Part shown: positions 1 through 64,000 of the stretch, in pieces
Position numbering within the stretch: the first letter of the stretch is position 1
How the letters are laid out: every line of letters begins with the position of its first letter
Assembly (NCBI RefSeq): GCF_016887565.1
Contig: NZ_CP069396.1
Coordinates: forward strand, 1,887,001-1,951,000
Length of the DNA: 64,000 nucleotides
Origin: Archangium violaceum
Lineage (GTDB): Bacteria; Myxococcota; Myxococcia; Myxococcales; Myxococcaceae
Direction of reading: 5' to 3'
Notes under the pieces: model-generated
Seen by the model: only the letters and a program-made list of their open reading frames with translations
Database searches by the model: none
What the model was told of the DNA's origin: nothing
Position numbers and translations under genes: made by a program

Positions 1-2
1 TC

Positions 3-152
3 ATCTCGCTGGAGCAGGGGTGGGCGCTCGCCCGTGCCTGGTATTCGGACCGGCTCCAGCCCGGCTGGCGCCGCAAGCCCGCGGCCGAGGTCGAGGCCGT
101 CTTCCAGTCCTGCGGTCTGAGCGGACCCTTCTGGCGGCTCACCGTTCCGTGA
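3..152 (+). CDS. C-terminal end of an unidentified protein
   Basis: The first 49 codons of the window read open from base 3 to a TGA at 150-152, ending in GPFWRLTVP. The stretch is rich in Trp, Arg and Pro (ARAWYSDRLQPGWRR) and carries no recognisable motif. The beginning lies outside the window. I cannot assign a family from this tail alone; codon use (G/C at third positions) fits a real gene. Confidence 0.5.
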   Translation: MSLEQGWALARAWYSDRLQPGWRRKPAAEVEAVFQSCGLSGPFWRLTVP

Positions 153-234
153 GGCGCTAATCCAGCAACTGGCGCAGGCCGCGAGCCAGTTTGGTTTCTT
201 GGCGTGCCAGCGTTGAAACTCGCAATCGTCCCCC

Positions 235-1154
235 GAGACGGTGTCAAAGGACTCGAAACGAGGGACGCGAGCGAGAACGAGACCTGGCGTGGACGGGTGA
301 ACCCACTGGCCTCCGAGTCTTTCCGAGGAGTTGCGGCTGGCCCGAGGGGTGCATCGACCTCGCGGATTGTACGGAGGGGAGGGGGATGGGCAAGCTCACA
401 CTTCCACCTGCTGGTGTGGGCACGGGGTGCCGCGCTCGCTGGCTTCATGCAGTACCTGAGAGCCAACCTCTCCAAGAAGGTGGGGAGGTTGGTGGACTGG
501 AGTGGAGGCTTCTGGGAGCGGCGCTACTCAGCGGAGCCGGTGCTGGACGACGAGGCACTGGTGGGCCGGTTGCGCTACGTGCTGGCCCATGGGGTGAAGG
601 AAGGCCTGGTGGAGAGGAGTGCCGAGTGGCCGGGACTCACGTGTCTGCCGCAGCTGCTGGGGCCGGCGAGGCGACTGTTCCAGTGGTTCAACTGGACGAG
701 GCGCTGGAGCAAGAGGGGGAGCGAGGGGTGGGCAGCGGGGGAGGGGAGATTCGCCGAGGAAATTGCCGAGCCAGTGGAGTTGGAGGTGGCGCCACTGCCG
801 TGCTGGGAAGGACTGGGGGAGGAGCAGAGGCGGCGCGCGGTGCGGGGACTCGTGGAGGGGGTGGAAGCCGAGGCTCGCGCACAGGACAAGCCCGTGCTGG
901 GAGTGGGGGCCGTGAGGGCACAGCACCCGCATACCCGGCCCGAGCACCTCAAACGGAGTGCTCGGCCGTTGGGGCATGCCTCGACGCGCCAGGCATTGAA
1001 GGAGTTGCGTGAGCAGTACCGGGCCTTCGTCGCGGCGTTCCGAGAGGCGGCGGCACGGTGGATGCGAGGGGATTTCTCGGCCAGGTTTCCGCTCTTCTCT
1101 TTTCCGCCGTGCGTCGTGCCGTGTCGCGTCACTCGAATTCTCTGACACCCTCTC
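235..1154 (+). pseudogene. RAYT/IS200-like (Y1, HUH) transposase gene, 5'-truncated, with terminal inverted repeats
   Basis: The reading frame ending at 1145 encodes most of a REP-associated tyrosine transposase: the HUH signature HFHLLV (about base 395), then FMQYLRANL, FWERRY, and RYVLAHGVKEGLVE, followed by the C-terminal block HPHTRPEHLKRSARPL typical of the longer myxobacterial members. Relatives have about 100 residues before the HUH motif. Here only about 50 unrelated residues precede it, so the N-terminal strand is lost and the gene is probably dead. Imperfect inverted repeats bound it: GGTGTCAAAGGACTCGA near 239-255 and its complement-like ending CTCGAATTCTCTGACACC near 1132-1149. 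These enzymes normally mobilise REP palindromes, copies of which occur elsewhere in the window. A deletion derivative of this element lies at 14385-14522. Confidence 0.65.
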
Positions 1155-1312
1155 CGCTTTCCGTTCAGGGGTGACCTCGGTCGTGCCCTCGGGGAGAGCC
1201 GGCTCCACCGTCACGGTGGGCGGGCCGTCACTTCAAGGAGCAGCCGCCCCTCGCGCCGCTCCAGGGTGATTCCTGGCATTATCACCTTATGGGTAATGCT
1301 CGATGGTGCCCC

Positions 1313-3340
1313 TTAATTGCATTCCACCAGACGGTTTGTGCAGTGTTGATAGCCAATCAAAGTGGTGCAGCTGGTGCTTGAGTAATAGTACCACGAGCAG
1401 GGCTGGACTTTCACGTTGGTGCCGCAAGACGCGGACGTAACGTAAACACCCGGAGTGCGATAGAACCCGCTATAGTTGCCCCGCGTGCACGTCGAACCGT
1501 TACTACTGTATGACGCGGCGAGTCCTCCGGTATTGTAAGCGTAATGCTTGCTTGGGTTTGTTACTGTGATGTTCCCATTGCAATTGTAGTCCCACGAACC
1601 GCAAGCATTGGGGCTGCTATATCCAACTGCTGTGCCCGGATAGGCTCTGCTGTCACCATCACAGCAGTCAGCATTGTTTTGAGCAACGTTTCCGGTGTAG
1701 CAGCCGTAAGCACCCGCGCCATAGCCATCGCCATCGCCATCGATGTACCCAGTGGCGCTGCCGCCGCCGCAGAGCACAGTGCGTGAATTGCCACAATTGT
1801 CGGTATTGGTATACCAGCCGCAGGTCACGCCGTAGCGGCCGCAGAATGCCGCATCGGTTTCAGGCGTACAGCACACACTGGGAGGGGTGCTGCCGCAGAT
1901 CTGAGGGGAGGTGCAAGTGCCGCAGTTCGCAGTGCGCGAGGTGCCGCAATTGTCGGTATTGGTATACCAGCCGCAGTTCTTGCCGTAGCGACCGCAGAAC
2001 GCCGCATCGGTCTCCTCTGGGCAGGCGCACACGTTGGACGTATGACCGCCGCCGCAGGTCTGCGGGGAAGTGCAGGTGCCGCAGTTCGCAGTGCGCGAGA
2101 TGCCGCAATTGTCGGTATTGGTATACGAGCCACAATCCTTGCCGTAGCGACCGCAGAATATCGGGTCGGTCTCAGGCGTGCAAATGGAAGTAGGATATGC
2201 GAACGCGTAATAGCCGTTGGCGGATGGGTTGGCCTGGGCAGGCTCTCCCGTCAAGGCAACCTCGATTTGAGAGAAGACGCTGAGTTGCTCGCCGGGCGTG
2301 ACGGCGCGCGTCAGCGGCGCCAAGAGCTTGTTCGTCCAATCGACGCGGTTGTTGAACATCTTGTGGTGCTTGTTCTGGTTGAGCTCATAGTAGCCACTGG
2401 AGGGATTCCAAGCGGTGCAGTAGCTCGTGTCACCAACACAGAGTCGTGTCCTCACGTCGGCCGTGCCGCTCTCCGTGGTGCAATTGGCGGAGTTGCAGTC
2501 GATCGCTAACTGGGAGTAGAAGGCCGCTTCCGTTACGCTTGGAGGAACCGTGTACGTGCCATGTGTGAAGGTGTTGAGGCTGCCTGGAGCGTAGATCTCA
2601 GACCCGGTGGCCAACCACTGCGTGGGCACTGCATTGAGGGTGTTGACACGCAGGAAGCTCGTGGCAGAGCCCGTCGCCACAGCCAAGTAGGCGTTTTCGT
2701 TGGTGAGGGTGCAACTCGAGCCGTGCTTGCATGGCACGGTCTTCGCTTGCCCGTTGGGACAGGCGCCGGTCCACTCGGGAGCGTTCGATTGGTACGCGAC
2801 GGCCGCGAGGGTGATCGTATAGGTCCCCGCCGATGGTGCCATATAGACCTTCGCTCCGTGCAGCTCCAGCGTGCTGTTCGGCTCATCGGACAGGTCGTTG
2901 CAGACCTCCATGGTTCCCTTCAGCTTGCCCATGTGGTTCTCGCCGAAGAAAGTAGCGAAATCCTCGCCGTGCGGGCCATTGACGACGAGCCGCGCGGTCA
3001 CGCCAATTGCCGCGTGCGCGGCAGACACGAGATTGAGGTGCCCTTCGATGAGGATGCTCTGGTTCGCTTCCAGGGTAACGGTTCGCTCGAAGATGCGAGC
3101 CCTGTTGCCATTCCACTCCGCACTGTTGTGGGCCCACAGACGGCCCGCGACGATACAACTGCTGACGTTTGCCAGGTCTCCAGTAGAGAGGCTGCTCTCC
3201 GTCCACAGTTCAGTCGCTCCATTGAGAGCTTGGGTGCGGGCTCCCACGTCGTCGGGGCGCGGAGCGAATTCCGGTTCGACTCGGCCGCACGAAACAAGCA
3301 TCAGGAGCGGCAACAACCTCGTTAAAGTATTCATCGTCAT
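1313..3340 (-). CDS. Cys-rich repeat lipoprotein with MopE-like calcium motif
   Basis: Predicted exported lipoprotein of 675 residues; the lipobox LVSC puts the lipidated Cys at residue 18. The central part has three tandem copies (about residues 385-530) of a roughly 50-residue unit built on CGRYG, YTNTDNCG and NCGTCTSPQ, with Cys spacing that suggests disulphide-locked modules. After the third copy comes DGDGDGYGAGAYGC with later CCDGD, the Asp/Gly/Cys pattern of MopE-type metal-binding segments. The first 380 residues match nothing I recognise. Such proteins are common on myxobacterial surfaces and their function is unknown. It is divergent from the next lipoprotein gene, sharing a 190-bp intergenic region. 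A second in-frame Met two codons downstream could be the true start. Confidence 0.85.
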   Translation of the reverse strand: MTMNTLTRLLPLLMLVSCGRVEPEFAPRPDDVGARTQALNGATELWTESSLSTGDLANVSSCIVAGRLWAHNSAEWNGNRARIFERTVTLEANQSILIEGHLNLVSAAHAAIGVTARLVVNGPHGEDFATFFGENHMGKLKGTMEVCNDLSDEPNSTLELHGAKVYMAPSAGTYTITLAAVAYQSNAPEWTGACPNGQAKTVPCKHGSSCTLTNENAYLAVATGSATSFLRVNTLNAVPTQWLATGSEIYAPGSLNTFTHGTYTVPPSVTEAAFYSQLAIDCNSANCTTESGTADVRTRLCVGDTSYCTAWNPSSGYYELNQNKHHKMFNNRVDWTNKLLAPLTRAVTPGEQLSVFSQIEVALTGEPAQANPSANGYYAFAYPTSICTPETDPIFCGRYGKDCGSYTNTDNCGISRTANCGTCTSPQTCGGGHTSNVCACPEETDAAFCGRYGKNCGWYTNTDNCGTSRTANCGTCTSPQICGSTPPSVCCTPETDAAFCGRYGVTCGWYTNTDNCGNSRTVLCGGGSATGYIDGDGDGYGAGAYGCYTGNVAQNNADCCDGDSRAYPGTAVGYSSPNACGSWDYNCNGNITVTNPSKHYAYNTGGLAASYSSNGSTCTRGNYSGFYRTPGVYVTSASCGTNVKVQPCSWYYYSSTSCTTLIGYQHCTNRLVECN

Positions 3341-3530
3341 TTTCGTTGATATCGTCGGCTTTTCTCTGGCCGTTCGAGTGGTTGATCTTCTAACACTACT
3401 GCGTCAAGGTTAAGTAAGCAGGGAGGGAGGCCATTGTCTGCTCTGCGTTGGGGGAACGGGCTGTGCGAGCATAGCACCCGCATACCTGGCCTCTTACTCG
3501 TCAGCCGCTGAATCCTCTACACTGCTCGCC

Positions 3531-5015
3531 ATGTCACGATGGCTGATCGTGCTGTTGGCTCTTTCGGGGTGTGTGAGTTCCGTCACGTCGTTCGATGCGG
3601 GGACTTCCAGCGACGCGGGCCCTGTCGTCAGCGATGCGGGCGAAGCGCTCGACGCAGGTGAAGAGGGTGGCGTCGATGCGGGCCCACGCGACGCCGGTCA
3701 GCCCTTCGATGCAGGCGTGCGCGATGCCGGCGACTCCCCTGGCTGGGGTCACGGCACCCAGGCCGGCACGTTCGTCAACGATGTGTGGACGCCCGGGCGC
3801 GACAGCGACGGCCGAGTGAACGAATCGAGCTGGGCGCTGGTGCCGCACGGCCGGTGGGTGCGCGTCGCGGGCACGAAACTCGAAGACCTTGGTGCGCAGG
3901 TACAGGCCGCCATTCCTGGGTGGAGGGACTACGGCAGCATGGGCTGGGGCGGCGTCACCGAAGCGTGGAACGCGCCGGCCTTCGACCTCGCCGGCCGCCG
4001 GCTGTGGCGTCACGGCGGTGGTCACGGCGACTCGAGCAACAACGGCATCTACCGCTTCGAGCTCGACTCGATGCGCTGGTCGATCGAGCACATGCCGAGC
4101 GACACCCGTCTCTGGAGCCAGGCGTACCGCGAGTCAGGCACCTTCGCGGGCTGCCCCGAGTCGCGCGCGGCCTACGACGCCGAAGTCGACGCAGGGACCT
4201 GGGCGCAGCGCGACCACTGGTACTACGACGAGATCTTCTGGGACCGCACCACGAGCAACCCCATGGGCAACCCCACGGCGCGGCACGTGTACGACGGCTT
4301 CATCTACGTGCCCGAGAGCAACGAGCTGATTGTCGCCTGCCGCCGGCTGTGGCGGTACTCACTCGCGAGCCACAAGTGGACGCTCAAGACGCATCCGCGC
4401 GCCGACGGTGACGTCTACGCCTTCACGGAGGAGGTGATCGCGGTGCTCGACCACGAGTCGAAGCTGGTGATCGGCTCCTGCGGCTCCGGCGGCCCCTTTG
4501 CAGCCGATTACGATCTGCGCACCGACACCTGGCTCGCCCCGCGCGCGACCTGGGGCAACTGGGACTGGAGCGGTGCCGCCTACACGCAGGAAGGCGACAT
4601 CGTGACGATCTTCGTGCCACCGAACAGCGCCGGGACCTACGCCTCACCCGGCCGCTGGCAGCGCTACGATGTGGCCACCCACACCGTGCTTTCGTCGGGC
4701 TCGACGTGGAACTACGAAGGTGGCCTGTCGCTCGCCTCGTTCCCCGACACCGCTCACGCCACCGACGGCCACGGCATGGTCTACGTGCCGACCGAGGGCG
4801 TCTATTGGGTGTACACGATGCTCAACAGCGGCATGGCCTGGCTGGAGCTCGACCTCAAGACCACGCCCGCGACGCTGCGGCCGAAGACCTTCGCCAACGC
4901 CGCGCCCGCACTGCGGAGCGGCATCGCACGGCGCCGGGCGATCTACTTTCCCAGCCTCGACGCCATCGTGTGGATGAGCCCCGCGGAGCAGGACGTTCTC
5001 GTCTTCCGGCTGTGA
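3531..5015 (+). CDS. lipoprotein with Asp-Ala-Gly linker and predicted beta-propeller
   Basis: The 494-residue product starts with a short signal peptide and the lipobox LSGC (Cys 14). About 55 residues of low-complexity DAG repeats follow (SDAG, LDAG, VDAG, RDAG), a tether typical of myxobacterial surface lipoproteins. The rest is a Trp/Gly-rich globular region with repeated strands (RRLWRHGGGHG, CRRLWRYS, PGRWQRYDV) that looks like a Kelch-like propeller but lacks clear Kelch consensus. No catalytic motif was seen. It stands alone between the Cys-rich lipoprotein and the toxin-immunity pair. Confidence 0.8.
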   Translation: MSRWLIVLLALSGCVSSVTSFDAGTSSDAGPVVSDAGEALDAGEEGGVDAGPRDAGQPFDAGVRDAGDSPGWGHGTQAGTFVNDVWTPGRDSDGRVNESSWALVPHGRWVRVAGTKLEDLGAQVQAAIPGWRDYGSMGWGGVTEAWNAPAFDLAGRRLWRHGGGHGDSSNNGIYRFELDSMRWSIEHMPSDTRLWSQAYRESGTFAGCPESRAAYDAEVDAGTWAQRDHWYYDEIFWDRTTSNPMGNPTARHVYDGFIYVPESNELIVACRRLWRYSLASHKWTLKTHPRADGDVYAFTEEVIAVLDHESKLVIGSCGSGGPFAADYDLRTDTWLAPRATWGNWDWSGAAYTQEGDIVTIFVPPNSAGTYASPGRWQRYDVATHTVLSSGSTWNYEGGLSLASFPDTAHATDGHGMVYVPTEGVYWVYTMLNSGMAWLELDLKTTPATLRPKTFANAAPALRSGIARRRAIYFPSLDAIVWMSPAEQDVLVFRL

Positions 5016-5140
5016 GGCTTCTGTGCAGGGTGCCTCGCCCCGGCACATCCAAGGCACTGACGGATGCAGCGGGCTCGAACGGGCCGCTCCTGAAGGCGAG
5101 AAGTCGGCTCGTAGGACACCGTCCTGACTTTGGAATGCAG

Positions 5141-5860
5141 TCAACCTGCCGGCCAGGGCTGCAACGGCCGCATCAGCCCGGCCCGGTCCAGCAACTCGTG
5201 GACGCGAGCGGCCAGCGTGACGTGCTCCGGGTTGGAAGCGGTGAACCGTTCGGGAGTGAGGATGACGAGGGTGCCCTTGTCCTCCACAGGCTCGATGCGC
5301 ACAGGGGCAGGCAGTGGGGGCACCTTGCCTCGCAGCCGCGAGAAGTACATCACCCAGCCTACGAAGGTGCCCGGCTTCGCTTTCTCTGTCACGCTGTCCC
5401 TGTGCGTCTCGGACGTAGCCACTCCCCACTCCGGGTCCCAGGTCAGGGCCATGGCGTGCAATACCTTGGTCATGACGGGCGCGGTCAGCACCCGGTCCGC
5501 GATGAGACCTTCAGCGTAGGGTTGGACCACGCAGGTAGATGGAAGCTGGAGAGAGGATGAACCGCAGCTGCCGTTGACGCTGGACGTTTCCTCCTGGCCA
5601 TCGCCCGTCCACAAGTAGAAGGAGAAGCGGTCACCAAAATGATTCTCCTCCTGTGCGAACAGCTTCTGGAAGCTCGCGGCGTTTGGGGTGAACTGGAGTT
5701 TGCGCGCCTCCTCGAAGGAATCCGCTGTCTCGTACCAGCAGGTCCACGCCGGGTCGTAGTGCCCTAGCAGGTGGAAGAAACGCTCCGCGCGTCGTGCGCA
5801 AGCCTCGGCGGATTCAGGCCGGGCGAGCCAGTAGGAACCAGAATAATACGTTTCCATCAT
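5141..5860 (-). CDS. Imm52-family immunity protein
   Basis: The 239-residue cytoplasmic protein has no signal peptide. It matches the immunity protein 52 pattern: ETYYSGSYWLARPESAE at the N-terminus, then WDPEWGVATSETHRD, GTFVGWVMYFSRLRG, and a C-terminal block TLVILTPERFTASNPEHV. It lies 14 bp downstream of, and on the same strand as, the Tox-REase-5 lipoprotein toxin, so it is almost certainly the cognate antidote. Two adjacent ATG codons could start it; the 5'-most is used. Confidence 0.88.
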   Translation of the reverse strand: MMETYYSGSYWLARPESAEACARRAERFFHLLGHYDPAWTCWYETADSFEEARKLQFTPNAASFQKLFAQEENHFGDRFSFYLWTGDGQEETSSVNGSCGSSSLQLPSTCVVQPYAEGLIADRVLTAPVMTKVLHAMALTWDPEWGVATSETHRDSVTEKAKPGTFVGWVMYFSRLRGKVPPLPAPVRIEPVEDKGTLVILTPERFTASNPEHVTLAARVHELLDRAGLMRPLQPWPAG

Positions 5861-5874
5861 CGGACGGCTATCCC

Positions 5875-7320
5875 TTACGGGGTCGAGGGGGTGGGGGGTA
5901 TATGAACGACCTCGATGTCTTCGAGGCCGTTGGCCTTGAACAGCTTCCTGAGTGCACCCGCGAGCTTTTCCTCAGCGACGGTCCACCGGATGGGCGTTCC
6001 ATTGGCGACTTCGAACTGGCGCTTCGCCTGCTCAAGCAGCTTGGGGCCGCCCTTGAATATCTTGAGAAAGTTCAGCTGCTTGTCGATCCACTGCGCGTAG
6101 CCGGGGCCCTTGGCCTCGAGGAGAACCCCCTGGTCGAAGCCATCGAAGTCCACCTCCTCGTTACCCCATTTCATGCGGTAGGCATAGCCCTTGGGAGCCC
6201 CCGTCACCTGGGCTTGATAATTCCGGGAGTTCTCGGACATGGACTCGTCCGTCTGGACCCATTGACCCGGGCCACCGGAGAGGGGCGGCTGAACCTGCGC
6301 GCCAGCATTGCTGCCTCCGCTCTCCCGCGCGGCCATGGCTACGGCAGTGGGGGCCAGCACGATGGTGACGCCCTCGGCGCTGAGGGCGATCGACTCCACC
6401 TGAGCCAGAGTTGGGGCCGTGAAGCGGATGTTCAGCTGCGTCTCGGCCATCACCGCTGCCTGCCCGGCTCCAGGCAGCGTCGGCAGCTTCGCCGCCATGC
6501 CAGCCGCCGTGTTCCCCATCGCCACCGTCGCCAGCATGACGAACGCTCGGGCCACCTTCTCCCCCATCACATTCCCGAACTGCTCTCCTGCCGCATGGAG
6601 CTCGTCGAAGGTGGTGGCTTCATCCACCTCCTTCATCAGCACCAGCCATCCATCAATGAGGCGCCACACGGTGTCCCAGCCCAGATACGCCATGGCCCCA
6701 AGTGTCAGCAGCGCGGCCACGCCCTTGCTCACCGGCTCGGGCAGTGCGAGCAAGAGTGCATACATGGTCAGGCCGCCCACCACGGTCGCCACCACCGCCT
6801 GGGGATTTACCATCCGGGCGAGTTCCTCCTTCATGGCCCCCAGCACCTTGCTGTGAGCAATCGCCATGGCCAGTGCGTACCTGGCATCCCCATCCAGGAA
6901 GGGCTTGTCCACCAGCAGGCGCAGGCAGTCTCCGCCTCCCCACCCCTGCTCACACCACAGCAGGTAGCGGCGCTTGAGCTCCTCGTCCTCGGGCAACAAG
7001 CGCAGGTTCCTGGTGCTCCCCGGCTCCGAGGCCATGAGGCGCTGGCTCCTGCCTTCGTACCGGAACCAGCCGCTTCGCTCGGGCACTCCGAACAGCTGCC
7101 GGGCGTGCTCCAGGGGCCGTTCCATTGGAGGCACAGAGGGAGCCTGTCGTGCGACAGCCTTCTTGAACTCCTTTTCGCCAACCGCCACCGGCTCCACGTC
7201 TCGGCGCGGAGTGTGGATGATGGGCTCGCCCTGGCCCATGTCCAAGCGGACGACGACCTTCGTTGAGGCGCTGCACCCTGAGAGGAACACGAACAGCAGC
7301 AGGACCGCCGAGCGCGGCAT
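5875..7320 (-). CDS. lipoprotein toxin with C-terminal Tox-REase-5 nuclease domain (SitA-like)
   Basis: The start chosen encodes MPRSAVLLLFVFLSGC, with a perfect AGGAGG six bases upstream; a longer frame to 7362 lacks this signal. The product has 481 residues: lipobox LSGC (Cys 16), an alpha-helical middle, hydrophobic helices at about 176-220, and a C-terminal domain (about 370-481). That domain carries the restriction-endonuclease-fold motif VDFDGF and EAK (Asp near 391, Glu 402, Lys 404), as in Tox-REase-5 toxins. Lipidation plus a nuclease tip plus an adjacent Imm52 gene is the architecture of myxobacterial SitA toxins, which pass between kin by TraAB outer-membrane exchange. That delivery route is inferred, not shown. 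No SitB-like gene is seen upstream. Confidence 0.85.
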   Translation of the reverse strand: MPRSAVLLLFVFLSGCSASTKVVVRLDMGQGEPIIHTPRRDVEPVAVGEKEFKKAVARQAPSVPPMERPLEHARQLFGVPERSGWFRYEGRSQRLMASEPGSTRNLRLLPEDEELKRRYLLWCEQGWGGGDCLRLLVDKPFLDGDARYALAMAIAHSKVLGAMKEELARMVNPQAVVATVVGGLTMYALLLALPEPVSKGVAALLTLGAMAYLGWDTVWRLIDGWLVLMKEVDEATTFDELHAAGEQFGNVMGEKVARAFVMLATVAMGNTAAGMAAKLPTLPGAGQAAVMAETQLNIRFTAPTLAQVESIALSAEGVTIVLAPTAVAMAARESGGSNAGAQVQPPLSGGPGQWVQTDESMSENSRNYQAQVTGAPKGYAYRMKWGNEEVDFDGFDQGVLLEAKGPGYAQWIDKQLNFLKIFKGGPKLLEQAKRQFEVANGTPIRWTVAEEKLAGALRKLFKANGLEDIEVVHIPPTPSTP

Positions 7321-7499
7321 GTGGAACCTCCTGGCCATGGCTCCCGCGTGCCAGGAGCACAACCAAAGATTACAGGGGAGACATGACCCTGGGGTTCGCT
7401 GATCGGGTGGTCGTGCTGGGCTGTACGGCGGTTCTGCCCGACCTCTACGTGGGTGGCCGGCCGTCTCGGCTACGCGGTAAACCTCGGGAGCACCGGGAA

Positions 7500-7745
7500 G
7501 GTGGTCATGAACACGTCCACCCCCGTCGATGTCACCACCGGGGACTTCTCGCTCGGTTGCGCCGGGCCAGTGGTATCATGCCGCCGCGGTGTTCAAGCGC
7601 AACGACAAGATGCAGAACCTCATCCGCCGGCCGGATGGCTCCGTGCTGCTGGAGGTACGGGCCGCCTTCGACGAGGCGACGAAGCTCCGGGACGCTGACA
7701 GGTATTCCGAGTCCCTTGCACGGGCCGAGCATGCACTATCACTCC
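7500..7745 (+). pseudogene. fragments resembling LamG-type and TPR-like sequence, frame-disrupted
   Basis: The 520 bases between the toxin gene and the Uma2 gene hold no intact gene. In one frame NTSTPVDVTTGDFSLG, and in the next GQWYHAAAVFKRND, recall the edges of a LamG/concanavalin-type lectin domain. Further on, FDEATKLRDADRYSESLARAE recalls TPR helices of kinase- or CHAT-associated arrays. The pieces are in different frames and not contiguous, so I read this as a composite of decayed genes. Assignment is tentative. Confidence 0.3.
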
Positions 7746-7840
7746 CCCGTCGCGGGAGACAGCGGGCAAGTAGCTACTGAGTGCCTCCTCCGGCGGCGGC
7801 GCGATACATGGCGCTGCCGCCGCGTTCTGCCCCCGAGGAC

Positions 7841-8425
7841 TCAGGGTTCGGGAGCCTGCATCGAGCCGGGAGCCCAGAGCCTCCCGAGCTCGAGCGGCTC
7901 GGCGTCGAACGGCTCGGCGCGGACCACGTCCCCGCCTCCGTACCGGGCGAGCCGCCAGCCGCGTGCTCCCCGACGGTAGACCTCCAACGTGTGCGCCCGC
8001 GGGTCCACCAACCACGCGTGGCTCACGCCTTCCCGATGGTAGAGCGGCAACTTGCGCCCGCGGTCCAACGCAGCCGTCGAGGGCGACAACACCTCGCAGA
8101 CCCAATCGGGCGCCAGATCGAAATAGGGCACCTCTCGTTCGAGCAACCCAGGTACTCGCTCCCGACGCCAGCCCGCCAGATCCGGCACCAACACCTGCCG
8201 GCCCAGGTGCAACTCCGGCTCGTCCAGAATCCACCAGCCTCCAGGCCCTGCCCTCCCGAAGCTGAAGGCACTCCCCAGCATTCCCCCGAGCACCGAAGCC
8301 ACCCACCCGTGCCACGACGCCGGCCGTGGGAATGCCCACAGCTCGTCGTCGATGATCTCCCCCACCCACCCAGGTGGTAACGCCTCGATGTCCTCGTAAG
8401 TGGCTGGACGCTTTCCCCTCGCCAT
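7841..8425 (-). CDS. Uma2-family (DUF820) restriction-endonuclease-like protein
   Basis: The 194-residue protein has the Uma2 layout: ATYEDIEALPPGWVGEIIDD at the N-terminus (family form: xYxxLPEGxRxELIDGE), then LVPDLAGWRRER, then DWVCEVLSPST and LYHREGVSHAWLVDP. The Asp of VPDLAGW and the Glu of VCEVLSPS are the conserved PD-(D/E)xK-like acidic residues. Uma2 proteins are extremely numerous in cyanobacteria and myxobacteria; their biological role is unknown and a nuclease activity is presumed from fold. It appears to be a single-gene unit. Confidence 0.9.
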   Translation of the reverse strand: MARGKRPATYEDIEALPPGWVGEIIDDELWAFPRPASWHGWVASVLGGMLGSAFSFGRAGPGGWWILDEPELHLGRQVLVPDLAGWRRERVPGLLEREVPYFDLAPDWVCEVLSPSTAALDRGRKLPLYHREGVSHAWLVDPRAHTLEVYRRGARGWRLARYGGGDVVRAEPFDAEPLELGRLWAPGSMQAPEP

Positions 8426-8731
8426 CTCCGCTCCTCCCGCGGGCCTTCCTGCCTGACCGCTCGCATTCTACAGGAAGGTCTGACGGGAAAGGTAGTGTGG
8501 GCCGCCAGTAGACTTTTCGCGGGGCTGCTGCGCAGGACATGGGCGGTGGACGTGTTGGCCTGCGTCAGGAGTGGAGGCAGGCTCAGGGAGTCCCCATCGC
8601 CCCTCCGCTGTCACGGCCAGAACCCTTCCTACGTCCTATGGGCACAGCGCTCACAGGCAACCGCATCATCCGCGCGGCTGCCAGCATGGGTTGTCACTGA
8701 AGGGGAGCGCTGGAGGAAAGAGGGCATCATC
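8426..8731. other. 306-bp gap without recognisable gene
   Basis: The stretch between the Uma2 gene start and the GH19 remnant keeps an open frame on the + strand that continues into the remnant, but its translation matches nothing I know. It may contain the Uma2 promoter and decayed endolysin sequence. No terminator or repeat was seen. Confidence 0.4.
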
Positions 8732-8878
8732 ATGATGAAGGGATCCACACCCGGGATGGGGGGCTTCTCGCCCCGCCGCATCAACGGTGGCTACAACGGC
8801 AAGGCGGACCGGGATTCCCACTGCCAGCGCGCCCCGCGGGTGTTTGGGGATGGATCGGCGCTCCGGAGTGTGAAGTGA
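8732..8878 (+). pseudogene. C-terminal remnant of a GH19 (chitinase-type) endolysin
   Basis: The last 48 codons of an open frame contain RRINGGYNGKADRDSHCQRA, which matches the end of phage-type GH19 endolysins (family form: TRRINGGxNGLADRxxxYxRA). The upstream two-thirds, including the catalytic Glu pair, are missing. The stop codon overlaps the GTG of the next gene by four bases (GTGA), the translational coupling expected in an intact lysis operon. A Met at 8732 preceded by GGAGG could still allow a small peptide. Confidence 0.5.
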
Positions 8879-9276
8879 TTACGCTCCTCGTGTACCTGGT
8901 GACGAACAGGTGGACGTGGGTCGGGCTGACGGTGCTCGGCCTGTCCGGCGGCGTGGGTGTACAGACGCAGCGGCTGCGCGCCACCCAGGGGCAGGTGAGC
9001 ACCCTCGAACAGCAGCTCGCCCAGGCGCTGGAGGTGAACCGGACGCAGTCCCAGCTCATCGCCGAGCAGAACGAGGCCGTCCAGAAGCTCAAGCAGGACT
9101 ACGACGCCTCCCAGGCCCGCCTCGCCGATGCGGAGACCACCGCCAGCGCGCTGCTGGACGCTGCCCGGAAGAAGGTAATGGAGATGACGCGGCAGCAGGT
9201 GCCGCGCGAGTGCGACAAGGCCTTCAAGTGGGCGGTGCAGCAGGAAATCCAGGCACGCCGGGGGAAGCCCCAATGA
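8875..9276 (+). CDS. Rz-like inner-membrane spanin (i-spanin)
   Basis: The 133-residue protein has one N-terminal transmembrane helix (about 12-30), a long coiled coil rich in Gln/Glu/Leu (about 35-105), and a C-terminal VPRECDKAFKWAVQQ, the PxEC...A..W ending seen in many phage Rz proteins. It starts with GTG overlapping the stop of the GH19 remnant, and its stop overlaps the ATG of the Rz1-like gene. i-Spanins join o-spanins across the periplasm to fuse inner and outer membranes at lysis. The assignment rests on topology, coiled coil and context. Confidence 0.65.
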   Translation: MITLLVYLVTNRWTWVGLTVLGLSGGVGVQTQRLRATQGQVSTLEQQLAQALEVNRTQSQLIAEQNEAVQKLKQDYDASQARLADAETTASALLDAARKKVMEMTRQQVPRECDKAFKWAVQQEIQARRGKPQ

Positions 9277-9617
9277 AAAGGCTTTGGCTGCTGGCTCTGC
9301 TCCCGCTCGCCGGGTGTCTGCCCGTGCGCACGGTGACGCTCGTCACCGCGGAGAAGGTGGAGGTGCCCGTCTGCCCGGCGCCCCCACCCGCGAGGGAGAT
9401 TCCTCCCAAGCCGGACCTCCCGGTGGACCACTTGAGCGAGGACATGGAGGCGGCGGACGTGGTGCTCGCCTACCGCCAGACAGTCGTTCTGCTTGAGGGT
9501 TGGGGCGAGGCGCTCCAGATCCTCCTCCAGGCCTACCAGCCCACCGGGCCCGCTCCCCGGGAGCCCGGACCGCCTTCGGCCGAAGTGCCGCCGCCGCCCG
9601 CGCCTCCCTTCCCCTGA
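9273..9617 (+). CDS. Rz1-like outer-membrane lipoprotein (o-spanin)
   Basis: The 114-residue protein begins MKRLWLLALLPLAGC, a type II signal with lipobox LAGC (Cys 15), and is rich in Pro (CPAPPPAREIPPKPDLP near residue 34 and a C-terminal run of PPP). A small, Pro-rich lipoprotein directly coupled (ATGA overlap) to an Rz-like gene is the classic separated Rz/Rz1 arrangement. It is longer than the 40-60-residue lambda-type Rz1, with an extra helical segment (about 50-90). Alternative: an unrelated small lipoprotein with a coiled-coil partner. Confidence 0.6.
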   Translation: MKRLWLLALLPLAGCLPVRTVTLVTAEKVEVPVCPAPPPAREIPPKPDLPVDHLSEDMEAADVVLAYRQTVVLLEGWGEALQILLQAYQPTGPAPREPGPPSAEVPPPPAPPFP

Positions 9618-9659
9618 TGCAATCCCTCTCAACCGCCGTACCCCACCTGGACAGGTTCA

Positions 9660-9895
9660 AATGTCACCGAGCACCGCTGCCATGCACTGCAGTGCCCTGA
9701 CTGCGGAGTGGTGACACGCGGGGAGGTGCCTGCGCACGCGCGCAGCGTCTTCGGTGACCGGCTCGCGGCGCTCGCGTCTCGGACATGCTGGGTGTCGAGT
9801 TGTCGGTGGGCAGCGTCAGCAACCTGGAGGGCGAGATGTCGGACGCGCTCGCGCCAGCGACGGCCGAAGCCCTCGCCTACGAGACGGGATTCGCG
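9660..9895 (+). pseudogene. IS66-family transposase fragment
   Basis: One frame gives EHRCHALQCPDCGVVTRGEV (the CxxC zinc-binding start of the IS66 central domain), and then RLAAL breaks off. A second frame gives MLGVELSVGSVSNLEGEMSD and ALAPATAEALAY, the conserved IS66 segment that precedes the DDE core. The intervening residues and everything before and after are missing. The gene is plainly dead. From here to 10522 nothing else is coding except the palindromic repeat at 9972. Confidence 0.6.
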
Positions 9896-9971
9896 CAGGG
9901 ACGAGAGGGCGGCCGGGCCGCTCGCGCCTGGCTGTGAGGGTATCGAGGATCGCGAGTTGAACCCGTGTATG

Positions 9972-10008
9972 CCCCCTCTCCCTCTGGGAGAGGGCTGGGG
10001 TGAGGGTC
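9972..10008. repeat. REP-type palindrome, copy A
   Basis: Contains CCCTCTCCCTCTGGGAGAGG followed by GCTGGGGTGAGGGT, a palindrome core (CTCTCCC/GGGAGAG) plus a conserved G-rich tail. The same unit recurs at 48671, inverted at 48810, and inside a coding sequence at 56576. It resembles a dispersed intergenic repeat found in many Gram-negative genomes. Confidence 0.8.
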
Positions 10009-10522
10009 TACCGTCATCCACTCTTTGAATACACGGTGGATGAAGGTGCTGAAGCTGCTGCGGGTGGTGCCGGCACCATGCCCAGGCCCACCACGCCATG
10101 CAGGACTTCGGGCCACCTGCTCGGTCCGTCGTATGCACCGTTCGCCACGAATGACCTCGTCTGTATGACGAAGCGGTTCGAGCTTCTTCAACGGGTTTTC
10201 AAGGTAAAGAGAAAGCCAAAAAGAGTCACGGAGTCATGGAATCATTCACATCATCAATGGCTCGAAGGGACCGGGGCTACAGTGCTATGCTTGGCGTACC
10301 GGTCCTCGAACAGACGTAGCCGGCTCTCGGCACTTCCCATCTGGAGCTCCTCATGACCATCCATCTGCCGCTGTCCGCGAGTGCGGAGCCATCCGCGGAG
10401 GTGCGGACCTCTCTCATCAACCGTCCGCGGCGCGAGCCGGGGCCGGATGTGGCGGACATTGGATTTCAGCCTGGCGTCGAGGGGGCGGATGGAACCCCGG
10501 CCTTCGTGTTCGGGAGGTGGCC

Positions 10523-11692
10523 ATGAAGGCCGCATCGACCTCCGTGTTCATCGTGGCGGTGCTGTGCGGCTGCGTAGCGGGCTGCATCGACCTCGACCCG
10601 GAGCCGACGGACTTCTGCTGTGCGCAGGGAGACGGAGGGACGGGTGCGCAGCCGACCCGCGTCGAGCTCGGCCAGGCGCAGTGGCGATCGGCCGGGAGCA
10701 TGGCCGTGGCCCGGGAGGGGCACACGGCGGTAGTGCTGCCCTCGGGCAAGGTGCTGGTGGCGGGCGGATACGATCGCACCAGTTTCCTGGCCACGGCGGA
10801 GCTGTACGACCCGGCCACGGGGACGTGGTCGTCCACGGGCGCCATGACCGTTGCCCGTGCCGGACACACCGCCGTCTTGCTGTCTTCGGGCAAGGTGTTG
10901 GTGGCGGGTGGGACCTCCGGCGCCATCGTTCACAACACGGCGGAGCTGTACGACCCGGCGACGGGCACCTGGTCGTCCACGGGAGGCATGGGCGCGCTCC
11001 GGTATCTCCATATGGCCAGCCTGCTGCCTTCGGGCAAGGTGCTGGTCACGGGGGGAATCGGCGGCATGGGCATGACCTCCTCGGCGGAGCTGTACGATCC
11101 GACCGCCGGCACCTGGTCCGCCGCGGCGAGCATGCCCTTGGCCCGGTACGGACATACGTCCAGTGTGCTGCCTTCGGGCAAGGTGCTGGTGACGGGCGGT
11201 TTCAACTTCGATGGGAGTGGGGGGATGGCCCGGGCGTTGGTGTCGGTGTACGACCCGGAGACGAACACCTGGTCGTCCACGGGCAGCATGGCCTCGGCGC
11301 GTCACTTCCATGCCGCCGTCCTGCTGCCCACGGGCAAGGTGCTGGTGACGGGCGGGAACAACGCGACGGCGGAGCTGTACGACCCGGCGACGGGCACCTG
11401 GTCGTCCACGGGCAGCATGGCCTCGGCGCGTCAATTCCATGCCGCCGTCCTGCTGCCCACGGGCAAGGTGCTGGTGACGGGCGGCTCCCTTGGCTCGGGC
11501 TCTCCTCTCGCCACGGCGGAGCTGTACGACCCGGCGACGGGCGCCTGGGAGAGCACGGAGATGATGGGCTCGGCTCGCATGTGGCACACCGCCGTCCTGC
11601 TGCCCACGAGTGAGGTGCTGGTGGCGGGCGGCTCCTCGGCGAGTACCACGCTCTCCTCGGCCGAGCTGTATGACCCGGCCACCAACACATGA
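10523..11692 (+). CDS. Kelch-repeat lipoprotein (seven-bladed propeller)
   Basis: The ATG at 10523 is preceded by GGGAGG; a GTG two codons earlier is a weaker choice. The lipoprotein signal ends VAGC (Cys 21). It is followed by seven Kelch units of about 47 residues, each with HTAVxLPSGKVLVxGG and AELYDPATGTW. Seven blades make a complete propeller, so although the protein stops abruptly after the seventh unit it need not be truncated. Kelch propellers of this myxobacterial type are usually surface proteins of unknown ligand. No partner gene is adjacent. Confidence 0.88.
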   Translation: MKAASTSVFIVAVLCGCVAGCIDLDPEPTDFCCAQGDGGTGAQPTRVELGQAQWRSAGSMAVAREGHTAVVLPSGKVLVAGGYDRTSFLATAELYDPATGTWSSTGAMTVARAGHTAVLLSSGKVLVAGGTSGAIVHNTAELYDPATGTWSSTGGMGALRYLHMASLLPSGKVLVTGGIGGMGMTSSAELYDPTAGTWSAAASMPLARYGHTSSVLPSGKVLVTGGFNFDGSGGMARALVSVYDPETNTWSSTGSMASARHFHAAVLLPTGKVLVTGGNNATAELYDPATGTWSSTGSMASARQFHAAVLLPTGKVLVTGGSLGSGSPLATAELYDPATGAWESTEMMGSARMWHTAVLLPTSEVLVAGGSSASTTLSSAELYDPATNT

Positions 11693-11937
11693 CATAGCCG
11701 TGCCCGATGGGGTGTCTGGCTTCACCAAGCGCGGGATGCTTGTGAGCAAGCCCGGGTCAGCTCTCCCCGCGAGTGGCCGAAACGACAACTTCCGACGGAT
11801 TCTGGCCACGGGTTGAACGAGGGGCATGACCCCGCGCTCCGTCGGGCGGTGACGCCCGCGCCCGTCAGAACAACCGGACTCCCGCGAAGACGCCGCCACG
11901 CGCAGCGCCTGGGTCCGAAGACGGAGCCCAACAGCGT

Positions 11938-12145
11938 GGATCCGCGCTACGTGTCCCAGGGCGGCGGCACCAACGTGCGCTACCGCACCGGGTTGAAGGG
12001 CCGGCTCGTCTCGGAGTTCAAGCAACTTCGTGAGAACCTCGCGCATATGGCCGCGATATCGGCGCGACATCCGGAGATGACCATCGTCGTCGCGCATGAT
12101 CCGCGGAGCTTCGCATCGATTCCGACGTTGGTGGCAAGGCCATAG
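11938..12145 (+). pseudogene. C-terminal fragment of an MBL-fold metallohydrolase
   Basis: The frame reads KGRLVSEFKQLRENL and then ARHPEMTIVVAHDPRSFASI. This matches the end of MBL-fold hydrolases related to AHL lactonases (…ALAARHPELxVVPAHD…IPTL), where the AHD histidine is a late metal ligand. The N-terminal HxHxDH half is absent and upstream codons are unrelated. I take it as a fragment left by rearrangement. Confidence 0.5.
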
Positions 12146-12189
12146 GATGGCTCGAGGAGGGCGCCCTCGGGCTCCTCCGCAATCACCCC

Positions 12190-12410
12190 TCCGCGCTCGA
12201 CGCAGCTCCCTCCCCCAGAGGGGAGCGGAAGCACGAGCACGGCGGTGGTGCCGCGGCCCGGCCCCTCGCGCTCCAGCTCCAGACGCCCGCCCATCTGGTC
12301 CACGGCCAGGGCGCTGGCATACAGGGAGCGCCTCCGCGTAGACCCCGCGCATGAACCGCGACTGGAGTTGGACGATCACGCTGCACGAGATCATGAGCTA
12401 CCTGTTGCCG
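12190..12410 (-). pseudogene. histidine-kinase ATPase-domain C-terminal fragment
   Basis: On the minus strand one frame gives VDQMGGRLELEREGPGRGTT followed by AVLVLPLP, the G2-box end of a HATPase_c domain (family form: QHGGRLxLESEGPGxGTTFxVxLP). Upstream in another frame NRQQVAHDLVQ recalls part of a sensor kinase. Frames are broken and the N/G1 boxes are missing, so it is a relic. Confidence 0.45.
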
Positions 12411-12649
12411 GTTGCTACGGCGTGTGGCGTCCCTGGTGCCTCCGCCTCGGACAAACCTCACGAGGTTCCACGGCCTCTTCGCTCCAGGCGCGCAACTGCG
12501 GCCATTTCTGGTCCCTCAAGCAGGTGAGGAGGAGGCGAGCGTGGCGCTTGAGGCAGCGGCCAGGAAGGAACCGAGTTCATCGTTTCTCTGCTCGTCGCTT
12601 TCTGAGCGAAGGGCTCCGTGCAGGTCTCAACGTATGCTTGGCCGCAGGA

Positions 12650-12940
12650 GTGGGCACGGCTGGCGAGCCACGTCTCTGCTCAAGCGTCGCCTGCACGGCC
12701 TGGGCAAGCTTCAGCAGCGCAGGGACCGAGAGTCGGACCTCTCGGCCACCAACGCTCGGAGGAACGAGGGGGGGAACGGTCCGTCCACTCAAGCGGCAGT
12801 CTCATGTACTGGCCGGGAGGATGCTCCACGTCTACGTAGCGCCGACCATCCTGGCTACGGATGAACCGAGCGACTGGCAGTTCCATGTCTTTGAGGGGGT
12901 GGATCTGTAGCGTGACGGTCACGCGCTCAATCAAGGGTGG
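12650..12940 (-). pseudogene. decayed DUF5372-like gene, often found beside recombinases or transposases
   Basis: Minus-strand translation gives RVTVTLQIHPLKD, RRYVDVEHPPGQYMRLPLEW, then after a frame change REVRLSVPALLKLAQAVQ. The order (VTVTHPFHPL…, RxYVDVxG…LPLEWTD, …LLxLAxLV) is that of small DUF5372-type proteins which I associate with mobile elements. At least one frameshift separates the halves. Assignment is from memory of the pattern and tentative. Confidence 0.4.
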
Positions 12941-12984
12941 AGGACCCCTAGCAGTGTGTCGATGCCGTCCTGGCGGGGCCCGGT

Positions 12985-13275
12985 GGGGTGCGCGCCATTG
13001 TGGAGCACTTGGCATCGCCCTGGCGGCCTGCTGGGTTGACCCCAGCGCAGGGGCCAGCCCAGAGCGCGTGGTGTTGCGCCCCAAGCACCCACAGTGACCT
13101 GCAAGCCCACGCCCCCGCGGCCTGCCGCCTGGCTGGGCCGCTTGGGTCGAAGGGGCGGCACGGACTCTGCTCCGGCCCGGCGTACAGCCCGCGCGTCACC
13201 CTCCAGCGGCCCTTTTCAACCCCGTTGCACCAGCCCGATCCCTCAAACAGGGCCCCCATTCCGCCTAGAGTCCCT
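12985..13275. repeat. degenerate repeat, copy 1 (related to 20940-21180)
   Basis: This non-coding stretch ends in AAACAGGGCCCCCATTCC and contains GCGTGGTGTTG and a GGCCGCTTGGGTC-type segment. The stretch at 20940-21180 has the same landmarks in the same order (CGTGTGGTGTTG, GGGCTCAAGCGGCCTGTCC, AACAGGGCCCCCAT). They look like two decayed copies of one element end. The rest of 12940-13492 holds nothing I can identify. Confidence 0.4.
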
Positions 13276-13492
13276 GAACGATGTCGCGTGCCCCCATGGC
13301 GCGCGCGCCGCCTGTGCCACTGCCTCCAACACATCCGCTGCCGCCGCGATGCCATCTGCTGTCAGCGGCAGCGCAGCATCAAGGGGCTTGGACAGAGATG
13401 CTCAAGCCGCTTGATGGGGGAAGCACGTTTACTTTGAGTGAAGGGCTATGTTACCCAGGTGAACCATTCCCTCCCCGACGCAGGAGCTGTGC

Positions 13493-14215
13493 GTGAAGAA
13501 TCGTCTGGTTGTATTGCTCGCTGGGCTGTCTCTCGGAGTGCTCGCAGGCTGCGGTGCGGTGTCGCAGGAAGAAATGGAGCTGGAGGCGAACACCGCGGGC
13601 CTGGCCTCGTTGTGCGGCGACGGCTACTGCAACACCGCCAGCGAGAACAGCGTGAACTGCCCGGTAGACTGTGGCAGCGGTGCGACCACGGTGCTCGGCC
13701 GCTTCTCGCGCTGGTGCGGCAAGGTGAACAGCCACACGGCCCCGAGTGGGGCCTGGACGCCGGACTCGGACTGTACGTCCGGCTGCAACATCGGTGGCCT
13801 CGCGTACTGTCAGAAGTTCTGGCCTGGCTCGGTGGCCATCCGGCAGGTGCCTGTCTCCTCGAAGCCCGCCAGCGCGTGGGCCCAAGCCGGCTGCTACCCG
13901 GCCAACGACGAGTATGACGGCAGTGACGAGTTCGAGTGCCTGGGCGCGCCCCGGGTGGTCGGCCGCTTCTCGCGCTGGTGCGGCAAGGTGAACAGCCACC
14001 AGTCGACGGGTGGGGCCTGGACGCCGGACTCGGACTGTACGTCCGGCTGCAACATCGGCGGCCTCTCGTACTGCCAGAAGTTCTGGCCCAACACGACCAG
14101 CATCCGCCAGGTGCCCGTCTCCTCGAAGCCCGCCAGCGCGTGGGCCCAAGCCGGCTGCTACCCGGCCAACGACGAGTATGACGGCAGTGACGAGTTCGAG
14201 TGCGTGGTCGACTGA
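13493..14215 (+). CDS. lipoprotein with two tandem Cys-containing repeats
   Basis: The GTG start at 13493 is preceded by AGGAG at good spacing. The 240-residue product has lipobox LAGC (Cys 20), a short CGDGYCNTASENSVNCPVDC segment (EF-hand/dockerin-like disulphide loop often seen in myxobacterial surface proteins), then two nearly identical units of about 83 residues. Each unit contains GRFSRWCGKVNSH, WTPDSDCTSGCNIGGL, YCQKFWP and SAWAQAGCYPANDEYDGSDE. The repeat DNA is about 90 percent identical, so the duplication is recent or conserved by gene conversion. Function unknown. A terminator-like hairpin follows. Confidence 0.85.
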   Translation: MKNRLVVLLAGLSLGVLAGCGAVSQEEMELEANTAGLASLCGDGYCNTASENSVNCPVDCGSGATTVLGRFSRWCGKVNSHTAPSGAWTPDSDCTSGCNIGGLAYCQKFWPGSVAIRQVPVSSKPASAWAQAGCYPANDEYDGSDEFECLGAPRVVGRFSRWCGKVNSHQSTGGAWTPDSDCTSGCNIGGLSYCQKFWPNTTSIRQVPVSSKPASAWAQAGCYPANDEYDGSDEFECVVD

Positions 14216-14239
14216 CCTCGAAGCTTCGCTGAAGTGAAA

Positions 14240-14277
14240 GAAGGGAGAGGGGCACCCGCCGGGTCCCTTCTCCCTTC
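14240..14277 (+). terminator. probable transcription terminator hairpin
   Basis: AAGGGAGAGGGG pairs with TCCCTTCTCCCTT across a GC-rich loop 25 bases after the repeat-lipoprotein stop. The T-tract is weak (TGTGTTT), so termination may be only partial. Confidence 0.6.
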
Positions 14278-14384
14278 TGTGTTTCCAGGGGAGGACATCC
14301 TCAGTCCTCGTGCGTGCTCGTCGTCGTCGGGCCCCAGGTCTCCTGGTCCTCACGCTTGAAGAAGATCGATTGGACGAAGCGTAG

Positions 14385-14522
14385 GAGCAGGAGGGGAAAC
14401 GAGAACATAGCAGCGGGGGAGGGGCGCTTCGCCGAGGAATGTGCCGAGCCAGTGGAGTTGGAGGTGGCTCCCCTGGCGTGTCGTGCCGAGTCGTGCGGCT
14501 CAAGTTCTTTGACACTCTCTCG
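14385..14522 (+). repeat. internally deleted derivative of the RAYT element
   Basis: Bases from about 14385 to 14482 match 715-795 of the RAYT gene (shared run GCCGAGCCAGTGGAGTTGGA). The match then jumps directly to the element's 3' end: GTGTCGTGCCGAGTCG and TTTGACACTCTCTCGGC align with 1110-1155. About 310 bases of the transposase gene are missing. It ends 25 bases before the start codon of the RCC1 lipoprotein gene, so it forms part of that gene's leader. Confidence 0.7.
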
Positions 14523-14547
14523 GCTTTTATTTACACAAGGAGGAAGC

Positions 14548-15774
14548 ATGCAGAAGGTGTGCTGGGGAAAACTGCACATATTGGTCGTGCTGTTGTCTTT
14601 TGGTTTTGCGTGTGGTCCTGCCCCGGTAGAGGCGGGTAGCACCTCGATAGGCACCGCGTCGCCTGTACGCACCGACAGTCAATGGAGTGGCATCCTCGGA
14701 AATCCAGTGGCAGGCACTGGGCGCATCTTTCATGGAGGCTACCAGTATACGGTGGCGTTGAAGGTAGATGGCACCGCTTGGGCTTGGGGTAACAACAATA
14801 GCGGCCAGCTTGGTGATGGTACTGACATCCATCGCAGCGCCCCAGTTCAGGTGCAGAACCTCTCTGGGGTTGCCGCTATCGCCGCAGGTGGCTCGCATAC
14901 GATGGCATTGAAAACAGATGGCACCGTCTGGGCTTGGGGCCAAAACGCAGACGGTCGGCTCGGCGACGGAACCAATATCAGCCGCCATACGCCAATTCAG
15001 GCGCAGGGCCTCTCTGAGGTTGTAGCCATCGCCGCAAGTGATGCGCACTCGCTAGCGCTCAAGACAGATGGCACCGTCTGGGCTTGGGGGTACAATGGCT
15101 CCGGTCGGCTCGGCGACGGAACCAGCATCAGTCGCTACACACCAATCCAGGTGCAGAACTTCTCTGGGGTTGCAGCCATTGCCGTGGGTGGCCTGCATAC
15201 GATGGCGTTGAAAATGGATGGCACCGTCTGGGCTTGGGGCGGCAATGTCTACGGCCAGCTTGGCGACGGGACCACAACCGATCGCCGCGTGCCAACTCAG
15301 ATACAGGGCCTCTCTGGGGTTGCGGCCGTGGTAGCAGGTGGCGCTCATGCGGTGGCGCTCAAGACGGATGGCACCCTCTGGGCTTGGGGCCACAACACAT
15401 CTGGCCAGCTCGGCGACGGGACCAAAACAAACCGCTCCACGCCAGTTCAGATCCAGGGTCTCTCTGGGGTTGCGGCCATCGCTGCGGGTGGTCACCACTC
15501 GCTAGTGCTCAAGGCAGATGGCACCGTCTGGACTTGGGGCGACAACAGATTCGGTCAACTCGGCGACGTTACCAGAACCAACCGCACTACTCCGGTTCAG
15601 GTACAGGGCCTCTCGGGGGTCGTAGCCATCTCCGCAGGTGGTTATCACTCGCTAGCGCTCAAGGCAGATGGCACCATCTGGGCTTGGGGTCTCAACAACA
15701 CCGGTCAACTCGGCAACGGCATCATGGACGGCCTGAGCCTCACCCCGGTTCAAGTACAGGGGTTCCAATTGTAG
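14548..15774 (+). CDS. RCC1-repeat lipoprotein (seven-bladed propeller)
   Basis: The ATG at 14548 has AGGAGG four bases upstream; the frame runs open further upstream but that part is the RAYT relic. The 408-residue product has a signal peptide ending GFAC (Cys 22) and seven RCC1 units of about 50 residues, each built on GGxHSxALKxDGTVWAWG and GQLGDGT. This gives a full seven-bladed propeller. Bacterial RCC1 proteins of this kind are secreted and their ligands are unknown. A second RCC1 lipoprotein lies at 19267-20481. A strong terminator follows. Confidence 0.9.
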   Translation: MQKVCWGKLHILVVLLSFGFACGPAPVEAGSTSIGTASPVRTDSQWSGILGNPVAGTGRIFHGGYQYTVALKVDGTAWAWGNNNSGQLGDGTDIHRSAPVQVQNLSGVAAIAAGGSHTMALKTDGTVWAWGQNADGRLGDGTNISRHTPIQAQGLSEVVAIAASDAHSLALKTDGTVWAWGYNGSGRLGDGTSISRYTPIQVQNFSGVAAIAVGGLHTMALKMDGTVWAWGGNVYGQLGDGTTTDRRVPTQIQGLSGVAAVVAGGAHAVALKTDGTLWAWGHNTSGQLGDGTKTNRSTPVQIQGLSGVAAIAAGGHHSLVLKADGTVWTWGDNRFGQLGDVTRTNRTTPVQVQGLSGVVAISAGGYHSLALKADGTIWAWGLNNTGQLGNGIMDGLSLTPVQVQGFQL

Positions 15775-15789
15775 GAGAGGGAAGGGTAG

Positions 15790-15829
15790 ACCGGGCCCAT
15801 GCGCTGAAAAGGCGGCGGGCCCGGTTTTT
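15790..15829 (+). terminator. Rho-independent terminator of the RCC1 gene
   Basis: ACCGGGCCC and GGGCCCGGT form a perfect 9-bp stem, followed by TTTTT, beginning 15 bases after the RCC1 stop codon. Confidence 0.9.
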
Positions 15830-15888
15830 CGCAGGTTCTTGTGTCGTCGGAGCATGTAGCCGCGGATGTAGCCTGTCGCGTACGAGGG

Positions 15889-17433
15889 GGCTTCAGAACC
15901 ACCCCTTTCAAGGTCGATGGCAGGTGTTTCTTCTAGAAGGTCAACCAGGGAAGGAATGGCGAGCCAAGGCGACTTCGTACTCTATCAGGACATAGCCATT
16001 CAATGGAGCGCCCATCACTGGACGCTCTTGGGGTTGTCTGGTCTCTTGGGTGTCTCGGTTTCTTCCCAGCTCAGGAGAGCTTCTCTCCTTTGAGCACACG
16101 CGCTGTCGCCACGTGTTTGCGCACTGCCTCCCCCGGAGCGTAGCCCTTCTTCACCTTCTTCTTGGCTGCCCGGGGATGTTTGCGCAACGTCGCCGGCTTC
16201 ACCTTCTTCGCCATTTCCAACAGGTCCGCACTCAGTTGCTCGGCGGATTGCACTTCCTGCTCGGCCCACTCCTCTGGCTCCACCATCACCATCATCCCTC
16301 CGTAGGTGAACTTCACCTCGGCGGCGATGTAGTAGGTGGACACTTGCATGTTGCTTGCCTCCAAGTCATGGCTGGCTTCCACTGCTGACTTCACCACTGA
16401 CAACGCATTGTAGGCCAGCACCGCCACCCCAAAGGCCAGCAGTGCCGCTCGCGGCTTGCCCAGCCTCCTCACCTCGCTTTCCAGTACGGCCTCCAACTCT
16501 CCAAACATCCCCTCTATCGTCCAGCGCTTCCTGTACAACTCCGCCACCTCCAGGGCGCTCTTCTTCTCCGCCGGCACATTCGTGAGCAGTCGGATGACTG
16601 TCTCCCCATCCTCCGTTGGCTCATCCAAATGCACTTCAATTCGTCTCAGCTCCAGCGGTCTCTCTCCCTCCACCCTCACCGCCTGCTCGTACACCCTCCC
16701 CGTCTGCCCTCGTCCCACTTCTTGCTTCTCTCCCAGCGCGCTCGGATTGGGCGACACTCCATGCTCTCGAATGATGAAGGCCGCTTTCTTCTCCTCCATC
16801 GCTCGCAAAATCCCGCTCGTGCTGAAGTTCCTGTCCGCCAGCCACAGTTCCCCCTCCCTCACTCGCTCCAGCACCGGCCCCATCAACGCCCTCTCCTGTG
16901 CATGCGCATCCTCCGCGGGCAGCACATCCACCACCAACCCCAGCTCCGGCGCATACACCGCCAAGGACTGTCCGGGCAGTGCTGCTCCTCGGAAGTTTCT
17001 CAGCGGCTCGAGCCTCTTCTCGCTGGCCGGCAGGTGATTGCCATCCAAGACTCGCACCTGGTAGCCCGCCGCCCACGGCCCTTGTTTCTTCATGGGCCGT
17101 ACCACGGGCAACAATCTCTCCGCGCTCCCTTGCACCAGCGCTCGCACCACCTGGGGCTCGGCGCGCTGTGCTTCAAACACCTCATCAATCCATTGCGAAC
17201 TCAGGGCGTGCTCAAGCGTGCGGCGCACCATCACCGTGACGGGACTGCGCTGCGTGAACCGCTCCACAATTGCATTCAAGGCCACGTTCATTCCTCCGCG
17301 GATGGGCGCGAGGAATTCGTCTTGGCCGTCCGATTCTCCGGACCCACCTCCGCCCAGGTGGGCGTTCACCTTCCCACCTGACCGCTATGGTAGCACCCTC
17401 CACATGACCTTGAAAGTGGTGCGTTTGAAGGCC
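15889..17433. mobile_element. IS4-family insertion sequence, about 1.55 kb
   Basis: Imperfect terminal inverted repeats bound a single transposase gene. The left end has CTTCAGAACCACCCCTTTCA followed by AGGTC. The right end, read on the other strand, has CTTCAAACGCACCACTTTCA followed by AGGTC. I could not find a convincing target duplication, so the exact ends are uncertain by a few bases or the flanks have changed. The transposase frame is intact, so the element could still be active. Confidence 0.7.
16071..17369 (-). CDS. IS4-family DDE transposase
   Basis: The 432-residue product has the IS4 catalytic triad in order: VLDGNHLPASEKRL (first Asp), LADRNFSTSG (second Asp), and YRKRWTIEGMFGELE, the Y-(2)-R-(3)-E-(6)-K-like signature with the catalytic Glu. 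The GTG at 17369 lies just inside the right inverted repeat. A Met 26 codons on (MNVALNAIVERF) is the start favoured by family resemblance, but its GGAGG lies only one base away. The Lys-rich C-terminal tail (AAKKKVKKG) is probably DNA-binding. Confidence 0.9.
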   Translation of the reverse strand: MNAHLGGGGSGESDGQDEFLAPIRGGMNVALNAIVERFTQRSPVTVMVRRTLEHALSSQWIDEVFEAQRAEPQVVRALVQGSAERLLPVVRPMKKQGPWAAGYQVRVLDGNHLPASEKRLEPLRNFRGAALPGQSLAVYAPELGLVVDVLPAEDAHAQERALMGPVLERVREGELWLADRNFSTSGILRAMEEKKAAFIIREHGVSPNPSALGEKQEVGRGQTGRVYEQAVRVEGERPLELRRIEVHLDEPTEDGETVIRLLTNVPAEKKSALEVAELYRKRWTIEGMFGELEAVLESEVRRLGKPRAALLAFGVAVLAYNALSVVKSAVEASHDLEASNMQVSTYYIAAEVKFTYGGMMVMVEPEEWAEQEVQSAEQLSADLLEMAKKVKPATLRKHPRAAKKKVKKGYAPGEAVRKHVATARVLKGEKLS

Positions 17434-17485
17434 CTATTGAACGAGGCCTCTCTCTGGTAGCCGATGGCCGCCGAGAGCTCGCTCG

Positions 17486-17517
17486 GCACGGGCACCTCGC
17501 TGACCTGGTGCCCGTGC
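17486..17517 (-). terminator. hairpin downstream of the metalloprotease gene
   Basis: GCACGGGCACC and GGTGCCCGTGC form a perfect 11-bp stem 11 bases beyond the protease stop on the minus strand. No U-tract follows, so it may be a weak terminator or an RNA-stabilising hairpin. Confidence 0.5.
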
Positions 17518-17527
17518 GCTGCCTGCT

Positions 17528-18952
17528 TCAGTAGCAGAGGTAGTTGTCGCTCCAGCCGTGTGCGGAATCCAAGGGCTCATTCCACGCGACGCAGGTCTTG
17601 TTGGCGATGGGGCCTGAGTTGGACCACTGGAATTGAAGCGTGCTGTTGGTGGACACACAGATGTAGTTATTACCCCAGCCGTGGGCGGAGTCGTTGGGCT
17701 CGTCCACGAGCGTGCACCGCTTGCCGGCGATGGTCCCCGTGGCGCTGAAAGCCAGGCCTTCGGCCTGATCGGTGCACAGGAAGTTGTCCTTCCAGCCATC
17801 CGGGTCGTTCGGCTCGTTGAGCTCGGCGCAGTGGGTACCCATGATCTTCCCCGCGGGGGAGAAGGCGAGCCTTTGCGTGTAGCACAGGTAGTTGTTTTCC
17901 CAGTTGTTGGGATCGGCCGGTTCATTCCACGACGCGCAGCGCATCCCGGCGACCGGGCCCAGCGAGGAATAGGTGAACTGCAGAGGGCTGTAGGTGGGCA
18001 CGCAGATGTAGTTGTCGAGCCAGCCATTGAGATCGAGGACCTCGGTGATCTGGGTGCAGCGCTTCGTGAGCAGGGGCGGGAGTCCCGAATTATGCCAGCT
18101 CACCCCCTCGGAACCCGCGGTGCAGAGGTAGTTGTCCGCCCAGCCATGGTTGTAATCGGCCGGCTCGTTGACCAGGGTGCACGCGGAGGGGAACGGAGAA
18201 TACTGGGACCGGAACTCGACGGGAGCCACACCATAGATCTTGCGCAAACCCTGAACGTCCAAGGTGCTCAAGGTCTTCCGGTTCCACTGGGCGCAGTAAC
18301 TCATGGACGAGTCGGGGTCGTACTGGGTGATGACCTGGCCATCGGGCTGCTGATTGATGGTGTTATTACAGTAGCCGGGCGTGTTGGGTGTGTTTTCGGG
18401 AGAGTCCTGCTCGTGGTAGAAGCCCAGGGCGTGGCCAAACTCATGCAGGGCGATGACGCGGATGCAATATTCGCGATCATCTCCTGGCGCCCATGCGTCA
18501 TCAACAGCGTCATTACAGGACTGGCTCCAGTTGGCGAAGGTGAAGTTGAGATACATGCTGGGGTTTTCACTGGTGACGCCGACGTAGGACCTCGCGTTGG
18601 AGTCCTCCTCCTTGATGCGGATGGCATTCACGGGAGTATTGGCGTTACAGGCGTCCCAGCCCGTGAAGCGGACACTGCTGTTATTGTCCCACTGTTCCTC
18701 GACAGTCTGCCTCACCCACGTCTTATACGAGTTCGAGTTGGCCGTGGTCCAGCAAACGGGAATGACAGTGATGCCCGAGGCGTCCGCGGGCCAGTAGCTG
18801 CCGGTCTTTCCATAGAGCGCCTCGCCCTGTGAACCCACGGCCACGACTTCCCTGTCCAGGACGCGCCGGGTCTCGGGTTCGCAAGCCACAAGAAGCGAGG
18901 AGAGCAATAAAAGAATCCGGGTTACCCCGTTGTCACGCAAGGAAATCTTCAT
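17528..18952 (-). CDS. metzincin zinc-protease lipoprotein with six C-terminal repeats
   Basis: The start encodes MKISLRDNGV…, giving a signal with lipobox LVAC (Cys 24) and 474 residues; the frame extends upstream without a signal peptide. The zinc motif HEFGHALGFYHEQ (His 170, 174, 180; Glu 171) and a Met-turn SMSYC near 217 define a metzincin of the M10/M12 type. From about residue 245 there are six copies of a roughly 40-residue unit ending EPxDxxxGWxDNYLC, probably a small disulphide or ligand-binding module. It likely acts on the outer surface or in vesicles, for example in predation; no activity evidence is available. Confidence 0.88.
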   Translation of the reverse strand: MKISLRDNGVTRILLLLSSLLVACEPETRRVLDREVVAVGSQGEALYGKTGSYWPADASGITVIPVCWTTANSNSYKTWVRQTVEEQWDNNSSVRFTGWDACNANTPVNAIRIKEEDSNARSYVGVTSENPSMYLNFTFANWSQSCNDAVDDAWAPGDDREYCIRVIALHEFGHALGFYHEQDSPENTPNTPGYCNNTINQQPDGQVITQYDPDSSMSYCAQWNRKTLSTLDVQGLRKIYGVAPVEFRSQYSPFPSACTLVNEPADYNHGWADNYLCTAGSEGVSWHNSGLPPLLTKRCTQITEVLDLNGWLDNYICVPTYSPLQFTYSSLGPVAGMRCASWNEPADPNNWENNYLCYTQRLAFSPAGKIMGTHCAELNEPNDPDGWKDNFLCTDQAEGLAFSATGTIAGKRCTLVDEPNDSAHGWGNNYICVSTNSTLQFQWSNSGPIANKTCVAWNEPLDSAHGWSDNYLCY

Positions 18953-19266
18953 TGACGGACTTTCTGTGGAGTTTGTTTTACTGCAAGTGAATTTGTAACA
19001 CAGTGTGAAAGAGGGGCCAAGTGAAGACTTGATGCCCCGCAGGGCGATAGGAATTGCTGGGCTGGAATAATCCACCAAGCCAACCTGAGGACACGCCGAG
19101 GCTCAAGGTTTCAAACGCCTGGTGTCCGTCAGGAATACAGCCGCGGAGATGTCAGCGGCATGCCCTACGAGGGGCTGGATGGCCCCCAACCCCGTGCCCC
19201 CCCCGGCCTCAGCTGTGGACCGGGCGGGGGCGTGGCGCACCGAGTCGAGGCCCTGACCCACGAGGC
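18953..19266. other. 314-bp intergenic region upstream of the metalloprotease gene
   Basis: An AT-richer part (18955-19010, with TTTGTTTTACTGCAAG) probably holds the protease promoter. The remainder lies downstream of the RCC1 gene and shows no gene, repeat or clear terminator. Confidence 0.4.
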
Positions 19267-20481
19267 CTACAGCCCGTTGACCGGGCCCGGGACGTTGCGC
19301 GGGGTGGTGCCGCCGTCACCGAGCTGGCCCGAGGCGTTGGAGCCCCAGGATCGCACGGTGCCGTCCGAGAGCAGCGCCAGCGAGTGGTTGCCGCCCGCCG
19401 CGACGGCCACCACGCCCGTGAGGCCGGTGACTGACACGGCCATGGTGCGGCTGCTGTTCGTGCCGTTGCCGGCCTGTCCCGCGAAGTTCTCACCCCAGGC
19501 GCGCACCGTGCCGTTGGAGAGCAGGGCGAGTGAGTGCGTGAAGCCCGCGGACACGGCCACGGCGCCCGCGACACCGGGCACGGGCGCCGGCAGCTTGCGG
19601 AAGCTGGTCATGGTGCCGTCACCCAGCTCGCCATACCCATTGGAGCCCCAGGCGAACACCGTCCCGTCCGAGCGCACCGCCAGCGAGTAGAAGTTGCCAC
19701 CCGCGAGCGCCACCACGTTCGTCAGGCCGCTGACGGCCACGGGGGCCGTGCGGCCCTGTTGTGTGCCGTCACCCAGCTGGCCCACGGTGTTGTGGCCCCA
19801 GGCGCGCACCGTGCCGTTGGAGAGCAGTGCCAGCGAGTGCTGCGCACCGGCCGCGATGGCCACCACGTTGCTCAGCCCCGGGACGATGCCAGGGACATGG
19901 CGGTCGGTGGTGCTCCCGTCCCCGAGCTGGCCGCTGGCGTTGTCACCCCACGCGCGCACGGTGCCGTCGGCGAGCAGCGCGAGCGAGTGGACGCCTCCGG
20001 AGGCGATGGCCACCACTCCAGACAGACTCGGCACGACTACGGGCGCGAGGCGCGTCGTGGTGGTGCCGTCGCCGAGCTGGCCGTTGTCGTTGTAGCCCCA
20101 GGCGCGCACGGTTCCATCGGCGAGCAACGCCAGACCATGGCCGCTGTCACAGGCGATGGCCGTCACCGAGGCAAGCCCCAGCGTGCTCACGGGCAGCTTT
20201 CGTCCCACGGTCGTCCCGTCGCCGAGCTGCGCCCTGTCGTTGGAACCCCAGGCACGGACGTCTCCGCCCGTGCTGAGGAACAGCGAATGATGGTGCCCCG
20301 CCGCCAGGCGCAGCCGGTCCGGGTTCGTGGCCAGCAGGGATTGCACTCGCGAGCCCGGGCTCGCTTCACCTTCCTCCGGAGACACACCACACGCGCTCAG
20401 CAGCAGGCCGCCCACCAGCGGGAGGAATGACAGCCAACGGCGTGGAGGCCGCCGCCGTGACACAGGGGTTTCGACAGACAT
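19267..20481 (-). CDS. RCC1-repeat lipoprotein (second in window)
   Basis: The 404-residue product has a 30-residue basic then hydrophobic signal ending LLSAC and seven RCC1 units (GGxHSLALLxDGTVRAWG, GQLGDGT). It resembles the protein at 14548-15774 in architecture, but the unit consensus differs (RAWG against WAWG), so they are not recent duplicates. Predicted outer-membrane-anchored propeller of unknown ligand. Transcribed alone. Confidence 0.9.
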   Translation of the reverse strand: MSVETPVSRRRPPRRWLSFLPLVGGLLLSACGVSPEEGEASPGSRVQSLLATNPDRLRLAAGHHHSLFLSTGGDVRAWGSNDRAQLGDGTTVGRKLPVSTLGLASVTAIACDSGHGLALLADGTVRAWGYNDNGQLGDGTTTTRLAPVVVPSLSGVVAIASGGVHSLALLADGTVRAWGDNASGQLGDGSTTDRHVPGIVPGLSNVVAIAAGAQHSLALLSNGTVRAWGHNTVGQLGDGTQQGRTAPVAVSGLTNVVALAGGNFYSLAVRSDGTVFAWGSNGYGELGDGTMTSFRKLPAPVPGVAGAVAVSAGFTHSLALLSNGTVRAWGENFAGQAGNGTNSSRTMAVSVTGLTGVVAVAAGGNHSLALLSDGTVRSWGSNASGQLGDGGTTPRNVPGPVNGL

Positions 20482-20609
20482 GACACGCTCTCTCTTCCGT
20501 TGTGCCGAGGGTTGTTTCCATCGGCTTGCGGGAAACGGCGGGGCGCTGGATTCTTCCCGGGAAGGCAGGGGGCTTGCCCTGACGGCGCCGCCGCTCCAGG
20601 CTGAGGTGC

Positions 20610-20978
20610 ATGGGTTCCACTCCGCGCGCCTCGCTGCTCTGGTGGTTCTCTCGTAGGGGAGTGCTGTCCCTGCTGCTCGCGCTGGCCGGCTGCGCGCCGA
20701 AGCTCGAGCTGTCGCACGGCTTCATGAGGGCGGACCCGGAGCGGAACTTCCTGCTCTACCTGCAGGACAACACCCTGGTGCGAAGGCAGGGCGAAAAGGA
20801 GCAACGCATCCCTCTGGCGCGCTTCTGCTGCCTTCCGGAAGGGGCGCTGTCCGACTCGACGAACTTCGAGATCTTCCCCGGCGGGAAGCAGGCAGTCGTG
20901 TTCTCGAAGCAGAGCCGGGGCGGAGGAGGCGAGAGGTTGGCCCCGGCACGAGGGCCACCCCAGGCCGTGTGGTGTTGA
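20610..20978 (+). CDS. small lipoprotein, probably 3'-truncated
   Basis: The 122-residue product has a signal ending LALAGC and a domain with FMRADPERNFLLYLQD, FCCLPEGALSD and YEIFPGGK-like FEIFPGGKQAVVF. The C-terminal 25 residues (from about base 20905) are encoded by the start of the degenerate repeat at 20940 and lack sense as protein. I infer that a longer lipoprotein gene was cut by that element. Function unknown. Confidence 0.5.
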   Translation: MGSTPRASLLWWFSRRGVLSLLLALAGCAPKLELSHGFMRADPERNFLLYLQDNTLVRRQGEKEQRIPLARFCCLPEGALSDSTNFEIFPGGKQAVVFSKQSRGGGGERLAPARGPPQAVWC

Positions 20979-21180
20979 GGATCAAGACAGCCAACAGGCC
21001 CAGGCTCCTGCCACGCACCTGATGGGAGCGCGGCCTGGGCAGGCCTGTGCCCCAAGGGGGCTCAAGCGGCCTGTCCACCGGCCGGGAGCATCGCTCGGGC
21101 GGCCCCGTCAGCGGCCCTCCTCGGCCCCTCTGCACCCTCCCTCCCCCTCAACAGGGCCCCCATCTTTCCTTGGCGTCTGT
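20940..21180. repeat. degenerate repeat, copy 2 (related to 12985-13275)
   Basis: Shares CGTGTGGTGTTG, a GCGGCCTG segment and CAACAGGGCCCCCAT with copy 1 in the same order. It truncates the small lipoprotein gene on one side. On the other side it supplies the last 25 or so codons and the stop of the kinase gene. Confidence 0.4.
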
Positions 21181-22454
21181 TTACTCGAGCGATGCGGCCC
21201 TCCACCGGGCGCGGTCGTCACCTCGTCCGGGTGGCGCGACGAAGCGGCAGCCGTCCGCGAGCCTCCGGATGGCTCCGTCGCCGTCAAAAGCTCACCTGCG
21301 CTGAGCGAAGCAGTGAGAGGCACGGTGATGCCGCCCTCATCTTCCGGCACCTCCAGCTCCCACAGCTTGTCGCCCGCCTCTACGAGCGCTCGCTGAACTT
21401 CCCTCACCGCGTCTTCGCGCGAATAGGGCCCCAACTGCGTCAGCCGCGCACGCATGACGGTTTCCAGTTCGGCGGCCGTAGCGAAGCGCTCGGCGGGGTT
21501 GCGCCGTAATAGCGTGTGGAGGATGTCGCGCAGCGGCACGGGCAACCCTTCCGCCGCGCGCTCGACGTCCTCGGAGCGGTAGGCCATGGCGCACCAGATG
21601 GCGTCCTCGGCGAACGGCGGCAGCTCCGTCACCATAGACGCCACCGAGGCCGCGAGTGCCTGCTCCCGTTCCTCTTTCGATAGTCGCGCCTCCACATCCT
21701 CAATGCGCAGGTGGCCCGGGTCGTAGAGATGCCGCCCGGTGGCAAACTCCAGCAACGTGAGGCCCAGGGAGAAGAGGTCAGCCCGTGCGTCCACCACCTC
21801 CCCCAGCAACATCTCCGGCGCCGCGTAGAGAACTTCGCACTGAGGACGCGGGAGCGAGGTCGCCAGTCGGCCCGCCAAGCGCGAGAGGGCCACCCCGAAG
21901 TCCGTCAGCCGCACCTCGCCGTGCGGGCCCATGCGGATGCGGGCCGGGTTGATGTCGCGGTTGACGATGCCGAGCGGCTGACCTGCGTTATCCGTACGCG
22001 TATGCGCATAGTCCAGGGCCGCCGCGACTTCCGCGCCCACGTAGAGGATGAACGCCTCGGAGAAGTAGCGTCCGCACGCCTGGGCCACGCTCAGCAGCGT
22101 GTTGATTGTCAGTCCCTCGATGTTCTCCATCGCCACGCACAGCCCACAGGGAATTTCGAAGAGGCCGTGGACGCGAGCAATGCGTGGGTGCTGGAGGTAC
22201 TGCGCCAGCCGGACTTCCTCCTCCAGGCGCGCTCGGGTGTGCCGGAACTTCTCGGTCATGCCCGCCACTTGCGGCAGAGGGACGCACTTGAGCACCACGC
22301 AAGTTCCGAGTCCCTGGGGCGTGCGGGTCTGGGCGAGAAGGACTCGCTCGCCGACACGGCCCTGCCCCAAGTCCCGGAAGAACTCGTAAGAGGTGTCGCC
22401 GTTCGTGAAGAGGACAACGCCCCCGGCATGCCGAGAGTCAGTCGGATTGGACAT
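21108..22454 (-). CDS. Hanks-type Ser/Thr protein kinase with NRD in place of HRD
   Basis: The ATG at 22454 has AGGAG ten bases upstream; the longer frame has no kinase sequence. The 448-residue product has one kinase domain (about 24-330): Gly loop LGQGRVGERVL, VLK (Lys 56), a Glu in helix C (79-80), catalytic loop IVNRDINPARIRM (Asp 167), DFG (185-187), and AAPEMLLG. The His of HRD is Asn, seen in some myxobacterial kinases; the catalytic Asp and Lys remain, so activity is plausible. No transmembrane segment or sensor domain. The C-terminal tail reads into the degenerate repeat and may be non-native. Confidence 0.88.
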   Translation of the reverse strand: MSNPTDSRHAGGVVLFTNGDTSYEFFRDLGQGRVGERVLLAQTRTPQGLGTCVVLKCVPLPQVAGMTEKFRHTRARLEEEVRLAQYLQHPRIARVHGLFEIPCGLCVAMENIEGLTINTLLSVAQACGRYFSEAFILYVGAEVAAALDYAHTRTDNAGQPLGIVNRDINPARIRMGPHGEVRLTDFGVALSRLAGRLATSLPRPQCEVLYAAPEMLLGEVVDARADLFSLGLTLLEFATGRHLYDPGHLRIEDVEARLSKEEREQALAASVASMVTELPPFAEDAIWCAMAYRSEDVERAAEGLPVPLRDILHTLLRRNPAERFATAAELETVMRARLTQLGPYSREDAVREVQRALVEAGDKLWELEVPEDEGGITVPLTASLSAGELLTATEPSGGSRTAAASSRHPDEVTTAPGGGPHRSSKQTPRKDGGPVEGEGGCRGAEEGR

Positions 22455-22772
22455 GGGCGGGAAGCTCCTGGTGCCCGCGCGAGAGTGATTCGCGCAAAGG
22501 CAGGCACAAGGTAACGCCAGCCCACTCCGGGCGGAACGACGTGACAGGTCAAAAATCTCCAGGGATTTGACCATTCGAGTCAAGGTGAGCAACAGGTCCT
22601 GTTGGGTTCTCCCTGGACGGTCGTACTCGACGCACCCCGTCAAAATGGACGCTCAAACCTGTTTCCCGGGCGACATAACCACTAGCCAACATTTTCTTTT
22701 ATACTGGTTATTCCGTTCTACCTGATTCTCCGGTATAGGGATGCTTATCCTTACCCCCCCGAGGTGAACTCA
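22455..22772. promoter_or_regulatory. 318-bp divergent intergenic region (kinase / GH16)
   Basis: Contains an unusually AT-rich block at 22690-22735 (ACATTTTCTTTTATACTGG) close upstream of the GH16 gene, a likely promoter area. I could not assign defined -35/-10 boxes. No gene, repeat or terminator seen. Confidence 0.4.
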
Positions 22773-24128
22773 ATGAACGGTATGAAAGCGCTTTCACGGC
22801 TCCTGACCGCCCTGTGTGTGGCATCGCTCTCCGGCTGTGCGGAGGAGGAGGGCGTGCAGGCCGAGTCCACGGATCTGGGACAGAACAGCCAGGCGGAGCT
22901 CGGCTATGACCCTGGCTCGGGCTGGCACCTGGCGTGGTCGGACGAGTTCAACACCAGCAGCCTGAACACGGCGAACTGGACCCCGCTGACGAGCAACTGG
23001 GACCCCGTCACGGGCAACTGTGACTTCGGCACGGGCGAGCTGGAGTTCCCGCGGGCCCAGAACGTCACGGTGACCGGCGGCAAGCTGGTCATCTCCGCGC
23101 AGCGTACCTACGACAACCCGCGCGACTCGCGGTGTTCCGCGCGCTCGTTCTACTCGGGCCGTATCCACACCAAGGGCAAGGTGGAGAAGCGGTACGGGAA
23201 GATCGTCGCGAGCATCAAGGTGCCCTCGGGCTACGGCATGTGGCCGGCGTTCTGGACACTGGGCGCCGACATCTCCCAGGTGGGCTGGCCCAAGAGCGGT
23301 GAGCTCGACATCCTCGAGTGGCACTCCAACGAGCCCACGTGGATGAAGTCCGCCGTGCACTGGGACTCCAATGGCAACCAGGCCCACTGGGGCACGGGTG
23401 CCAGCGGTGGCTACAACCTCGCCGACTCCTTCCACATCTACGAGATGGAGTGGAACTCCGGCAGCATCATCTTCCGCCTGGACGGCCGGGTCGCCAACGC
23501 CACCTTCTACAACCCGGACACCGAGTTCCAGCAGAACCACTACATCATCCTGAACCTGGCGCTGGGCGGTAACTGGTACGGCTTCCCGAGCCCCGATGCC
23601 ATCGCGCTGCCCGCGGGTCAGACGAAGACGATGGAGGTGGAGTGGGTGCGTTGGTACCAGCAGGGCAGCACCCCGCCGCCCACCGGCACCGCCATCACCA
23701 ACCCGAGCTTCGAGTCCGGCATGACGGGCTGGGCGACGTGGTCGCCCAACGGCACCGAGTCCTCGGCCTTCAGCGAGACCTACAACGGCGCGCACACGGG
23801 CTCCTACCACCTGACGCACTGGCGCAGCTCGCCGTTCGAGGCGTGGACGTACCAGACGAAGAGCGGCCTCGCGAGCGGCAACTACAAGGTGCGCGCCTGG
23901 GTGCGCAAGTCGGGCAACTTCAACTTCTCCCGTCTGCAGATCAAGACCTGCGCCTCCTGCGCGCCGGCCTTCACGACGCTGGGCGACTACGGCGCCTGGA
24001 CGCTGGTGGAGACGCCCGCCATCTCGGTGACCGGTGGCTACGTGGAGTTCGGCTTCCACTCCCAGTCCTCGGCGTCCGACAGCTCGCCCGCGCTCCACGC
24101 GGACGACGTCGAGCTGATCAAGCTCTAG
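22773..24128 (+). CDS. GH16 beta-glucanase lipoprotein with C-terminal carbohydrate-binding module
   Basis: The 451-residue product (ATG 22773, GAGGTG upstream) has lipobox LSGC (Cys 22), then a GH16 domain (about 45-300). It contains the catalytic signature GELDILEW: nucleophile Glu 177, Asp 179, acid/base Glu 182. WSDEFN and MWPAFWTLG strands are also present. The signature without an inserted residue is that of laminarinase/lichenase types; the exact substrate is not deducible. After a TPPPTG linker, residues 308-451 form a CBM4/9-like beta-sandwich (NPSFESGMTGW…). Lipidation suggests display on the cell surface for attack on fungal or plant beta-glucans. Its stop overlaps the stop of the convergent LysR gene. 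Confidence 0.9.
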   Translation: MNGMKALSRLLTALCVASLSGCAEEEGVQAESTDLGQNSQAELGYDPGSGWHLAWSDEFNTSSLNTANWTPLTSNWDPVTGNCDFGTGELEFPRAQNVTVTGGKLVISAQRTYDNPRDSRCSARSFYSGRIHTKGKVEKRYGKIVASIKVPSGYGMWPAFWTLGADISQVGWPKSGELDILEWHSNEPTWMKSAVHWDSNGNQAHWGTGASGGYNLADSFHIYEMEWNSGSIIFRLDGRVANATFYNPDTEFQQNHYIILNLALGGNWYGFPSPDAIALPAGQTKTMEVEWVRWYQQGSTPPPTGTAITNPSFESGMTGWATWSPNGTESSAFSETYNGAHTGSYHLTHWRSSPFEAWTYQTKSGLASGNYKVRAWVRKSGNFNFSRLQIKTCASCAPAFTTLGDYGAWTLVETPAISVTGGYVEFGFHSQSSASDSSPALHADDVELIKL

Positions 24129-25042
24129 CTGTCCCTCGCGGTGGTGCCGAACTGTCTCGCGCAGAGCGCCGCGAGCCAGTCCATGAAGACCCGCACGCGC
24201 GGCGGCACCTTGCGCTGGTAGGGATGCAACAAGGAGAGCGGTAGGAGGGGCGGGCGCGCGTTCGGGAGCACCTCGCGCAGCCGCCCCTCCGCCAGGTGCT
24301 CCGCGACGCGGTAGGCCGGCACCTGGATGAGCCCGAAGTGGGCCAGGCACCCGGCGGCATAGGCCTCCGAGTCCGTCACCGTCAGGACGCCGGACATGGA
24401 GACACTCTTCAGCTCGCCGCGCACGACGAACTCCAGCGGATAGGGCTTCCCGGTGGAGTGCTCCAGGTAGTTGACGGCCTGGTGCCGCTCCAGCGCCTCG
24501 AGGGAGCGGGGCTCGCCGCGCCGGGCGAGGTAGCTCGCGCTCGCGCAGGTGATTTGCGGCATGGGCGCCAGCCGCCGCACGACCAGGTGGGGCGTCTCCA
24601 CGGTTCCGGCGCGCAACGCGCAGTCCACGCCCTCCCGCGCGAGGTCGACGGCGCGGTCCCCGGTGCCGATCTCCACGTCCACCCGCGGGTAGCGCTCGTG
24701 GAACTCCGGCAGGGCCGGGATGACGACGTGCGCCGCCATTCCTCCCACCATGTGGACCCGGACCTTGCCCCGGGGCTTGCCTCCGCTCTGCGTCAGCTCC
24801 GCCTCCGCGTCCTCCACCTCCGTGAGGACGCGCGTGCAGCGCTGGTAGAAGTGCTGCCCCTCGGGCGTCGCGCTCACCTCGCGTGTCGTGCGGTGCAGCA
24901 GCCGGACGCCGAGCCGCGCCTCCAGTTGCTGCACCGCGAGCGTGACGGTCGCACGCGGCATCCGGAGATCCGCCGCCGCCTTCGTGAAGCTCCCCAGCTC
25001 GACGATGCGTGTGAAGACGCGCATCGCGTCGAAGCGGTCCAT
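24125..25042 (-). CDS. LysR-family transcriptional regulator
   Basis: The start encodes MDRFDAMRVFTRIVELGSFT with GGAGG upstream; a 13-codon longer frame is less likely. The 305-residue product has the LysR winged-helix (AAADLRMPRATVTLAVQQLE, residues about 20-40) and a periplasmic-binding-type effector domain with the CrgA-like features of the large aldehyde/SDR-linked group. The usual divergent target gene is absent: the 200 bases upstream are non-coding. Its targets may be elsewhere. Stops of this gene and the GH16 gene overlap. Confidence 0.9.
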   Translation of the reverse strand: MDRFDAMRVFTRIVELGSFTKAAADLRMPRATVTLAVQQLEARLGVRLLHRTTREVSATPEGQHFYQRCTRVLTEVEDAEAELTQSGGKPRGKVRVHMVGGMAAHVVIPALPEFHERYPRVDVEIGTGDRAVDLAREGVDCALRAGTVETPHLVVRRLAPMPQITCASASYLARRGEPRSLEALERHQAVNYLEHSTGKPYPLEFVVRGELKSVSMSGVLTVTDSEAYAAGCLAHFGLIQVPAYRVAEHLAEGRLREVLPNARPPLLPLSLLHPYQRKVPPRVRVFMDWLAALCARQFGTTARDS

Positions 25043-25243
25043 TCGCCTGCCCTCCGTGTCGGACGACGGCCCATTGTTCACGGAATCTGAACGGAGAACA
25101 TGGCTTGCCGAAGTCGCAGGGGACGTCTCATGGGTCCATGGTGGACCCCCTGGCCGGCTCCGCGAAGCTGATCGACAAAGTCGGACCAGTTGCTCCCGAG
25201 GGCGCCCGGGACCTCCCTCCTGAAAGGACTTATCCCACCTGGC

Positions 25244-28015
25244 TCAAGGGGCCCAGGGGGCCGCGACGTTCCAGCTCGCGTCCGCGTTGTAGCTGGCGGG
25301 CGAGTCCCAGGTGGACCCGAACCCCGAGGCGATCCACAGCTCGGAGGCGGCGTGGCGGATGTAGCGCTCGGGGAAGTTGTAGGACTGGAACGAGACACCG
25401 GTGCCGGACAGACCCGGTTGGGCACAGAAGGTGGCGTCCTGGTCGAAGATGGTCGTCCCGTCGCGAGCGTCCTTGCGGATGCGGCTGTTGGAGTGCCGCA
25501 GGTACTGGCCGGGGTAGTTGCGCGACTCGAAGGAGTAGCAGCTGGACTCGGCCAGGCCGGCCACCAGCTTGAAGGTCGCGTCCTGCTTGAGCGTGGTGGT
25601 GCTGGCGCCGTCCACCACCTCGGTGAAGCCCAGGCTGTCGATGTGGCGCACGTAGCGGTTGGTGTAGTTGGGCGTCGTCACCTGGAGGGACTGGTACGCG
25701 CCCATGGGGACGCTCGCCTCGCTCCACCACGTGGGGGGAGAGATGCCCCAGGTCGCGTCCTGGCGGAAGCCCGTGGTGTTCTCGAGGGCATCCACCCAGA
25801 CCTCGCCGTTGCGGTGACGCACATAGGCGCCGGGCTTGTTCTTGGCCTCCAGCGACACGCCCGACGAGGAGCCGTTGAGCGCCGCGCGGGCGCAGAAGGT
25901 GGCGTCCTGGTCGAAGAGCGCCGAGCCATCCCGCGCATCCCGGCGGATGCGGCTGTTGAAGTGCCGCAGGTAGCTGCCGGGGAAGTTGCGCGACTCGAAG
26001 GAGTAGCAGGCGGCGTCCGCCAGACCGGCCACGACCTTGAAGGTGGCGTCCTGCTTGAGCGTGCCGGTGCTGTTCTTGTCCACCACCTCGGTGGAGCCCA
26101 GGCTCTCGAAGTGGCGCAGGTAGCGGTTGGTGTAGCCCGGCGTCGTCACCTGCAGGGAGCGGTACTGTCCCAGCTGCACGAGCCCCAGGTTGTTGAGCTG
26201 GCGCGAGGCGTTGATCAGGTTGGTGTGAGCGGTGCGCACCTGGTTGGCATCCACCTTGAGGATGGCGCGATCGTAGGTGAAGAGACCATTCACCTCGCCC
26301 TCCACGTCTGTGATCTCCGTGTAGACGGCCGCGCTCAGGCCCGGCCTGTTCATCACGCGCTGGATGGAGTTGATGAGGCCCACGTAGCGGGAGGTGAGCG
26401 TCGCGCTGTCGGGGACCAGCTCGTAATAGAAGAACTTGCCATTGGGGCTCCAGTCGTGGCCGTTGACCATCAGGCCCAGGCCGCCGAACTCACCCACCAC
26501 CGCGGCGCGCAGGCCGGAGGGACGAGAAGAACCCGGGCCCACGTAGACGTGCCAGTCGGCCAGGTCGCCGTTGCCACCATCCACGGCGCCGCAGCAGTTG
26601 ATGCCGCTCATGTTGTCCACCAGGCGGGAGGGGTCCCAGCTCTTCACCAGGTCCGCCAGCCGGGCCTGGTCGTACTGGCCCCAGCCCTCGTTCTGCACCA
26701 CCCAGGTGATGATGGAGGTGGAGCTGCGGTGCTCGTCGATCATCTCGCGCAGCTCGAGCTCGAACTGGGTGCGCGCCGCGGCGTCGGGCGTCTTGCCGGA
26801 ATCCATCAAGGGCATGTCCTGCCACACGAGGATGCCCAGCTTGTCGGCCCAGTAGAACCAGCGCTGGGGCTCGACCTTGATGTGCTTGCGGATGAGGTTG
26901 TAGCCCAGGTCCTTGTGCTTCTGGATGTCGAACTTGAGCGCCTCGTCGGTGGGCGCGGTGTAGATGCCATCGGGCCAGTAGCCCTGGTCCAGGGTTCCGA
27001 TCTGGAAGACGAACTGGCCATTGAGCACCGGGCGCACCACACCGCCCACGAGCTTGAGGGCGATGGAGCGCATGCCGAAGTAGCTCGTCACCTGGTCGAC
27101 GACGGTGGAGCCGCTCTTGAGGGAGACGCGCAGGTCATAGAGGAAGGGGCTCTCGGGAGACCACGTCTTGGGATTGGGCACGGGGATGCGGAGTTCGGCG
27201 TCCACGCTGCCCGTCGCGCTGCCCACCTGGGTGGTGCCATCGAAGGCCACGGCCTCGACCGTCTGGCCGGAGAGGCCCGCGCCGCGCACCGTGAGGCGAA
27301 GGGCGGAGCCGGCCAGGTCCGGGGTCATGTCCAGCCGGGTGATGCGAGCCGCGGGCGTGGGCTCCAGCCACACCGTCTGCCAGATGCCCGAGGCGGCCGT
27401 GTACTCGATGCCCTGCGGATTGTTGGTCTGCTTGCCCACGGGCTGGGTGCCCGCGTCGGTGGGGTCATAGACGCCGACGATGATCTCGTTGGCGCCGCCG
27501 GTGACGTAGCTGGTGATGTCGAAGCTGAAGGAGTCGTAGCCGCCCCGGTGCGAGCCCACCAGCTGGCGGTTGACGTAGACGGTGGCCTCCCAGTCCACGG
27601 CGCCGAAGTTGAGCTGGACGCGGCGGCCGCTCCAGGCCGCGGGGACGGTGAAGGTGCGGCGGTACCACATCCGGTCCTGGTGACGTTGGATGCCGGAGAG
27701 CGCTGACTCGATGGGGAAGGGAACGAGGACACTCTCGGCGAGGTTCTGCCCGAAGGGAGGCGTCTGCCCCGCGGTGGCGTTGCCGAACTGCCACTCACCA
27801 TTGAGGTTGAGCCAGTCGGAGCGGACCATCTGGGGCCGGGGGTACTCCGGCAGGGCGTTGGTGGTGGAGACCTGGGAGGTCCACTGGGTGGCCAGGGGCG
27901 GAGTCTTGGGGGCCCAGGCGGCCTGAGCGCCTTGGAGTGAGAGCAGGTAGCAGAGCAGGGGCATCAGCCGGAGGGCGACGCCGCCAGCACGGGTGAGTCG
28001 GGGGGATCGTGACAT
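25244..28015 (-). CDS. GH2 glycosidase with C-terminal AbfB (CBM42) repeats, copy A
   Basis: The 923-residue product has a Sec signal (about 1-32), an N-terminal jelly roll (VRSDWLNLNGEWQFGNA), an Ig-like middle, a TIM barrel with acid/base Glu 443 in QNEGWGQYD and probable nucleophile Glu 509 in GEFGG, then YTEITDVEGEVNG. Residues about 615-920 form two AbfB domains (TNRYLRHFESLG, QDATFKVVAGLA, SFESRNFPGSYLRH repeated). CBM42 modules bind arabinofuranose side chains. The hydrolase specificity (beta-galactosidase, glucuronidase or arabinosidase type) cannot be fixed. Nearly identical to the next gene upstream; GGAGA precedes the ATG. Confidence 0.9.
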   Translation of the reverse strand: MSRSPRLTRAGGVALRLMPLLCYLLSLQGAQAAWAPKTPPLATQWTSQVSTTNALPEYPRPQMVRSDWLNLNGEWQFGNATAGQTPPFGQNLAESVLVPFPIESALSGIQRHQDRMWYRRTFTVPAAWSGRRVQLNFGAVDWEATVYVNRQLVGSHRGGYDSFSFDITSYVTGGANEIIVGVYDPTDAGTQPVGKQTNNPQGIEYTAASGIWQTVWLEPTPAARITRLDMTPDLAGSALRLTVRGAGLSGQTVEAVAFDGTTQVGSATGSVDAELRIPVPNPKTWSPESPFLYDLRVSLKSGSTVVDQVTSYFGMRSIALKLVGGVVRPVLNGQFVFQIGTLDQGYWPDGIYTAPTDEALKFDIQKHKDLGYNLIRKHIKVEPQRWFYWADKLGILVWQDMPLMDSGKTPDAAARTQFELELREMIDEHRSSTSIITWVVQNEGWGQYDQARLADLVKSWDPSRLVDNMSGINCCGAVDGGNGDLADWHVYVGPGSSRPSGLRAAVVGEFGGLGLMVNGHDWSPNGKFFYYELVPDSATLTSRYVGLINSIQRVMNRPGLSAAVYTEITDVEGEVNGLFTYDRAILKVDANQVRTAHTNLINASRQLNNLGLVQLGQYRSLQVTTPGYTNRYLRHFESLGSTEVVDKNSTGTLKQDATFKVVAGLADAACYSFESRNFPGSYLRHFNSRIRRDARDGSALFDQDATFCARAALNGSSSGVSLEAKNKPGAYVRHRNGEVWVDALENTTGFRQDATWGISPPTWWSEASVPMGAYQSLQVTTPNYTNRYVRHIDSLGFTEVVDGASTTTLKQDATFKLVAGLAESSCYSFESRNYPGQYLRHSNSRIRKDARDGTTIFDQDATFCAQPGLSGTGVSFQSYNFPERYIRHAASELWIASGFGSTWDSPASYNADASWNVAAPWAP

Positions 28016-28080
28016 GATTTTCTCCGCGGGCTGGACTGAGGAGGCGGGTGCCGCCCGGATCGGGTCAAGGTCTTGAAAGC

Positions 28081-28118
28081 GAAAAGCCCGGTCCTCGCGT
28101 GGGAGGACCGGGCTTTTC
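28081..28118. terminator. perfect bidirectional terminator between the GH2 copies
   Basis: GAAAAGCCCGGTCCTC and GAGGACCGGGCTTTTC form a 16-bp perfect stem with a 6-base loop. The A and T runs at its ends act as a U-tract in either direction. It lies 21 bases past the stop of GH2 copy B, so copy A most likely has its own promoter in the remaining 65 bases or is expressed by read-through. Confidence 0.92.
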
Positions 28119-28138
28119 AGACGAGCGTGTGAGTCAGA

Positions 28139-30904
28139 CTAGGGAGCCCAGGGGGCCACGATGTTCCAGCTCGAGTCCGCGTTCAGGCCGTTGGCCGAGT
28201 CCCAGTCCTTCCCGAATCCCGACGCCGTCCACACCTCGGCGGCGTAGTGACGGATGTAGCGTCCGGGGTAGTTGAAGGACTCGAACGAGACACCGGTGCC
28301 GGACAGACCCGGCTGGGCACAGAAGGTGGCGTCCTGGTCGAAGAGCGCCGTGCCGTCGCGAGCGTCCTTGCGGATGCGGCTGCCGGCGTGCCGCAGGTAC
28401 TGGCCGGGGTAGTTGCGCGACTCGAAGGAGTAGCAGCTGGACTCGGCCAGGCCGGCCACCAGCTTGAAGGTCGCGTCCTGCTTGAGCGTGGCGGTGCTGG
28501 CGCCGTCCACCACCTCGGTGAAGCCCAGGCTGTCGCTGTGGCGCAGGTAGCGGTTGGTGTAGTTGGGCGTCGTCACCTGGAAGGACTGGAACGAGCCCAC
28601 GGGGACGTTCGCGTTGCTCTTCCACCAGGGGTCCGCCACGGCCCACGTCGCGTCCTGGCGGAAGCTCGTGGTGTTCTCGAGGGCATCCACCCAGACCTCG
28701 CCGTTGCGGTGGCGCAGATAGAAGCCGGGCTTGTTCTTGGACTCCAGCGACACGTAGAGCGAGGAGCCGTCGAGCGCCGCGCGGGCGCAGAAGGTGGCGT
28801 CCTGGTCGAAGAGCGCCGAGCCATCCCGGGCGTCCCGGCGGATGCGGCTGGCGGAGTGGCGCAGGTAGCTGCCGGGGAAGTTGCGCGACTCGAAGGAGTA
28901 GCAGGCGGCGTCCGCCAGACCGGCCACGACCTTGAAGGTGGCGTCCTGCTTGAGCGTGCCGGTGCTGGCGCTGCTCACCACCTCGGTGTAGCCCAGGCTC
29001 TCGAAGTGACGGACATACCGGTTGGTGTAGCCCGGCGTCGTCACCTGCAGGGCGCGGTACTGGCCCACGGGCAGCGGCCCCTGGTTGTTGAGGAGGCGCG
29101 AGGCGTTGATCAGGTTGGTGTGAGCGGTGCGCACCTGGTTGGCGTCCACCTTGAGGACGGCGCGGTCGTAGGTGAACATTCCATTCACCTCGTTCTCCAC
29201 GTCTGTGATCTCCGTGTAGACGGCCGCGCTCAGGCCCGGCTTGTTCATCAGGGCCTGGACTCCTTGGATGAGGCCGACGTAGCGGGAGGTGAGCGCCGCG
29301 CCATCGGCGACCATCTCGTAGCCGAAGCCATTGCCGGGGCTCCACTCGTGACCGGGGACGCGCAGGCCCAGACCGCCGAACTCACCCAGCACCGCGGCGC
29401 GCTTCGCCGAAGGGGAGGGGGATGCCGGGCCCACGTAGACGTGCCAGTCGGCCAGGTCGCCGTTGCCACCGTCCACGGCGCCGCAGCAGTTGATGCCGCT
29501 CATGTTGTTCACCAGGCGGGAGGGGTCCCAGCTCTTCACCAGGTCCGCCAGCCGGGCCTGGTCGTACTGGCCCCAGCCCTCGTTCTGCACCACCCAGGTG
29601 ATGATGGAGGGGGAGCTGCGGTGCTCGTCGATCATCTCGCGCAGCTCGAGCTCGAACTGGGTGCGCGCGGCGGCGTCGGGCGTCCGGAGGTCCATCAAGG
29701 GCATGTCCTGCCAGACGATCAGACCCAGCTTGTCGGCCCAGTAGTACCAGCGCTGGGGCTCGACCTTGATGTGCTTGCGGATGAAGTTGTAGCCCAGGTC
29801 CTTGTGCTTCTGGATGTCGAACTTGAGCGCTTCGTCGGTGGGCGCGGTGAAGATGCCATCCGGCCAGTAGCCCTGGTCCAGGGTGCCCATCTGGAAGACG
29901 AACTGGCCATTGAGCACCGGGCGCAGGTAGCCGCCCACGAGCTTGAGGGCGATGGAGCGCATGCCGAAGTAGCTCGTCACCTGGTCGACGACGGTGGAGC
30001 CGCTCTTGAGGGAGACGCGCAGGTCGTAGAGGAAGGGGCTCTCGGGAGACCACTTCTTGGGGTTGGGCACGGGGATGCGGATCTCAGCGCCCACGCTGCC
30101 GGTGGCGATGCCCACCTGGGTGGCGCCATCGAAGGCCACGGCCTCGACAGTCTGGCCCGCCACGCCAGCGCCCTGGACGATCAGGCGAAGCGCGGAGCCA
30201 GTCAGGTCCGGGGTCATGTCCAGCCGGGTGATGCGAGCGGAGGGCGTGGGCTCCAGCCACACCGTCTGCCAGATGCCCGAGGCGGCCGTATAGAAGATGC
30301 CGCTCGGGTTGTTGCGCTGCTTGCCCACGGGCTGTCCGCCCGTCTCGGTGGGGTCATACACACCGACGATGATCTCGTTGGTGCCGCCGTTGAGGTTGCC
30401 GGTGATGTCGAAGCTGAAGGAGTCGAAGCCGCCACGGTGCGAGCCCACCAGCTGGCGGTTGACGTAGACGGTGGCCTCCCAGTCCACGGCGCCGAAGTTG
30501 AGCTGGACGCGGCGCCCGCTCCAGGCCGCCGGAACGGTGAAGGTGCGGCGGTACCACATCCGGTCCTGGTGCCGCTTGATGCCGGAGATGCCGGACTCGA
30601 TGGGGAAGGGGACGAGGATGCTCTCGGCGAGGTTCTGCCCGAAGGGAGGCGTCTGGCCGGCGGTGGCGTTGCCGAACTGCCACTCACCATTGAGGTTGAG
30701 CCAGTCGGAACGGACCATCTGCGGACGGGGATATTCCGGCAGGGCGTTGGTGGTGGAGACCTGGGAGGTCCACGGAGTGGAGAGGGGAGGGGGCTTGGGC
30801 GCCCAGGCGGCCTGAGCGCCTTGGAGCGAGAGCAGGCCACAGAACAGGGACAGCAGTCGCACAGCGACGCCGCCAGGACGTGTGAGTCGGGGGGGGGGTG
30901 TCAT
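28139..30904 (-). CDS. GH2 glycosidase with C-terminal AbfB (CBM42) repeats, copy B
   Basis: The 921-residue paralogue of copy A has the same domain order: Sec signal, jelly roll, TIM barrel with QNEGWGQYD and GEFGG, YTEITDVENEVNG, two AbfB domains. Long stretches are identical; differences cluster near residue 405, near 495-530, and in the loops of the AbfB repeats, which may alter substrate fit. AGAGGA precedes the ATG. The upstream leader (GATCGGGTCAAG and flanks) is also shared with copy A, so the duplicated unit includes about 60 bases of 5' flank. It follows the GxGYxYP gene by 67 bp. Confidence 0.9.
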   Translation of the reverse strand: MTPPPRLTRPGGVAVRLLSLFCGLLSLQGAQAAWAPKPPPLSTPWTSQVSTTNALPEYPRPQMVRSDWLNLNGEWQFGNATAGQTPPFGQNLAESILVPFPIESGISGIKRHQDRMWYRRTFTVPAAWSGRRVQLNFGAVDWEATVYVNRQLVGSHRGGFDSFSFDITGNLNGGTNEIIVGVYDPTETGGQPVGKQRNNPSGIFYTAASGIWQTVWLEPTPSARITRLDMTPDLTGSALRLIVQGAGVAGQTVEAVAFDGATQVGIATGSVGAEIRIPVPNPKKWSPESPFLYDLRVSLKSGSTVVDQVTSYFGMRSIALKLVGGYLRPVLNGQFVFQMGTLDQGYWPDGIFTAPTDEALKFDIQKHKDLGYNFIRKHIKVEPQRWYYWADKLGLIVWQDMPLMDLRTPDAAARTQFELELREMIDEHRSSPSIITWVVQNEGWGQYDQARLADLVKSWDPSRLVNNMSGINCCGAVDGGNGDLADWHVYVGPASPSPSAKRAAVLGEFGGLGLRVPGHEWSPGNGFGYEMVADGAALTSRYVGLIQGVQALMNKPGLSAAVYTEITDVENEVNGMFTYDRAVLKVDANQVRTAHTNLINASRLLNNQGPLPVGQYRALQVTTPGYTNRYVRHFESLGYTEVVSSASTGTLKQDATFKVVAGLADAACYSFESRNFPGSYLRHSASRIRRDARDGSALFDQDATFCARAALDGSSLYVSLESKNKPGFYLRHRNGEVWVDALENTTSFRQDATWAVADPWWKSNANVPVGSFQSFQVTTPNYTNRYLRHSDSLGFTEVVDGASTATLKQDATFKLVAGLAESSCYSFESRNYPGQYLRHAGSRIRKDARDGTALFDQDATFCAQPGLSGTGVSFESFNYPGRYIRHYAAEVWTASGFGKDWDSANGLNADSSWNIVAPWAP

Positions 30905-30971
30905 GATTTCCTCTGCGGATTGACAGGAGGAGGCGAGTGCCGCCTGGATCGGGTCAAGATCCTTTCCGCGC

Positions 30972-33815
30972 TCAGTGGATGGTGACCTTGTCGACGGTGA
31001 TCGTCGCGGTCTTGTTGAAGTAGACCCGGTACTCCAGGGGATGGTTGAGCGCCGTCTGATTGAAGGACAGGCTGAAGTCCTGGTATTGATTGGCGGCGGT
31101 GAATTGTTGTGAGGCCACGTCCATGCTCGCGAGACCGAGTCCCGTGGTGCCGTCCCTCACATCGATTCCCACGATGGGTTGAGCGCCAAGGGAATTGTTG
31201 TCGGTCTTCAGCCGGAAGGTGACCTTGCGGGTGCCGACGGGCACGTTGGCGTCATAGGGGCCGTAGACCATATGACCGGCCGCGTCGAGGGAGGGCGAAG
31301 CCTGCCAGCCGTCCCCGCTCGAGCGTCCGGTGCCATGCGCCAGCACGGCTCCTTCCGCTTCGTATTGACCGAGGCGGGTCGTCGTCGTGACCTTGTCGAT
31401 GTTGATCGACGCCTTGTCCTTGTAGTTGGCCCTGAACTCGAGCTGGTGCCCGGCGACGTTGTTGTAGGTCAGGCTGAAGTCCTGGTACACGCCATTGGCC
31501 TTGAACTGATTGCGGTAGACGTCGAACGTGGTCAACACGGCCCCGCTGGTGGCGTCCCTGACATCGAGCGTCACGACGTTGTCGTTGTTGCCGGTGATGA
31601 CGTCGATCTTCATCTTGAACGTCGTGGTCAGCTGACCGGCGGGGAACGTGGTGACATACGGGCCATAGAGCATCATTCCCGGGCCGTCGTCCGTGACGTT
31701 CGCCGTCCAGCCGTTGTCGAAGGAACGGCCGACCGCGTGCGAGAACGGCGAGGAGGCATAGCTCTGGTTCTCCGCCTCGTACGTCTTCACGATGGTCGAG
31801 GTGTCGGTGGGCAGGTTGTAGTACTCCCGCATCAGCTGGAAGTAGTTGTCCGGCCTCACGAAGACGATGTTGGTGTTGCTCTTGTAGCTGTTCACCACGT
31901 TGACGAAGCTCTGGTAGGTGTTGCCCTCCCAGGGGTTGGCCTGGATGCTGACGAACCGGGGAGACGTGCCGTTCCAGCCGGAGATGGCCTTGTTGATCTC
32001 CGAGATCATGGAGCTCTCCGTCGGGCAGTACGTGGCATTGAGCCCCTGGCTCGGCAGGACATTGTTGTACACCGTGATGCCGCCGCCCGCGTTCTGGGCC
32101 GTCAATCCCAGCAGGGACGGCGCCTTGTACGCGAAGCTGTTTCCCACGTTGGTATTCGTGCCGCCGTTGATCGTGTTCCACACGGTGAGGACCTTCAACC
32201 CCGAGCGGTTCATGTAGTCATCGGTCAGCGCCACGTAATCGTCCAGATAGGTCTGGTTCCCCCAGTAATTGGGATAGGTGTAGCCGATTCCCGTCGGGCC
32301 AGAGATGAGGTTGTCGTTGGGCGTGGACGTGGCGTACAGGTAGTTCAACAGGCCGGGCATGGCGTCCAGCATGGCCGGAGAGATGGTCCATCCCAGCGGA
32401 ACCTGCCCTCGGCTGGGGCTGTCCCAGAGCTTCTTGAAGTGATGCTCCAGGTACTGCATGTTGTCCCCATCGCTCAGGATGAGAGCGATGTAGATTTTAT
32501 TGCTCAGCGTGGGCTTGTTGGGGACGGGTTTGACGTTCACGGCCCTGGACATCCCGCTGAACACCGTCAGGTTCGAGGAGAAGTCGCTGGCGATGGTGGA
32601 CACGCCGTATTCGGAGACCCGCTGGATGCCCGCGGCCTCGTCCGGCCACCAGCCCATGTAGATGCCGCTCCCGTAGGGCATGCCCGCCAGGAACTTCCTC
32701 AGCAGCGTGTCCTCCGCGGCGATCTTCGGATCGAGCCACACGACGGCCGCCTGGGTCGCCGCGGCGTATTCCCGCAGGTTGCCTTTGATGTCCGGAGTGA
32801 GCCCGACGATCATCTTGTGGGTCACTTGAGACCAGTAATAGTCATACAAGTACTGGTAGACCTGGGTCTTCGACGTGAAGGAGCCACGCAGGTCCTGCAG
32901 GATGGGGAGGTAGTACGGTGCGGCGGTCAGCCTGGCCACGAGGTTGGGGGGCGCGACGAGGCCATTCCTCAGGCTCGCGATCGTCGTGGCCAGATTCAGC
33001 GTATCGGGCACCGCGGTGTCATAGATGACGATGCCCGTGATCTCGTTCTTGTATTTGGTCAGGAGGCTCCACTTGTCGGAGACCTCCGTGTACTGGAGCC
33101 CCAGGGAATTCAGCCAGTTGAGCTTGCCCTCGTTCCCGCGCACCGTGTCGTCGTAGCTGTAGATGCGGGGTTGGGTCCTATTGACGAGCCCTTTCAAGGT
33201 CGCGAAGAGCACCGTCTCGTCGTGCTTGAGCTGATTCGGAGCGCCTACGGCGTCGACCTTGATATAGGCGGCCCCGTACCAGAACACCCGGAACTCGATT
33301 CCATGCCCGGTCGTCGGGTTGTTGAACGGGAGCTGGAATCTCTGGACGGAGCCCACCTTCGTGAAGTCCATCCGGTAGATGTCGCGTTTGGCCAGGACGG
33401 CTCCCGTCGTGTTGTCCCGGACGTCGACGGTCACCACGATGGCGTTGTTGGCCGTGTTGTTGTCGATGGTCAGATCGAAGAAGGCCGTGTTGTTCCCGGC
33501 GGGAATGTCGGTGGCATAGGGGCCGTAGATCATGAACTGGTTGGGCGCGTCGATCGACACCTGCGCCAGCCAGCCGTTGCCGTCCAGATGCCCGGTGCTG
33601 TGTCTCAGCTGCGGCCCTTCACCTTCGTACCGGAACTCGCTGGTCGTCACATCCACCAGGTCCAGCGTCGCCGCGGGTGCGGAGAAGGAGGGGAGCACCT
33701 GCCGCGCGGGCCAGGTGAGCCCGGTCGCCGAAGCCTCCCCAGGAGAGAACATCCCCGCCGCCGTGAGAGTCGCGGCACATGCGAAACCCAGATGCTTCCA
33801 CCGAATGCATTTCAT
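30972..33815 (-). CDS. GxGYxYP-family putative glycoside hydrolase with carbohydrate-binding modules
   Basis: The 947-residue secreted protein has a signal peptide (about 1-30). The core (about 205-690) carries the family signature GIGYTYPNYW and a SDGDNMQ segment. Three beta-sandwich modules flank it: one before the core (about 60-190) and two after (about 700-825 and 830-945). All have the pattern YEAE/H-x-GR-x-xDGWxA, IYGPYxxxxPAG, VDVRDxTTGxVL and F-x-DFSLxFN, typical of CBM-like galactose-binding folds. GxGYxYP proteins sit in polysaccharide-utilisation loci; their reaction is not established to my knowledge. It lies at the head of the GH2 gene pair. Confidence 0.85.
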   Translation of the reverse strand: MKCIRWKHLGFACAATLTAAGMFSPGEASATGLTWPARQVLPSFSAPAATLDLVDVTTSEFRYEGEGPQLRHSTGHLDGNGWLAQVSIDAPNQFMIYGPYATDIPAGNNTAFFDLTIDNNTANNAIVVTVDVRDNTTGAVLAKRDIYRMDFTKVGSVQRFQLPFNNPTTGHGIEFRVFWYGAAYIKVDAVGAPNQLKHDETVLFATLKGLVNRTQPRIYSYDDTVRGNEGKLNWLNSLGLQYTEVSDKWSLLTKYKNEITGIVIYDTAVPDTLNLATTIASLRNGLVAPPNLVARLTAAPYYLPILQDLRGSFTSKTQVYQYLYDYYWSQVTHKMIVGLTPDIKGNLREYAAATQAAVVWLDPKIAAEDTLLRKFLAGMPYGSGIYMGWWPDEAAGIQRVSEYGVSTIASDFSSNLTVFSGMSRAVNVKPVPNKPTLSNKIYIALILSDGDNMQYLEHHFKKLWDSPSRGQVPLGWTISPAMLDAMPGLLNYLYATSTPNDNLISGPTGIGYTYPNYWGNQTYLDDYVALTDDYMNRSGLKVLTVWNTINGGTNTNVGNSFAYKAPSLLGLTAQNAGGGITVYNNVLPSQGLNATYCPTESSMISEINKAISGWNGTSPRFVSIQANPWEGNTYQSFVNVVNSYKSNTNIVFVRPDNYFQLMREYYNLPTDTSTIVKTYEAENQSYASSPFSHAVGRSFDNGWTANVTDDGPGMMLYGPYVTTFPAGQLTTTFKMKIDVITGNNDNVVTLDVRDATSGAVLTTFDVYRNQFKANGVYQDFSLTYNNVAGHQLEFRANYKDKASINIDKVTTTTRLGQYEAEGAVLAHGTGRSSGDGWQASPSLDAAGHMVYGPYDANVPVGTRKVTFRLKTDNNSLGAQPIVGIDVRDGTTGLGLASMDVASQQFTAANQYQDFSLSFNQTALNHPLEYRVYFNKTATITVDKVTIH

Positions 33816-34016
33816 GAAGAACTGCCCCCTGAAATGCCTGCGGTGTATCCCATGAGCAGGGATTCAACAAGTAATATGAGAAAAACAGGTATACGCTGAC
33901 TTCCAGATCGGCCGGTGATTGTTCTCCTACACACGGTGGATGGGTGTGGGCCCCCCCTCCCACGTATCCGTTGACCCGAATTCAGGCCTCGCGAACTCTC
34001 TGTTCGCTCGGCCCTC

Positions 34017-35645
34017 TCAGTCGCAGTGCTGGAGGTCCTCGGTGACGAAGCCGTTCCGGGTGGAGATGGCGCGGTCGTAGCAGGTGCGTTTGTCCCCGGT
34101 CAGCCGGTAGCGGTGGGTGGAGGTTCCCACCGCGTTCCGCTGTGCGCGCGGTACGCCAAGGTTATAGGCGGCCTCGCCCGTGTAGAGGTCGCTGAGCTCC
34201 CGGTGCGCCAGCGTGCGGAGGCCCTGGGTGGTGCGCTCGTCCGCCTCGTCGTGGAGGCTGATGGTCGTGGTGAGCCGGTTCTGCGGCGTCACGCTGATGA
34301 TCCCATCGAGCGTGAAGCGCTTCTCGGAGCGGCTCACGGTCGGGAAGTGGCCGAGGCCAGCGACCGTGACGGTGCTGGTGTCGTTCCAGGTGGCGGTGAT
34401 TCCATCCGGGTTCTCCGCCTCCCCTACCCAGCGGTGCATGCTCGAGTTGGACACCGACTGCTCGACGGTCGTCACCACCCAGCCGCGCGAGGTCCACTGG
34501 TAGCCGGAGACCCGCAGGTGATGGCTGCCCTGCGTGTCCAACTGGTTCCAGCCGTCCACCAGTGCGACCGTCGAGTCATTGGCCAGGGTCCCGACCTTGT
34601 GCTCGATCAGACCGCCGATGACTCGCGAGGCGCGCGGGTCTCGCCAGGCGAGCACGTTGGTCGGCAGATCCCAACCGGGGCGGCCCTCGGGCACACCCAG
34701 CACCCGCACCGAGATCTGGTGCGGCTTGCCGTCGGTCAGTAGTCCGGCGAAGGGCGTGAGGTCATAGCGGATGGGACGGACATCGAAGGCGCGAGGGGCC
34801 GGCAGCACGTACCACAGGAAGGGATTGGCCCAGCCGCCCGTGTAGACATGCGGGAAGGGCATGGCGATACCGGCCACCTTGCCGTCCACCTCGATCTGCA
34901 CTTCGCGGTACGGGCCCGCGTCGGCGGGGCAGGAGTACGGCACCGTGGTCGGGACGGTGAAGTACCAGAACTCCTCGCAGCCACCGCCCGAGCCGGTCGC
35001 GTACACCTCGGCCACGAGCCGCTCGGTGTTCCGGGGTACCGTCACCTCTCCCAACAGCGCGCTGCCCTCGCGGCGCGGGTTGGTCAGGGGGAGCACGTCG
35101 CTCGCGGTCTCGGCCGGCTTGTACCGGCCCTCCGCCTTGTAGAAGGTCAGGTAGACCTGCACGTCCAGCACGCCGGTGTAGGTCTCGTTGACCACGTTGC
35201 CAATCAGCATCCAGACGGACTGCGGCTGGCTCAGCAGCGGCGCGTAGGCGGTGACGTCCTTCTCCACCGACCAGGCGATGCCTTCACGGGACGGCTCGGG
35301 CGTGGACGTCTTGAAGATCGTCACACCGCCCACCTCCAGGTGTCCGAGCCGGTCGTACTGGACGCCCTGGACCTTGCCCTCCATGCGCAGCACCACCTTG
35401 TTCCAGGGTCCGGGGCAGTCCGCTGGCGGGGTGAAGGTGCTGGTGTAGGGCGTGAAGTCGTCGAACTTCTCGTCGACGATCTTCACGGTGCACGAGGTCG
35501 TCGCCGGCTTCTCCACCGCGGGGGCTGCGGTGCGGGGGTCGTCCCAATCGGTGCCGAACTCGGGGGGCGGCTCGGCGGCCAACGCGGGGGTCATCGCGCC
35601 GAGCGAGAGGCTCGCGGCGGCGAAGACTGCGGAAAGACGTTTCAC
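34017..35645 (-). CDS. peptide-N4-(N-acetylglucosaminyl)asparagine amidase A (PNGase A-type)
   Basis: The GTG at 35645 is preceded by AGGAG and opens a clean signal peptide (VKRLSAVF…PALAA); a longer frame to 35705 lacks one. The 542-residue product has the PNGase A pattern: IFKTSTPEPSREGIAWSVEK, YLTFY, GGGCEEFWYF, and PFPHVYTGGWANPFLWYVLP. Such enzymes remove whole N-glycans, including core alpha-1,3-fucosylated plant ones, from glycoproteins. Presence in a predatory soil bacterium beside glycosidases fits degradation of eukaryotic glycoproteins. Secretion is predicted; substrate is by family only. Confidence 0.85.
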   Translation of the reverse strand: MKRLSAVFAAASLSLGAMTPALAAEPPPEFGTDWDDPRTAAPAVEKPATTSCTVKIVDEKFDDFTPYTSTFTPPADCPGPWNKVVLRMEGKVQGVQYDRLGHLEVGGVTIFKTSTPEPSREGIAWSVEKDVTAYAPLLSQPQSVWMLIGNVVNETYTGVLDVQVYLTFYKAEGRYKPAETASDVLPLTNPRREGSALLGEVTVPRNTERLVAEVYATGSGGGCEEFWYFTVPTTVPYSCPADAGPYREVQIEVDGKVAGIAMPFPHVYTGGWANPFLWYVLPAPRAFDVRPIRYDLTPFAGLLTDGKPHQISVRVLGVPEGRPGWDLPTNVLAWRDPRASRVIGGLIEHKVGTLANDSTVALVDGWNQLDTQGSHHLRVSGYQWTSRGWVVTTVEQSVSNSSMHRWVGEAENPDGITATWNDTSTVTVAGLGHFPTVSRSEKRFTLDGIISVTPQNRLTTTISLHDEADERTTQGLRTLAHRELSDLYTGEAAYNLGVPRAQRNAVGTSTHRYRLTGDKRTCYDRAISTRNGFVTEDLQHCD

Positions 35646-35722
35646 TGTTTTCTCCTGGTAAACGGGGGGAGCCAGGAGCCTAGGACCCGCGGTACGTCCG
35701 GGCAATGACCTCCGATGTCTGC

Positions 35723-36457
35723 TCAGGAGGCGGAGGATCCGTCCAGCGCGCGCCGCAGGGCCGCCACGGTCGTCCGGTCGGTGCGCCGGGCGAGGGGAGA
35801 CGCGAAGCCGAGTGCCGCCACGCGCGGATCAGCCGGCACGTGTGGCACCGAGCATGATGCGTGCACCTCGTGCGCGCCGGTCCTGGCCAGCAGCTCCGAC
35901 ACCGTATCGAGCCGCACGCCGCTGCCCGGCATGATGGAGATGCGGCCCGCGGCGGCTCGTGTCACCTCCGCGATCGTCTCCACCCCGGCGAGCGCTGTCG
36001 TCTTTCCTCCCGAGGTGAGAATCCGCGCGAACCCCAGCGACACGGCCATCTCCAGCGCCTCCAACGGGTCTGGCACCAGATCGAACGCCCTGTGCAGCGC
36101 CAACTCGAGCCCCGCCGAATGTGCGACGAGCGCCGCGAGCGCGTCCGCGTCGAGCCGCCCGTCCGGCCGGCTCGCGCCCAGCACCACGCCGGTGAGTCCC
36201 GCCTCGCGCGCCGCGTCGATGTCCGCGCGCATCACGTCCAGCGCCGCCGCGTCGTAGACGAAGTCGCCCGCCCGCGGCCGGATCATCGCCAGCACGGGGA
36301 GGTCGAGCGCCGCGGCCCGTACCATCAGCCCACGCGACGGAGTGAGGCCACCCACCTCCAGCGCGGCGCACAGCTCGATCCGGTCGGCGCCCCCTTCGGC
36401 CGCCGCCACCAGGCCAGCCACGTCATCCACACAGACTTCCAGGGTGATACGCGACAT
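35723..36457 (-). CDS. cutC: CutC-family protein
   Basis: The 244-residue TIM-barrel protein matches CutC: LEVCVDDVAGLVAAAEGGAD, RIELCAALEVGGLTPS, MIRPRAGDFVYD, GASRPDGRLD, HRAFDL and LTSGG. The start is the ATG at 36457 with AGAGGG upstream. CutC was first linked to copper homeostasis; its true activity is unclear and homologues often sit with sugar-degradation genes, as here. It lies 77 bp upstream of the PNGase A gene and 91 bp downstream of the ThuA gene on the same strand, so they may be co-transcribed. Confidence 0.92.
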   Translation of the reverse strand: MSRITLEVCVDDVAGLVAAAEGGADRIELCAALEVGGLTPSRGLMVRAAALDLPVLAMIRPRAGDFVYDAAALDVMRADIDAAREAGLTGVVLGASRPDGRLDADALAALVAHSAGLELALHRAFDLVPDPLEALEMAVSLGFARILTSGGKTTALAGVETIAEVTRAAAGRISIMPGSGVRLDTVSELLARTGAHEVHASCSVPHVPADPRVAALGFASPLARRTDRTTVAALRRALDGSSAS

Positions 36458-36548
36458 GAGACGGCCCTCTTGGGTGCGGGGATGCCACCGAGGCGCGGGA
36501 ACGGAGCGGAGGGATCCGGCACCTCCGCTCCGTGGACGACCCCAGGTG

Positions 36549-37820
36549 CTACGGCTGCTGGGTGAGGGTGAACGACTGGGATGCGCTGCCGTTGCAGTAG
36601 GACTGCACCAGCTGAGCGCTGTCGGCGGAACCCGCGGTGGTGAGGCACTTGGAGCTGTAACGGCTGACGAAGTGGTACGAACCACCAGCCTCCGCCACCG
36701 GCAGCCACTGCTGGTTGTTGCCGCCGCCATAGGCCCACAGCTGGATCGGCGCGCCGTCGGCCGTGGACACGTCCTTCACGTCGAGCACCTGGGCGCTGTT
36801 GAGGCGGCTGGTGATCCGCACGTAACCGCCGCTGGTCGACTGGAACTGGTAGTGCTGCGCGTAGGTGCCGTTGCAGGTGTATTGCTGGACCACGGTGCCA
36901 TTCGCCGAGGCCGCGGACCTGGCGTCCACGCACTTGCCGGCGCCCTTGCCGGTCACGGTGTACCAGGCGGTGGGTGAGATGGGTCCCGGCGGAGGCGTCG
37001 TACCGGCCCCGCCCAGCCACTTCAGTCCGTCGATGATGAACCGGTTCTGGATCTCGCTGGCGAACGTCGAGGACAGCGGGGTGTTGTTGGAGTAGTTCAT
37101 CGCGTTGTGGCCGAAGTTCGCGTACAGCATCTTGAACTTCTTGTTGGTCCACAGGATGGGATAGTCACCGCTGTACCAGGACTGGTTGGGATCGGTGCCC
37201 AGCGGGAAGCTCACGGGGTCGACCGAGGCGAGCACCTGGATGTCTGGGTTGTTGCGCAGGTTGTTGCTCCAGCTGTACCACTCGCTCACCGCGGAGGTGA
37301 ACGTCGCTGGCAGGCGCGAGGTCGACGGGTGCGTCTGGTTCTCGACCTTCAGCACGGCGGTGGTGGGACCCCAGGTGTTCGACCAGAACGCACCGGAGCC
37401 GAGGAACTGGTTGTGGTACCAGCTCCAGCTGTCCGGGGACGTGGTGAACGCGGAGACGTGGAATCCCATGAAGCCGCCGCCGCCCTGCATGTATTGCTGG
37501 AACGCGGAGCGCTGGGCCGCCGTCTGCGGCATGTCGTCCAGGAACATCACGACCTGATACTGGGCGAGGTTGCTGGCGTTGAGCTGGTCCCAGTTGTTGG
37601 TGGCCGTGTAGGAGAAGCCGTTCTGCGCGGCGATCTGGGGAAACCAGATGTTCGCGTCCCTGACGAAGTCGATGTGGGCCGCGTCCCAGGTGCCGTTGTA
37701 GAAGGCCAGCACCTTGAAGCTCGGCGTCTGCGCCACCGCCGGGCTCGATGCGAGGAAGAAGCACACGGCGAGTGTTGTGAGCGATTGCACCACTCGGTTG
37801 TTCTTGATGCCTGCGATCAT
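36549..37820 (-). CDS. secreted ThuA-domain protein with C-terminal ricin-type lectin (CBM13)
   Basis: The 423-residue product has a signal peptide (about 1-30) and a ThuA domain (about 35-270; KVLAFYNGTWDAAHIDFV, GGGFMGFHVSAF, HPSTSRLP, HNAMNYSN), a glutamine-amidotransferase-like fold found in sugar-utilisation proteins. After a Pro-rich linker comes a beta-trefoil lectin (about 288-420) with three QXW-type repeats (YQFQ, NNQQWLP, QSFTL). It is the first gene of the minus-strand series leading to cutC and PNGase A. The ThuA reaction is uncertain. Confidence 0.87.
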   Translation of the reverse strand: MIAGIKNNRVVQSLTTLAVCFFLASSPAVAQTPSFKVLAFYNGTWDAAHIDFVRDANIWFPQIAAQNGFSYTATNNWDQLNASNLAQYQVVMFLDDMPQTAAQRSAFQQYMQGGGGFMGFHVSAFTTSPDSWSWYHNQFLGSGAFWSNTWGPTTAVLKVENQTHPSTSRLPATFTSAVSEWYSWSNNLRNNPDIQVLASVDPVSFPLGTDPNQSWYSGDYPILWTNKKFKMLYANFGHNAMNYSNNTPLSSTFASEIQNRFIIDGLKWLGGAGTTPPPGPISPTAWYTVTGKGAGKCVDARSAASANGTVVQQYTCNGTYAQHYQFQSTSGGYVRITSRLNSAQVLDVKDVSTADGAPIQLWAYGGGNNQQWLPVAEAGGSYHFVSRYSSKCLTTAGSADSAQLVQSYCNGSASQSFTLTQQP

Positions 37821-38116
37821 GCGGAACCTTCCGGTTCTCTGCGGAATCGACGTGGCGGCGGACGGCGCGGCGCTGCGTCCTTTCCACAGGGAGTGGCCGG
37901 CCCCTGGATGGGACCGGGCACGTCCCTGGCTATCTCAGGTTCACGACCCGACTCAAGATATTCCTGTTAGTCGAGCAATACCCGCATCAGCGCGGATGAA
38001 AGCGCGACGGATTGGAATGGGCTGACGGGAACGTCATCCGTCCCCATGTCGGCGTCGATCTCCGATGGGGTAGCATCCGGACACTTCTTCACAACCCCTG
38101 GGGGGGAGCTGTCCAC

Positions 38117-39313
38117 ATGTCCGTTCGGTTGAATCTCTTCGCGCCCGAGTTCCGTGCCAACCCCTATCCGTTCTTCGCCGAGCTGCGGCGCCAGCCCGGG
38201 CTCGCCCAGGTGGATCCGCTCGGCTTCTGGGCCGTCTCCCGCTACGCCGACGTCCTGCACGTCTTGAAGAATCCCCAGCTCTTCTCCTCCACCGGCCACC
38301 GCGCGCCCGCGGAGCCCGAATGGCTGGGGCGCAGCAGCCCGTTCGCGGACTCCATGGTCATGGTGGATCCGCCCCAGCACACCCGCCTCCGGTCGCTCGT
38401 CAACCGCGCCTTCGGCCCCACCGCCCTGGGCCGGATGGAGCCGCGCATCCGCGCCTACGCCCAGCAGGCCGCCAGGGAGCTGCCCCTCGGCCGCCCCGTG
38501 GACTTCGTCGAGTCCTTCGCGCTGCGCGTGCCCGCCGCCGTCATCGGCGAGCTGCTCGGCCTGGACCCCTCGCTGCACTCGCGCTTCAAGCGCTGGGCGG
38601 ACGACATCAACAACACCAGCTCCACCCCCCCGGACGCGCATGAGTGGCGCGCCCAGATCCGGAGCACCTACGCGGAGATGGAGCAGTACCTCAAGGAAGT
38701 CATCGCGGAGCGCCGCCGCTCCCCCCGCGAGGACATGGTGAGTGACCTGCTCGCCTCCCGCGTCGAGGGGGAAGCCCTCACGGACGCGGAGTTGATGGGC
38801 TTTCTCTTCCTGCTGCTCATCGCCGGCCTGGAGACCACCGTCCACCTGCTGGGCCACTCCGCCCTGGTGCTCGCCGAGCGCCCGGAGGTGTTCGCGCGCC
38901 TGCGCGCGGACCGCTCGCTGATTCCCCGGTTCGTCGAGGAGGTGCTGCGGTACGAGCCGGTCGCCCAGACGATTCTGCGGCTCACCACCGCCGAGACGGA
39001 GCTGAGCGGCGTCCGTCTGCCGGCCGGCTCTCACGTCATGTTGCTGCTGGGCTCCGCCTGCCACGACGAGGCGCAGTTCCCCAACAGTGACCGCTTCGAC
39101 CTCGACCGCCAGGGCCAGCAGACCATGCCTTTCGGCTACGGCATCCACTTCTGCCTCGGCGCCCCCCTGGCCCGTCTGGAGGCGCGGCTGGCCCTGGAGG
39201 CGCTGCTCGACCGGTGCGGCGGCCTGGTTCGCGACGCCGCCCCCGTGCAGTGGCACGCTTCCATTGTCGTTCGCGGTCCCACGGTGCTGCCGCTCACCGT
39301 GCTGCCGGGTTGA
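38117..39313 (+). CDS. cytochrome P450
   Basis: The 398-residue soluble P450 has all landmarks: I-helix AGLETT (236-241), ExxR at 275-278, and heme loop PFGYGIHFCLGAPLA with Cys 346 as the thiolate ligand. GGGGAG precedes the ATG. It resembles bacterial class I P450s of the CYP107 sort, but I cannot assign a family number or substrate. No ferredoxin or reductase is adjacent, and no biosynthetic genes flank it. It faces away from the ThuA gene over a 296-bp region that is AT-richer around 37950-37980 (CAAGATATTCCTGTTAG) and otherwise featureless. Confidence 0.93.
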   Translation: MSVRLNLFAPEFRANPYPFFAELRRQPGLAQVDPLGFWAVSRYADVLHVLKNPQLFSSTGHRAPAEPEWLGRSSPFADSMVMVDPPQHTRLRSLVNRAFGPTALGRMEPRIRAYAQQAARELPLGRPVDFVESFALRVPAAVIGELLGLDPSLHSRFKRWADDINNTSSTPPDAHEWRAQIRSTYAEMEQYLKEVIAERRRSPREDMVSDLLASRVEGEALTDAELMGFLFLLLIAGLETTVHLLGHSALVLAERPEVFARLRADRSLIPRFVEEVLRYEPVAQTILRLTTAETELSGVRLPAGSHVMLLLGSACHDEAQFPNSDRFDLDRQGQQTMPFGYGIHFCLGAPLARLEARLALEALLDRCGGLVRDAAPVQWHASIVVRGPTVLPLTVLPG

Positions 39314-39321
39314 GACCCGGT

Positions 39322-39453
39322 TCACTGAGCGAGGAGGTCTCTCAACCAGGGGACCTCCGCCGGGAACCCGTTCTGGCGCTCCCGCCAGATCCGCCCTCTC
39401 CACTCCTCGTCCGTGAGGCGCTCGAAGTCCCGGGTGATCAGGCGCCTTCGCAT
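39322..39453 (-). CDS. possible small ORF, 43 residues
   Basis: In the 295-bp gap between the P450 and CotH genes the minus strand encodes MRRRLITRDFERLTDEEWRG and ends PWLRDLLAQ. Charged, helix-prone composition and the GC3 pattern look gene-like, but no ribosome site is clear and I know no family. It may be the tail of a lost gene. Confidence 0.3.
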   Translation of the reverse strand: MRRRLITRDFERLTDEEWRGRIWRERQNGFPAEVPWLRDLLAQ

Positions 39454-39608
39454 GCCGTGTGCCCGCGTCGCAACACACCGGGTGTACACCCGCGGTGGTC
39501 CTGCCTGTACGCCGAGACGATGAGCCCGTTCGTGCCGCGACACTGCCCTGGAGGGCAGCCTGTGGCGCACCTCCCCACTCCCTAGCGTGCGCTCCCGAGG
39601 GAGGTCGC

Positions 39609-40898
39609 ATGGCGCGGGGCGCGTGGGGCTTGTGTTGTCTGGTCGCGGGTGGGGTGCTGCTGTCCTGCGCCTCCACGGACGCATGGACCGGACCCCTGCC
39701 CGCGGAGTGCCGGGAGTCCGCGGAGGCGGAGTCCGCTCCGGTGACCCAGGTCGAGGAGGATGGGTTGCCGGTGTTGAACCTGTTCATCTCGAAATCCCTT
39801 CCGGATGCGGAGGGCTATTTCGCGGCGCGGCTCGTCTACCGCGGGCAATGCCAGCGGCTGTGGGTGAGGCTTCGCGGGAACACCTCCCGCTTCTTCCCCA
39901 AGCGCAGCTTCACCCTCGAGTTCCCGAAGGATGCGCCCTTCGACGAGCCCCTCCTCGCGGGCGGCTTCACCGGCCGGCGCAAGGTGGTGCTCATCAGCCC
40001 CTTCAACGACAACTCATACATGCGGCACCGGCTCGCCTTCACCTTGTGGAACCGGATGTCCCCGGACCACATCCAGGTGAAGGCCTACAGCGCCGTTCTC
40101 TACCTGAATGGGAGCTACCACGGCCTGTACACGGTGGCCGACCACCTCGACAAACACCTGATGGCGTTACAGGGGCTGGACGTGGAGGGGGACCTGTTCA
40201 AGGGCTGGGGCGATGACGCCAACTTCTCCCCCCTGGACGTCCAGGGCCGGCCCAAGCTCGACCTGCGACAGGGTTTCGAGAAGAAGGCGGGCCTCCCCGA
40301 GTCCGGTTCCGAGGCCTACGACAGCATCCGGGCGTTCACGGCCTTCGTGATCGATTCGAGCACGGAGCGCTTCCGGGAGGAGCGCCACGCGTGGATGAAT
40401 GCTCGTGAGTACGAGGACTGGTGGATCTTCTCCACGCTCGTCGTCGCCAACGACTCGGTGTCGAAGAACGCCTTCCACTACCGGGAGCGGGGTCCCCAGG
40501 GCCGGTGGCGCTACATCCCGTGGGATCTCGACGCCAGCTTCGGCCAGGACTGGAACACGCGGCGCAACGCTCCGGAGGCGCCTCCAAGCTTCACGGCCAA
40601 GAACCACCTCTTCACCCGGATGCTGGAAGATCCCTCCATCGCGACGCCCATGCGCGAGCGCTACCGGCTGCTGCTCCAGGGAGAGCTGCGCGCGGAGGTG
40701 GTGCTCGGGCTCATCGACCAGCTCGAGCGAGAGGTGGCTGCCGCGGCCCGTCGTGACGAGGCCCGGTGGCGGGAGGAGTACCTGGGCTTCCGCAGGTGGA
40801 GCACCCGCACGGACTTCACCACCTTCGACGAGGAGGTGGAGTACCTCCGGTGGTGGGTGCGGACGCGTTGGGGGGCGCTGGAGCGTCAGCTTCCCTGA
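39609..40898 (+). CDS. CotH-family lipoprotein
   Basis: The ATG at 39609 is preceded by GGGAGG. The 429-residue product has a lipobox LLSC (GVLLSCAS) and the CotH kinase-like domain: LRGNTSRFFPKRSFTLEFPK, SPFNDNSYMRHRLAF, LYLNGSYHGLYTVADHLDK and YIPWDLDASFGQDW. The His/Asp of HGLY and WDLD correspond to the conserved active-site and metal-binding residues of CotH, an atypical protein kinase of spore coats and fungal surfaces. In myxobacteria the target is unknown; lipidation puts it outside the cytoplasm. Its 3' end overlaps the convergent lytic transglycosylase gene by 13 bp. Confidence 0.88.
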   Translation: MARGAWGLCCLVAGGVLLSCASTDAWTGPLPAECRESAEAESAPVTQVEEDGLPVLNLFISKSLPDAEGYFAARLVYRGQCQRLWVRLRGNTSRFFPKRSFTLEFPKDAPFDEPLLAGGFTGRRKVVLISPFNDNSYMRHRLAFTLWNRMSPDHIQVKAYSAVLYLNGSYHGLYTVADHLDKHLMALQGLDVEGDLFKGWGDDANFSPLDVQGRPKLDLRQGFEKKAGLPESGSEAYDSIRAFTAFVIDSSTERFREERHAWMNAREYEDWWIFSTLVVANDSVSKNAFHYRERGPQGRWRYIPWDLDASFGQDWNTRRNAPEAPPSFTAKNHLFTRMLEDPSIATPMRERYRLLLQGELRAEVVLGLIDQLEREVAAAARRDEARWREEYLGFRRWSTRTDFTTFDEEVEYLRWWVRTRWGALERQLP

Positions 40899-41545
40899 GC
40901 GCGAGACACCGCCGGGCGGGCCTGGCGCTTCGCGGCGGGGGCGGGCCGCGTGGGCCGGGGGGGCGGGCGGGGCCGGTAGCGCTCGTAGGCGGAGAGCACC
41001 TTCACCACGTAGAACTCCGTCTCCCCATTGCGAGGCACGCGGCCTTCCACGTTGCCGGGCCCGGCGTTGTAGGCGGCCACCGCGAGCTTCACGTCGCCCC
41101 TGTAGCGCGCGAGCTGCTCGGCGAGGTAGCGCGCGCTGCCGTCCAGGGCGGGCGCCGGGTCGAAGGGGTCCTCCACCCGGAGCTGGCTCGCGGTGGAGGG
41201 CATGAGCTGACCGGGGCCCATGGCGCCCGCGGGGGAGATGCGGTGGGGCTGGGTGGCGGACTCCACCTCCACCAGCGCCCGCAGCAGGCCGGGAGGCAGG
41301 CGGTTGCGGCGCTCGGCGTCGCGGATGAGGGGCTCGAGCTCCGGGTGACCCTCGAGGAGGCAGGAGGGCCGGTGGCGCGCGTAGGCGGCCAGGGCGTGCG
41401 CCTTCTGCTCCAGGAAGGACACGGAGAGGGGGGACACGCGAGTGTCACCGAAGAAGGCCACCGCCAGGTTGAGCAGCACGAGCGGCAGGAGGGCCCACAG
41501 CCCCACCTTCACCCAAGGAAACCCGCTGGCCCGTGTCCGCCGCAC
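40886..41545 (-). CDS. membrane-anchored SLT-type lytic transglycosylase
   Basis: I start it at the GTG at 41545 (GGAGG just upstream); the longer frame is low-complexity shadow of the TetR gene. The 219-residue product has an N-terminal transmembrane helix (about 11-30) and a Slt domain with catalytic Glu in ALVEVESATQPHRISPAGAM, then GPGQLMPSTA and AVAAYNAGPGNV. It cleaves peptidoglycan glycan strands to 1,6-anhydro ends in the periplasm. It lies 11 bp downstream of the TetR gene on the same strand. Confidence 0.9.
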   Translation of the reverse strand: MRRTRASGFPWVKVGLWALLPLVLLNLAVAFFGDTRVSPLSVSFLEQKAHALAAYARHRPSCLLEGHPELEPLIRDAERRNRLPPGLLRALVEVESATQPHRISPAGAMGPGQLMPSTASQLRVEDPFDPAPALDGSARYLAEQLARYRGDVKLAVAAYNAGPGNVEGRVPRNGETEFYVVKVLSAYERYRPRPPPRPTRPAPAAKRQARPAVSRAQGS

Positions 41546-41556
41546 CGCCTCCTTCC

Positions 41557-42303
41557 TTAAGGGCGGCCGGGCTTCCCGTCCAACTTCCGGCGGCCGGACG
41601 GCGGGCCCGGGCGGGGCAGGCGCAGGCCATCCAACACGAGGGTGGTGAGCGCGTCGGGCAGCTCCAGCGGGTTGCCGACGTCCTCCTCCTCGCTGAGGAC
41701 GGCGAGCAGCAGGCGCTCCACCGCGCCCACCACCGCCAGCCCGCTGACGGCCGGGCGGATGGGGCGCAGCAGCCCGTGGGTGTGGGCCTTGCGGGTGATG
41801 TCGACCGCGTAACGGGAGATGAGGCGCGCCACCTCGACGAGCTTCACCCGGGCGCCCACCGCCGGTCCGCGGCACTCCTGGAGGTAGAGCCGCACCACGC
41901 CCGGGTGCTGGACGATGGCGCCCGCGATGATGGCGGCCACCGCGCGGTAGGCCTCGAACATGGCCTCCACGTCACGCGCGGCCTCCAGGGCCTCGCCGCA
42001 CGCCACCAGCCCCTGGAGCAGCTCGCGGCGCACCGGCTCCAGGAGCTGGTCGACCAGCGCCGCCTTGTCCTCGAAGTACCGGTAGAAGGTCCCCTTGGCC
42101 ACGCCGGCCGCCTGGGTGATGTCGTCGATGGTGACGCCGTCCAACCCGCGCTCCAGGAAGAGCTCGAGGGCCGCGTCGCTGAGCGCCTTCACCCGCTCGC
42201 GGCGGTTGGTCTCCCGGACGCCACCCTGGGGGCCGGGCCGCTGCGACGCGGGGGCAGGGGGGCTCTCCTCCTCCGGTCGCTCCGAGGGCTTTCGGGTGGC
42301 CAT
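41557..42303 (-). CDS. TetR-family regulator
   Basis: The 248-residue product has a Pro-rich 25-residue leader, a TetR helix-turn-helix (ITQAAGVAKGTFYRYFEDK, about 60-80) and a helical ligand domain. It is divergent from the hydroxylase-Lgt-radical SAM operon, and the 112 bp between them hold two copies of a TGACY-N4-GGTCA palindrome. That is a strong sign that it represses both directions, as TetR proteins usually do. The downstream lytic transglycosylase is likely in the same transcript. Confidence 0.92.
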   Translation of the reverse strand: MATRKPSERPEEESPPAPASQRPGPQGGVRETNRRERVKALSDAALELFLERGLDGVTIDDITQAAGVAKGTFYRYFEDKAALVDQLLEPVRRELLQGLVACGEALEAARDVEAMFEAYRAVAAIIAGAIVQHPGVVRLYLQECRGPAVGARVKLVEVARLISRYAVDITRKAHTHGLLRPIRPAVSGLAVVGAVERLLLAVLSEEEDVGNPLELPDALTTLVLDGLRLPRPGPPSGRRKLDGKPGRP

Positions 42304-42326
42304 GGGCTCGCGCTCCTCACAAAAGG

Positions 42327-42363
42327 TGACTGGATGGTCATTCTTCTGGTGACCAGGTGGTCA
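42327..42363. promoter_or_regulatory. probable TetR operator pair
   Basis: TGACTGGATGGTCA (42327-42340) and TGACCAGGTGGTCA (42350-42363) share the form TGAC-Y-N4-GGTCA. Their starts are 23 bp apart, placing two dimers about two helical turns apart. They lie between the divergent TetR and hydroxylase starts and just upstream of the hydroxylase ribosome site (GGAGG). Confidence 0.75.
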
Positions 42364-42415
42364 TCATTTCATACGGGAGCGCCAGGAAGCCGGGTGTTCC
42401 ACGAGGAGGTGCGAG

Positions 42416-42913
42416 ATGATTGGCATTCCATTGGGCCTGGCGTACTCCAACTTCGGGGAGTGGATGCTGCACCGGTACGTGCTGCATGGGCTGGGCAAGA
42501 AGCGCGGGAGCTTCTGGAGCTTCCACTGGTACGAGCACCACCAGCGCTCGCGCCGCCACGAGATGGTGGACGAGCAGTACAGGGGGCCGCTGTGGAAGTG
42601 GGCCCCGCAGAGCAAGGAGCTGCTGGGGCTGGCGGCCATCGTGCTGGGGCACCTGCCGCTGCTGAAGTGGGCGCCGGGATTCGTGGCCTCGGTGTGGGCC
42701 TCGACGGTGCTGTACTACTTCGTGCACCGGCGGGCGCACCTGGACCCGGACTGGGCGCGCGAGCACCTGCCGTGGCACTACGACCACCACATGGGGAAGG
42801 AGCAGAACGCGAACTGGTGCGTGACGTACCCGCTCTTCGACTACGTGATGGGCACGCGCAGGAAGTATCTGGGAGCACCCGCGATGGCCGAGGCCCGGGT
42901 TCCCGCCGCCTGA
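42416..42913 (+). CDS. fatty-acid-hydroxylase-superfamily di-iron membrane enzyme
   Basis: The 165-residue product has the histidine clusters of the sterol desaturase / fatty acid hydroxylase superfamily: HRYVLH (19-24), HWYEHH (37-42), HRRAH (about 104) and WHYDHH (about 122-127), with hydrophobic helices between. It is short, like bacterial carotenoid or sphingolipid hydroxylases. It would hydroxylate an acyl or isoprenoid chain with O2. AGGAGG precedes the ATG. It is the first gene of an operon with an Lgt paralogue (8 bp gap) and a Tes-like radical SAM gene, so a membrane-lipid substrate is likely. Confidence 0.85.
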   Translation: MIGIPLGLAYSNFGEWMLHRYVLHGLGKKRGSFWSFHWYEHHQRSRRHEMVDEQYRGPLWKWAPQSKELLGLAAIVLGHLPLLKWAPGFVASVWASTVLYYFVHRRAHLDPDWAREHLPWHYDHHMGKEQNANWCVTYPLFDYVMGTRRKYLGAPAMAEARVPAA

Positions 42914-42921
42914 GCTAGGCT

Positions 42922-43734
42922 GTGGGCCTGTCCGTGCCCATGACCTTTCCCGTCTTCCTTCCCCTTGGCCCCTGGCGGTTGCACCCCCACCTCGTCTTCG
43001 AGGCGCTGGCGTACTTCCTCGCGGCCCGGCTCTTCTTCTGGCTGAAGCGGCGGTGGGCGGACCCGCTGCAGCCCGCGACGCGGCTGGGCGTGGTGGCGGG
43101 GGCGGCGCTGGGGGCGGGCCTGGGCTCCCGTCTGGTGCACCTGCTGGACGAGCTGCCCCTGTGGTTCGCGGGCCAGGTGACGGGGATGCAGCTGCTCACG
43201 GGCAAGTCGTTGGTGGGCGGGCTGCTGGGAGGATTGCTGGGGGTCGAGCTCGCCAAGCGGATGTTGGGCGAGACGCGGAGCACGGGGGACCTCTTCGTGC
43301 TGCCGCTGTGCCTGGGCATCTTCCTGGGGCGCCTGGGCTGCTTCTTCACCGGGTTGGAGGACCACACCTATGGGGTGCCCACCTCGCTGCCCTGGGGGGT
43401 GGACTTCGGAGACGGCCTGAGCCGCCACCCCACCCAGCTCTACGAGGCCGCCTTCATGGTGGTGGTGGCGGCGATGAGCCTCTTCCTGCGCCAGCGTGAG
43501 GCGCGGGAGGGAGACCTCTTCCGCCGCTTCATGGTGCTGGACCTGGCCTTCCGGCTCGGGGTGGACTTCCTCAAGCCGGATCCTCGCCTCTGGCTGGGCA
43601 TGAGCGCCATCCAGTGGGCCTGCGTGGCGGGCCTGCTCTACTACGCGCGGGACTTCCCCCGGCTGTGGCTGCGGCGGGTCCACCCGAGCGCGGTGCTGGT
43701 GCTACTCGTTTGTGCCACGGGCGTGCTCCTGTAG
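42922..43734 (+). CDS. Lgt-family diacylglyceryl transferase paralogue
   Basis: The 270-residue protein has about seven membrane segments and the Lgt signatures GKSLVGGLLGGLLGVELAK, GRLGCFFTGLEDHTYGVPT and HPTQLYEA. The HGGL loop of canonical Lgt is GGL here without the His, so activity on prolipoproteins should not be assumed. Start is uncertain: GTG 42922 is used, with GTG 42934 and ATG 42940 as alternatives; none has a good ribosome site. The stop is 4 bp before the radical SAM gene. Position between a lipid hydroxylase and a Tes-like enzyme suggests a specialised lipid-transfer role. Confidence 0.85.
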   Translation: MGLSVPMTFPVFLPLGPWRLHPHLVFEALAYFLAARLFFWLKRRWADPLQPATRLGVVAGAALGAGLGSRLVHLLDELPLWFAGQVTGMQLLTGKSLVGGLLGGLLGVELAKRMLGETRSTGDLFVLPLCLGIFLGRLGCFFTGLEDHTYGVPTSLPWGVDFGDGLSRHPTQLYEAAFMVVVAAMSLFLRQREAREGDLFRRFMVLDLAFRLGVDFLKPDPRLWLGMSAIQWACVAGLLYYARDFPRLWLRRVHPSAVLVLLVCATGVLL

Positions 43735-43738
43735 GCTG

Positions 43739-45175
43739 ATGGGGCCGCCCATGAGCCATCGCGTCCGCCCCTACCTCTTCTACGATACGGCCATCTCCAT
43801 CTGCTCCACCTGCTACCAGCGCGTGGAGGGGAAGATCCTCTTCGCCGAGGGGAAGGTGCTGCTGCAGAAGCGCTGCCCGCGCCACGGCTTCGAGCGGGTG
43901 CTGCTGGCGGACGACGTGGACTACTACAAGCGCGCCCGGGAGATCTTCATCAAGCCTCCCGAGCAGCCCCAGCGCTACAACACGCCCATCCGCTGGGGGT
44001 GCCCGTACGACTGTGGCATCTGCCCGGACCACGAGCAGCACAGCTGCCTGACGCTGGTGGAGCTGACCGACCAGTGCAACCTGCGTTGCCCCATCTGCTA
44101 CGCCGCCAGCGGCCCGGAGCGGCTCACCCACCGGAGCTTCGAGCAGGTGGTGCGCATGCTGGACGCGGTGGTGGCCAACGAGGGCGAGCCGGACGTGGTG
44201 CAGCTCAGCGGCGGTGAGCCCACGCTGCACCCGGACTTCTTCCGCATCCTCGAGGAGGCCCGCCAGCGGCCCATCCGCCACCTGATGGTGAACACCAACG
44301 GCATCCGCATCGCCAAGGACGAGGCCTTCGCCGAGCGCCTGGCGTCCTACCGCAAGGGGCTGGAGGTGTACCTGCAGTTCGACTCCTTCGAGCGCGAGCC
44401 GCTGATGTCCCTGCGGGGGGCGGACCTGCGCTCCGTGCGGCAGCAGGCGCTCGAGCGCCTCAACGCGCTGGACGTGAGCACCACGCTGGTGGTGACGCTG
44501 AAGAAGGGGCTCAACGACGGGGAGGTGGGCCGCATCGTGGACTTCGCGGCCCAGCAGCCGTGCGTGCGCGGCGTCACCTTCCAACCCGTCCAGGAGGCGG
44601 GGCGGCTGGAAGGCTATGACCCGGCGAGGGACAGGCTGACGTTGACGGAGGTGCGGCGGCGCATCCTCGAGCAGACGTCCCTGTTCGCTCCGGAGGACCT
44701 CATCCCGGTGCCCTGCCACCCGGACAGCCTGTGCATGGGCTACGCCCTCAAACAGGAAGGCCAGGTGGTGCCGCTCACCCGGTACGTGCCACCGGAGCTG
44801 CTGGTGGAGGGGGCGCGCAACACCATCGTCTACGAGAAGGACACCCAGCTACAGCAGCGCCTCTTCCAGCTCTTCTCCACCAACCACTCCCCCCAGTCCT
44901 CCTCACGAAGCCTGTCGGACCTGCTGTGCTGCCTGCCCCAGGTGCAGGTCCCCGGGGGGCTGACCTACCGCAATGTCTTCAGGGTGCTCATCATGCAATT
45001 CATCGATGCCCAGGCCTTCGACCTGCGCAGTGTGAAGAAGAGCTGTGTGCATATCGCCCACCCGGATGGGCGCATCATCCCCTTCGACACCTACAACCTC
45101 TTCTACCGGGATGACCTGGAGCGCACGCGGCTGGCGCCCCTGCGCGAGGCCCTCGGCGCGGCGGGGTGGGTATGA
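43739..45175 (+). CDS. radical SAM enzyme of the Tes/Mss (membrane-spanning lipid synthase) type
   Basis: The 478-residue product has the arrangement of tetraether/membrane-spanning lipid synthases: an N-terminal CSTC…KRCPRHG zinc-like site (about residues 26-55), WGCPYDCGICPDHEQHSC for extra Fe-S ligation (about 85-105), then the radical SAM motif CNLRCPICYA and SGGEPTLHPD. Archaeal Tes joins two lipid tails by C-C bonds; bacterial relatives are linked to membrane-spanning (diabolic-type) lipids. Others of this family in myxobacteria are uncharacterised. ATG 43739 is used, ATG 43751 is possible. Its stop overlaps the next gene (ATGA). Confidence 0.8.
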   Translation: MGPPMSHRVRPYLFYDTAISICSTCYQRVEGKILFAEGKVLLQKRCPRHGFERVLLADDVDYYKRAREIFIKPPEQPQRYNTPIRWGCPYDCGICPDHEQHSCLTLVELTDQCNLRCPICYAASGPERLTHRSFEQVVRMLDAVVANEGEPDVVQLSGGEPTLHPDFFRILEEARQRPIRHLMVNTNGIRIAKDEAFAERLASYRKGLEVYLQFDSFEREPLMSLRGADLRSVRQQALERLNALDVSTTLVVTLKKGLNDGEVGRIVDFAAQQPCVRGVTFQPVQEAGRLEGYDPARDRLTLTEVRRRILEQTSLFAPEDLIPVPCHPDSLCMGYALKQEGQVVPLTRYVPPELLVEGARNTIVYEKDTQLQQRLFQLFSTNHSPQSSSRSLSDLLCCLPQVQVPGGLTYRNVFRVLIMQFIDAQAFDLRSVKKSCVHIAHPDGRIIPFDTYNLFYRDDLERTRLAPLREALGAAGWV

Positions 45176-45483
45176 GCCCGGCTCGGGACAACCCCAACGA
45201 GGTGCTGCTGTGGGCGTTTCTCGGCACGTTCTTCTGCTTCATGATGGGGCTGGTGAGCGCGGGCGTGGTGGTCGCGGTGGCTTCCGCCACCAGAATCGAC
45301 GTCCTGTTCTTGTTGGCGCCGATCACCTACTTCGGCGTGCCCATCATCGCGTACCTGCGGTCCAGGCAGGGGTTTTCACCCGACAGGTCGAAAGGCTTCG
45401 GCATCGGTCTGGCGTTGTTCGTGGGACTGACGCTGCTGCTTCCCGTGGTGATCTGCGGCGGCATGCTCGCCTTCGGCAAGTGA
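45172..45483 (+). CDS. small membrane protein, end of lipid operon
   Basis: The 103-residue product has three predicted transmembrane helices (about 12-36, 42-60, 77-101) and no known motif. Its ATG overlaps the stop of the radical SAM gene, so the two are translationally coupled. A hairpin follows. Function unknown; accessory role to the lipid enzymes is inferred from coupling only. Confidence 0.75.
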   Translation: MSPARDNPNEVLLWAFLGTFFCFMMGLVSAGVVVAVASATRIDVLFLLAPITYFGVPIIAYLRSRQGFSPDRSKGFGIGLALFVGLTLLLPVVICGGMLAFGK

Positions 45484-45490
45484 AGTGAGC

Positions 45491-45522
45491 GGGAGAGCGG
45501 GCAAGAGTCCCAGCCCGCTCCC
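45491..45522 (+). terminator. hairpin ending the lipid operon
   Basis: GGGAGAGCGGGC pairs with GCCCGCTCCC (one bulge) 8 bases after the stop and 22 bases before the DAHP synthase ATG. There is no T-tract, so it could also sit in the leader of the DAHP synthase mRNA. Confidence 0.5.
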
Positions 45523-45544
45523 TGCTATGATTGGACCCGCCGCC

Positions 45545-46618
45545 ATGACCGCTCGCACTGAAAACCTGAATGTCGTCGGCTTCGATCACATGCCCTCTCC
45601 CACGGAGATCAAGGAGAGGGTGCCACTGACCGCACGTGCGGCCGACACCGTGCTCTCCGGCCGGCGCGCGCTGATGGACATTTTGGACCGCAAGGACCCC
45701 CGCCTGTTCGTCATCGTGGGTCCGTGCTCCATTCATGACCCCGCCGCTGGCCTCGACTACGCGCGCCGGCTGCGCAAGCTCGCCGACACCGTCCGGGACA
45801 CGTTCCACGTCGTGATGCGGGTGTATTTCGAGAAGCCCCGTACCTCCACCGGCTGGAAGGGCTTCATCAACGACCCCCGGATGGATGACTCCTTCCACAT
45901 CGAGGAGGGCATGGAGCGGGGCCGTCGCTTCCTGCTGGACGTGGCCGAGGTCGGTCTCCCGGCGGCCACCGAGGCGCTCGACCCCATCGCTCCCCAGTAC
46001 TACGGCGACCTGGTCTCCTGGACGGCCATCGGCGCGCGCACCGCCGAGTCCCAGACCCACCGCGAGATGGCCTCGGGGCTCTCCACCCCGGTGGGTTTCA
46101 AGAACAGCACCGATGGCTCGTTGGAGGCGGCCGTCAACGGCATCCTCTCCGCCTCCCGGCCGCACAGCTTCCTGGGGCTGAACGAGAGCGGCGCGTCGGC
46201 GATCATCCGCACCCGCGGCAACACCTACGGTCATCTGGTGCTGCGCGGTGGAGGCGGGCGGCCCAACTACGACACGGTCTCCATCTCCCTCGCCGAGCAG
46301 GCGCTCGCCAAGGCGAAGCTGCCGGGCAATGTCGTCGTCGACTGCTCGCACTCCAACTCCTGGAAGAAGCCGGAGCTCCAGCCCCTGGTGATGCGCGACG
46401 TCGTGCATCAGATCCGCGAGGGCAACCGCTCGGTCGTGGGCGTGATGATCGAGAGCTTCATCGAGGCCGGCAACCAGCCCATCCCCGCGGACCTCTCGCA
46501 GTTGCGCTACGGCTGCTCGGTGACCGACGCCTGCGTCAGCTGGGAGACCACCGAGGAGATGCTGCTGGGCGCCCACGCCGTGCTGCGCGACGTGGTGGCG
46601 AAGCGCGGCGGGAAGTGA
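45545..46618 (+). CDS. aroG: 3-deoxy-7-phosphoheptulonate (DAHP) synthase, class I
   Basis: The 357-residue enzyme matches the AroF/G/H type in length and motifs: GPCSIHDP, MRVYFEKPRTSTGWKG, GFKNSTDGS and DCSHSNSWKKPE (metal-binding Cys in GPCSIH, His in CSHSN). It condenses phosphoenolpyruvate and erythrose 4-phosphate in the first step of the shikimate pathway. Which aromatic acid inhibits it cannot be read here; the symbol is nominal among aroF/G/H. It stands alone, 6 bp from a convergent lipoprotein gene. Confidence 0.95.
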   Translation: MTARTENLNVVGFDHMPSPTEIKERVPLTARAADTVLSGRRALMDILDRKDPRLFVIVGPCSIHDPAAGLDYARRLRKLADTVRDTFHVVMRVYFEKPRTSTGWKGFINDPRMDDSFHIEEGMERGRRFLLDVAEVGLPAATEALDPIAPQYYGDLVSWTAIGARTAESQTHREMASGLSTPVGFKNSTDGSLEAAVNGILSASRPHSFLGLNESGASAIIRTRGNTYGHLVLRGGGGRPNYDTVSISLAEQALAKAKLPGNVVVDCSHSNSWKKPELQPLVMRDVVHQIREGNRSVVGVMIESFIEAGNQPIPADLSQLRYGCSVTDACVSWETTEEMLLGAHAVLRDVVAKRGGK

Positions 46619-46624
46619 GTCGGT

Positions 46625-47671
46625 TCAGCGCAGGGAGTCCAACTGCTTCGCCTTGTCGCGTTGGACTTCCTCGAGCTTCTTCGCCTCCTCGCGGGCCTTC
46701 TTGATGAGCTGGGTGGGGGACGGGTTCTGAAGGTCCTCCAGGGCCGTCTCGGCCTTGCCCGCACCGGGTGAGGCGGGACGCTCGGCCTCGGAAGGCCGCG
46801 GCTCCTCGCTCGCGACGGGGGTGCTCGCGGGAACGATGCCGACCTCGGCCCTCACCGCCACCGCCCGGGCCTGGTACCGGGTGGGAACCTCGCTGAGCGA
46901 GCTCACGAAGTGGCGTGTCCCCTTGGCGTCCTCGTACTGGTACATGGCCGGTGCGCTGGCGGTGTTCGCTCCCGCGGCCGGCACCGGGAAGCCCTGGCCC
47001 TCGAAGCCCAGGCCAACCGAGCGTCCATCCACCGTCTCGAGCTCGACCCGCTTCCCATCGGAGGAGTAGCGCGGTGGCGTGCCGGGCAGGCCCGCCTCGC
47101 CCTTCACCCAGGCGAAGCGCGCGGTGGGCTCCCGCGCCTCGTCCAGCGCGCCGATGAGCTCCCCGGCCGTCGCACCCGTCACGCGCAAGCCATGCTCGTA
47201 GAGCGTGGCGACCTCCACGTTCCTCCAGTCGCCCTGGATGGGGGTGGGGAACGGATCGACCACGAGCACCCGCTTCCCATCCGGGGAGACGAACTTGAGC
47301 TGCTCCCGCCGGGCGATGCAGGTGTCCCACCGCGACACCACGCTCCGCTCACCTGACAGCGGCGAGACCGTCGAGACGAGGGAGCACCGGCGCTCCTTCC
47401 CGTTGCGCAGCGCGGTCTGCCGGACCTCCGCGTTCCCGTTCGCCGAGCGCGCCGACCACGTCTGATCGGGAACCTCCTCCCCCGGAGCCTTCTGGGGCTC
47501 TCCGGGAGTGCCAGGGAGGGCGCTCTCCGCGCCAGGGGTCTTCTCCTCGCCAGGGCCGGCGGGTTGCTCGAGCACGATCTCCGGCGTGGGAGCGTCCGTC
47601 GCCGGCTCGGGAGAGGCCGACTGCCGGCAGCCGCTCAAGAACAGCACCACCACCAGACCTGTCGATCGCAT
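46625..47671 (-). CDS. lipoprotein with DUF4124-like C-terminal segment
   Basis: The start encodes MRSTGLVVVLFLSGC (lipobox LSGC, Cys 15); upstream codons are shadows. The 348-residue product has a Pro/Glu linker (about 20-75), a domain with two Cys in CSLVSTVSPLSGERSVVSRW and later FVSPDGKRVLVVDPFP, then YQYEDAKGTRHFVSSLSEVP (DUF4124-like pattern Y-x-Y-xDxxGxxHFVxxxxxVP) and a charged coiled-coil tail (about 315-348). Probably a periplasm-facing outer-membrane lipoprotein; function unknown. Confidence 0.82.
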   Translation of the reverse strand: MRSTGLVVVLFLSGCRQSASPEPATDAPTPEIVLEQPAGPGEEKTPGAESALPGTPGEPQKAPGEEVPDQTWSARSANGNAEVRQTALRNGKERRCSLVSTVSPLSGERSVVSRWDTCIARREQLKFVSPDGKRVLVVDPFPTPIQGDWRNVEVATLYEHGLRVTGATAGELIGALDEAREPTARFAWVKGEAGLPGTPPRYSSDGKRVELETVDGRSVGLGFEGQGFPVPAAGANTASAPAMYQYEDAKGTRHFVSSLSEVPTRYQARAVAVRAEVGIVPASTPVASEEPRPSEAERPASPGAGKAETALEDLQNPSPTQLIKKAREEAKKLEEVQRDKAKQLDSLR

Positions 47672-47838
47672 GCGTCCCTCGGGCCTCCGTTCAGGGCGAC
47701 GGGAGCGTACACGAGTCGCACTGGCGCCACGCGCCCGGGTGGGACTCCAACTTCCCAAGAATTTTCGAGCCCGCGCGGGAGGAAATCGCCGCGGCTGCGT
47801 TACGGATAGGGGCCCGCCCGGTTGCCCGCTCCTGACCG

Positions 47839-47904
47839 GGCAATCCTTGCCTGCTCTGGCAGGGCTTGCCCGCGCCACCCCGGCTCCACCAGGCAATCCT
47901 TGCC
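47839..47904. repeat. three short palindromes upstream of the ECF sigma gene
   Basis: GGCAATCCTTGCC (47839-47851 and 47892-47904) and GGCAGGGCTTGCC (47858-47870) are 13-bp inverted repeats with 3-base centres. They sit 83-148 bases before the sigma-factor ATG, within the 315-bp gap that is otherwise free of genes. They could be regulator sites, RNA hairpins or tiny repeats. Confidence 0.6.
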
Positions 47905-47986
47905 CGCCGAGGGCCTCCGGAAGCGGCGAAACCCCCCTTTCGTGGCGTTCTTCGCGCTGGTGCGCCCCTTGCTCTGGGGACTGCTC

Positions 47987-48604
47987 ATGAATTCCATCTG
48001 CGCGTCGTCCCAGACCTCCATGCCCGCCCTTCCCGGGGTCCTCGGGTTCCACGGCCTCGTCCAACAGCACGAGCGCGCGCTGCACGCCGTCGCCCTGCGC
48101 CTGTGCGGCAACGCGGCCGATGCGCGGGACCTGGTGCAGGACACCTTCGAGCGCGCCCTGCGCCACTACGACCGCTTCCAGGAGGGCACCAATGGCCGGG
48201 CCTGGCTGTTCACCATCCTGCGCCACTGCTTCATCAGCCGGTGCCGCGGCCGGACGTGTGAGCGGCGGAGCGGGGTCTCCGTGGAGGAGCTGCAGGAGTG
48301 CCTCGCCGCTCCCGAGGCCGAGCCACCCCAGGCGTGGGCGGCCTTCTCCCTGGAGCAGATCCACGCCGCGCTGGAGCGGCTTCCGGTGGAGTTCAGCGAG
48401 GTGTACCGGCTCCACTCGCTCGAGGGCCGCTCCTACGAGGAGATCGCCCGGCAGCTGCGCATCCCGAAGGCCACCGTGGGCACTCGGCTCATCCGCGCGC
48501 GGCGCAAGCTCCGCGATCTCCTGATGCCGCCGGAGGTGGAGGAGGGCGGCGGGAGTTCTCGGGGTGGGGGCTGGAGCCAGGGCCGGGCGGAGCTGCCGGT
48601 GTAA
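47987..48604 (+). CDS. ECF-type RNA polymerase sigma factor
   Basis: The 205-residue product has sigma-2 (DARDLVQDTFERALRHYDRF, then GRAWLFTILRHCFISRCR) and sigma-4 (ALERLPVEFSEVYRLHSLEG, SYEEIARQLRIPKATVGTRL, IRARRKL). It has the short ECF layout without region 3 and ends in a Gly/Ser-rich tail. GGGGA precedes the ATG. No anti-sigma gene is adjacent: a MITE-like element and then a CBS gene on the other strand follow, so control must come from elsewhere or through the upstream palindromes. Confidence 0.93.
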   Translation: MNSICASSQTSMPALPGVLGFHGLVQQHERALHAVALRLCGNAADARDLVQDTFERALRHYDRFQEGTNGRAWLFTILRHCFISRCRGRTCERRSGVSVEELQECLAAPEAEPPQAWAAFSLEQIHAALERLPVEFSEVYRLHSLEGRSYEEIARQLRIPKATVGTRLIRARRKLRDLLMPPEVEEGGGSSRGGGWSQGRAELPV

Positions 48605-48670
48605 TGAGGGGAGTGCCTCGTCCTAGTGGAGTGTCCACGAAGTTCGTGGACAGAGTCGTGTTGCGCATGC

Positions 48671-48706
48671 TCCCTCTCCCTCTGGGAGAGGGCGGGGGGT
48701 GAGGGT
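48671..48706. repeat. REP-type palindrome, copy B
   Basis: TCCCTCTCCCTCTGGGAGAG plus GGCGGGGGGTGAGGGT; same unit as at 9972, lying inside the left half of the MITE-like element. Confidence 0.8.
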
Positions 48707-48809
48707 CGTCACCCTCGTGTTCCTCGCCCGGCTTGCATCGCGGCACACAACCGCCCCCTCGCCGTCCGCTGTGAAAACTCCCATGGGGTCATGCGCTCCA
48801 GGGGGGAAG

Positions 48810-48844
48810 ACCCTCACCCTAGCCCTCTCCCAGAGGGAGAGGGG
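48810..48844. repeat. REP-type palindrome, copy C (inverted)
   Basis: ACCCTCACCCTAGCCCTCTC plus CCAGAGGGAGAGGGG, the same unit in inverse orientation, inside the right half of the MITE-like element. Confidence 0.8.
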
Positions 48845-48892
48845 ACATCCACGGGCCCTCGGACTCTGTCCAAAGACTTCGTGGACACTCCA

Positions 48893-49429
48893 CTAGCGTC
48901 GTCCCCCGCGCTTGCGAGCCGGAGCCGCCTTGCGCGCGGGGCTCTTCGCCGTGCGCTTCCCGGCCGGGCGCTTCGTCGCGGCCCGGGTGCTCTTCCGGGT
49001 CGCGGCCTTGCGCCGAGCGCTCGTCCTGGAGGGCTGGCGGGGCGAGGACAGGATCGCCTCCAGCGCCTTCAGTGCGTCGATGGTGGTGAAGATGCCCTCC
49101 ACGTGGCCACCGCGGGCGACGACGGCGGAGCCGTACTTGTGCTGGGCCATGGTGCGAGCCACCTCGGTGAGCTCGGTGCCAGGAGACACGGTGTAGGCAT
49201 CCTGGGACATGGCTTCCTCGACGGTGACCTCCTTGGGGTCCACTCCCTTGAGGGTCTCGATGAGGTGCAGATCCCTCATCGACACCACGCCCACGAGCCT
49301 TCCTCCCTCCAGCACGGGGAGGTGGCGGATGGCGTGGTCGTTCATGATCCGATGTGCCTCGCTCAAGGGACTCTTCGTGCCGATGGTGTGCACGGCACGG
49401 GTCATGAAGTCGTCGACGACATGGGGCAT
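48893..49429 (-). CDS. CBS-domain-pair protein with histone H1-like basic tail
   Basis: The 178-residue product has two CBS motifs (about 1-125): VDDFMTRAVHTIGTKSPLSE, HLPVLEGGRLVGVVSMRDL, then AMSQDAYTVSPGTELTEVAR, GSAVVARGGHVEGIFTTIDA. CBS pairs bind adenosine nucleotides and act as energy sensors. The last 45 residues are almost only Lys, Arg, Ala, Pro, Ser and Thr (KSTRAATKRPAGKRTAKSPA), like bacterial histone H1 tails, suggesting nucleic-acid binding. The TAG stop lies in the MITE-like element, so the original C-terminus may have been longer. Confidence 0.85.
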   Translation of the reverse strand: MPHVVDDFMTRAVHTIGTKSPLSEAHRIMNDHAIRHLPVLEGGRLVGVVSMRDLHLIETLKGVDPKEVTVEEAMSQDAYTVSPGTELTEVARTMAQHKYGSAVVARGGHVEGIFTTIDALKALEAILSSPRQPSRTSARRKAATRKSTRAATKRPAGKRTAKSPARKAAPARKRGGRR

Positions 49430-49603
49430 GGGGACGGACCTCCGGGATGAACGTGGGGTGTCGGTCCCGCTGATGCCAGCGAGCTGGGAGAACGAGGAGC
49501 GCCTGGACGGCGGCAGGCTCTTGGTGCGGCTCGCTTCGTGACATGACTTCGCCGGTCATCTACAGTGGGGTGACCGCGTAGGACATGCAAGGGAGACCCA
49601 GGA

Positions 49604-50254
49604 ATGCAGCCCGTGACCGCGCTGCCCGGCTTCGATCGCCTCTTGGAGGTGTGTCGGAGGCGGGCACATCCGTTCAAATTGGAGCCACCGCTCGCGCCCG
49701 GAGGCTCCGTGGAGACATCCGTGGCGGGGCAGCCGATGGACGCGCAACTGGCGGCGGTGCACGCGCGGGTGGGCTACCTGTGGGTGAGGGACGAGCTGTA
49801 TCTCTTCCCGGAGAGGCACGAGCGGCGGCCCGATCTGCACAGGGTCAACGAGTACTGGCGGAGCGATTGGGCCGAGCCGTTCGGCTCGCTGCTCGTGTTC
49901 GCCAAGGATGACCGGCTGGCCTACTGCTATGCCACGGTGCCGGGGCTGGTGAGCGGGAAGGAGCCCCAGCCCGTGGTGTGGGTCGACGTCTACGAGGCGC
50001 TGTACGCCGTGCCCGTCGCCTCGAGCATCGACCAGTTCTTCGACACCTACGCGAGCCACCTGGAGGCCGCCACCGATGGTGACGAAGATGAGCCTCTGCT
50101 CCGGACCTTTCCGTGGAGTGCCTCCGAGGTCATCGCGCGAGACCGGGCCCTGGTGGAGAGGATCCGCGCCGGGCACTTCGACTTCCTGATGCAGGCGAAC
50201 GCCAGGGCCAGGGAGTGGGTGGAGCGGCTGGTGCGCACGTCCGTCAGAAGATGA
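49604..50254 (+). CDS. SMI1/KNR4 (SUKH)-like protein
   Basis: The 216-residue cytoplasmic protein has a SUKH-like order: GYLWVRDELYLFPE (buried Trp/Leu strands), FGSLLVFAKDDRLAYCYATV, PVVWVDVYEALYAVPVASSI and FFDTYASHLE. SUKH proteins are frequent immunity factors against polymorphic toxins, but no toxin gene is adjacent, so it may be an orphan antidote or have another role. Its end overlaps a convergent lipoprotein gene by 11 bp. Confidence 0.6.
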   Translation: MQPVTALPGFDRLLEVCRRRAHPFKLEPPLAPGGSVETSVAGQPMDAQLAAVHARVGYLWVRDELYLFPERHERRPDLHRVNEYWRSDWAEPFGSLLVFAKDDRLAYCYATVPGLVSGKEPQPVVWVDVYEALYAVPVASSIDQFFDTYASHLEAATDGDEDEPLLRTFPWSASEVIARDRALVERIRAGHFDFLMQANARAREWVERLVRTSVRR

Positions 50255-50810
50255 TGTGGAAGTAGTGCACCCGGGCCCACAGTCCGGCGCAGGCCCTCAT
50301 GTCCGCCGTCCACGCCTGCTGTGGCAGCTCTCCCTGTGCCTCGAACACCAGCTCCAGCCGGTCAGCGCGCGCCAGTTGCGGCACGCTCGCCGCTTCCCCT
50401 CCGCGCAATGTCAGCCGCGTGGGCGAGTCCGTCTGCGACGAGCGGCGGTACTCGAGCAGCGTCCGGATGATCTCCGTCGAGCCCTCACGCCTCAGGGATA
50501 CCTTCGCGTACTCGATTCCGTTCAGGTCCACCTCTCCTCCGGTGGCGCCGAAGTCGAACAGGCGCAGCCGGAACTCCGTCTCCAGCCGCCCCTCGGGGAG
50601 GTCCGCGCCGATCTCCCCCAGGGGGAACACGAAGGTATGGCTCAGCGTTTGCGAGCCCGGCGCGGCGGCGGGGAACTCGATGCCCTGCTCGGTCTTGCAG
50701 ATCTCCTCGTTCTCGGCGTCCACCACGAAGAAGGTGTCGGCGATCTTCCGGCAGCCAGGAGCAAGCAGCAGGGGGGCGGACAGCAGGAGCACTCGGGAAA
50801 GGGCACGCAT
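50244..50810 (-). CDS. lipoprotein, function unknown
   Basis: The 188-residue product has a signal ending LLAPGC (Cys 20) and a beta-rich domain (TLSHTFVFPLGEIGADLPEG, ETEFRLRLFDFGATGGEVDL) ending in VHYFHIIF. No family recognised. It follows the predicted barrel gene by 11 bp on the same strand, so the two probably form an outer-membrane pair. Confidence 0.8.
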   Translation of the reverse strand: MRALSRVLLLSAPLLLAPGCRKIADTFFVVDAENEEICKTEQGIEFPAAAPGSQTLSHTFVFPLGEIGADLPEGRLETEFRLRLFDFGATGGEVDLNGIEYAKVSLRREGSTEIIRTLLEYRRSSQTDSPTRLTLRGGEAASVPQLARADRLELVFEAQGELPQQAWTADMRACAGLWARVHYFHIIF

Positions 50811-50821
50811 GGAGGTCCCCG

Positions 50822-51514
50822 TCAGTTGAAGTAGATGATCAGCCCCAGCTTCGCCACCGGGCTGGTGAGGCTGAATGCCAGGGGCTTCGCGGTGATGCCC
50901 GGGGTGCTGGCCTCGTCGCGGATGAAGAGGGCCACGTCCCTCACCGACGCGAACCAGTAGCTGTACCCCACGGCGCCGAAGAGCGTCACGTAGCGCGACG
51001 GCGAGTACTCCAGCCCCAGGCTGCCGGTGACCTGGTTGTAGTCCAGCTCGCGGATGCCCGTGGCCACCGGGGTGGACTGGCCATGGAGCTGGCTCAGCAG
51101 CGCGCCATAGTCCGCCTTGAAGTAATGGCCGAAGCCGATGTCCACCCTGGGCGAGAGGAAGAGCTCGAAGGGGATGAACGTGAGGCCCCCTCGCACCCCG
51201 AAGCCCAGGCGGTTCCTCGAGGCCCCGGCGGTGACTCGCATCCGGCGCATCGGCTGGACGAGTGCCGAGAGCCCCAACCCCTCCGGCGCTCCTGCCTCCG
51301 CCACCACTCCGAACCGGGTCTTCCACGGCAGGGGTTCCTGTGTGTCGGGGTCGGAGGGCGTCACCGGGGTGGACTCGGTGCCCTCCGACTCCGAGGCCGG
51401 CATGTCCGCCTCCTCCTGCACCCGGGCCTGGGCGCCTGGCACCACCGCCAGTGTCAGCATGCAGGCGAGCGCGCGCGCGTAACGGGCACTCCTCGGATTG
51501 ACTGATGTGATCAT
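50822..51514 (-). CDS. predicted outer-membrane beta-barrel protein
   Basis: The start encodes MITSVNPRSARYARALACML with a signal peptide ending GAQA; GGAG lies upstream. The 230-residue product has an acidic Ser/Thr/Pro linker (about 33-60) followed by alternating amphipathic strands (RFGVVAEAGAPEGLGLSALV, SLGLEYSPSRYVTLFGAVGY) and a C-terminal LGLIIYFN ending in an aromatic-containing strand, as barrel proteins do. Translated just upstream of the lipoprotein at 50244. Confidence 0.75.
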   Translation of the reverse strand: MITSVNPRSARYARALACMLTLAVVPGAQARVQEEADMPASESEGTESTPVTPSDPDTQEPLPWKTRFGVVAEAGAPEGLGLSALVQPMRRMRVTAGASRNRLGFGVRGGLTFIPFELFLSPRVDIGFGHYFKADYGALLSQLHGQSTPVATGIRELDYNQVTGSLGLEYSPSRYVTLFGAVGYSYWFASVRDVALFIRDEASTPGITAKPLAFSLTSPVAKLGLIIYFN

Positions 51515-51717
51515 CGCTCCGTCCCCTCCGGGGCCACCCCGGTCCGGCGAAGAAGTCATGAAGGCACGAGGAAGTCACGAAGACACGGTTTCACCTCCTG
51601 GCAGGGCAGGCAGGCGCATGTGAAGCAGTGGGGGACTTCCCTCCGGGAGGGCTCGACCGATCGGTGGGGTCTGCTACGGTGTGTCGCCCGGGTGCATCCG
51701 GCCCCTGGAGTTGCTCG

Positions 51718-52632
51718 ATGCTCAAGAAGATCCTGCTCGCCTTCGCGGCCCTCGGGGGGCTCGTCCTCCTCGTGGGCCTCGTGCTGCCGTCGAAGTTCCG
51801 CGTCGAGCGCTCGACGACCATCAACGCTCCGCCCGAGGCGGTGTACGCCTTCGTGGCCAACGTCCAGCGCTGGCAGGACTGGTCCTCGTGGAACGTGAAG
51901 ACGTACCCGGGTACCCGGTGGGTGTTCGGCGGGACGGCAGTGGGCGTCGGCGCCGTGCGCAGCTGGAGCGGCGAGGACGTGGGCAGCGGCACCCTCTCCC
52001 TCACCGAGGCGGATCCCAAGACGGGCGTGGCCTATGACACCTCGGTGGATCGCGGCAGGTACCTCATGCACGGCCGCATCTCCCTCACCGCCATGGAGTC
52101 CGGCACCCGGGTGACCTGGGTGGACGAGGGGGACATCGGTGGCAACCCGTTCGCGCACTACGCCGTTCCCTTCATCAAGTCGAAGCTCGGGGCGCACCTC
52201 GAGGAGGGCCTCGCCAACCTGAAGAAGCAGCTGGAGTCGGGCCCGCCCCTGGCGGTCGAGGCGCCGCCCTCGCCGGCTTCCACTCCTCCAGGGGAGCAGG
52301 TCGCGGCGCCCTCGCAGCCGCCCGCTTCCGCGCAGCCGCCTCCCTCCCCGCTCGGGGAGGGCGCCGCGCCGGCCACTGGCTCCACGGATGGGGCGCAGGT
52401 GATCTCCCCGGATGGCTCGCAGGTGGCCGCTCCGGGCGAGACGGCCCCCACGCCGTCGGCCACGACTCCTCCCCCGGGTGAGCAGGCCCCGGCCTCGCCG
52501 AGCGAGGCGGCTCCCCTGGTCGAGCCGGCTCCCGCGCAGCCCGTTCCCGCGGGTGAGGCCGCGGTGGCTCCCACCTCGACTCCGGCTCCGGCGGCGGACG
52601 CGGGCATCGCCGAGCTGAAACGGGCGGGGTGA
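51718..52632 (+). CDS. membrane-anchored SRPBCC-fold protein with Pro/Ala-rich tail
   Basis: The 304-residue product has an N-terminal helix (MLKKILLAFAALGGLVLLVG), then an SRPBCC/polyketide-cyclase-like domain (about 28-175): VERSTTINAPPEAVYAFVAN, RWQDWSSWN, GTRVTWVDEGDIGGNPFAHY. The last 125 residues are disordered and made of Pro, Ala, Ser and Glu. One piece (PSPLGEG) is what a worn REP palindrome would encode. Ligand unknown. The next gene follows after 24 bp. Confidence 0.82.
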   Translation: MLKKILLAFAALGGLVLLVGLVLPSKFRVERSTTINAPPEAVYAFVANVQRWQDWSSWNVKTYPGTRWVFGGTAVGVGAVRSWSGEDVGSGTLSLTEADPKTGVAYDTSVDRGRYLMHGRISLTAMESGTRVTWVDEGDIGGNPFAHYAVPFIKSKLGAHLEEGLANLKKQLESGPPLAVEAPPSPASTPPGEQVAAPSQPPASAQPPPSPLGEGAAPATGSTDGAQVISPDGSQVAAPGETAPTPSATTPPPGEQAPASPSEAAPLVEPAPAQPVPAGEAAVAPTSTPAPAADAGIAELKRAG

Positions 52633-52656
52633 GGGCCGGGGCTCCCTCGCCACAGC

Positions 52657-53931
52657 ATGTCCGAGCGCGTGCGCACAGAGGTGTCTCCCCGCTCCAGCGA
52701 GCGCGGCCCCTCTCCTGAGGACGTGCGACGCCAGCTCGAGGGCCGGGTCGAGACTTTGGAGGCCGCGCATGCGCGCCATGCCCTCCTGGAATCGCTCCTG
52801 TCGGGCCGAAGGTGGAAGCGCCGCCTGCGCGCGCGGCCCGATGTCATCCCGGGCGTGTTGCGCCATGAGGCCGCGCTCGACGAGGCAGTGACTCGCATCC
52901 AGCGCCGCGCCCAGACGGACCGCTGGCCGGAGGAACTGCCGGTGCTCACCACCGTCCGCGACGTGCGGGGACTCCAGCGCCGGCTGGAGGCGCTCGTCCT
53001 TCAGCGGCTCGGTGAGCTGTCTCGCGTCTCCGGCACGCCTTCATTCGCGGAGGCGCTTGGCCGGCTCGAAGGGCTCGTCTTCCGGCCCATTCCCCTGGAG
53101 CTGGCAGCGGGCGAGGTGCGCCTGCTGGAGGGCCAGGCGATGAATGTGTGGGTCTGGCGCCGGATTCAAGCCCTGCTCATCCTGTGCATGCTGCTCGCCC
53201 GGTTCGACGGACACCCCGGGTCGATCGCGCTCCTGGTGTTGTTCATCGTCTACTCCGTCCATGGCGTGTCGCGCCCCGACAGGTACTGGCTCACCACCGA
53301 GCGGCTCGTGTGGCTGCCCCACGCGGGCGAGCCCGTGCAGGTTCCCCTGCGCTCCATCTCCGGGGACGGCATCCAGCTCAGGCTCGGCGGCGTGCACGTC
53401 GAGGGCGAGCGCAAGGTCCTCATCCAGGATCCGAAGCAGTTCCGGCTCCTCGCGGTCCTGCTGGAGATGCGACGCCAGCCGCCGCTGCTCGGGGTCGCGT
53501 CCGCCGAGCCCCTGGCCGACGTGGTCTGCTACGAGGCCACCCTCGAGGGCAGCTACTCCCAGGGCGGCTACGTGGTGCTCCGTCCCGGCTACGCCGCCTT
53601 CCTCCCGAAGGACCGGGGCATGGACGTGCTGCGGGCCATCCTCGGCACACGGCCCTCCTTCTTCGTGCGGCCACACGACATCCCCCTCATCATCGAGCAG
53701 CTCCGCTATCTGCCCTCGGAGGCCGCTTTCGATGCATGCGTGGAGCGCGCCGTGGCCGCCTCGGGTGGCGTGCGCTGGAGCGCGTGGGAGGCCCGCTATG
53801 ACTCCCACGCCCCGGTGTGGAAGATCCGCATCCTCTCCGCCGAACGGCCCCCGCGGTCGCTGAGCGGAAAGGTGGGCTGGAGCCAGCAGGCCACGGTCAG
53901 ACGGCTCCTGGCCGACTGGCCGAATCGCTGA
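52657..53931 (+). CDS. hypothetical membrane protein with PH-like segments
   Basis: The 424-residue product has a charged helical N-terminal third, two hydrophobic helices (IQALLILCMLLARF, IALLVLFIVYSVHGV, about 170-205), then DRYWLTTERLVWLPHAGEPV and VPLRSIS…IQLRLGG…VLIQDP. That is a bacterial PH-like strand pattern following paired transmembrane helices. A second similar block follows. No function can be given. Probably co-transcribed with the SRPBCC gene and separated from the eCIS genes by 161 bp without recognisable elements. Confidence 0.75.
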   Translation: MSERVRTEVSPRSSERGPSPEDVRRQLEGRVETLEAAHARHALLESLLSGRRWKRRLRARPDVIPGVLRHEAALDEAVTRIQRRAQTDRWPEELPVLTTVRDVRGLQRRLEALVLQRLGELSRVSGTPSFAEALGRLEGLVFRPIPLELAAGEVRLLEGQAMNVWVWRRIQALLILCMLLARFDGHPGSIALLVLFIVYSVHGVSRPDRYWLTTERLVWLPHAGEPVQVPLRSISGDGIQLRLGGVHVEGERKVLIQDPKQFRLLAVLLEMRRQPPLLGVASAEPLADVVCYEATLEGSYSQGGYVVLRPGYAAFLPKDRGMDVLRAILGTRPSFFVRPHDIPLIIEQLRYLPSEAAFDACVERAVAASGGVRWSAWEARYDSHAPVWKIRILSAERPPRSLSGKVGWSQQATVRRLLADWPNR

Positions 53932-54092
53932 GCCTCGCGCTCCTCCGCGACACCCGAGTGTCGGCGCACGGACGTCGCTCCCTCCCTGGAGCGCGATTCC
54001 CTGGACCCTGGCACATGCCCAGTCTCGCGGCGTCCCGATGAAGGGTGCGCGAGCCAACTCTCGAATACCCCGGAACCTCGGTGAAGGGGCCT

Positions 54093-54776
54093 ATGATCGA
54101 TGAAGTCGATCAGCGCATGAAGGACTGGGTGGGTCGAGTGCTCGGCGACGCGCCCATCTCCCTGGCCGTGCCGGACCGCGACAGCGTGGACCGGGGCGTG
54201 GGGCTCTATCTGCTGGAGCTGGGCCCGGCGCCTCCGCCCCGCACGTCGCGCCGGCCGCCGCTCCGGGTGTCGCTCTGCTACCTCGTCACCACGGGTGGGG
54301 AATCTCCGGAGCGTGCCCACCACCTGCTGGGCGAGCTCGTCTTCGCGGCGCTGGAGGAGCCGGACTTCGAGGTGGACCTCTCGCCCGTGCCGGTGCCGTT
54401 GTGGACGGCGCTGGGCGTGGCGCCCCGGCCCGCCTTCCGCCTGCGCGTGCCGCTGGAGCGCGAGCGCCCCATGCCGGCCGTTCCCCTCATCCGGGTGCCG
54501 CTCATCACCCGGGCGGTGCCGGCGACGGTGCTGCCGGGCCGTGTCGTGGGACCCGGCGACATTCCTATCGCGGATGCGCTGGTGGCGCTGCCGTCCATGG
54601 GACTGAGCGTGCGCACCGACGCGAAGGGCCGTTTCCGCTTCGCCTCGGTGCCCTCCGATACGCCGCTCGGACGGCTGGAGGTGCGTGCGAAGGGTGCAGT
54701 GCTCGCGGTGCGTACCGAGGAGCTCCCCACCGAGGAGGGAGCGCTGTTGGTGCGCCTGCCGTTGAAGGAGGGCTGA
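54093..54776 (+). CDS. eCIS Pvc16-like cap protein with carboxypeptidase-regulatory-like domain
   Basis: I start it at ATG 54093 (AAGGGG upstream). The 227-residue product begins MIDEVDQRMKDWVGRVLGD, then LYLLELGPAPP, RVSLCYLVTT and LLGELVFAALEEPDFEVDL, the Pvc16/Afp16 (DUF4255) N-domain order. That protein caps the tube and sheath of extracellular contractile injection systems. Residues about 165-220 add a CarboxypepD_reg-like beta-sandwich (GRVVGPGDIPIADALVALPS, VRTDAKGRFRFASVP), which is not part of the minimal family. It is the first gene of the cluster, ending one base before the sheath gene. Confidence 0.82.
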   Translation: MIDEVDQRMKDWVGRVLGDAPISLAVPDRDSVDRGVGLYLLELGPAPPPRTSRRPPLRVSLCYLVTTGGESPERAHHLLGELVFAALEEPDFEVDLSPVPVPLWTALGVAPRPAFRLRVPLERERPMPAVPLIRVPLITRAVPATVLPGRVVGPGDIPIADALVALPSMGLSVRTDAKGRFRFASVPSDTPLGRLEVRAKGAVLAVRTEELPTEEGALLVRLPLKEG

Positions 54777-54777
54777 C

Positions 54778-55989
54778 GTGGCGACGAGTTACCTGACACC
54801 CGGCATCTACGTGGAGGAGGTGTCCACCGGAGCGAAGCCCCTGGAGGCGGTGGGGACGAGCACGGTGGGCTTCGTGGGGAGGGCCCCCAACCCCGGCGTG
54901 CGCCAGCACGAGGCCGTGCTCATCCGCAACTGGTCGGAGTTCCTCAAGGTGTTCGCCCAGGGCAAGGACGTGAAGAGCACGCCCCTGGCCCTGGCCGTGT
55001 ACGGCTTCTTCCAGAACGGAGGGACGCGCTGCTTCGTCGTCAACATCGGAGACGGCCAGCGCCTCGCGGGCGGCGTGCAGCGCCGGGAGGGGTTGGACGT
55101 GCTGCGCGAGGTGGACGAGGTGGCCATCGTCGCGGCGCCCGGCTTCACCGGACCGGACGACTACGATGCGCTGCTCACGCACGCCGAGCAGATGCAGGAC
55201 CGCGTGGCGGTGCTGGACGCGCCCGAGGACGCCACCGTCGAGCAGCTGTGCGAGGTGGCGACGGTCTCGCTTCCATCGGCGGGCGGGGAGGGGGCACCGG
55301 GCCCGCGCCGCTCCAAGGGCGTGCGGGCACGGGCCTCGAAGTACGGCGCGTACTACTACCCGTGGATCTCCATGTACGACCCGTTCGAGCGCGAGAAGAA
55401 GCTCGTGAACGTGCCGCCGTCGGGGCACATCGCGGGCATCTACGCACGGGTGGACGGGCTGCGCGGGGTGCACAAGGCGCCAGCCAATGAGATCGTCCGC
55501 GCGGCGGACGGGTTGCCCGTGCAGGTGACACGCGAGGACCAGGGCGTGCTCAACCAGTGCGGCGTCAACTGCATCCGCATCTTCCGCGAGGGCATCAAAG
55601 TGTGGGGCGCGCGGACGCTGTCGGACGACCCGGAGTGGCGCTACCTGAACGTGCGCCGCCTGTTCAACATGGTGGAGGAGACCATCGGGCAGGGGACGCG
55701 CTGGGTGGTGTTCGAGCCGAACGACATGTCGACGCGGCGCTCGGTGGAGCGCGACGTGGGCGCCTTCCTGAAGCGGCTGTGGCGCGACGGCGCGCTGGTG
55801 GGCCGCACGGAGCGGGAAGCGTACTTCGTGAAGTGTGACGACGAGACGAACCCGCCCGAGGTGGTGGACGCGGGGCAGCTGGTCGCCGTCATCGGAATCG
55901 CGCCGGTGAAGCCGGCCGAGTTCATCATCTTCCGCATCGGCCAGTACGCGGGCGGTGCGGAGCGGGCGGAGGAGGCTGGCCGTGGCTGA
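54778..55989 (+). CDS. contractile sheath protein (eCIS)
   Basis: The 403-residue product begins VATSYLTPGIYVEEVSTGAK, the conserved N-terminal start of phage-type sheath proteins, with GFVGRAPN, AVYGFFQNGGTRCFVVNI, then C-terminal WRYLNVRRLFNMVEETIGQG and FEPNDMSTRRSVERDVGAFL, which form the handshake between subunits. It is shorter than the 450-500-residue Afp/PVC sheaths. Only one sheath gene is present, against three in PVC/Afp. GTG start; its stop lies within the start region of the tube gene. Confidence 0.93.
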   Translation: MATSYLTPGIYVEEVSTGAKPLEAVGTSTVGFVGRAPNPGVRQHEAVLIRNWSEFLKVFAQGKDVKSTPLALAVYGFFQNGGTRCFVVNIGDGQRLAGGVQRREGLDVLREVDEVAIVAAPGFTGPDDYDALLTHAEQMQDRVAVLDAPEDATVEQLCEVATVSLPSAGGEGAPGPRRSKGVRARASKYGAYYYPWISMYDPFEREKKLVNVPPSGHIAGIYARVDGLRGVHKAPANEIVRAADGLPVQVTREDQGVLNQCGVNCIRIFREGIKVWGARTLSDDPEWRYLNVRRLFNMVEETIGQGTRWVVFEPNDMSTRRSVERDVGAFLKRLWRDGALVGRTEREAYFVKCDDETNPPEVVDAGQLVAVIGIAPVKPAEFIIFRIGQYAGGAERAEEAGRG

Positions 55990-56470
55990 TCCCAAGGAGG
56001 CACAGACCCCACCCCCGGCGCAGGAGGGGGCCCAGCCGGGAACGCAGCCGGAGCTGCTGCGTGGATACAACTTCCGGATGGACATCAATGGCGTGAGCCA
56101 GGCGCGCTTCACCGAGTGCCAGGGGCTGGAGGTGAAGGTGGAGGCACTGCGCTTCCGCGAGGGAGGCGCGGGGCCGGTGGTCCGGCGGCTGGCCGGGCCC
56201 GTGTCCTACGGCGACGTCACCCTGCGCTACGGGCTGACCACCTCGCGCGAGCTGTGGAACTGGTTCATGGAATCGGTGAACGGCGTGCCGACGCGGCAGA
56301 ACGTCTCCATCATGATGACGGGGCCGGACGGAATCACGGAGGTGTTCCGCTGGAACCTGGTGGATGCCTGGCCCTCGCAGTGGAGAGGGGCGCCGCTGGA
56401 TGCGCTCGGGCAGATGGTGGCGATCGAGTCCCTCACGCTGGTCTTCGAGTCCATCAACCGTGGCGGATGA
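55982..56470 (+). CDS. inner tube protein (eCIS, gp19-like)
   Basis: The 162-residue product starts at GTG 55982 (GGAGG upstream), overlapping the sheath gene by 8 bp. After a Pro-rich leader it has the tube signature YNFRMDINGVSQARFTECQG, LEVKVEALRFREGG, and then the RYGLTTSRELWNWF core. Hexamers would stack to form the Hcp-like tube carrying cargo. A single tube gene is seen, where PVC/Afp have two. Confidence 0.92.
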   Translation: MADPKEAQTPPPAQEGAQPGTQPELLRGYNFRMDINGVSQARFTECQGLEVKVEALRFREGGAGPVVRRLAGPVSYGDVTLRYGLTTSRELWNWFMESVNGVPTRQNVSIMMTGPDGITEVFRWNLVDAWPSQWRGAPLDALGQMVAIESLTLVFESINRGG

Positions 56471-57578
56471 AGCTGCCAGCAGGAGCCGGGGGAGCGCCCT
56501 GGTCCACGCGGTGGCGCGGTGGGTGAAGGGCTGGGCGGAGTCCGTCCTGGAGTCAGCCGGAGCGCCCGTGGAAGACTCCCTCTCCCTCCGGGAGAGGGCT
56601 GGGGTGAGGGTACCCGTCCCGCCGTCTTCCCACCTGGAGACAGGAGGCCCGCCCGAGCACTGGCTGCGACTCATGCAGGCGACGCGGAGGGGACCTCCGG
56701 CGGATTGGGTGGAGCGCGTGCGGCGGGGTGCGCCGCACCTGCTCGAGGGACTGGAGCTGGAGGGCGAGCAGCCGGAGCGGCCGGAGCCGACGAAGCCTGT
56801 CGCCGCCGTCGAGCCTTCCCGGACGCAATCGAAGCCCGTCGTTCCCGCGATGCCCGGGCTCCGGTTCCGACCGCGCGTCCGCCCGGAAGAGAAAGCCGTG
56901 CCGTCACGGAGAGCACCGGAGGTGCGCCCGTCGGAACCACCCGCTCCCCATCTCCCGGGGCCGGGTGCGTCCTGGCCGGTGAATCCGATGCGGTTCGCGG
57001 AATCTCGGACGGAGGCGCGCGCGGTCTCGTTCAAGGCGCCTCGTGCGCCCGCCCCACCATCCTCCACCGCACCACGCCCTGGCGTGCTCCTTCCCTCGGG
57101 CCACCCTCCACGCGAGAGCCCGGGTCGCCCATTCCAGGGACACACCGCACCGGAGACACGCTCCACGGGCACACGTCAGCCCGTGCGCTCCACCCGGCCG
57201 AGAGCACTCCCTCTGCGACCCCTCCCCGAGACACCCATCCCCACGGAACGCCCGGGTTCCGAGTCCTTCCACGGACCACGTCTGGGCTCGCACGGCCAAC
57301 CGTTGCCCGCCTCGCCGCGAATCCCTCCACGAGGCACGAATCCATCGCCGGTGACTCGCTCCTCTCCACTCTCACCGCCAGGGTTGGAGCCACAGGAGCC
57401 TCCGCGCGCTCGCGAGAGGCGCGTGACGGAGACGCTTTTCCCGCCCGAGCCCACCGAGGTTTCCCGCCCATGGCCGGAGCCACCGGCGCTCCCATCCATC
57501 GAACCCACCGATCCGCTGGCCGTGCTCCGAGACTGGGAGCGGCTGCGCCGGTTGGAGCGTGAACAGCGAGGAGAGTGA
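56460..57578 (+). CDS. proline-rich eCIS protein of unknown function
   Basis: The GTG at 56460 overlaps the tube gene by 11 bp and the stop overlaps the LysM gene, so this is a translated member of the operon. The 372-residue product has a short folded start (HAVARWVKGWAESVLESAG) and a middle piece HWLRLMQATRRGPPADWVER. About 220 residues rich in Pro, Arg, Ser and Thr follow, with a helical end DPLAVLRDWERLRRLEREQR. It occupies the Pvc6 slot between tube and LysM genes but is much longer. Residues about 40-52 (DSLSLRERAGVRV) are encoded by a REP palindrome. Function unknown; a flexible adaptor is possible. Confidence 0.75.
   Translation: MADEAASRSRGSALVHAVARWVKGWAESVLESAGAPVEDSLSLRERAGVRVPVPPSSHLETGGPPEHWLRLMQATRRGPPADWVERVRRGAPHLLEGLELEGEQPERPEPTKPVAAVEPSRTQSKPVVPAMPGLRFRPRVRPEEKAVPSRRAPEVRPSEPPAPHLPGPGASWPVNPMRFAESRTEARAVSFKAPRAPAPPSSTAPRPGVLLPSGHPPRESPGRPFQGHTAPETRSTGTRQPVRSTRPRALPLRPLPETPIPTERPGSESFHGPRLGSHGQPLPASPRIPPRGTNPSPVTRSSPLSPPGLEPQEPPRARERRVTETLFPPEPTEVSRPWPEPPALPSIEPTDPLAVLRDWERLRRLEREQRGE
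56576..56611. repeat. REP-type palindrome, copy D, inside a coding sequence
   Basis: CTCCCTCTCCCTCCGGGAGA followed by GGGCTGGGGTGAGGGT matches the intergenic copies at 9972, 48671 and 48810. It is translated in frame within the proline-rich eCIS gene. Confidence 0.8.
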
Positions 57579-58318
57579 TGGAGCGCGTGGCCTTCCTCAT
57601 CGAGCCCGAGGGCACCCGGTTGGGAGCGTTGCTCAACCCGGAGACGCTGGTGATGCGCCGGACGGCGGGCGTGCGGCCGCGGAGGGCACCCGGTGGCCTG
57701 CTCACGGGCGTGGGGCTGACGGACGACCCACTGCTCTTCACGGGAGGCGGCACCACCGAGCTCGAGCTGCAGCTCCTCTTCGACGTGACGCTGGCGGGCT
57801 CCACGGTGACGTCGGAAGACGTGAGGGATTTGACGCGCCCGCTGTGGCAGCTCGCGGAGAACGCGCATGCCGAGGACGGCTACGGCCGCCCCTCACTGAT
57901 GCGCGTCGTGTGGGGCAAGGTCCTGAACATGTCGTGCGTGGTGGCCTCGGTGGCGGAGCGGCTCGAGCACTTCACGCTCACTGGCTCGCCCCGGCGCTCC
58001 TGGCTCTCGCTGCGCCTGCTGCGCGTGGAGGAGGACGTGGCCCAGCAGGCCGAGGCCCCTCGTGTCCCCACCGACGGCATCACGGCCGAGGCCGTGGCGG
58101 CGGGACTTCCCCCCGAGTCCTTCGACAACCTGCCCATCATCGGGGGGCCGGAGCCGGGCTCTGGGCAGCGCCTGGATGAGATCGCCTGGGAGCGCTACAG
58201 GGACCCCTCGATGTGGAGGCTCATCGCCTCGCTCAACGGCATCGACGACCCGATGCACCTGGACACGGGCACGGTGCTGCGCCTGCCACCGGCCTCGGCG
58301 CTTCGGAGGGGAACATGA
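57578..58318 (+). CDS. LysM-containing baseplate protein (Pvc7/Afp7-like)
   Basis: The 246-residue product (ATG 57578; a GTG one codon earlier is possible) has the gp53-like N-domain seen in Afp7 (VAFLIEPEGTRLGALLNPET, FTGGGTTELELQLLFDVTLA) and a C-terminal LysM (LDEIAWERYRDPSMWRLIAS, LDTGTVLRLP). It links the tube to the baseplate hub. The stop overlaps the ATG of the spike gene. Confidence 0.88.
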   Translation: MERVAFLIEPEGTRLGALLNPETLVMRRTAGVRPRRAPGGLLTGVGLTDDPLLFTGGGTTELELQLLFDVTLAGSTVTSEDVRDLTRPLWQLAENAHAEDGYGRPSLMRVVWGKVLNMSCVVASVAERLEHFTLTGSPRRSWLSLRLLRVEEDVAQQAEAPRVPTDGITAEAVAAGLPPESFDNLPIIGGPEPGSGQRLDEIAWERYRDPSMWRLIASLNGIDDPMHLDTGTVLRLPPASALRRGT

Positions 58319-59835
58319 GGTCCGTCCGAGGCTTGCCCGAGCTGCGCGTGGAGGTGGGCGGGACGCCCCTGTCCAACGAGGAGCTGCGCGCCCTGGAATC
58401 GGTACGCGTCCAGCGGCGCCTGTCGCTCCCGACGCAGTGCGAGCTCACCTTCACGGATCCGAAGGGCCCGCTGGCCACGCGGGGCCTGCCACCGGGGAGC
58501 ACGCTGCGCATCGCGGTGGCCGCCCGTCGCGAGCCGCTCTTCGTGGGAGAGGTGACGGCCGTGGAGTACGTCCATGGCGCCGCCGGCTCGCGACAGGTGC
58601 GCGTCCGGGGCTACGACCTGCTCCACCGCCTGCGCAAGCGGCAGCCGGTGCGGGCGCACGTGCAGGTGTCGTTGCGGGACCTGGCGCGCGAGCTGGTGTC
58701 GGAGCTCGGCCTCTCCGTCGAGGACTCCGAGCCCGGTCCGCTCTGGCGCCACCTCATCCAGCACGGACAGTCGGACCTGGAGTTCCTCGTGGAGAGGGCG
58801 GAGCGCTGTGGCCTGTGGCTGGTGTTGGAGGAGGGCGTGCTGCGCCTGCTGTCCCTGGAGGGAGAGGGAGAGCCCGTGCCGCTGGTGCTGGGCGAGTCGC
58901 TGCTGGAGGCCCACGTGGAGGTGAACGGGGACCCCGCGTGCCGCTCGGTGTCCTCGGCGGGGTGGAACCCGCTGCAGGCGGAGATGAACAAGGCCAGCGT
59001 CTCCGAGGGCCGCGTGGGCCGGCGGGTGGAGGCCTCCGTGCCACCGGAGCGCGTGGGGGGCAGTGGCGAGCGCGCCCTCGTCAACGAGAGCACCGAGGGC
59101 ACCGCGCACGCCGAGGCCCTGGCCCGCGCGGAGCTGGACCACCGGCTGGCCCGCGAGGTGGTGTTCACCGGCATCGCGGAGGGAGACCCGCGGCTGCGCC
59201 CGGGAGCGCGCGTGGACCTGCGGGGCGTGGTGCCGGTGGTGGCGGGGCGGTACGTCCTCACCTCCGTGACGCACACCCTGGATGCGCGGCACGGCTTCAT
59301 CTCCGAGCTCTCCTCGGAGCCGCCTCCGCGCCGGGCCCGCTCGCGTGCCTCCTCGGTGGTGCCGGGCGTGGTGAGCCGGGTGGACGACCCGGACCACAAG
59401 GGGCGCGTCCGCGTCTCGCTGCCCACCTGCGGCGATGTGGAGACGGACTGGATGCAGGTGCTCTGCGCGGGCGCCGGGGCGGGCAAGGGCCTGGTGATGC
59501 TGCCGGACGTGGGGGACACGGTGCTGCTCGTCCTCTCGGAGGAGGACCCGGCACAGGGCGTGGTGGTGGGGGGCCTCTACGGCACGAGCGGACCGCCGGA
59601 CGCGGGCGTCTCCGGCTCGGGCGTGAGCCGCTTCAACCTGCTCACCCCCGGGGGGCTCAAGCTGCGCTTCAACGACGAGACCCGCACGCTCCGGCTGGAG
59701 GACCAGGCGGGCAGCTACCTGCAGCTGTCTCCCCACGTCGTCCGCCTGCATGCCGAGACGGCGCTCGAGATCGAAGCCCCCGGCAAGTCCGTCACGATCG
59801 AAGCGGCGACCATCGATTTCCGGAGGAGAGGCTGA
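58315..59835 (+). CDS. VgrG/gp5-gp27-like spike protein (Pvc8-like)
   Basis: The 506-residue product has gp27-like domains (GDVRVRGYDLLHRLRKR-type segment, ISLRDLARELVSELGL-type, HGQSDLEFLVERAERCGLWL) and a gp5 OB-fold (VPGVVSRVDDPDHKGRVRVS…ETDWMQVL…VGDTVLLVLSEEDP, about 345-425). It ends in a beta-helical needle (RFNDETRTLRLEDQAGSYLQ, ALEIEAPGKSVTIEA). Trimers form the central spike and carry the PAAR-like tip. ATG 58315 overlaps the preceding stop. Confidence 0.9.
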   Translation: MRSVRGLPELRVEVGGTPLSNEELRALESVRVQRRLSLPTQCELTFTDPKGPLATRGLPPGSTLRIAVAARREPLFVGEVTAVEYVHGAAGSRQVRVRGYDLLHRLRKRQPVRAHVQVSLRDLARELVSELGLSVEDSEPGPLWRHLIQHGQSDLEFLVERAERCGLWLVLEEGVLRLLSLEGEGEPVPLVLGESLLEAHVEVNGDPACRSVSSAGWNPLQAEMNKASVSEGRVGRRVEASVPPERVGGSGERALVNESTEGTAHAEALARAELDHRLAREVVFTGIAEGDPRLRPGARVDLRGVVPVVAGRYVLTSVTHTLDARHGFISELSSEPPPRRARSRASSVVPGVVSRVDDPDHKGRVRVSLPTCGDVETDWMQVLCAGAGAGKGLVMLPDVGDTVLLVLSEEDPAQGVVVGGLYGTSGPPDAGVSGSGVSRFNLLTPGGLKLRFNDETRTLRLEDQAGSYLQLSPHVVRLHAETALEIEAPGKSVTIEAATIDFRRRG

Positions 59836-60174
59836 ATGCGTTGGGTGACCGTGGACGCATTGATGCAGTGCGCGCACCTGGGCAAGGTCGGTCTCACCGC
59901 TTCCCAATCCTGGGTGACCATCGAGGGCCGCCCGGTGCTCGTGCAGGCGGACCCCGAGGGCCGGCCCATCGCCGGCTGTCCCAACATCGGGCCCACCATC
60001 AAGCCGTGCACCACCACGCTGAAGGTGCGGGCCGGCTACTCGCCCTTCATCCGCGTGGACGGCAAGCCCGTCGTCCTGGACATCGTGACGGGCCTCTCCG
60101 ATGGCACGCCGCCGGGCGTGGTGAAGTACCACGTCACCGTTCCTGGCCAGACGCTGGTGTCGGAGGTCGAATGA
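59836..60174 (+). CDS. PAAR-like spike tip protein (Pvc10-like)
   Basis: The 112-residue product has HLGKVGLTASQSWVTIEGRP, CPNIGPTIKPCTTTLKV and GYSPFIRVDGKPVVLDIVTG, the pattern of small eCIS tip proteins. His and paired Cys residues could bind a metal at the apex as in PAAR proteins. It sits directly after the spike gene and overlaps the gp25 gene by 4 bp. Confidence 0.8.
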   Translation: MRWVTVDALMQCAHLGKVGLTASQSWVTIEGRPVLVQADPEGRPIAGCPNIGPTIKPCTTTLKVRAGYSPFIRVDGKPVVLDIVTGLSDGTPPGVVKYHVTVPGQTLVSEVE

Positions 60175-60605
60175 ACGCCCCCCGCTACCGCTCCTGGCGC
60201 TTCCTCCATCCAGACCTCGATGCCGTCGGCATCGGACCCGCGGGCCTGCGCCTGTCGCCCTCGGGTGGCATCTCCCTGGTGCAGGAGGAGGCCTCGGTCC
60301 GTCAGGCCATCCTCCTGCTGCTGTCCACCGTGCCCGGCGAGCGCGTCATGCGTCCGGACTACGGCTGCGAGCTGCACCGGCTCGTCTTCGCTCCCAACGA
60401 CGACACCACCGCGGGTCTGGCCATCCACTACGTGCGCCGGGCGCTGGAGCGCTGGGAGCCTCGCATCGACATCCTCCACCTGGACGCCAACCGGAGCGCC
60501 GAGGAGCCCTTCCGGCTCGACGTCTCGCTCGAGTACCGCGTGCGCGCCACGCAGCGCGCGGACCGGGTGTTCTTCGGGTTCGACCTCATGGGTGGGCCCG
60601 CCTGA
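60171..60605 (+). CDS. gp25-like baseplate wedge protein (Pvc9-like)
   Basis: The 144-residue product has the GPW/gp25 signature: SVRQAILLLLSTVPGERVMR, PDYGCELHRLVFAPNDDTT, and VRRALERWEPRI. The EPR triad of gp25, needed for sheath docking, is present in WEPRI. Start and stop both overlap neighbours (ATGA, then a single shared base). Confidence 0.93.
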   Translation: MNAPRYRSWRFLHPDLDAVGIGPAGLRLSPSGGISLVQEEASVRQAILLLLSTVPGERVMRPDYGCELHRLVFAPNDDTTAGLAIHYVRRALERWEPRIDILHLDANRSAEEPFRLDVSLEYRVRATQRADRVFFGFDLMGGPA

Positions 60606-63196
60606 TGACGCTGCCCTCGCCCAACCTGGATGACCGGAGCTTCCAGCAGTTGCTGGACGAGGCCCGCAACCGCATCGCGCGGAGCAGCCCCGAGTGGACC
60701 GACCTGAGCCCGCATGACCCGGGCATGGTGCTGCTGGAGGTGTTCGCGCACCTGACGGAGACGATGCTCTACCGGCTCAACCGGCTGCCGGACAAGGCCT
60801 ACGTCGAGTTCCTCCGGCTCATCGGCGTGCGCCTGCAAGCGCCGAGCGCCGCCACGGTGAAGCTGCGCTTCATCCTCGCCCGCCCCGCAGAGCGGCCGGT
60901 GGAGATTCCTCGCGGTACGGGCGTCACCCCCTCGCGCACCGAGGCGGGAGCCGAGCCCGTCATCTTCCTCACCGCGGAGCCCGCGCTCATTCCCCAGGGA
61001 GGCACGGAGGTGGAGGTGCTCGCCCACCACGGGGAGCAGGTGGAGGCGGAGCTGGCGGGCATCGGCACCGGGCAGCCCGGCCTCACCGTGACGGCGCGCC
61101 GCCCGCCCATCGTGGCACCCACGGGGGACGGGCGGGACTTGATGGTGGGCGTGGAGGCCGCGCCCGGCGAGCTGGACGGGCGCGTGCCGGCGCGCAAGCT
61201 CGGGGACAAGACGTTCCGCATCTGGCGCGAGGTGGAGAGTTTCTCCAACCTGCCACCGGACGAGCCCGCATATGTGGTGGACCGGATGACGGGCACCATC
61301 ACCTTCGCGCCCGCGGCGCGGATGACGGGGGAGGACGGGGCGCTGTCGGCCGAGCCCCGGGCGCTCGCGGCGGTGCCGAAGCCGGGGCGGGCCATCGTCC
61401 TGTGGTACCTGCGCGGGGGAGGGCTCGCGGGCAACGTGGCCGCGGGCGCCCTGGACACCCTCAAGGTGGCGATTCCCGGGGTGAAGGTGACGAACCCCGC
61501 GCCCGCCGTGGGAGGCCGCGCGGCGGAGACGCTGGAGAACGCGCTCGTCCGGGGCCCGCAGGAGCTGCACTCGCTGGGGCGCGCCATCACCGCCCAGGAC
61601 TACGAGCGGCTGGCGATGCGCAGCTCGGGCGCGGTGGCCCGCGCGAAGGCCTTCACCCAGGCCCAGCTCTGGGCGCACGCGCTGCCGGGTGCGGTGGAGG
61701 TGCTGCTGGTGCCGTACCTGCCACCCAACGTGCAGGGGCCTTCGGGCGAGGGCGTCACCCAGGAGTCGCTGAGACAGCACGAGACGGAGGAGGCGCGCGC
61801 CCGCATCCAGAAGGCGCTGGAGGAGCGGCGGCCCCTGGGCACCACGTGCCAGGTGAGCTGGGCGCGCTACAAGACGGTGCGCGTGCGGGCGCGCGTGGTG
61901 GCGCACCGGGCGGAGGACCTGGTGGCGCTGAAGCGGCGCTCGCTGGAGCGGCTGCACCTGGCCCTCAATCCGCTGCCCACGCGGCTGCAACCGGGAGGCT
62001 GGCGCTTCGGCCAGTCCCTGCGCGCCTCGCACCTCTACGACACCCTGCTCGCCGAGCCCGGCGTCAGCTACGTGGACCAGGTGCGCCTGCTGGTGGAGGA
62101 GGTACCCCGGGACGTGCGGACGCTCTCCGAGGACGCCTTCCAGCCGCGCACCTTCTATGCGGGGGGCGGGGATGCCCTCTTCCGCACCGTCACCGACGCG
62201 GATGGCTGGGAGCGCGTGGGCCGCTTCCCCGGGGAGCAGGTGGAGGTGGTGGAAGCCCACCCGCAGCGCGCGGGGCTGGTGGCCGTGGCCGCGCGGCTGA
62301 CGGAGGACCCGCAGCGCTCCCGCCTCCACCTGTCGCTGGACAGCGGCGAGACGTGGCAGCGCGCCACGCACACGCTGGACCACGTGGAAGACCTGGCGTG
62401 GATGGTGCGCGACGGAGTGCCCGTGCTGCTGATTGCCACGCGCGTGGGCCTCTTCGAGCTGGCGGTGGAGGAGGGCGCCACGCCGCTCCAGGTGCTGGTG
62501 GACCCGTCGGACCACGACCTGGGCTTCTTCGCCGTGGCCGCTTCCCCGGACGCGCGCGGCGGGGTGAGCGTGGCGGTGGCGGGGATGAGCCTGCGCGGCG
62601 TCTACCTCTCCCATACCGGTGGGCGAGGCAACAGCTTCCGCCACATCGGCCTGCGCAACCAGGACGTGCGCGCGCTGGAGGTGCAGCGTGACGGACCTCG
62701 CTCCTTCCTCTGGGCGGCACTGGCCGCGGCGAGCGGCGCGGATCCGGGCAAGGGGTGCATGAGCTGGGAGCTGCTCGGCCCGGTGGATCCTCCGGACGGG
62801 TGGCGCGCCTTCGACAAGGGCTGGGATGGCGGAAGCTGTCTGGCACTCGCCTTCGATGGGGCCATGGCCTACGCCGCCACGCACCGCGCGGGCGTGCTCT
62901 GGGTGGACGCGAGCCGGCGCGACGCCACGTGGAGCCGCCCCGGCGTGGACAGCGGCCTGCCGCTGCGCGAGCGCGAACGCCTCTTCCAGCCCGTGCAGGC
63001 CCTGGCGGTGGCTCCCGGTGGGGGACTGCTGCTCGCGGGAGGCCCGGCCGGCGTCCACCGCCAGCGCAAGCCGGGCGGCCAGTACGAGAACTGCTCGACG
63101 CAGGAGTTCGCGGAGAAGGTGACGCTGCCTCCCACCTGGCTCCTGGTGTCGGGCGCGCATGAGCTCGAGGTGGTGACGGTCGATGAAGCGGAATGA
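60605..63196 (+). CDS. J-like baseplate protein (Pvc11-like) with C-terminal BNR propeller
   Basis: The 863-residue product has the baseplate-J core in residues about 1-515: EWTDLSPHDPGMVLLEVFAH, LTETMLYRLNRLPDKAY, FLRLIGVRLQAPS, the LGRAITAQDYERLA strand and late SYVDQVRLLVEEVPRDVRT. Residues about 530-850 are extra: repeated strands with a BNR/Asp-box (HLSLDSGETWQRA, about 577) and several xxAVAxxPxxRGGVxVAVAG blades, as in sortilin or sialidase-like propellers. The J part forms the baseplate wedge with gp25. The propeller may act in target binding or as an assembly platform, by inference only. It overlaps the next gene by 14 bp. Confidence 0.85.
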   Translation: MTLPSPNLDDRSFQQLLDEARNRIARSSPEWTDLSPHDPGMVLLEVFAHLTETMLYRLNRLPDKAYVEFLRLIGVRLQAPSAATVKLRFILARPAERPVEIPRGTGVTPSRTEAGAEPVIFLTAEPALIPQGGTEVEVLAHHGEQVEAELAGIGTGQPGLTVTARRPPIVAPTGDGRDLMVGVEAAPGELDGRVPARKLGDKTFRIWREVESFSNLPPDEPAYVVDRMTGTITFAPAARMTGEDGALSAEPRALAAVPKPGRAIVLWYLRGGGLAGNVAAGALDTLKVAIPGVKVTNPAPAVGGRAAETLENALVRGPQELHSLGRAITAQDYERLAMRSSGAVARAKAFTQAQLWAHALPGAVEVLLVPYLPPNVQGPSGEGVTQESLRQHETEEARARIQKALEERRPLGTTCQVSWARYKTVRVRARVVAHRAEDLVALKRRSLERLHLALNPLPTRLQPGGWRFGQSLRASHLYDTLLAEPGVSYVDQVRLLVEEVPRDVRTLSEDAFQPRTFYAGGGDALFRTVTDADGWERVGRFPGEQVEVVEAHPQRAGLVAVAARLTEDPQRSRLHLSLDSGETWQRATHTLDHVEDLAWMVRDGVPVLLIATRVGLFELAVEEGATPLQVLVDPSDHDLGFFAVAASPDARGGVSVAVAGMSLRGVYLSHTGGRGNSFRHIGLRNQDVRALEVQRDGPRSFLWAALAAASGADPGKGCMSWELLGPVDPPDGWRAFDKGWDGGSCLALAFDGAMAYAATHRAGVLWVDASRRDATWSRPGVDSGLPLRERERLFQPVQALAVAPGGGLLLAGGPAGVHRQRKPGGQYENCSTQEFAEKVTLPPTWLLVSGAHELEVVTVDEAE

Positions 63197-63698
63197 GATC
63201 GCCCGGTTGTTGCCCGGAGTCTTCCAGCGCACGCTCGACGAGAGCGGTCCCCTGGTGGCGCTGCTGGACGTGATGGAGGCCCTGCACGCGCCCTCCGAGG
63301 CCGCGCTGGCCGGGCTGCCGTCGCTCTTCGACCCGCTGCGCGCGCCGGAGCGCTTCGTGCCCTTCCTGGCGCGCTGGGTGGACCTGGGCGTGCCCGTCAC
63401 CACGGGCCTGGGACGCATGCGCGAGCTGGTGGCCGCGGCGGTGGAGCTGTCGCGCTGGCGCGGCACGGCCCGGGGGCTGCTGCTCTTCCTGCGCACGGCC
63501 ACGGGGCGCGAGGACTTCGTCATCGAGGAGCGGGTGCCCGGTGCCAACGGGCGTCCCCGTCCCTTCCACTTGCGCGTGCGAGCCCCGGCCGAGCTGGCCC
63601 CGCACCGGCCCATGGTGGAGGCCATCATCGAGCGGGAGAAGCCCGCCTACGTCACCTACGAGCTGCACTTCGGGCAGCCCATACCAGGAGCCAGTTGA
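63183..63698 (+). CDS. gpI-like baseplate/tail protein (Pvc12-type)
   Basis: The 171-residue product has the P2 gpI-like pattern: ARLLPGVFQRTLDESGPLVA, DPLRAPERFVPFLARWVDLG, RELVAAAVELSRWRGTARGL and KPAYVTYELHFG. In contractile systems this protein bridges the J wedge to outer baseplate or fibre parts. It overlaps the J gene and is followed one base later by another gene. Confidence 0.85.
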   Translation: MKRNEIARLLPGVFQRTLDESGPLVALLDVMEALHAPSEAALAGLPSLFDPLRAPERFVPFLARWVDLGVPVTTGLGRMRELVAAAVELSRWRGTARGLLLFLRTATGREDFVIEERVPGANGRPRPFHLRVRAPAELAPHRPMVEAIIEREKPAYVTYELHFGQPIPGAS

Positions 63699-63699
63699 G

Positions 63700-64000
63700 A
63701 TGGCGCGCACCTTCGACATCACCGCCACCACGAGCCAGGTACAGCTGGACGCCTCGGGCCAGGGGGAGGTGTCCTTCACCGTCTCCAACAAGCTGGGCCT
63801 GGGGGTGCTCGCCCGGGCCACGGTGGAGCCGGCCGGCAATGCCCGGGCCGAGTGGATGAGCTTCCCGGAAGGGATGGAGCGGGACTTCTCCCGGGATGGG
63901 ACGGCGGTCATCCCGGTGAGGATCTCCGTGCCCAAGGGGACGCCTCCGGGCTCGTACAGCTTCGGCCTGGTGGTGGCGAGCATCTCCAATCCGGACGAGC
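63700..64000 (+). CDS. eCIS-associated protein, 5' part only
   Basis: ATG 63700 has AGGAG upstream. The 100 codons inside the window encode a beta-sandwich (ITATTSQVQLDASGQGEVSF, TVSNKLGLGVLARATVEPAG, VPVRISVPKGTPPGSYSFGL-type strands) like an NPCBM/Ig-like archaellar or alpha-galactosidase-associated domain. No signal peptide. The gene continues beyond the window, so its full role is unknown; position suggests an outer baseplate or fibre component. Confidence 0.7.
   Translation, partial: MARTFDITATTSQVQLDASGQGEVSFTVSNKLGLGVLARATVEPAGNARAEWMSFPEGMERDFSRDGTAVIPVRISVPKGTPPGSYSFGLVVASISNPDE

Follow-up and report, generated by a model that had tools for sequence, protein, structure and literature searches.

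We identified a conserved gene cassette, common to bacteria of several phyla and reaching far beyond the Myxococcota, in which an Lgt paralogue is paired with a radical SAM enzyme of the Tes superfamily (rSAM) and usually with a mini-protein of three transmembrane segments (3-TM). The conservation of this cassette, the folds and residue patterns of its proteins and their co-occurrence are observed directly, and the cassette probably makes or attaches a modified lipid, previously undescribed. We tentatively propose, on genomic evidence, that rSAM alters an acyl chain and that the Lgt paralogue loads a diacylglyceryl group on a cysteine of the mini-protein, a reading that we hold as possible. 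Our literature search, which covered few subscription papers, found no publication on the pairing of an Lgt paralogue with a Tes-like radical SAM enzyme.

Genomic setting and distribution of the cassette

The window, meaning the whole 64,000-nt stretch of Archangium violaceum DNA that was analysed (NZ_CP069396.1, positions 1,887,001 to 1,951,000), had been described in a sequence-only reading as holding a TetR-controlled operon of a lipid hydroxylase, an Lgt paralogue, a radical SAM enzyme and a small membrane protein. Pfam matches and coordinates show this gene set to be present:

41557-42303, minus strand: TetR-family regulator gene (PF00440, 61.6 bits)
42327-42340, plus strand: TetR operator-like palindrome 1, TGACTggatGGTCA (pattern TGACyN4GGTCA)
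42350-42363, plus strand: TetR operator-like palindrome 2, TGACCaggtGGTCA (pattern TGACyN4GGTCA)
42416-42913, plus strand: FA_hydroxylase-superfamily enzyme gene (PF04116, 37.4 bits, cut-off 31)
42940-43734, plus strand: Lgt paralogue, core gene 1 (PF01790, 84.6 bits, cut-off 24.9)
43751-45175, plus strand: Tes-superfamily radical SAM enzyme (rSAM), core gene 2 (PF04055 and HMPTM zinc ribbon PF23545)
45172-45483, plus strand: gene of the 3-TM mini-protein, as a rule the third of the core (103 aa with three hydrophobic stretches)
45454-45456, plus strand: TGC codon for Cys95, the conserved mini-protein cysteine

The ATG of the Lgt paralogue lies 26 nt behind the hydroxylase gene, a gap that shrinks to 8 nt if translation begins at a second possible start, the GTG at 42922. 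Another 16 nt separate the Lgt paralogue from rSAM, whose stop codon overlaps the mini-protein ATG in the ATGA at 45172-45175. In A. violaceum the cassette lies immediately downstream of the TetR-linked hydroxylase, probably in the same transcript.

The conserved unit is smaller than this operon. The TetR gene, the two operators and the window hydroxylase belong together as a module resident in the genus, which is also found without the cassette: in the cassette-free sister genome G177 the TetR gene still stands beside the hydroxylase and the operators are kept, and operator-like pairs lie 5' of the hydroxylase both there and in cassette-free G161. The 19-nt pattern TGAC-N5-GGTCAT-N2-TT occurs twice in the whole 13.2-Mb A. 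violaceum genome, the two copies being the operators of the window. Among 96 family genomes the hydroxylase was found in 60 (E<=1e-40) and rSAM in eight (E<=1e-100), a distribution that, together with G177, rules out the TetR regulator and the window hydroxylase as cassette members; a hydroxylase of the window type stands ahead of the cassette in two genomes of the genus. Conservation of the operon, a check proposed in the sequence-only reading, applies to its Lgt-rSAM core and not to its TetR-hydroxylase part. We keep open a lineage-specific link between hydroxylase and cassette in myxobacteria, because FA_hydroxylase-superfamily genes other than that of the window turn up close to further myxobacterial cassettes (L095, L103, L115, L117, L212, L214 and, about 1 kb off, L213). 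Outside the Myxococcota, an FA_hydroxylase gene lies about 1.9 kb from the cassette in L056, and L092 and L097 gave motif-only matches.

An Lgt paralogue was found near rSAM in 59 of 80 loci, in several phyla and several arrangements: 51 upstream, seven downstream on the same strand and one downstream on the opposite strand, the last being a 40.6-bit partial match at a contig end. The two genes are spaced by at most 150 nt in 54 of these loci and by no more than 800 nt in all 59; in L017-L019 they are divergently arranged. A search of 193 sampled Myxococcota genomes with the Lgt profile gave matches at E<=1e-30 in 11 and above 200 bits in nine, namely the eight rSAM cassette genomes and G150, which carries an rSAM fragment. 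Moreover, the distances among rSAM proteins and among their Lgt partners are closely correlated (Mantel r 0.90, n=46). A recent transfer of rSAM between two sister genomes is not favoured: their enzymes share 99.4% amino acid identity and 91.8% third-position identity, against 86.6-90.2% at third positions for five neighbouring genes.

One rSAM clade is free of Lgt and is accompanied instead by DUF547 and/or methyltransferase genes, a representative methyltransferase coming close to the DVU_1556 family, with 152.8 bits against a cut-off of 155. A common lipoprotein partner was considered for this clade and dropped, as a lipobox pattern occurs in only 3 of 11 DUF547 N-termini. The Lgt-fold membrane protein is the majority partner of rSAM and, by the tree, probably also the older one.

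The Lgt paralogue and the mini-protein

The AlphaFold2 model of the Lgt paralogue (pLDDT 92.6) superposes on E. coli Lgt (PDB 5AZB) with Z 13.1 over 239 residues (rmsd 5.4), and the likeness includes the membrane fold and equivalents of Arg143, Gly145, Gly154, Glu202 and Arg239. Arg143, Glu202 and Arg239, placed at the lipid pocket in PMC4728403, are each kept in all 48 cassette Lgt proteins. Unlike E. coli Lgt, the cassette paralogues have neither His nor Tyr at the Lgt His103 position, carry an invariant Glu103 and Lys106 pair in TM3 and fall under the lgt equivalog cut-offs (the window protein scores 37.5 bits against 118.9 for NCBIfam TIGR00544). Tyr26, needed in the E. coli enzyme, is replaced by His in 36 of the 48, and Gly27 is retained in just two. 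The HGGL histidine had been reported as apparently missing from the window protein, and its place is indeed taken by Val; across the 48 proteins the position holds V in 31, L in 10, I in 4, T in 2 and M in 1. Its absence had been read as a possible mark of another function, for which it is not diagnostic: the 32 other LGT proteins of the same genomes have Y in 16, H in 12 and other residues in 4, so that a missing histidine is ruled out as proof of lost Lgt activity. Judged by its residues, the paralogue appears to have kept the donor-lipid pocket and lost the acceptor-activating residue. It is not the only lgt of the A. violaceum genome, which holds two further LGT genes.

The window mini-protein matched no NCBIfam family, and its sole Pfam match, DUF3861 at 13.7 bits, is far under the 27-bit cut-off. 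Of 48 testable loci whose Lgt lies upstream, 44 have a mini-protein in the conserved position and four lack it; none lies directly downstream in the seven downstream-Lgt loci, and none occupies that position in 20 loci without Lgt. A wider look for Cys-bearing transmembrane ORFs found them in L042, L057, L069, L095 and L211 and detected none in L055, L065, L066, L068, L086, L103, L115, L117 and L212-L214. New here are the fast divergence of these mini-proteins, their occasional tandem copies and a single kept cysteine near the C-terminal end of TM3, which is the sole near-invariant residue (48 of 49 aligned proteins). In the largest cluster, mostly of Bacteroidota, the cysteine is present in 50 of 51 proteins and at least two copies occur in 12 of 36 loci. 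The segment preceding TM3 has a net positive charge in 44 of 48 mini-proteins, and the cysteine lies a median of 18 residues past the last charge, a placement that resembles the point where the hydrophobic part of a signal peptide ends. The motif at this cysteine (GFSTC in 16/49, GFSxC in 25/49) is not a classical lipobox.

These features bear on a lipid-only pathway, which we regard as possible though doubtful. The Lgt paralogue would be a lipid-presenting scaffold, or would move diacylglycerol or glycerol phosphate to a small molecule, and the mini-protein an anchor or scaffold with a structural cysteine, the product being a modified free glycerolipid. A retained donor pocket beside a lost acceptor-activating residue and a new Glu/Lys pair would suit such a pathway, as would the loci in which no mini-protein was detected and the FA_hydroxylase genes close to several myxobacterial cassettes, but it leaves unexplained why fast-diverging and sometimes duplicated mini-proteins should keep a near-invariant cysteine.

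The radical SAM enzyme

The sequence-only reading had assigned rSAM the three-part cysteine layout of Tes, and the comparison with GDGT-MAS/Tes (MJ0619; PDB 7TOL/7TOM) bears this out and places the enzyme in the Tes superfamily. The sequences match at E=5.9e-71, and the AlphaFold2 model (pLDDT 85.4) aligns with 7TOM over 401 residues (Z 45.1, rmsd 2.3 A), a loop at 370-401 having pLDDT <50 and not being confidently modelled. Three of the four metal sites of GDGT-MAS are present as CX2CX20CX2H (rubredoxin), CX3CX2CX2H (N-cluster) and CX3CX2C (RS), with ligands kept in 77 of 77 aligned family rows. Most adenosine-site residues are likewise shared, the equivalents of Tyr195, Asp199, Arg210, Gln268 and Arg275 occurring in all 77 rows and Ser271 and Thr273 being lost (Gln in 70/77 and Ala in 59/77, respectively).

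Conversely, the C-terminal part of rSAM differs from Tes. Cys455 is replaced by Ser/Thr in 76 rows and Ala in one, Cys470 by Asp/Glu in all 77 and Tyr459 by Ile/Val/Met in all 77 (Tyr in none), while the Met439 position holds Met in 57. Among paralogue rows that cover the two cysteine columns, Cys occurs in 27/27 at the first and 26/27 at the second, and the alignment suggests that Cys455 and Cys470 are C-cluster ligands. PMC9433317 describes Met439 and Tyr459 as conserved across 1000 archaeal homologues. The window rSAM scores 274.6 bits with the Tes model NF045702 (cut-off 450; seven cassette relatives score 246-294) and 314.1 bits with the TrsS model NF045646 (cut-off 490), its best-scoring NCBIfam model and single full-length match. 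In the tree the family forms its own clade, apart from archaeal Tes and from a bacterial Tes above the cut-off. Because of this separate clade, the sub-cut-off scores and the replacement of two cysteines of the apparent Tes C-cluster, we do not file rSAM as Tes, despite its predicted GDGT-MAS/Tes fold.

The loop of rSAM carries a CC motif in 62 of 62 Lgt-linked enzymes and in 0 of 19 Lgt-free ones (the exception being L075, which has CC without a visible Lgt). Such a motif could point to RiPP-like maturation, in which rSAM modifies the mini-proteins at or near the cysteine and the Lgt paralogue adds a lipid, and so could the small, fast-diverging ORFs adjoining rSAM, their multiple copies in one cluster and their only near-invariant residue. 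We nevertheless judge this quite unlikely: Lgt and CC are absent together in one clade and therefore count statistically as a single event, Pfam shows no peptide-maturase domain alongside the radical SAM domain, and the peptide maturase SuiB is a distant runner-up in the fold search (Z 19.5).

The bacterial membrane-spanning lipid synthase Mss was reportedly described by Sahonero-Canavesi in 2022. It shares the Tes architecture, according to PMC13274423. That rSAM itself truly synthesises tetraether or membrane-spanning lipids, as first supposed, would accord with its fold and three retained metal sites; it is made improbable by the low Tes and TrsS scores, by the replacement of Cys455, Cys470 and Tyr459 in a family whose paralogues keep both cysteines, and by the acidobacterial genome G193, which has a separate Tes above the cut-off (496 bits) besides a member of the rSAM family. 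The proposed cross-linked lipid of Tes type is weakened by the same loss of cysteines. Least probable is a system of TrsS type that has nothing to do with membrane lipids and took on an Lgt-fold protein in a different role: TrsS is the top model and the methyltransferase of the Lgt-free clade lies near DVU_1556, but the majority and probably older partner is a membrane protein with a conserved lipid pocket. Unlike the TrsS-best paralogues L022, L026 and L035, rSAM lacks Cys at 430 and 445 (all aligned TrsS-like proteins being below the cut-off).

A candidate pathway and its implications

For the proposed alteration of an acyl chain and loading of the mini-protein, we infer a substrate, an order of steps, an acceptor, a membrane topology and a product. 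First, the cytosolic Tes-fold rSAM would bind a glycerophospholipid, probably phosphatidylglycerol, and form an acyl-chain radical; because the two C-terminal cluster cysteines are gone, it would skip the published Tes sulfur-carbon relay, and its product would be other than the ordinary membrane-spanning dimer. Second, the Lgt paralogue would take the altered lipid into its retained donor pocket and transfer the diacylglyceryl group. Third, the acceptor would be the near-invariant cysteine at the TM3 end of the mini-protein. With Val/Leu/Ile in 45 of 48 proteins at residue 103, the putative activator of the acceptor thiol in Lgt (Thr and Met in the others), transfer to a thiol would need another base. 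Also counting against the mechanism is that rSAM works in the cytosol, while the active site of Lgt faces the periplasm. The non-lipobox motif, the loci without a mini-protein, the Lgt-free clade, the lost Ser271 and Thr273 and the unmodelled loop 370-401 were likewise counted against it.

That the cassette amounts to a second, non-lipoprotein system of cysteine lipidation, in which the Lgt paralogue puts an rSAM-altered diacylglyceryl group on the transmembrane cysteine of the mini-protein, seems to us unlikely; were it true, the mini-proteins would be anchored in the membrane by lipid and would resemble no known lipoprotein. More generally, bacterial Tes homologues are counted as possible brGDGT makers in two surveys (PMC8941075, PMC11868695), and surveys of this kind could misread a bacterial clade that is without the two C-terminal cysteines and is paired with an Lgt paralogue. 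Culturable Mucilaginibacter, where the three genes form one dense operon, offers a tractable test of other roles of the Tes fold and of Lgt chemistry beyond lipoproteins.

The conserved core and its distribution

We confirmed the gene set proposed from the sequence alone. A TetR regulator is encoded on the minus strand; beside it come a small hydroxylase of the FA_hydroxylase family, a member of the LGT family, a radical SAM enzyme (rSAM) that has an HMPTM zinc ribbon, and lastly a small membrane protein. From the hydroxylase onward neighbouring genes all but touch (gaps of 26 nt and 16 nt, then an ATGA overlap). As to conservation, which the sequence-only reading had left as a question, the core of Lgt paralogue and rSAM recurs in several phyla including Myxococcota. 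With the rSAM as query, the genome_contigs collection yielded 123 relatives, and the paralogue is present at 59 of the best 80 loci (56-68% identity), which were found via six short peptide patterns, are skewed toward close relatives and Mucilaginibacter, and count as one each whatever their kinship. These 80 are titled Bacteroidota, Acidobacteriota, Bacillota, Planctomycetota, Gemmatimonadota, Myxococcota and Pseudomonadota, among others. By mechanical gene calls, the paralogue lies upstream at 51 of the 59 loci, downstream on the same strand at 7, and downstream on the other strand at 1, a partial 40.6-bit match at a contig end; no more than 150 nt separate it from the rSAM in 54, and fewer than 800 nt in all 59. 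The two genes are divergently oriented at L017-L019. Distances between rSAMs and between Lgt paralogues are correlated (Mantel r 0.90, p 0.001; 46 loci). One record, titled Bacillus subtilis DE0224, has a cassette region nearly identical to that of Lederbergia sp. NSJ-179 (L052/L053), so its species label is doubtful.

The distribution is patchy, with the rSAM in 2/6 genomes of the genus and 8/96 of the family (E<=1e-100). Among 193 Myxococcota genomes, scored on the best 8 (rSAM) or best 14 (Lgt) candidates per genome, 11 reach E<=1e-30 with the Lgt profile; nine of these exceed 200 bits, namely G150 and the eight genomes with an rSAM cassette, and G106 and G042 each come to about 109 bits. 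G150 has the rSAM only as a C-terminal fragment, on another contig than the Lgt paralogue, an apparent decay of the cassette; the paralogue and a Cys-bearing TM mini-protein are still there (L210, ~5.0-5.6 kb; L211, ~6.0-7.0 kb).

A check for other lgt copies, proposed alongside the original claim, found two further LGT genes in the window's own genome (13.2 Mb, the window at 1,887,001-1,951,000). Across 34 genomes, at least one additional LGT gene accompanies the cassette Lgt in 27/27, and genomes lacking the cassette Lgt carry one LGT gene in 6/7 cases and two in 1/7. The own genome's third LGT-family gene (L002, G000:C1:12649752-12650462), with FGGL and ARLGCF, is another unexplained paralogue.

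Sequence features of the two enzymes

The closest solved relative of the window rSAM is the archaeal lipid-joining enzyme GDGT-MAS, both by sequence (E=5.9e-71) and by the fold of the predicted model (Z 45.1, 401 residues, 2.3 A), the next-best fold matches being SuiB and MoaA (Z 19.5). In a 77-row alignment that joins the window protein to those of 76 loci (numbering excludes the initiator Met), the rubredoxin (C17-C20-C41-H44), N-cluster (C83-C87-C90-H93) and RS (C108-C112-C115) residues are invariant in 77/77. Counterparts of GDGT-MAS Tyr195, Asp199, Arg210, Gln268 and Arg275 are likewise invariant, whereas Ser271 and Thr273 are mostly replaced (roles as assigned in PMC9433317). The same paper describes a substrate carbon bonded via sulfur to the C-terminal cluster of GDGT-MAS. 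Unlike that enzyme, the cassette rSAMs have Ser/Thr for Cys455 (76/77) and Asp/Glu for Cys470 (77/77), with C321 and C431 kept in 77/77. Among 28 paralogue rows, Cys occupies the Cys455 column in 27/27 and the Cys470 column in 26/27 covering rows (exception L033). Because paralogues keep these cysteines and cassette rSAMs replace both, we infer that Cys455 and Cys470 are ligands of the GDGT-MAS C-terminal cluster; cassette enzymes could possibly hold an altered cluster on C321, C431 and an acidic residue.

The Tes/Mss-like grouping originally suggested for the rSAM holds, on the Tes side, as far as GDGT-MAS being its closest solved relative, but in a 111-sequence tree with some weak deeper nodes the 82 cassette enzymes group together as a single clade (support 0.95). 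Neither the seven cassette relatives scanned nor three further paralogues reach the Tes or TrsS cut-off, and in one acidobacterial genome a Tes scoring above cut-off (496 bits) coexists with the cassette enzyme. A CC pair at rSAM 392-393 occurs in 62/62 Lgt-linked enzymes and 0/19 without Lgt, with one exception, L075. Nineteen of the 21 Lgt-free loci form one clade nested among the cassette rSAMs (support 0.99; of the others, L058 is outside the tree and L075 places among Myxococcota), so the CC-Lgt association represents one event. A methyltransferase and/or DUF547 gene adjoins the rSAM at 18 Lgt-free loci (L045, L047-L051, L054, L056, L058, L060-L064, L070, L074, L085, L102); of the one representative of each partner scanned, the methyltransferase is DVU_1556-like and the other is DUF547. 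Two more Tes-like rSAM genes of the window's own genome lie ~12 kb apart, at 6.82 and 6.84 Mb (L186, G000:C1:6820000-6839500). A Rieske oxygenase, an SDR and a ketosynthase are encoded between or next to the pair, so this may be a further lipid or polyketide-like cluster.

E. coli Lgt (5AZB) is the best fold match of the predicted model of the window Lgt paralogue, with 239 residues aligned at Z 13.1 and rmsd 5.4 (next row Z 6.2). A Z of ~13 is close to the chance level attainable by helical bundles, but the protein's sequence profile likewise retrieves Lgt and nothing else (E=1e-15). In E. coli Lgt, it is Arg143, Glu202 and Arg239 that shape the pocket for PG (PMC4728403, PMC8689077). We compared 48 cassette proteins with 32 other LGT proteins of the same genomes; equivalents of these three residues are invariant in the 48, whereas position 103 (E. 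coli numbering) holds V, L, I, T or M and in no case H/Y, and Tyr26 is His in 36/48. All cassette proteins have Glu103 and Lys106 (window numbering), with Glu in 0 and Lys in 1 of the 32 others at those columns. The Asn146 to Cys change means little, since 20/32 others share it. The Tyr235 position is Asp in the window protein and Tyr in 46/48. At L001, L133, L134 and L151, the LGT proteins, which come from myxobacteria and some other bacteria, have YGGL where HGGL is expected and GRLGC/GRIGC for GRLGN; the textbook Lgt signature fails in them.

The mini-protein and possible functions

Among loci that have Lgt upstream and 330 nt or more of sequence past the rSAM, 44/48 have a small ORF with two or more hydrophobic segments immediately after the rSAM; the figures are 0/7 with Lgt downstream and 0/20 without Lgt. 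At L042, L057, L069, L095 and L211 no ORF lies behind the rSAM but a Cys-bearing TM ORF occurs elsewhere; one was sought elsewhere in the locus and not found at L055, L065, L066, L068, L086, L103, L115, L117 and L212-L214. Among 49 aligned mini-proteins (45 loci, the window and three relatives), selected without regard to Cys, three hydrophobic segments occur in 47 and two in 2, and a single Cys is kept in 48 despite strong divergence (GFSTC in 16/49, GFSxC in 25/49). The largest cluster, mostly Bacteroidota, has the Cys in 50/51, with at least two copies at 12/36 loci. Between two sister genomes, identity is 62% for the mini-protein, 99% for the rSAM and 95% for Lgt. Charge ahead of TM3 is net positive in 44/48 and neutral in 4/48, and the Cys lies a median of 18 residues past the last charge and is followed by a median of 8 residues. 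The positive-inside rule guides membrane topology and Lgt works on the periplasmic side; the predicted topology would therefore place the Cys at the periplasmic end, on the same side as Lgt activity.

We tentatively favour a pathway in which the rSAM would alter an acyl chain by radical chemistry, after which the diacylglyceryl group would be moved onto the mini-protein cysteine. A lipid-only pathway, ranked almost equal, is a slightly less probable possibility. Classic Tes/Mss activity, the function first suggested for the rSAM, is disfavoured as unlikely.

The TetR-hydroxylase module

The TetR and hydroxylase genes, originally taken as regulator and member of the operon, do not belong to the conserved unit: the window-type hydroxylase occurs in 60 of the 96 family genomes versus 8 for the rSAM, and in the sister genome G177, where the cassette is absent, TetR, two operators and the hydroxylase are all present. 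The operator pattern has two copies in the whole own genome, both at the window locus. Together these observations indicate that the cassette sits right behind a resident TetR-hydroxylase module, from whose promoter it may be transcribed. Other FA_hydroxylase-superfamily genes, of a different subfamily than the window's, lie near the myxobacterial cassettes at L095, L103, L115, L117 and L212-L214, making a lipid link of the cassette plausible in Myxococcota.
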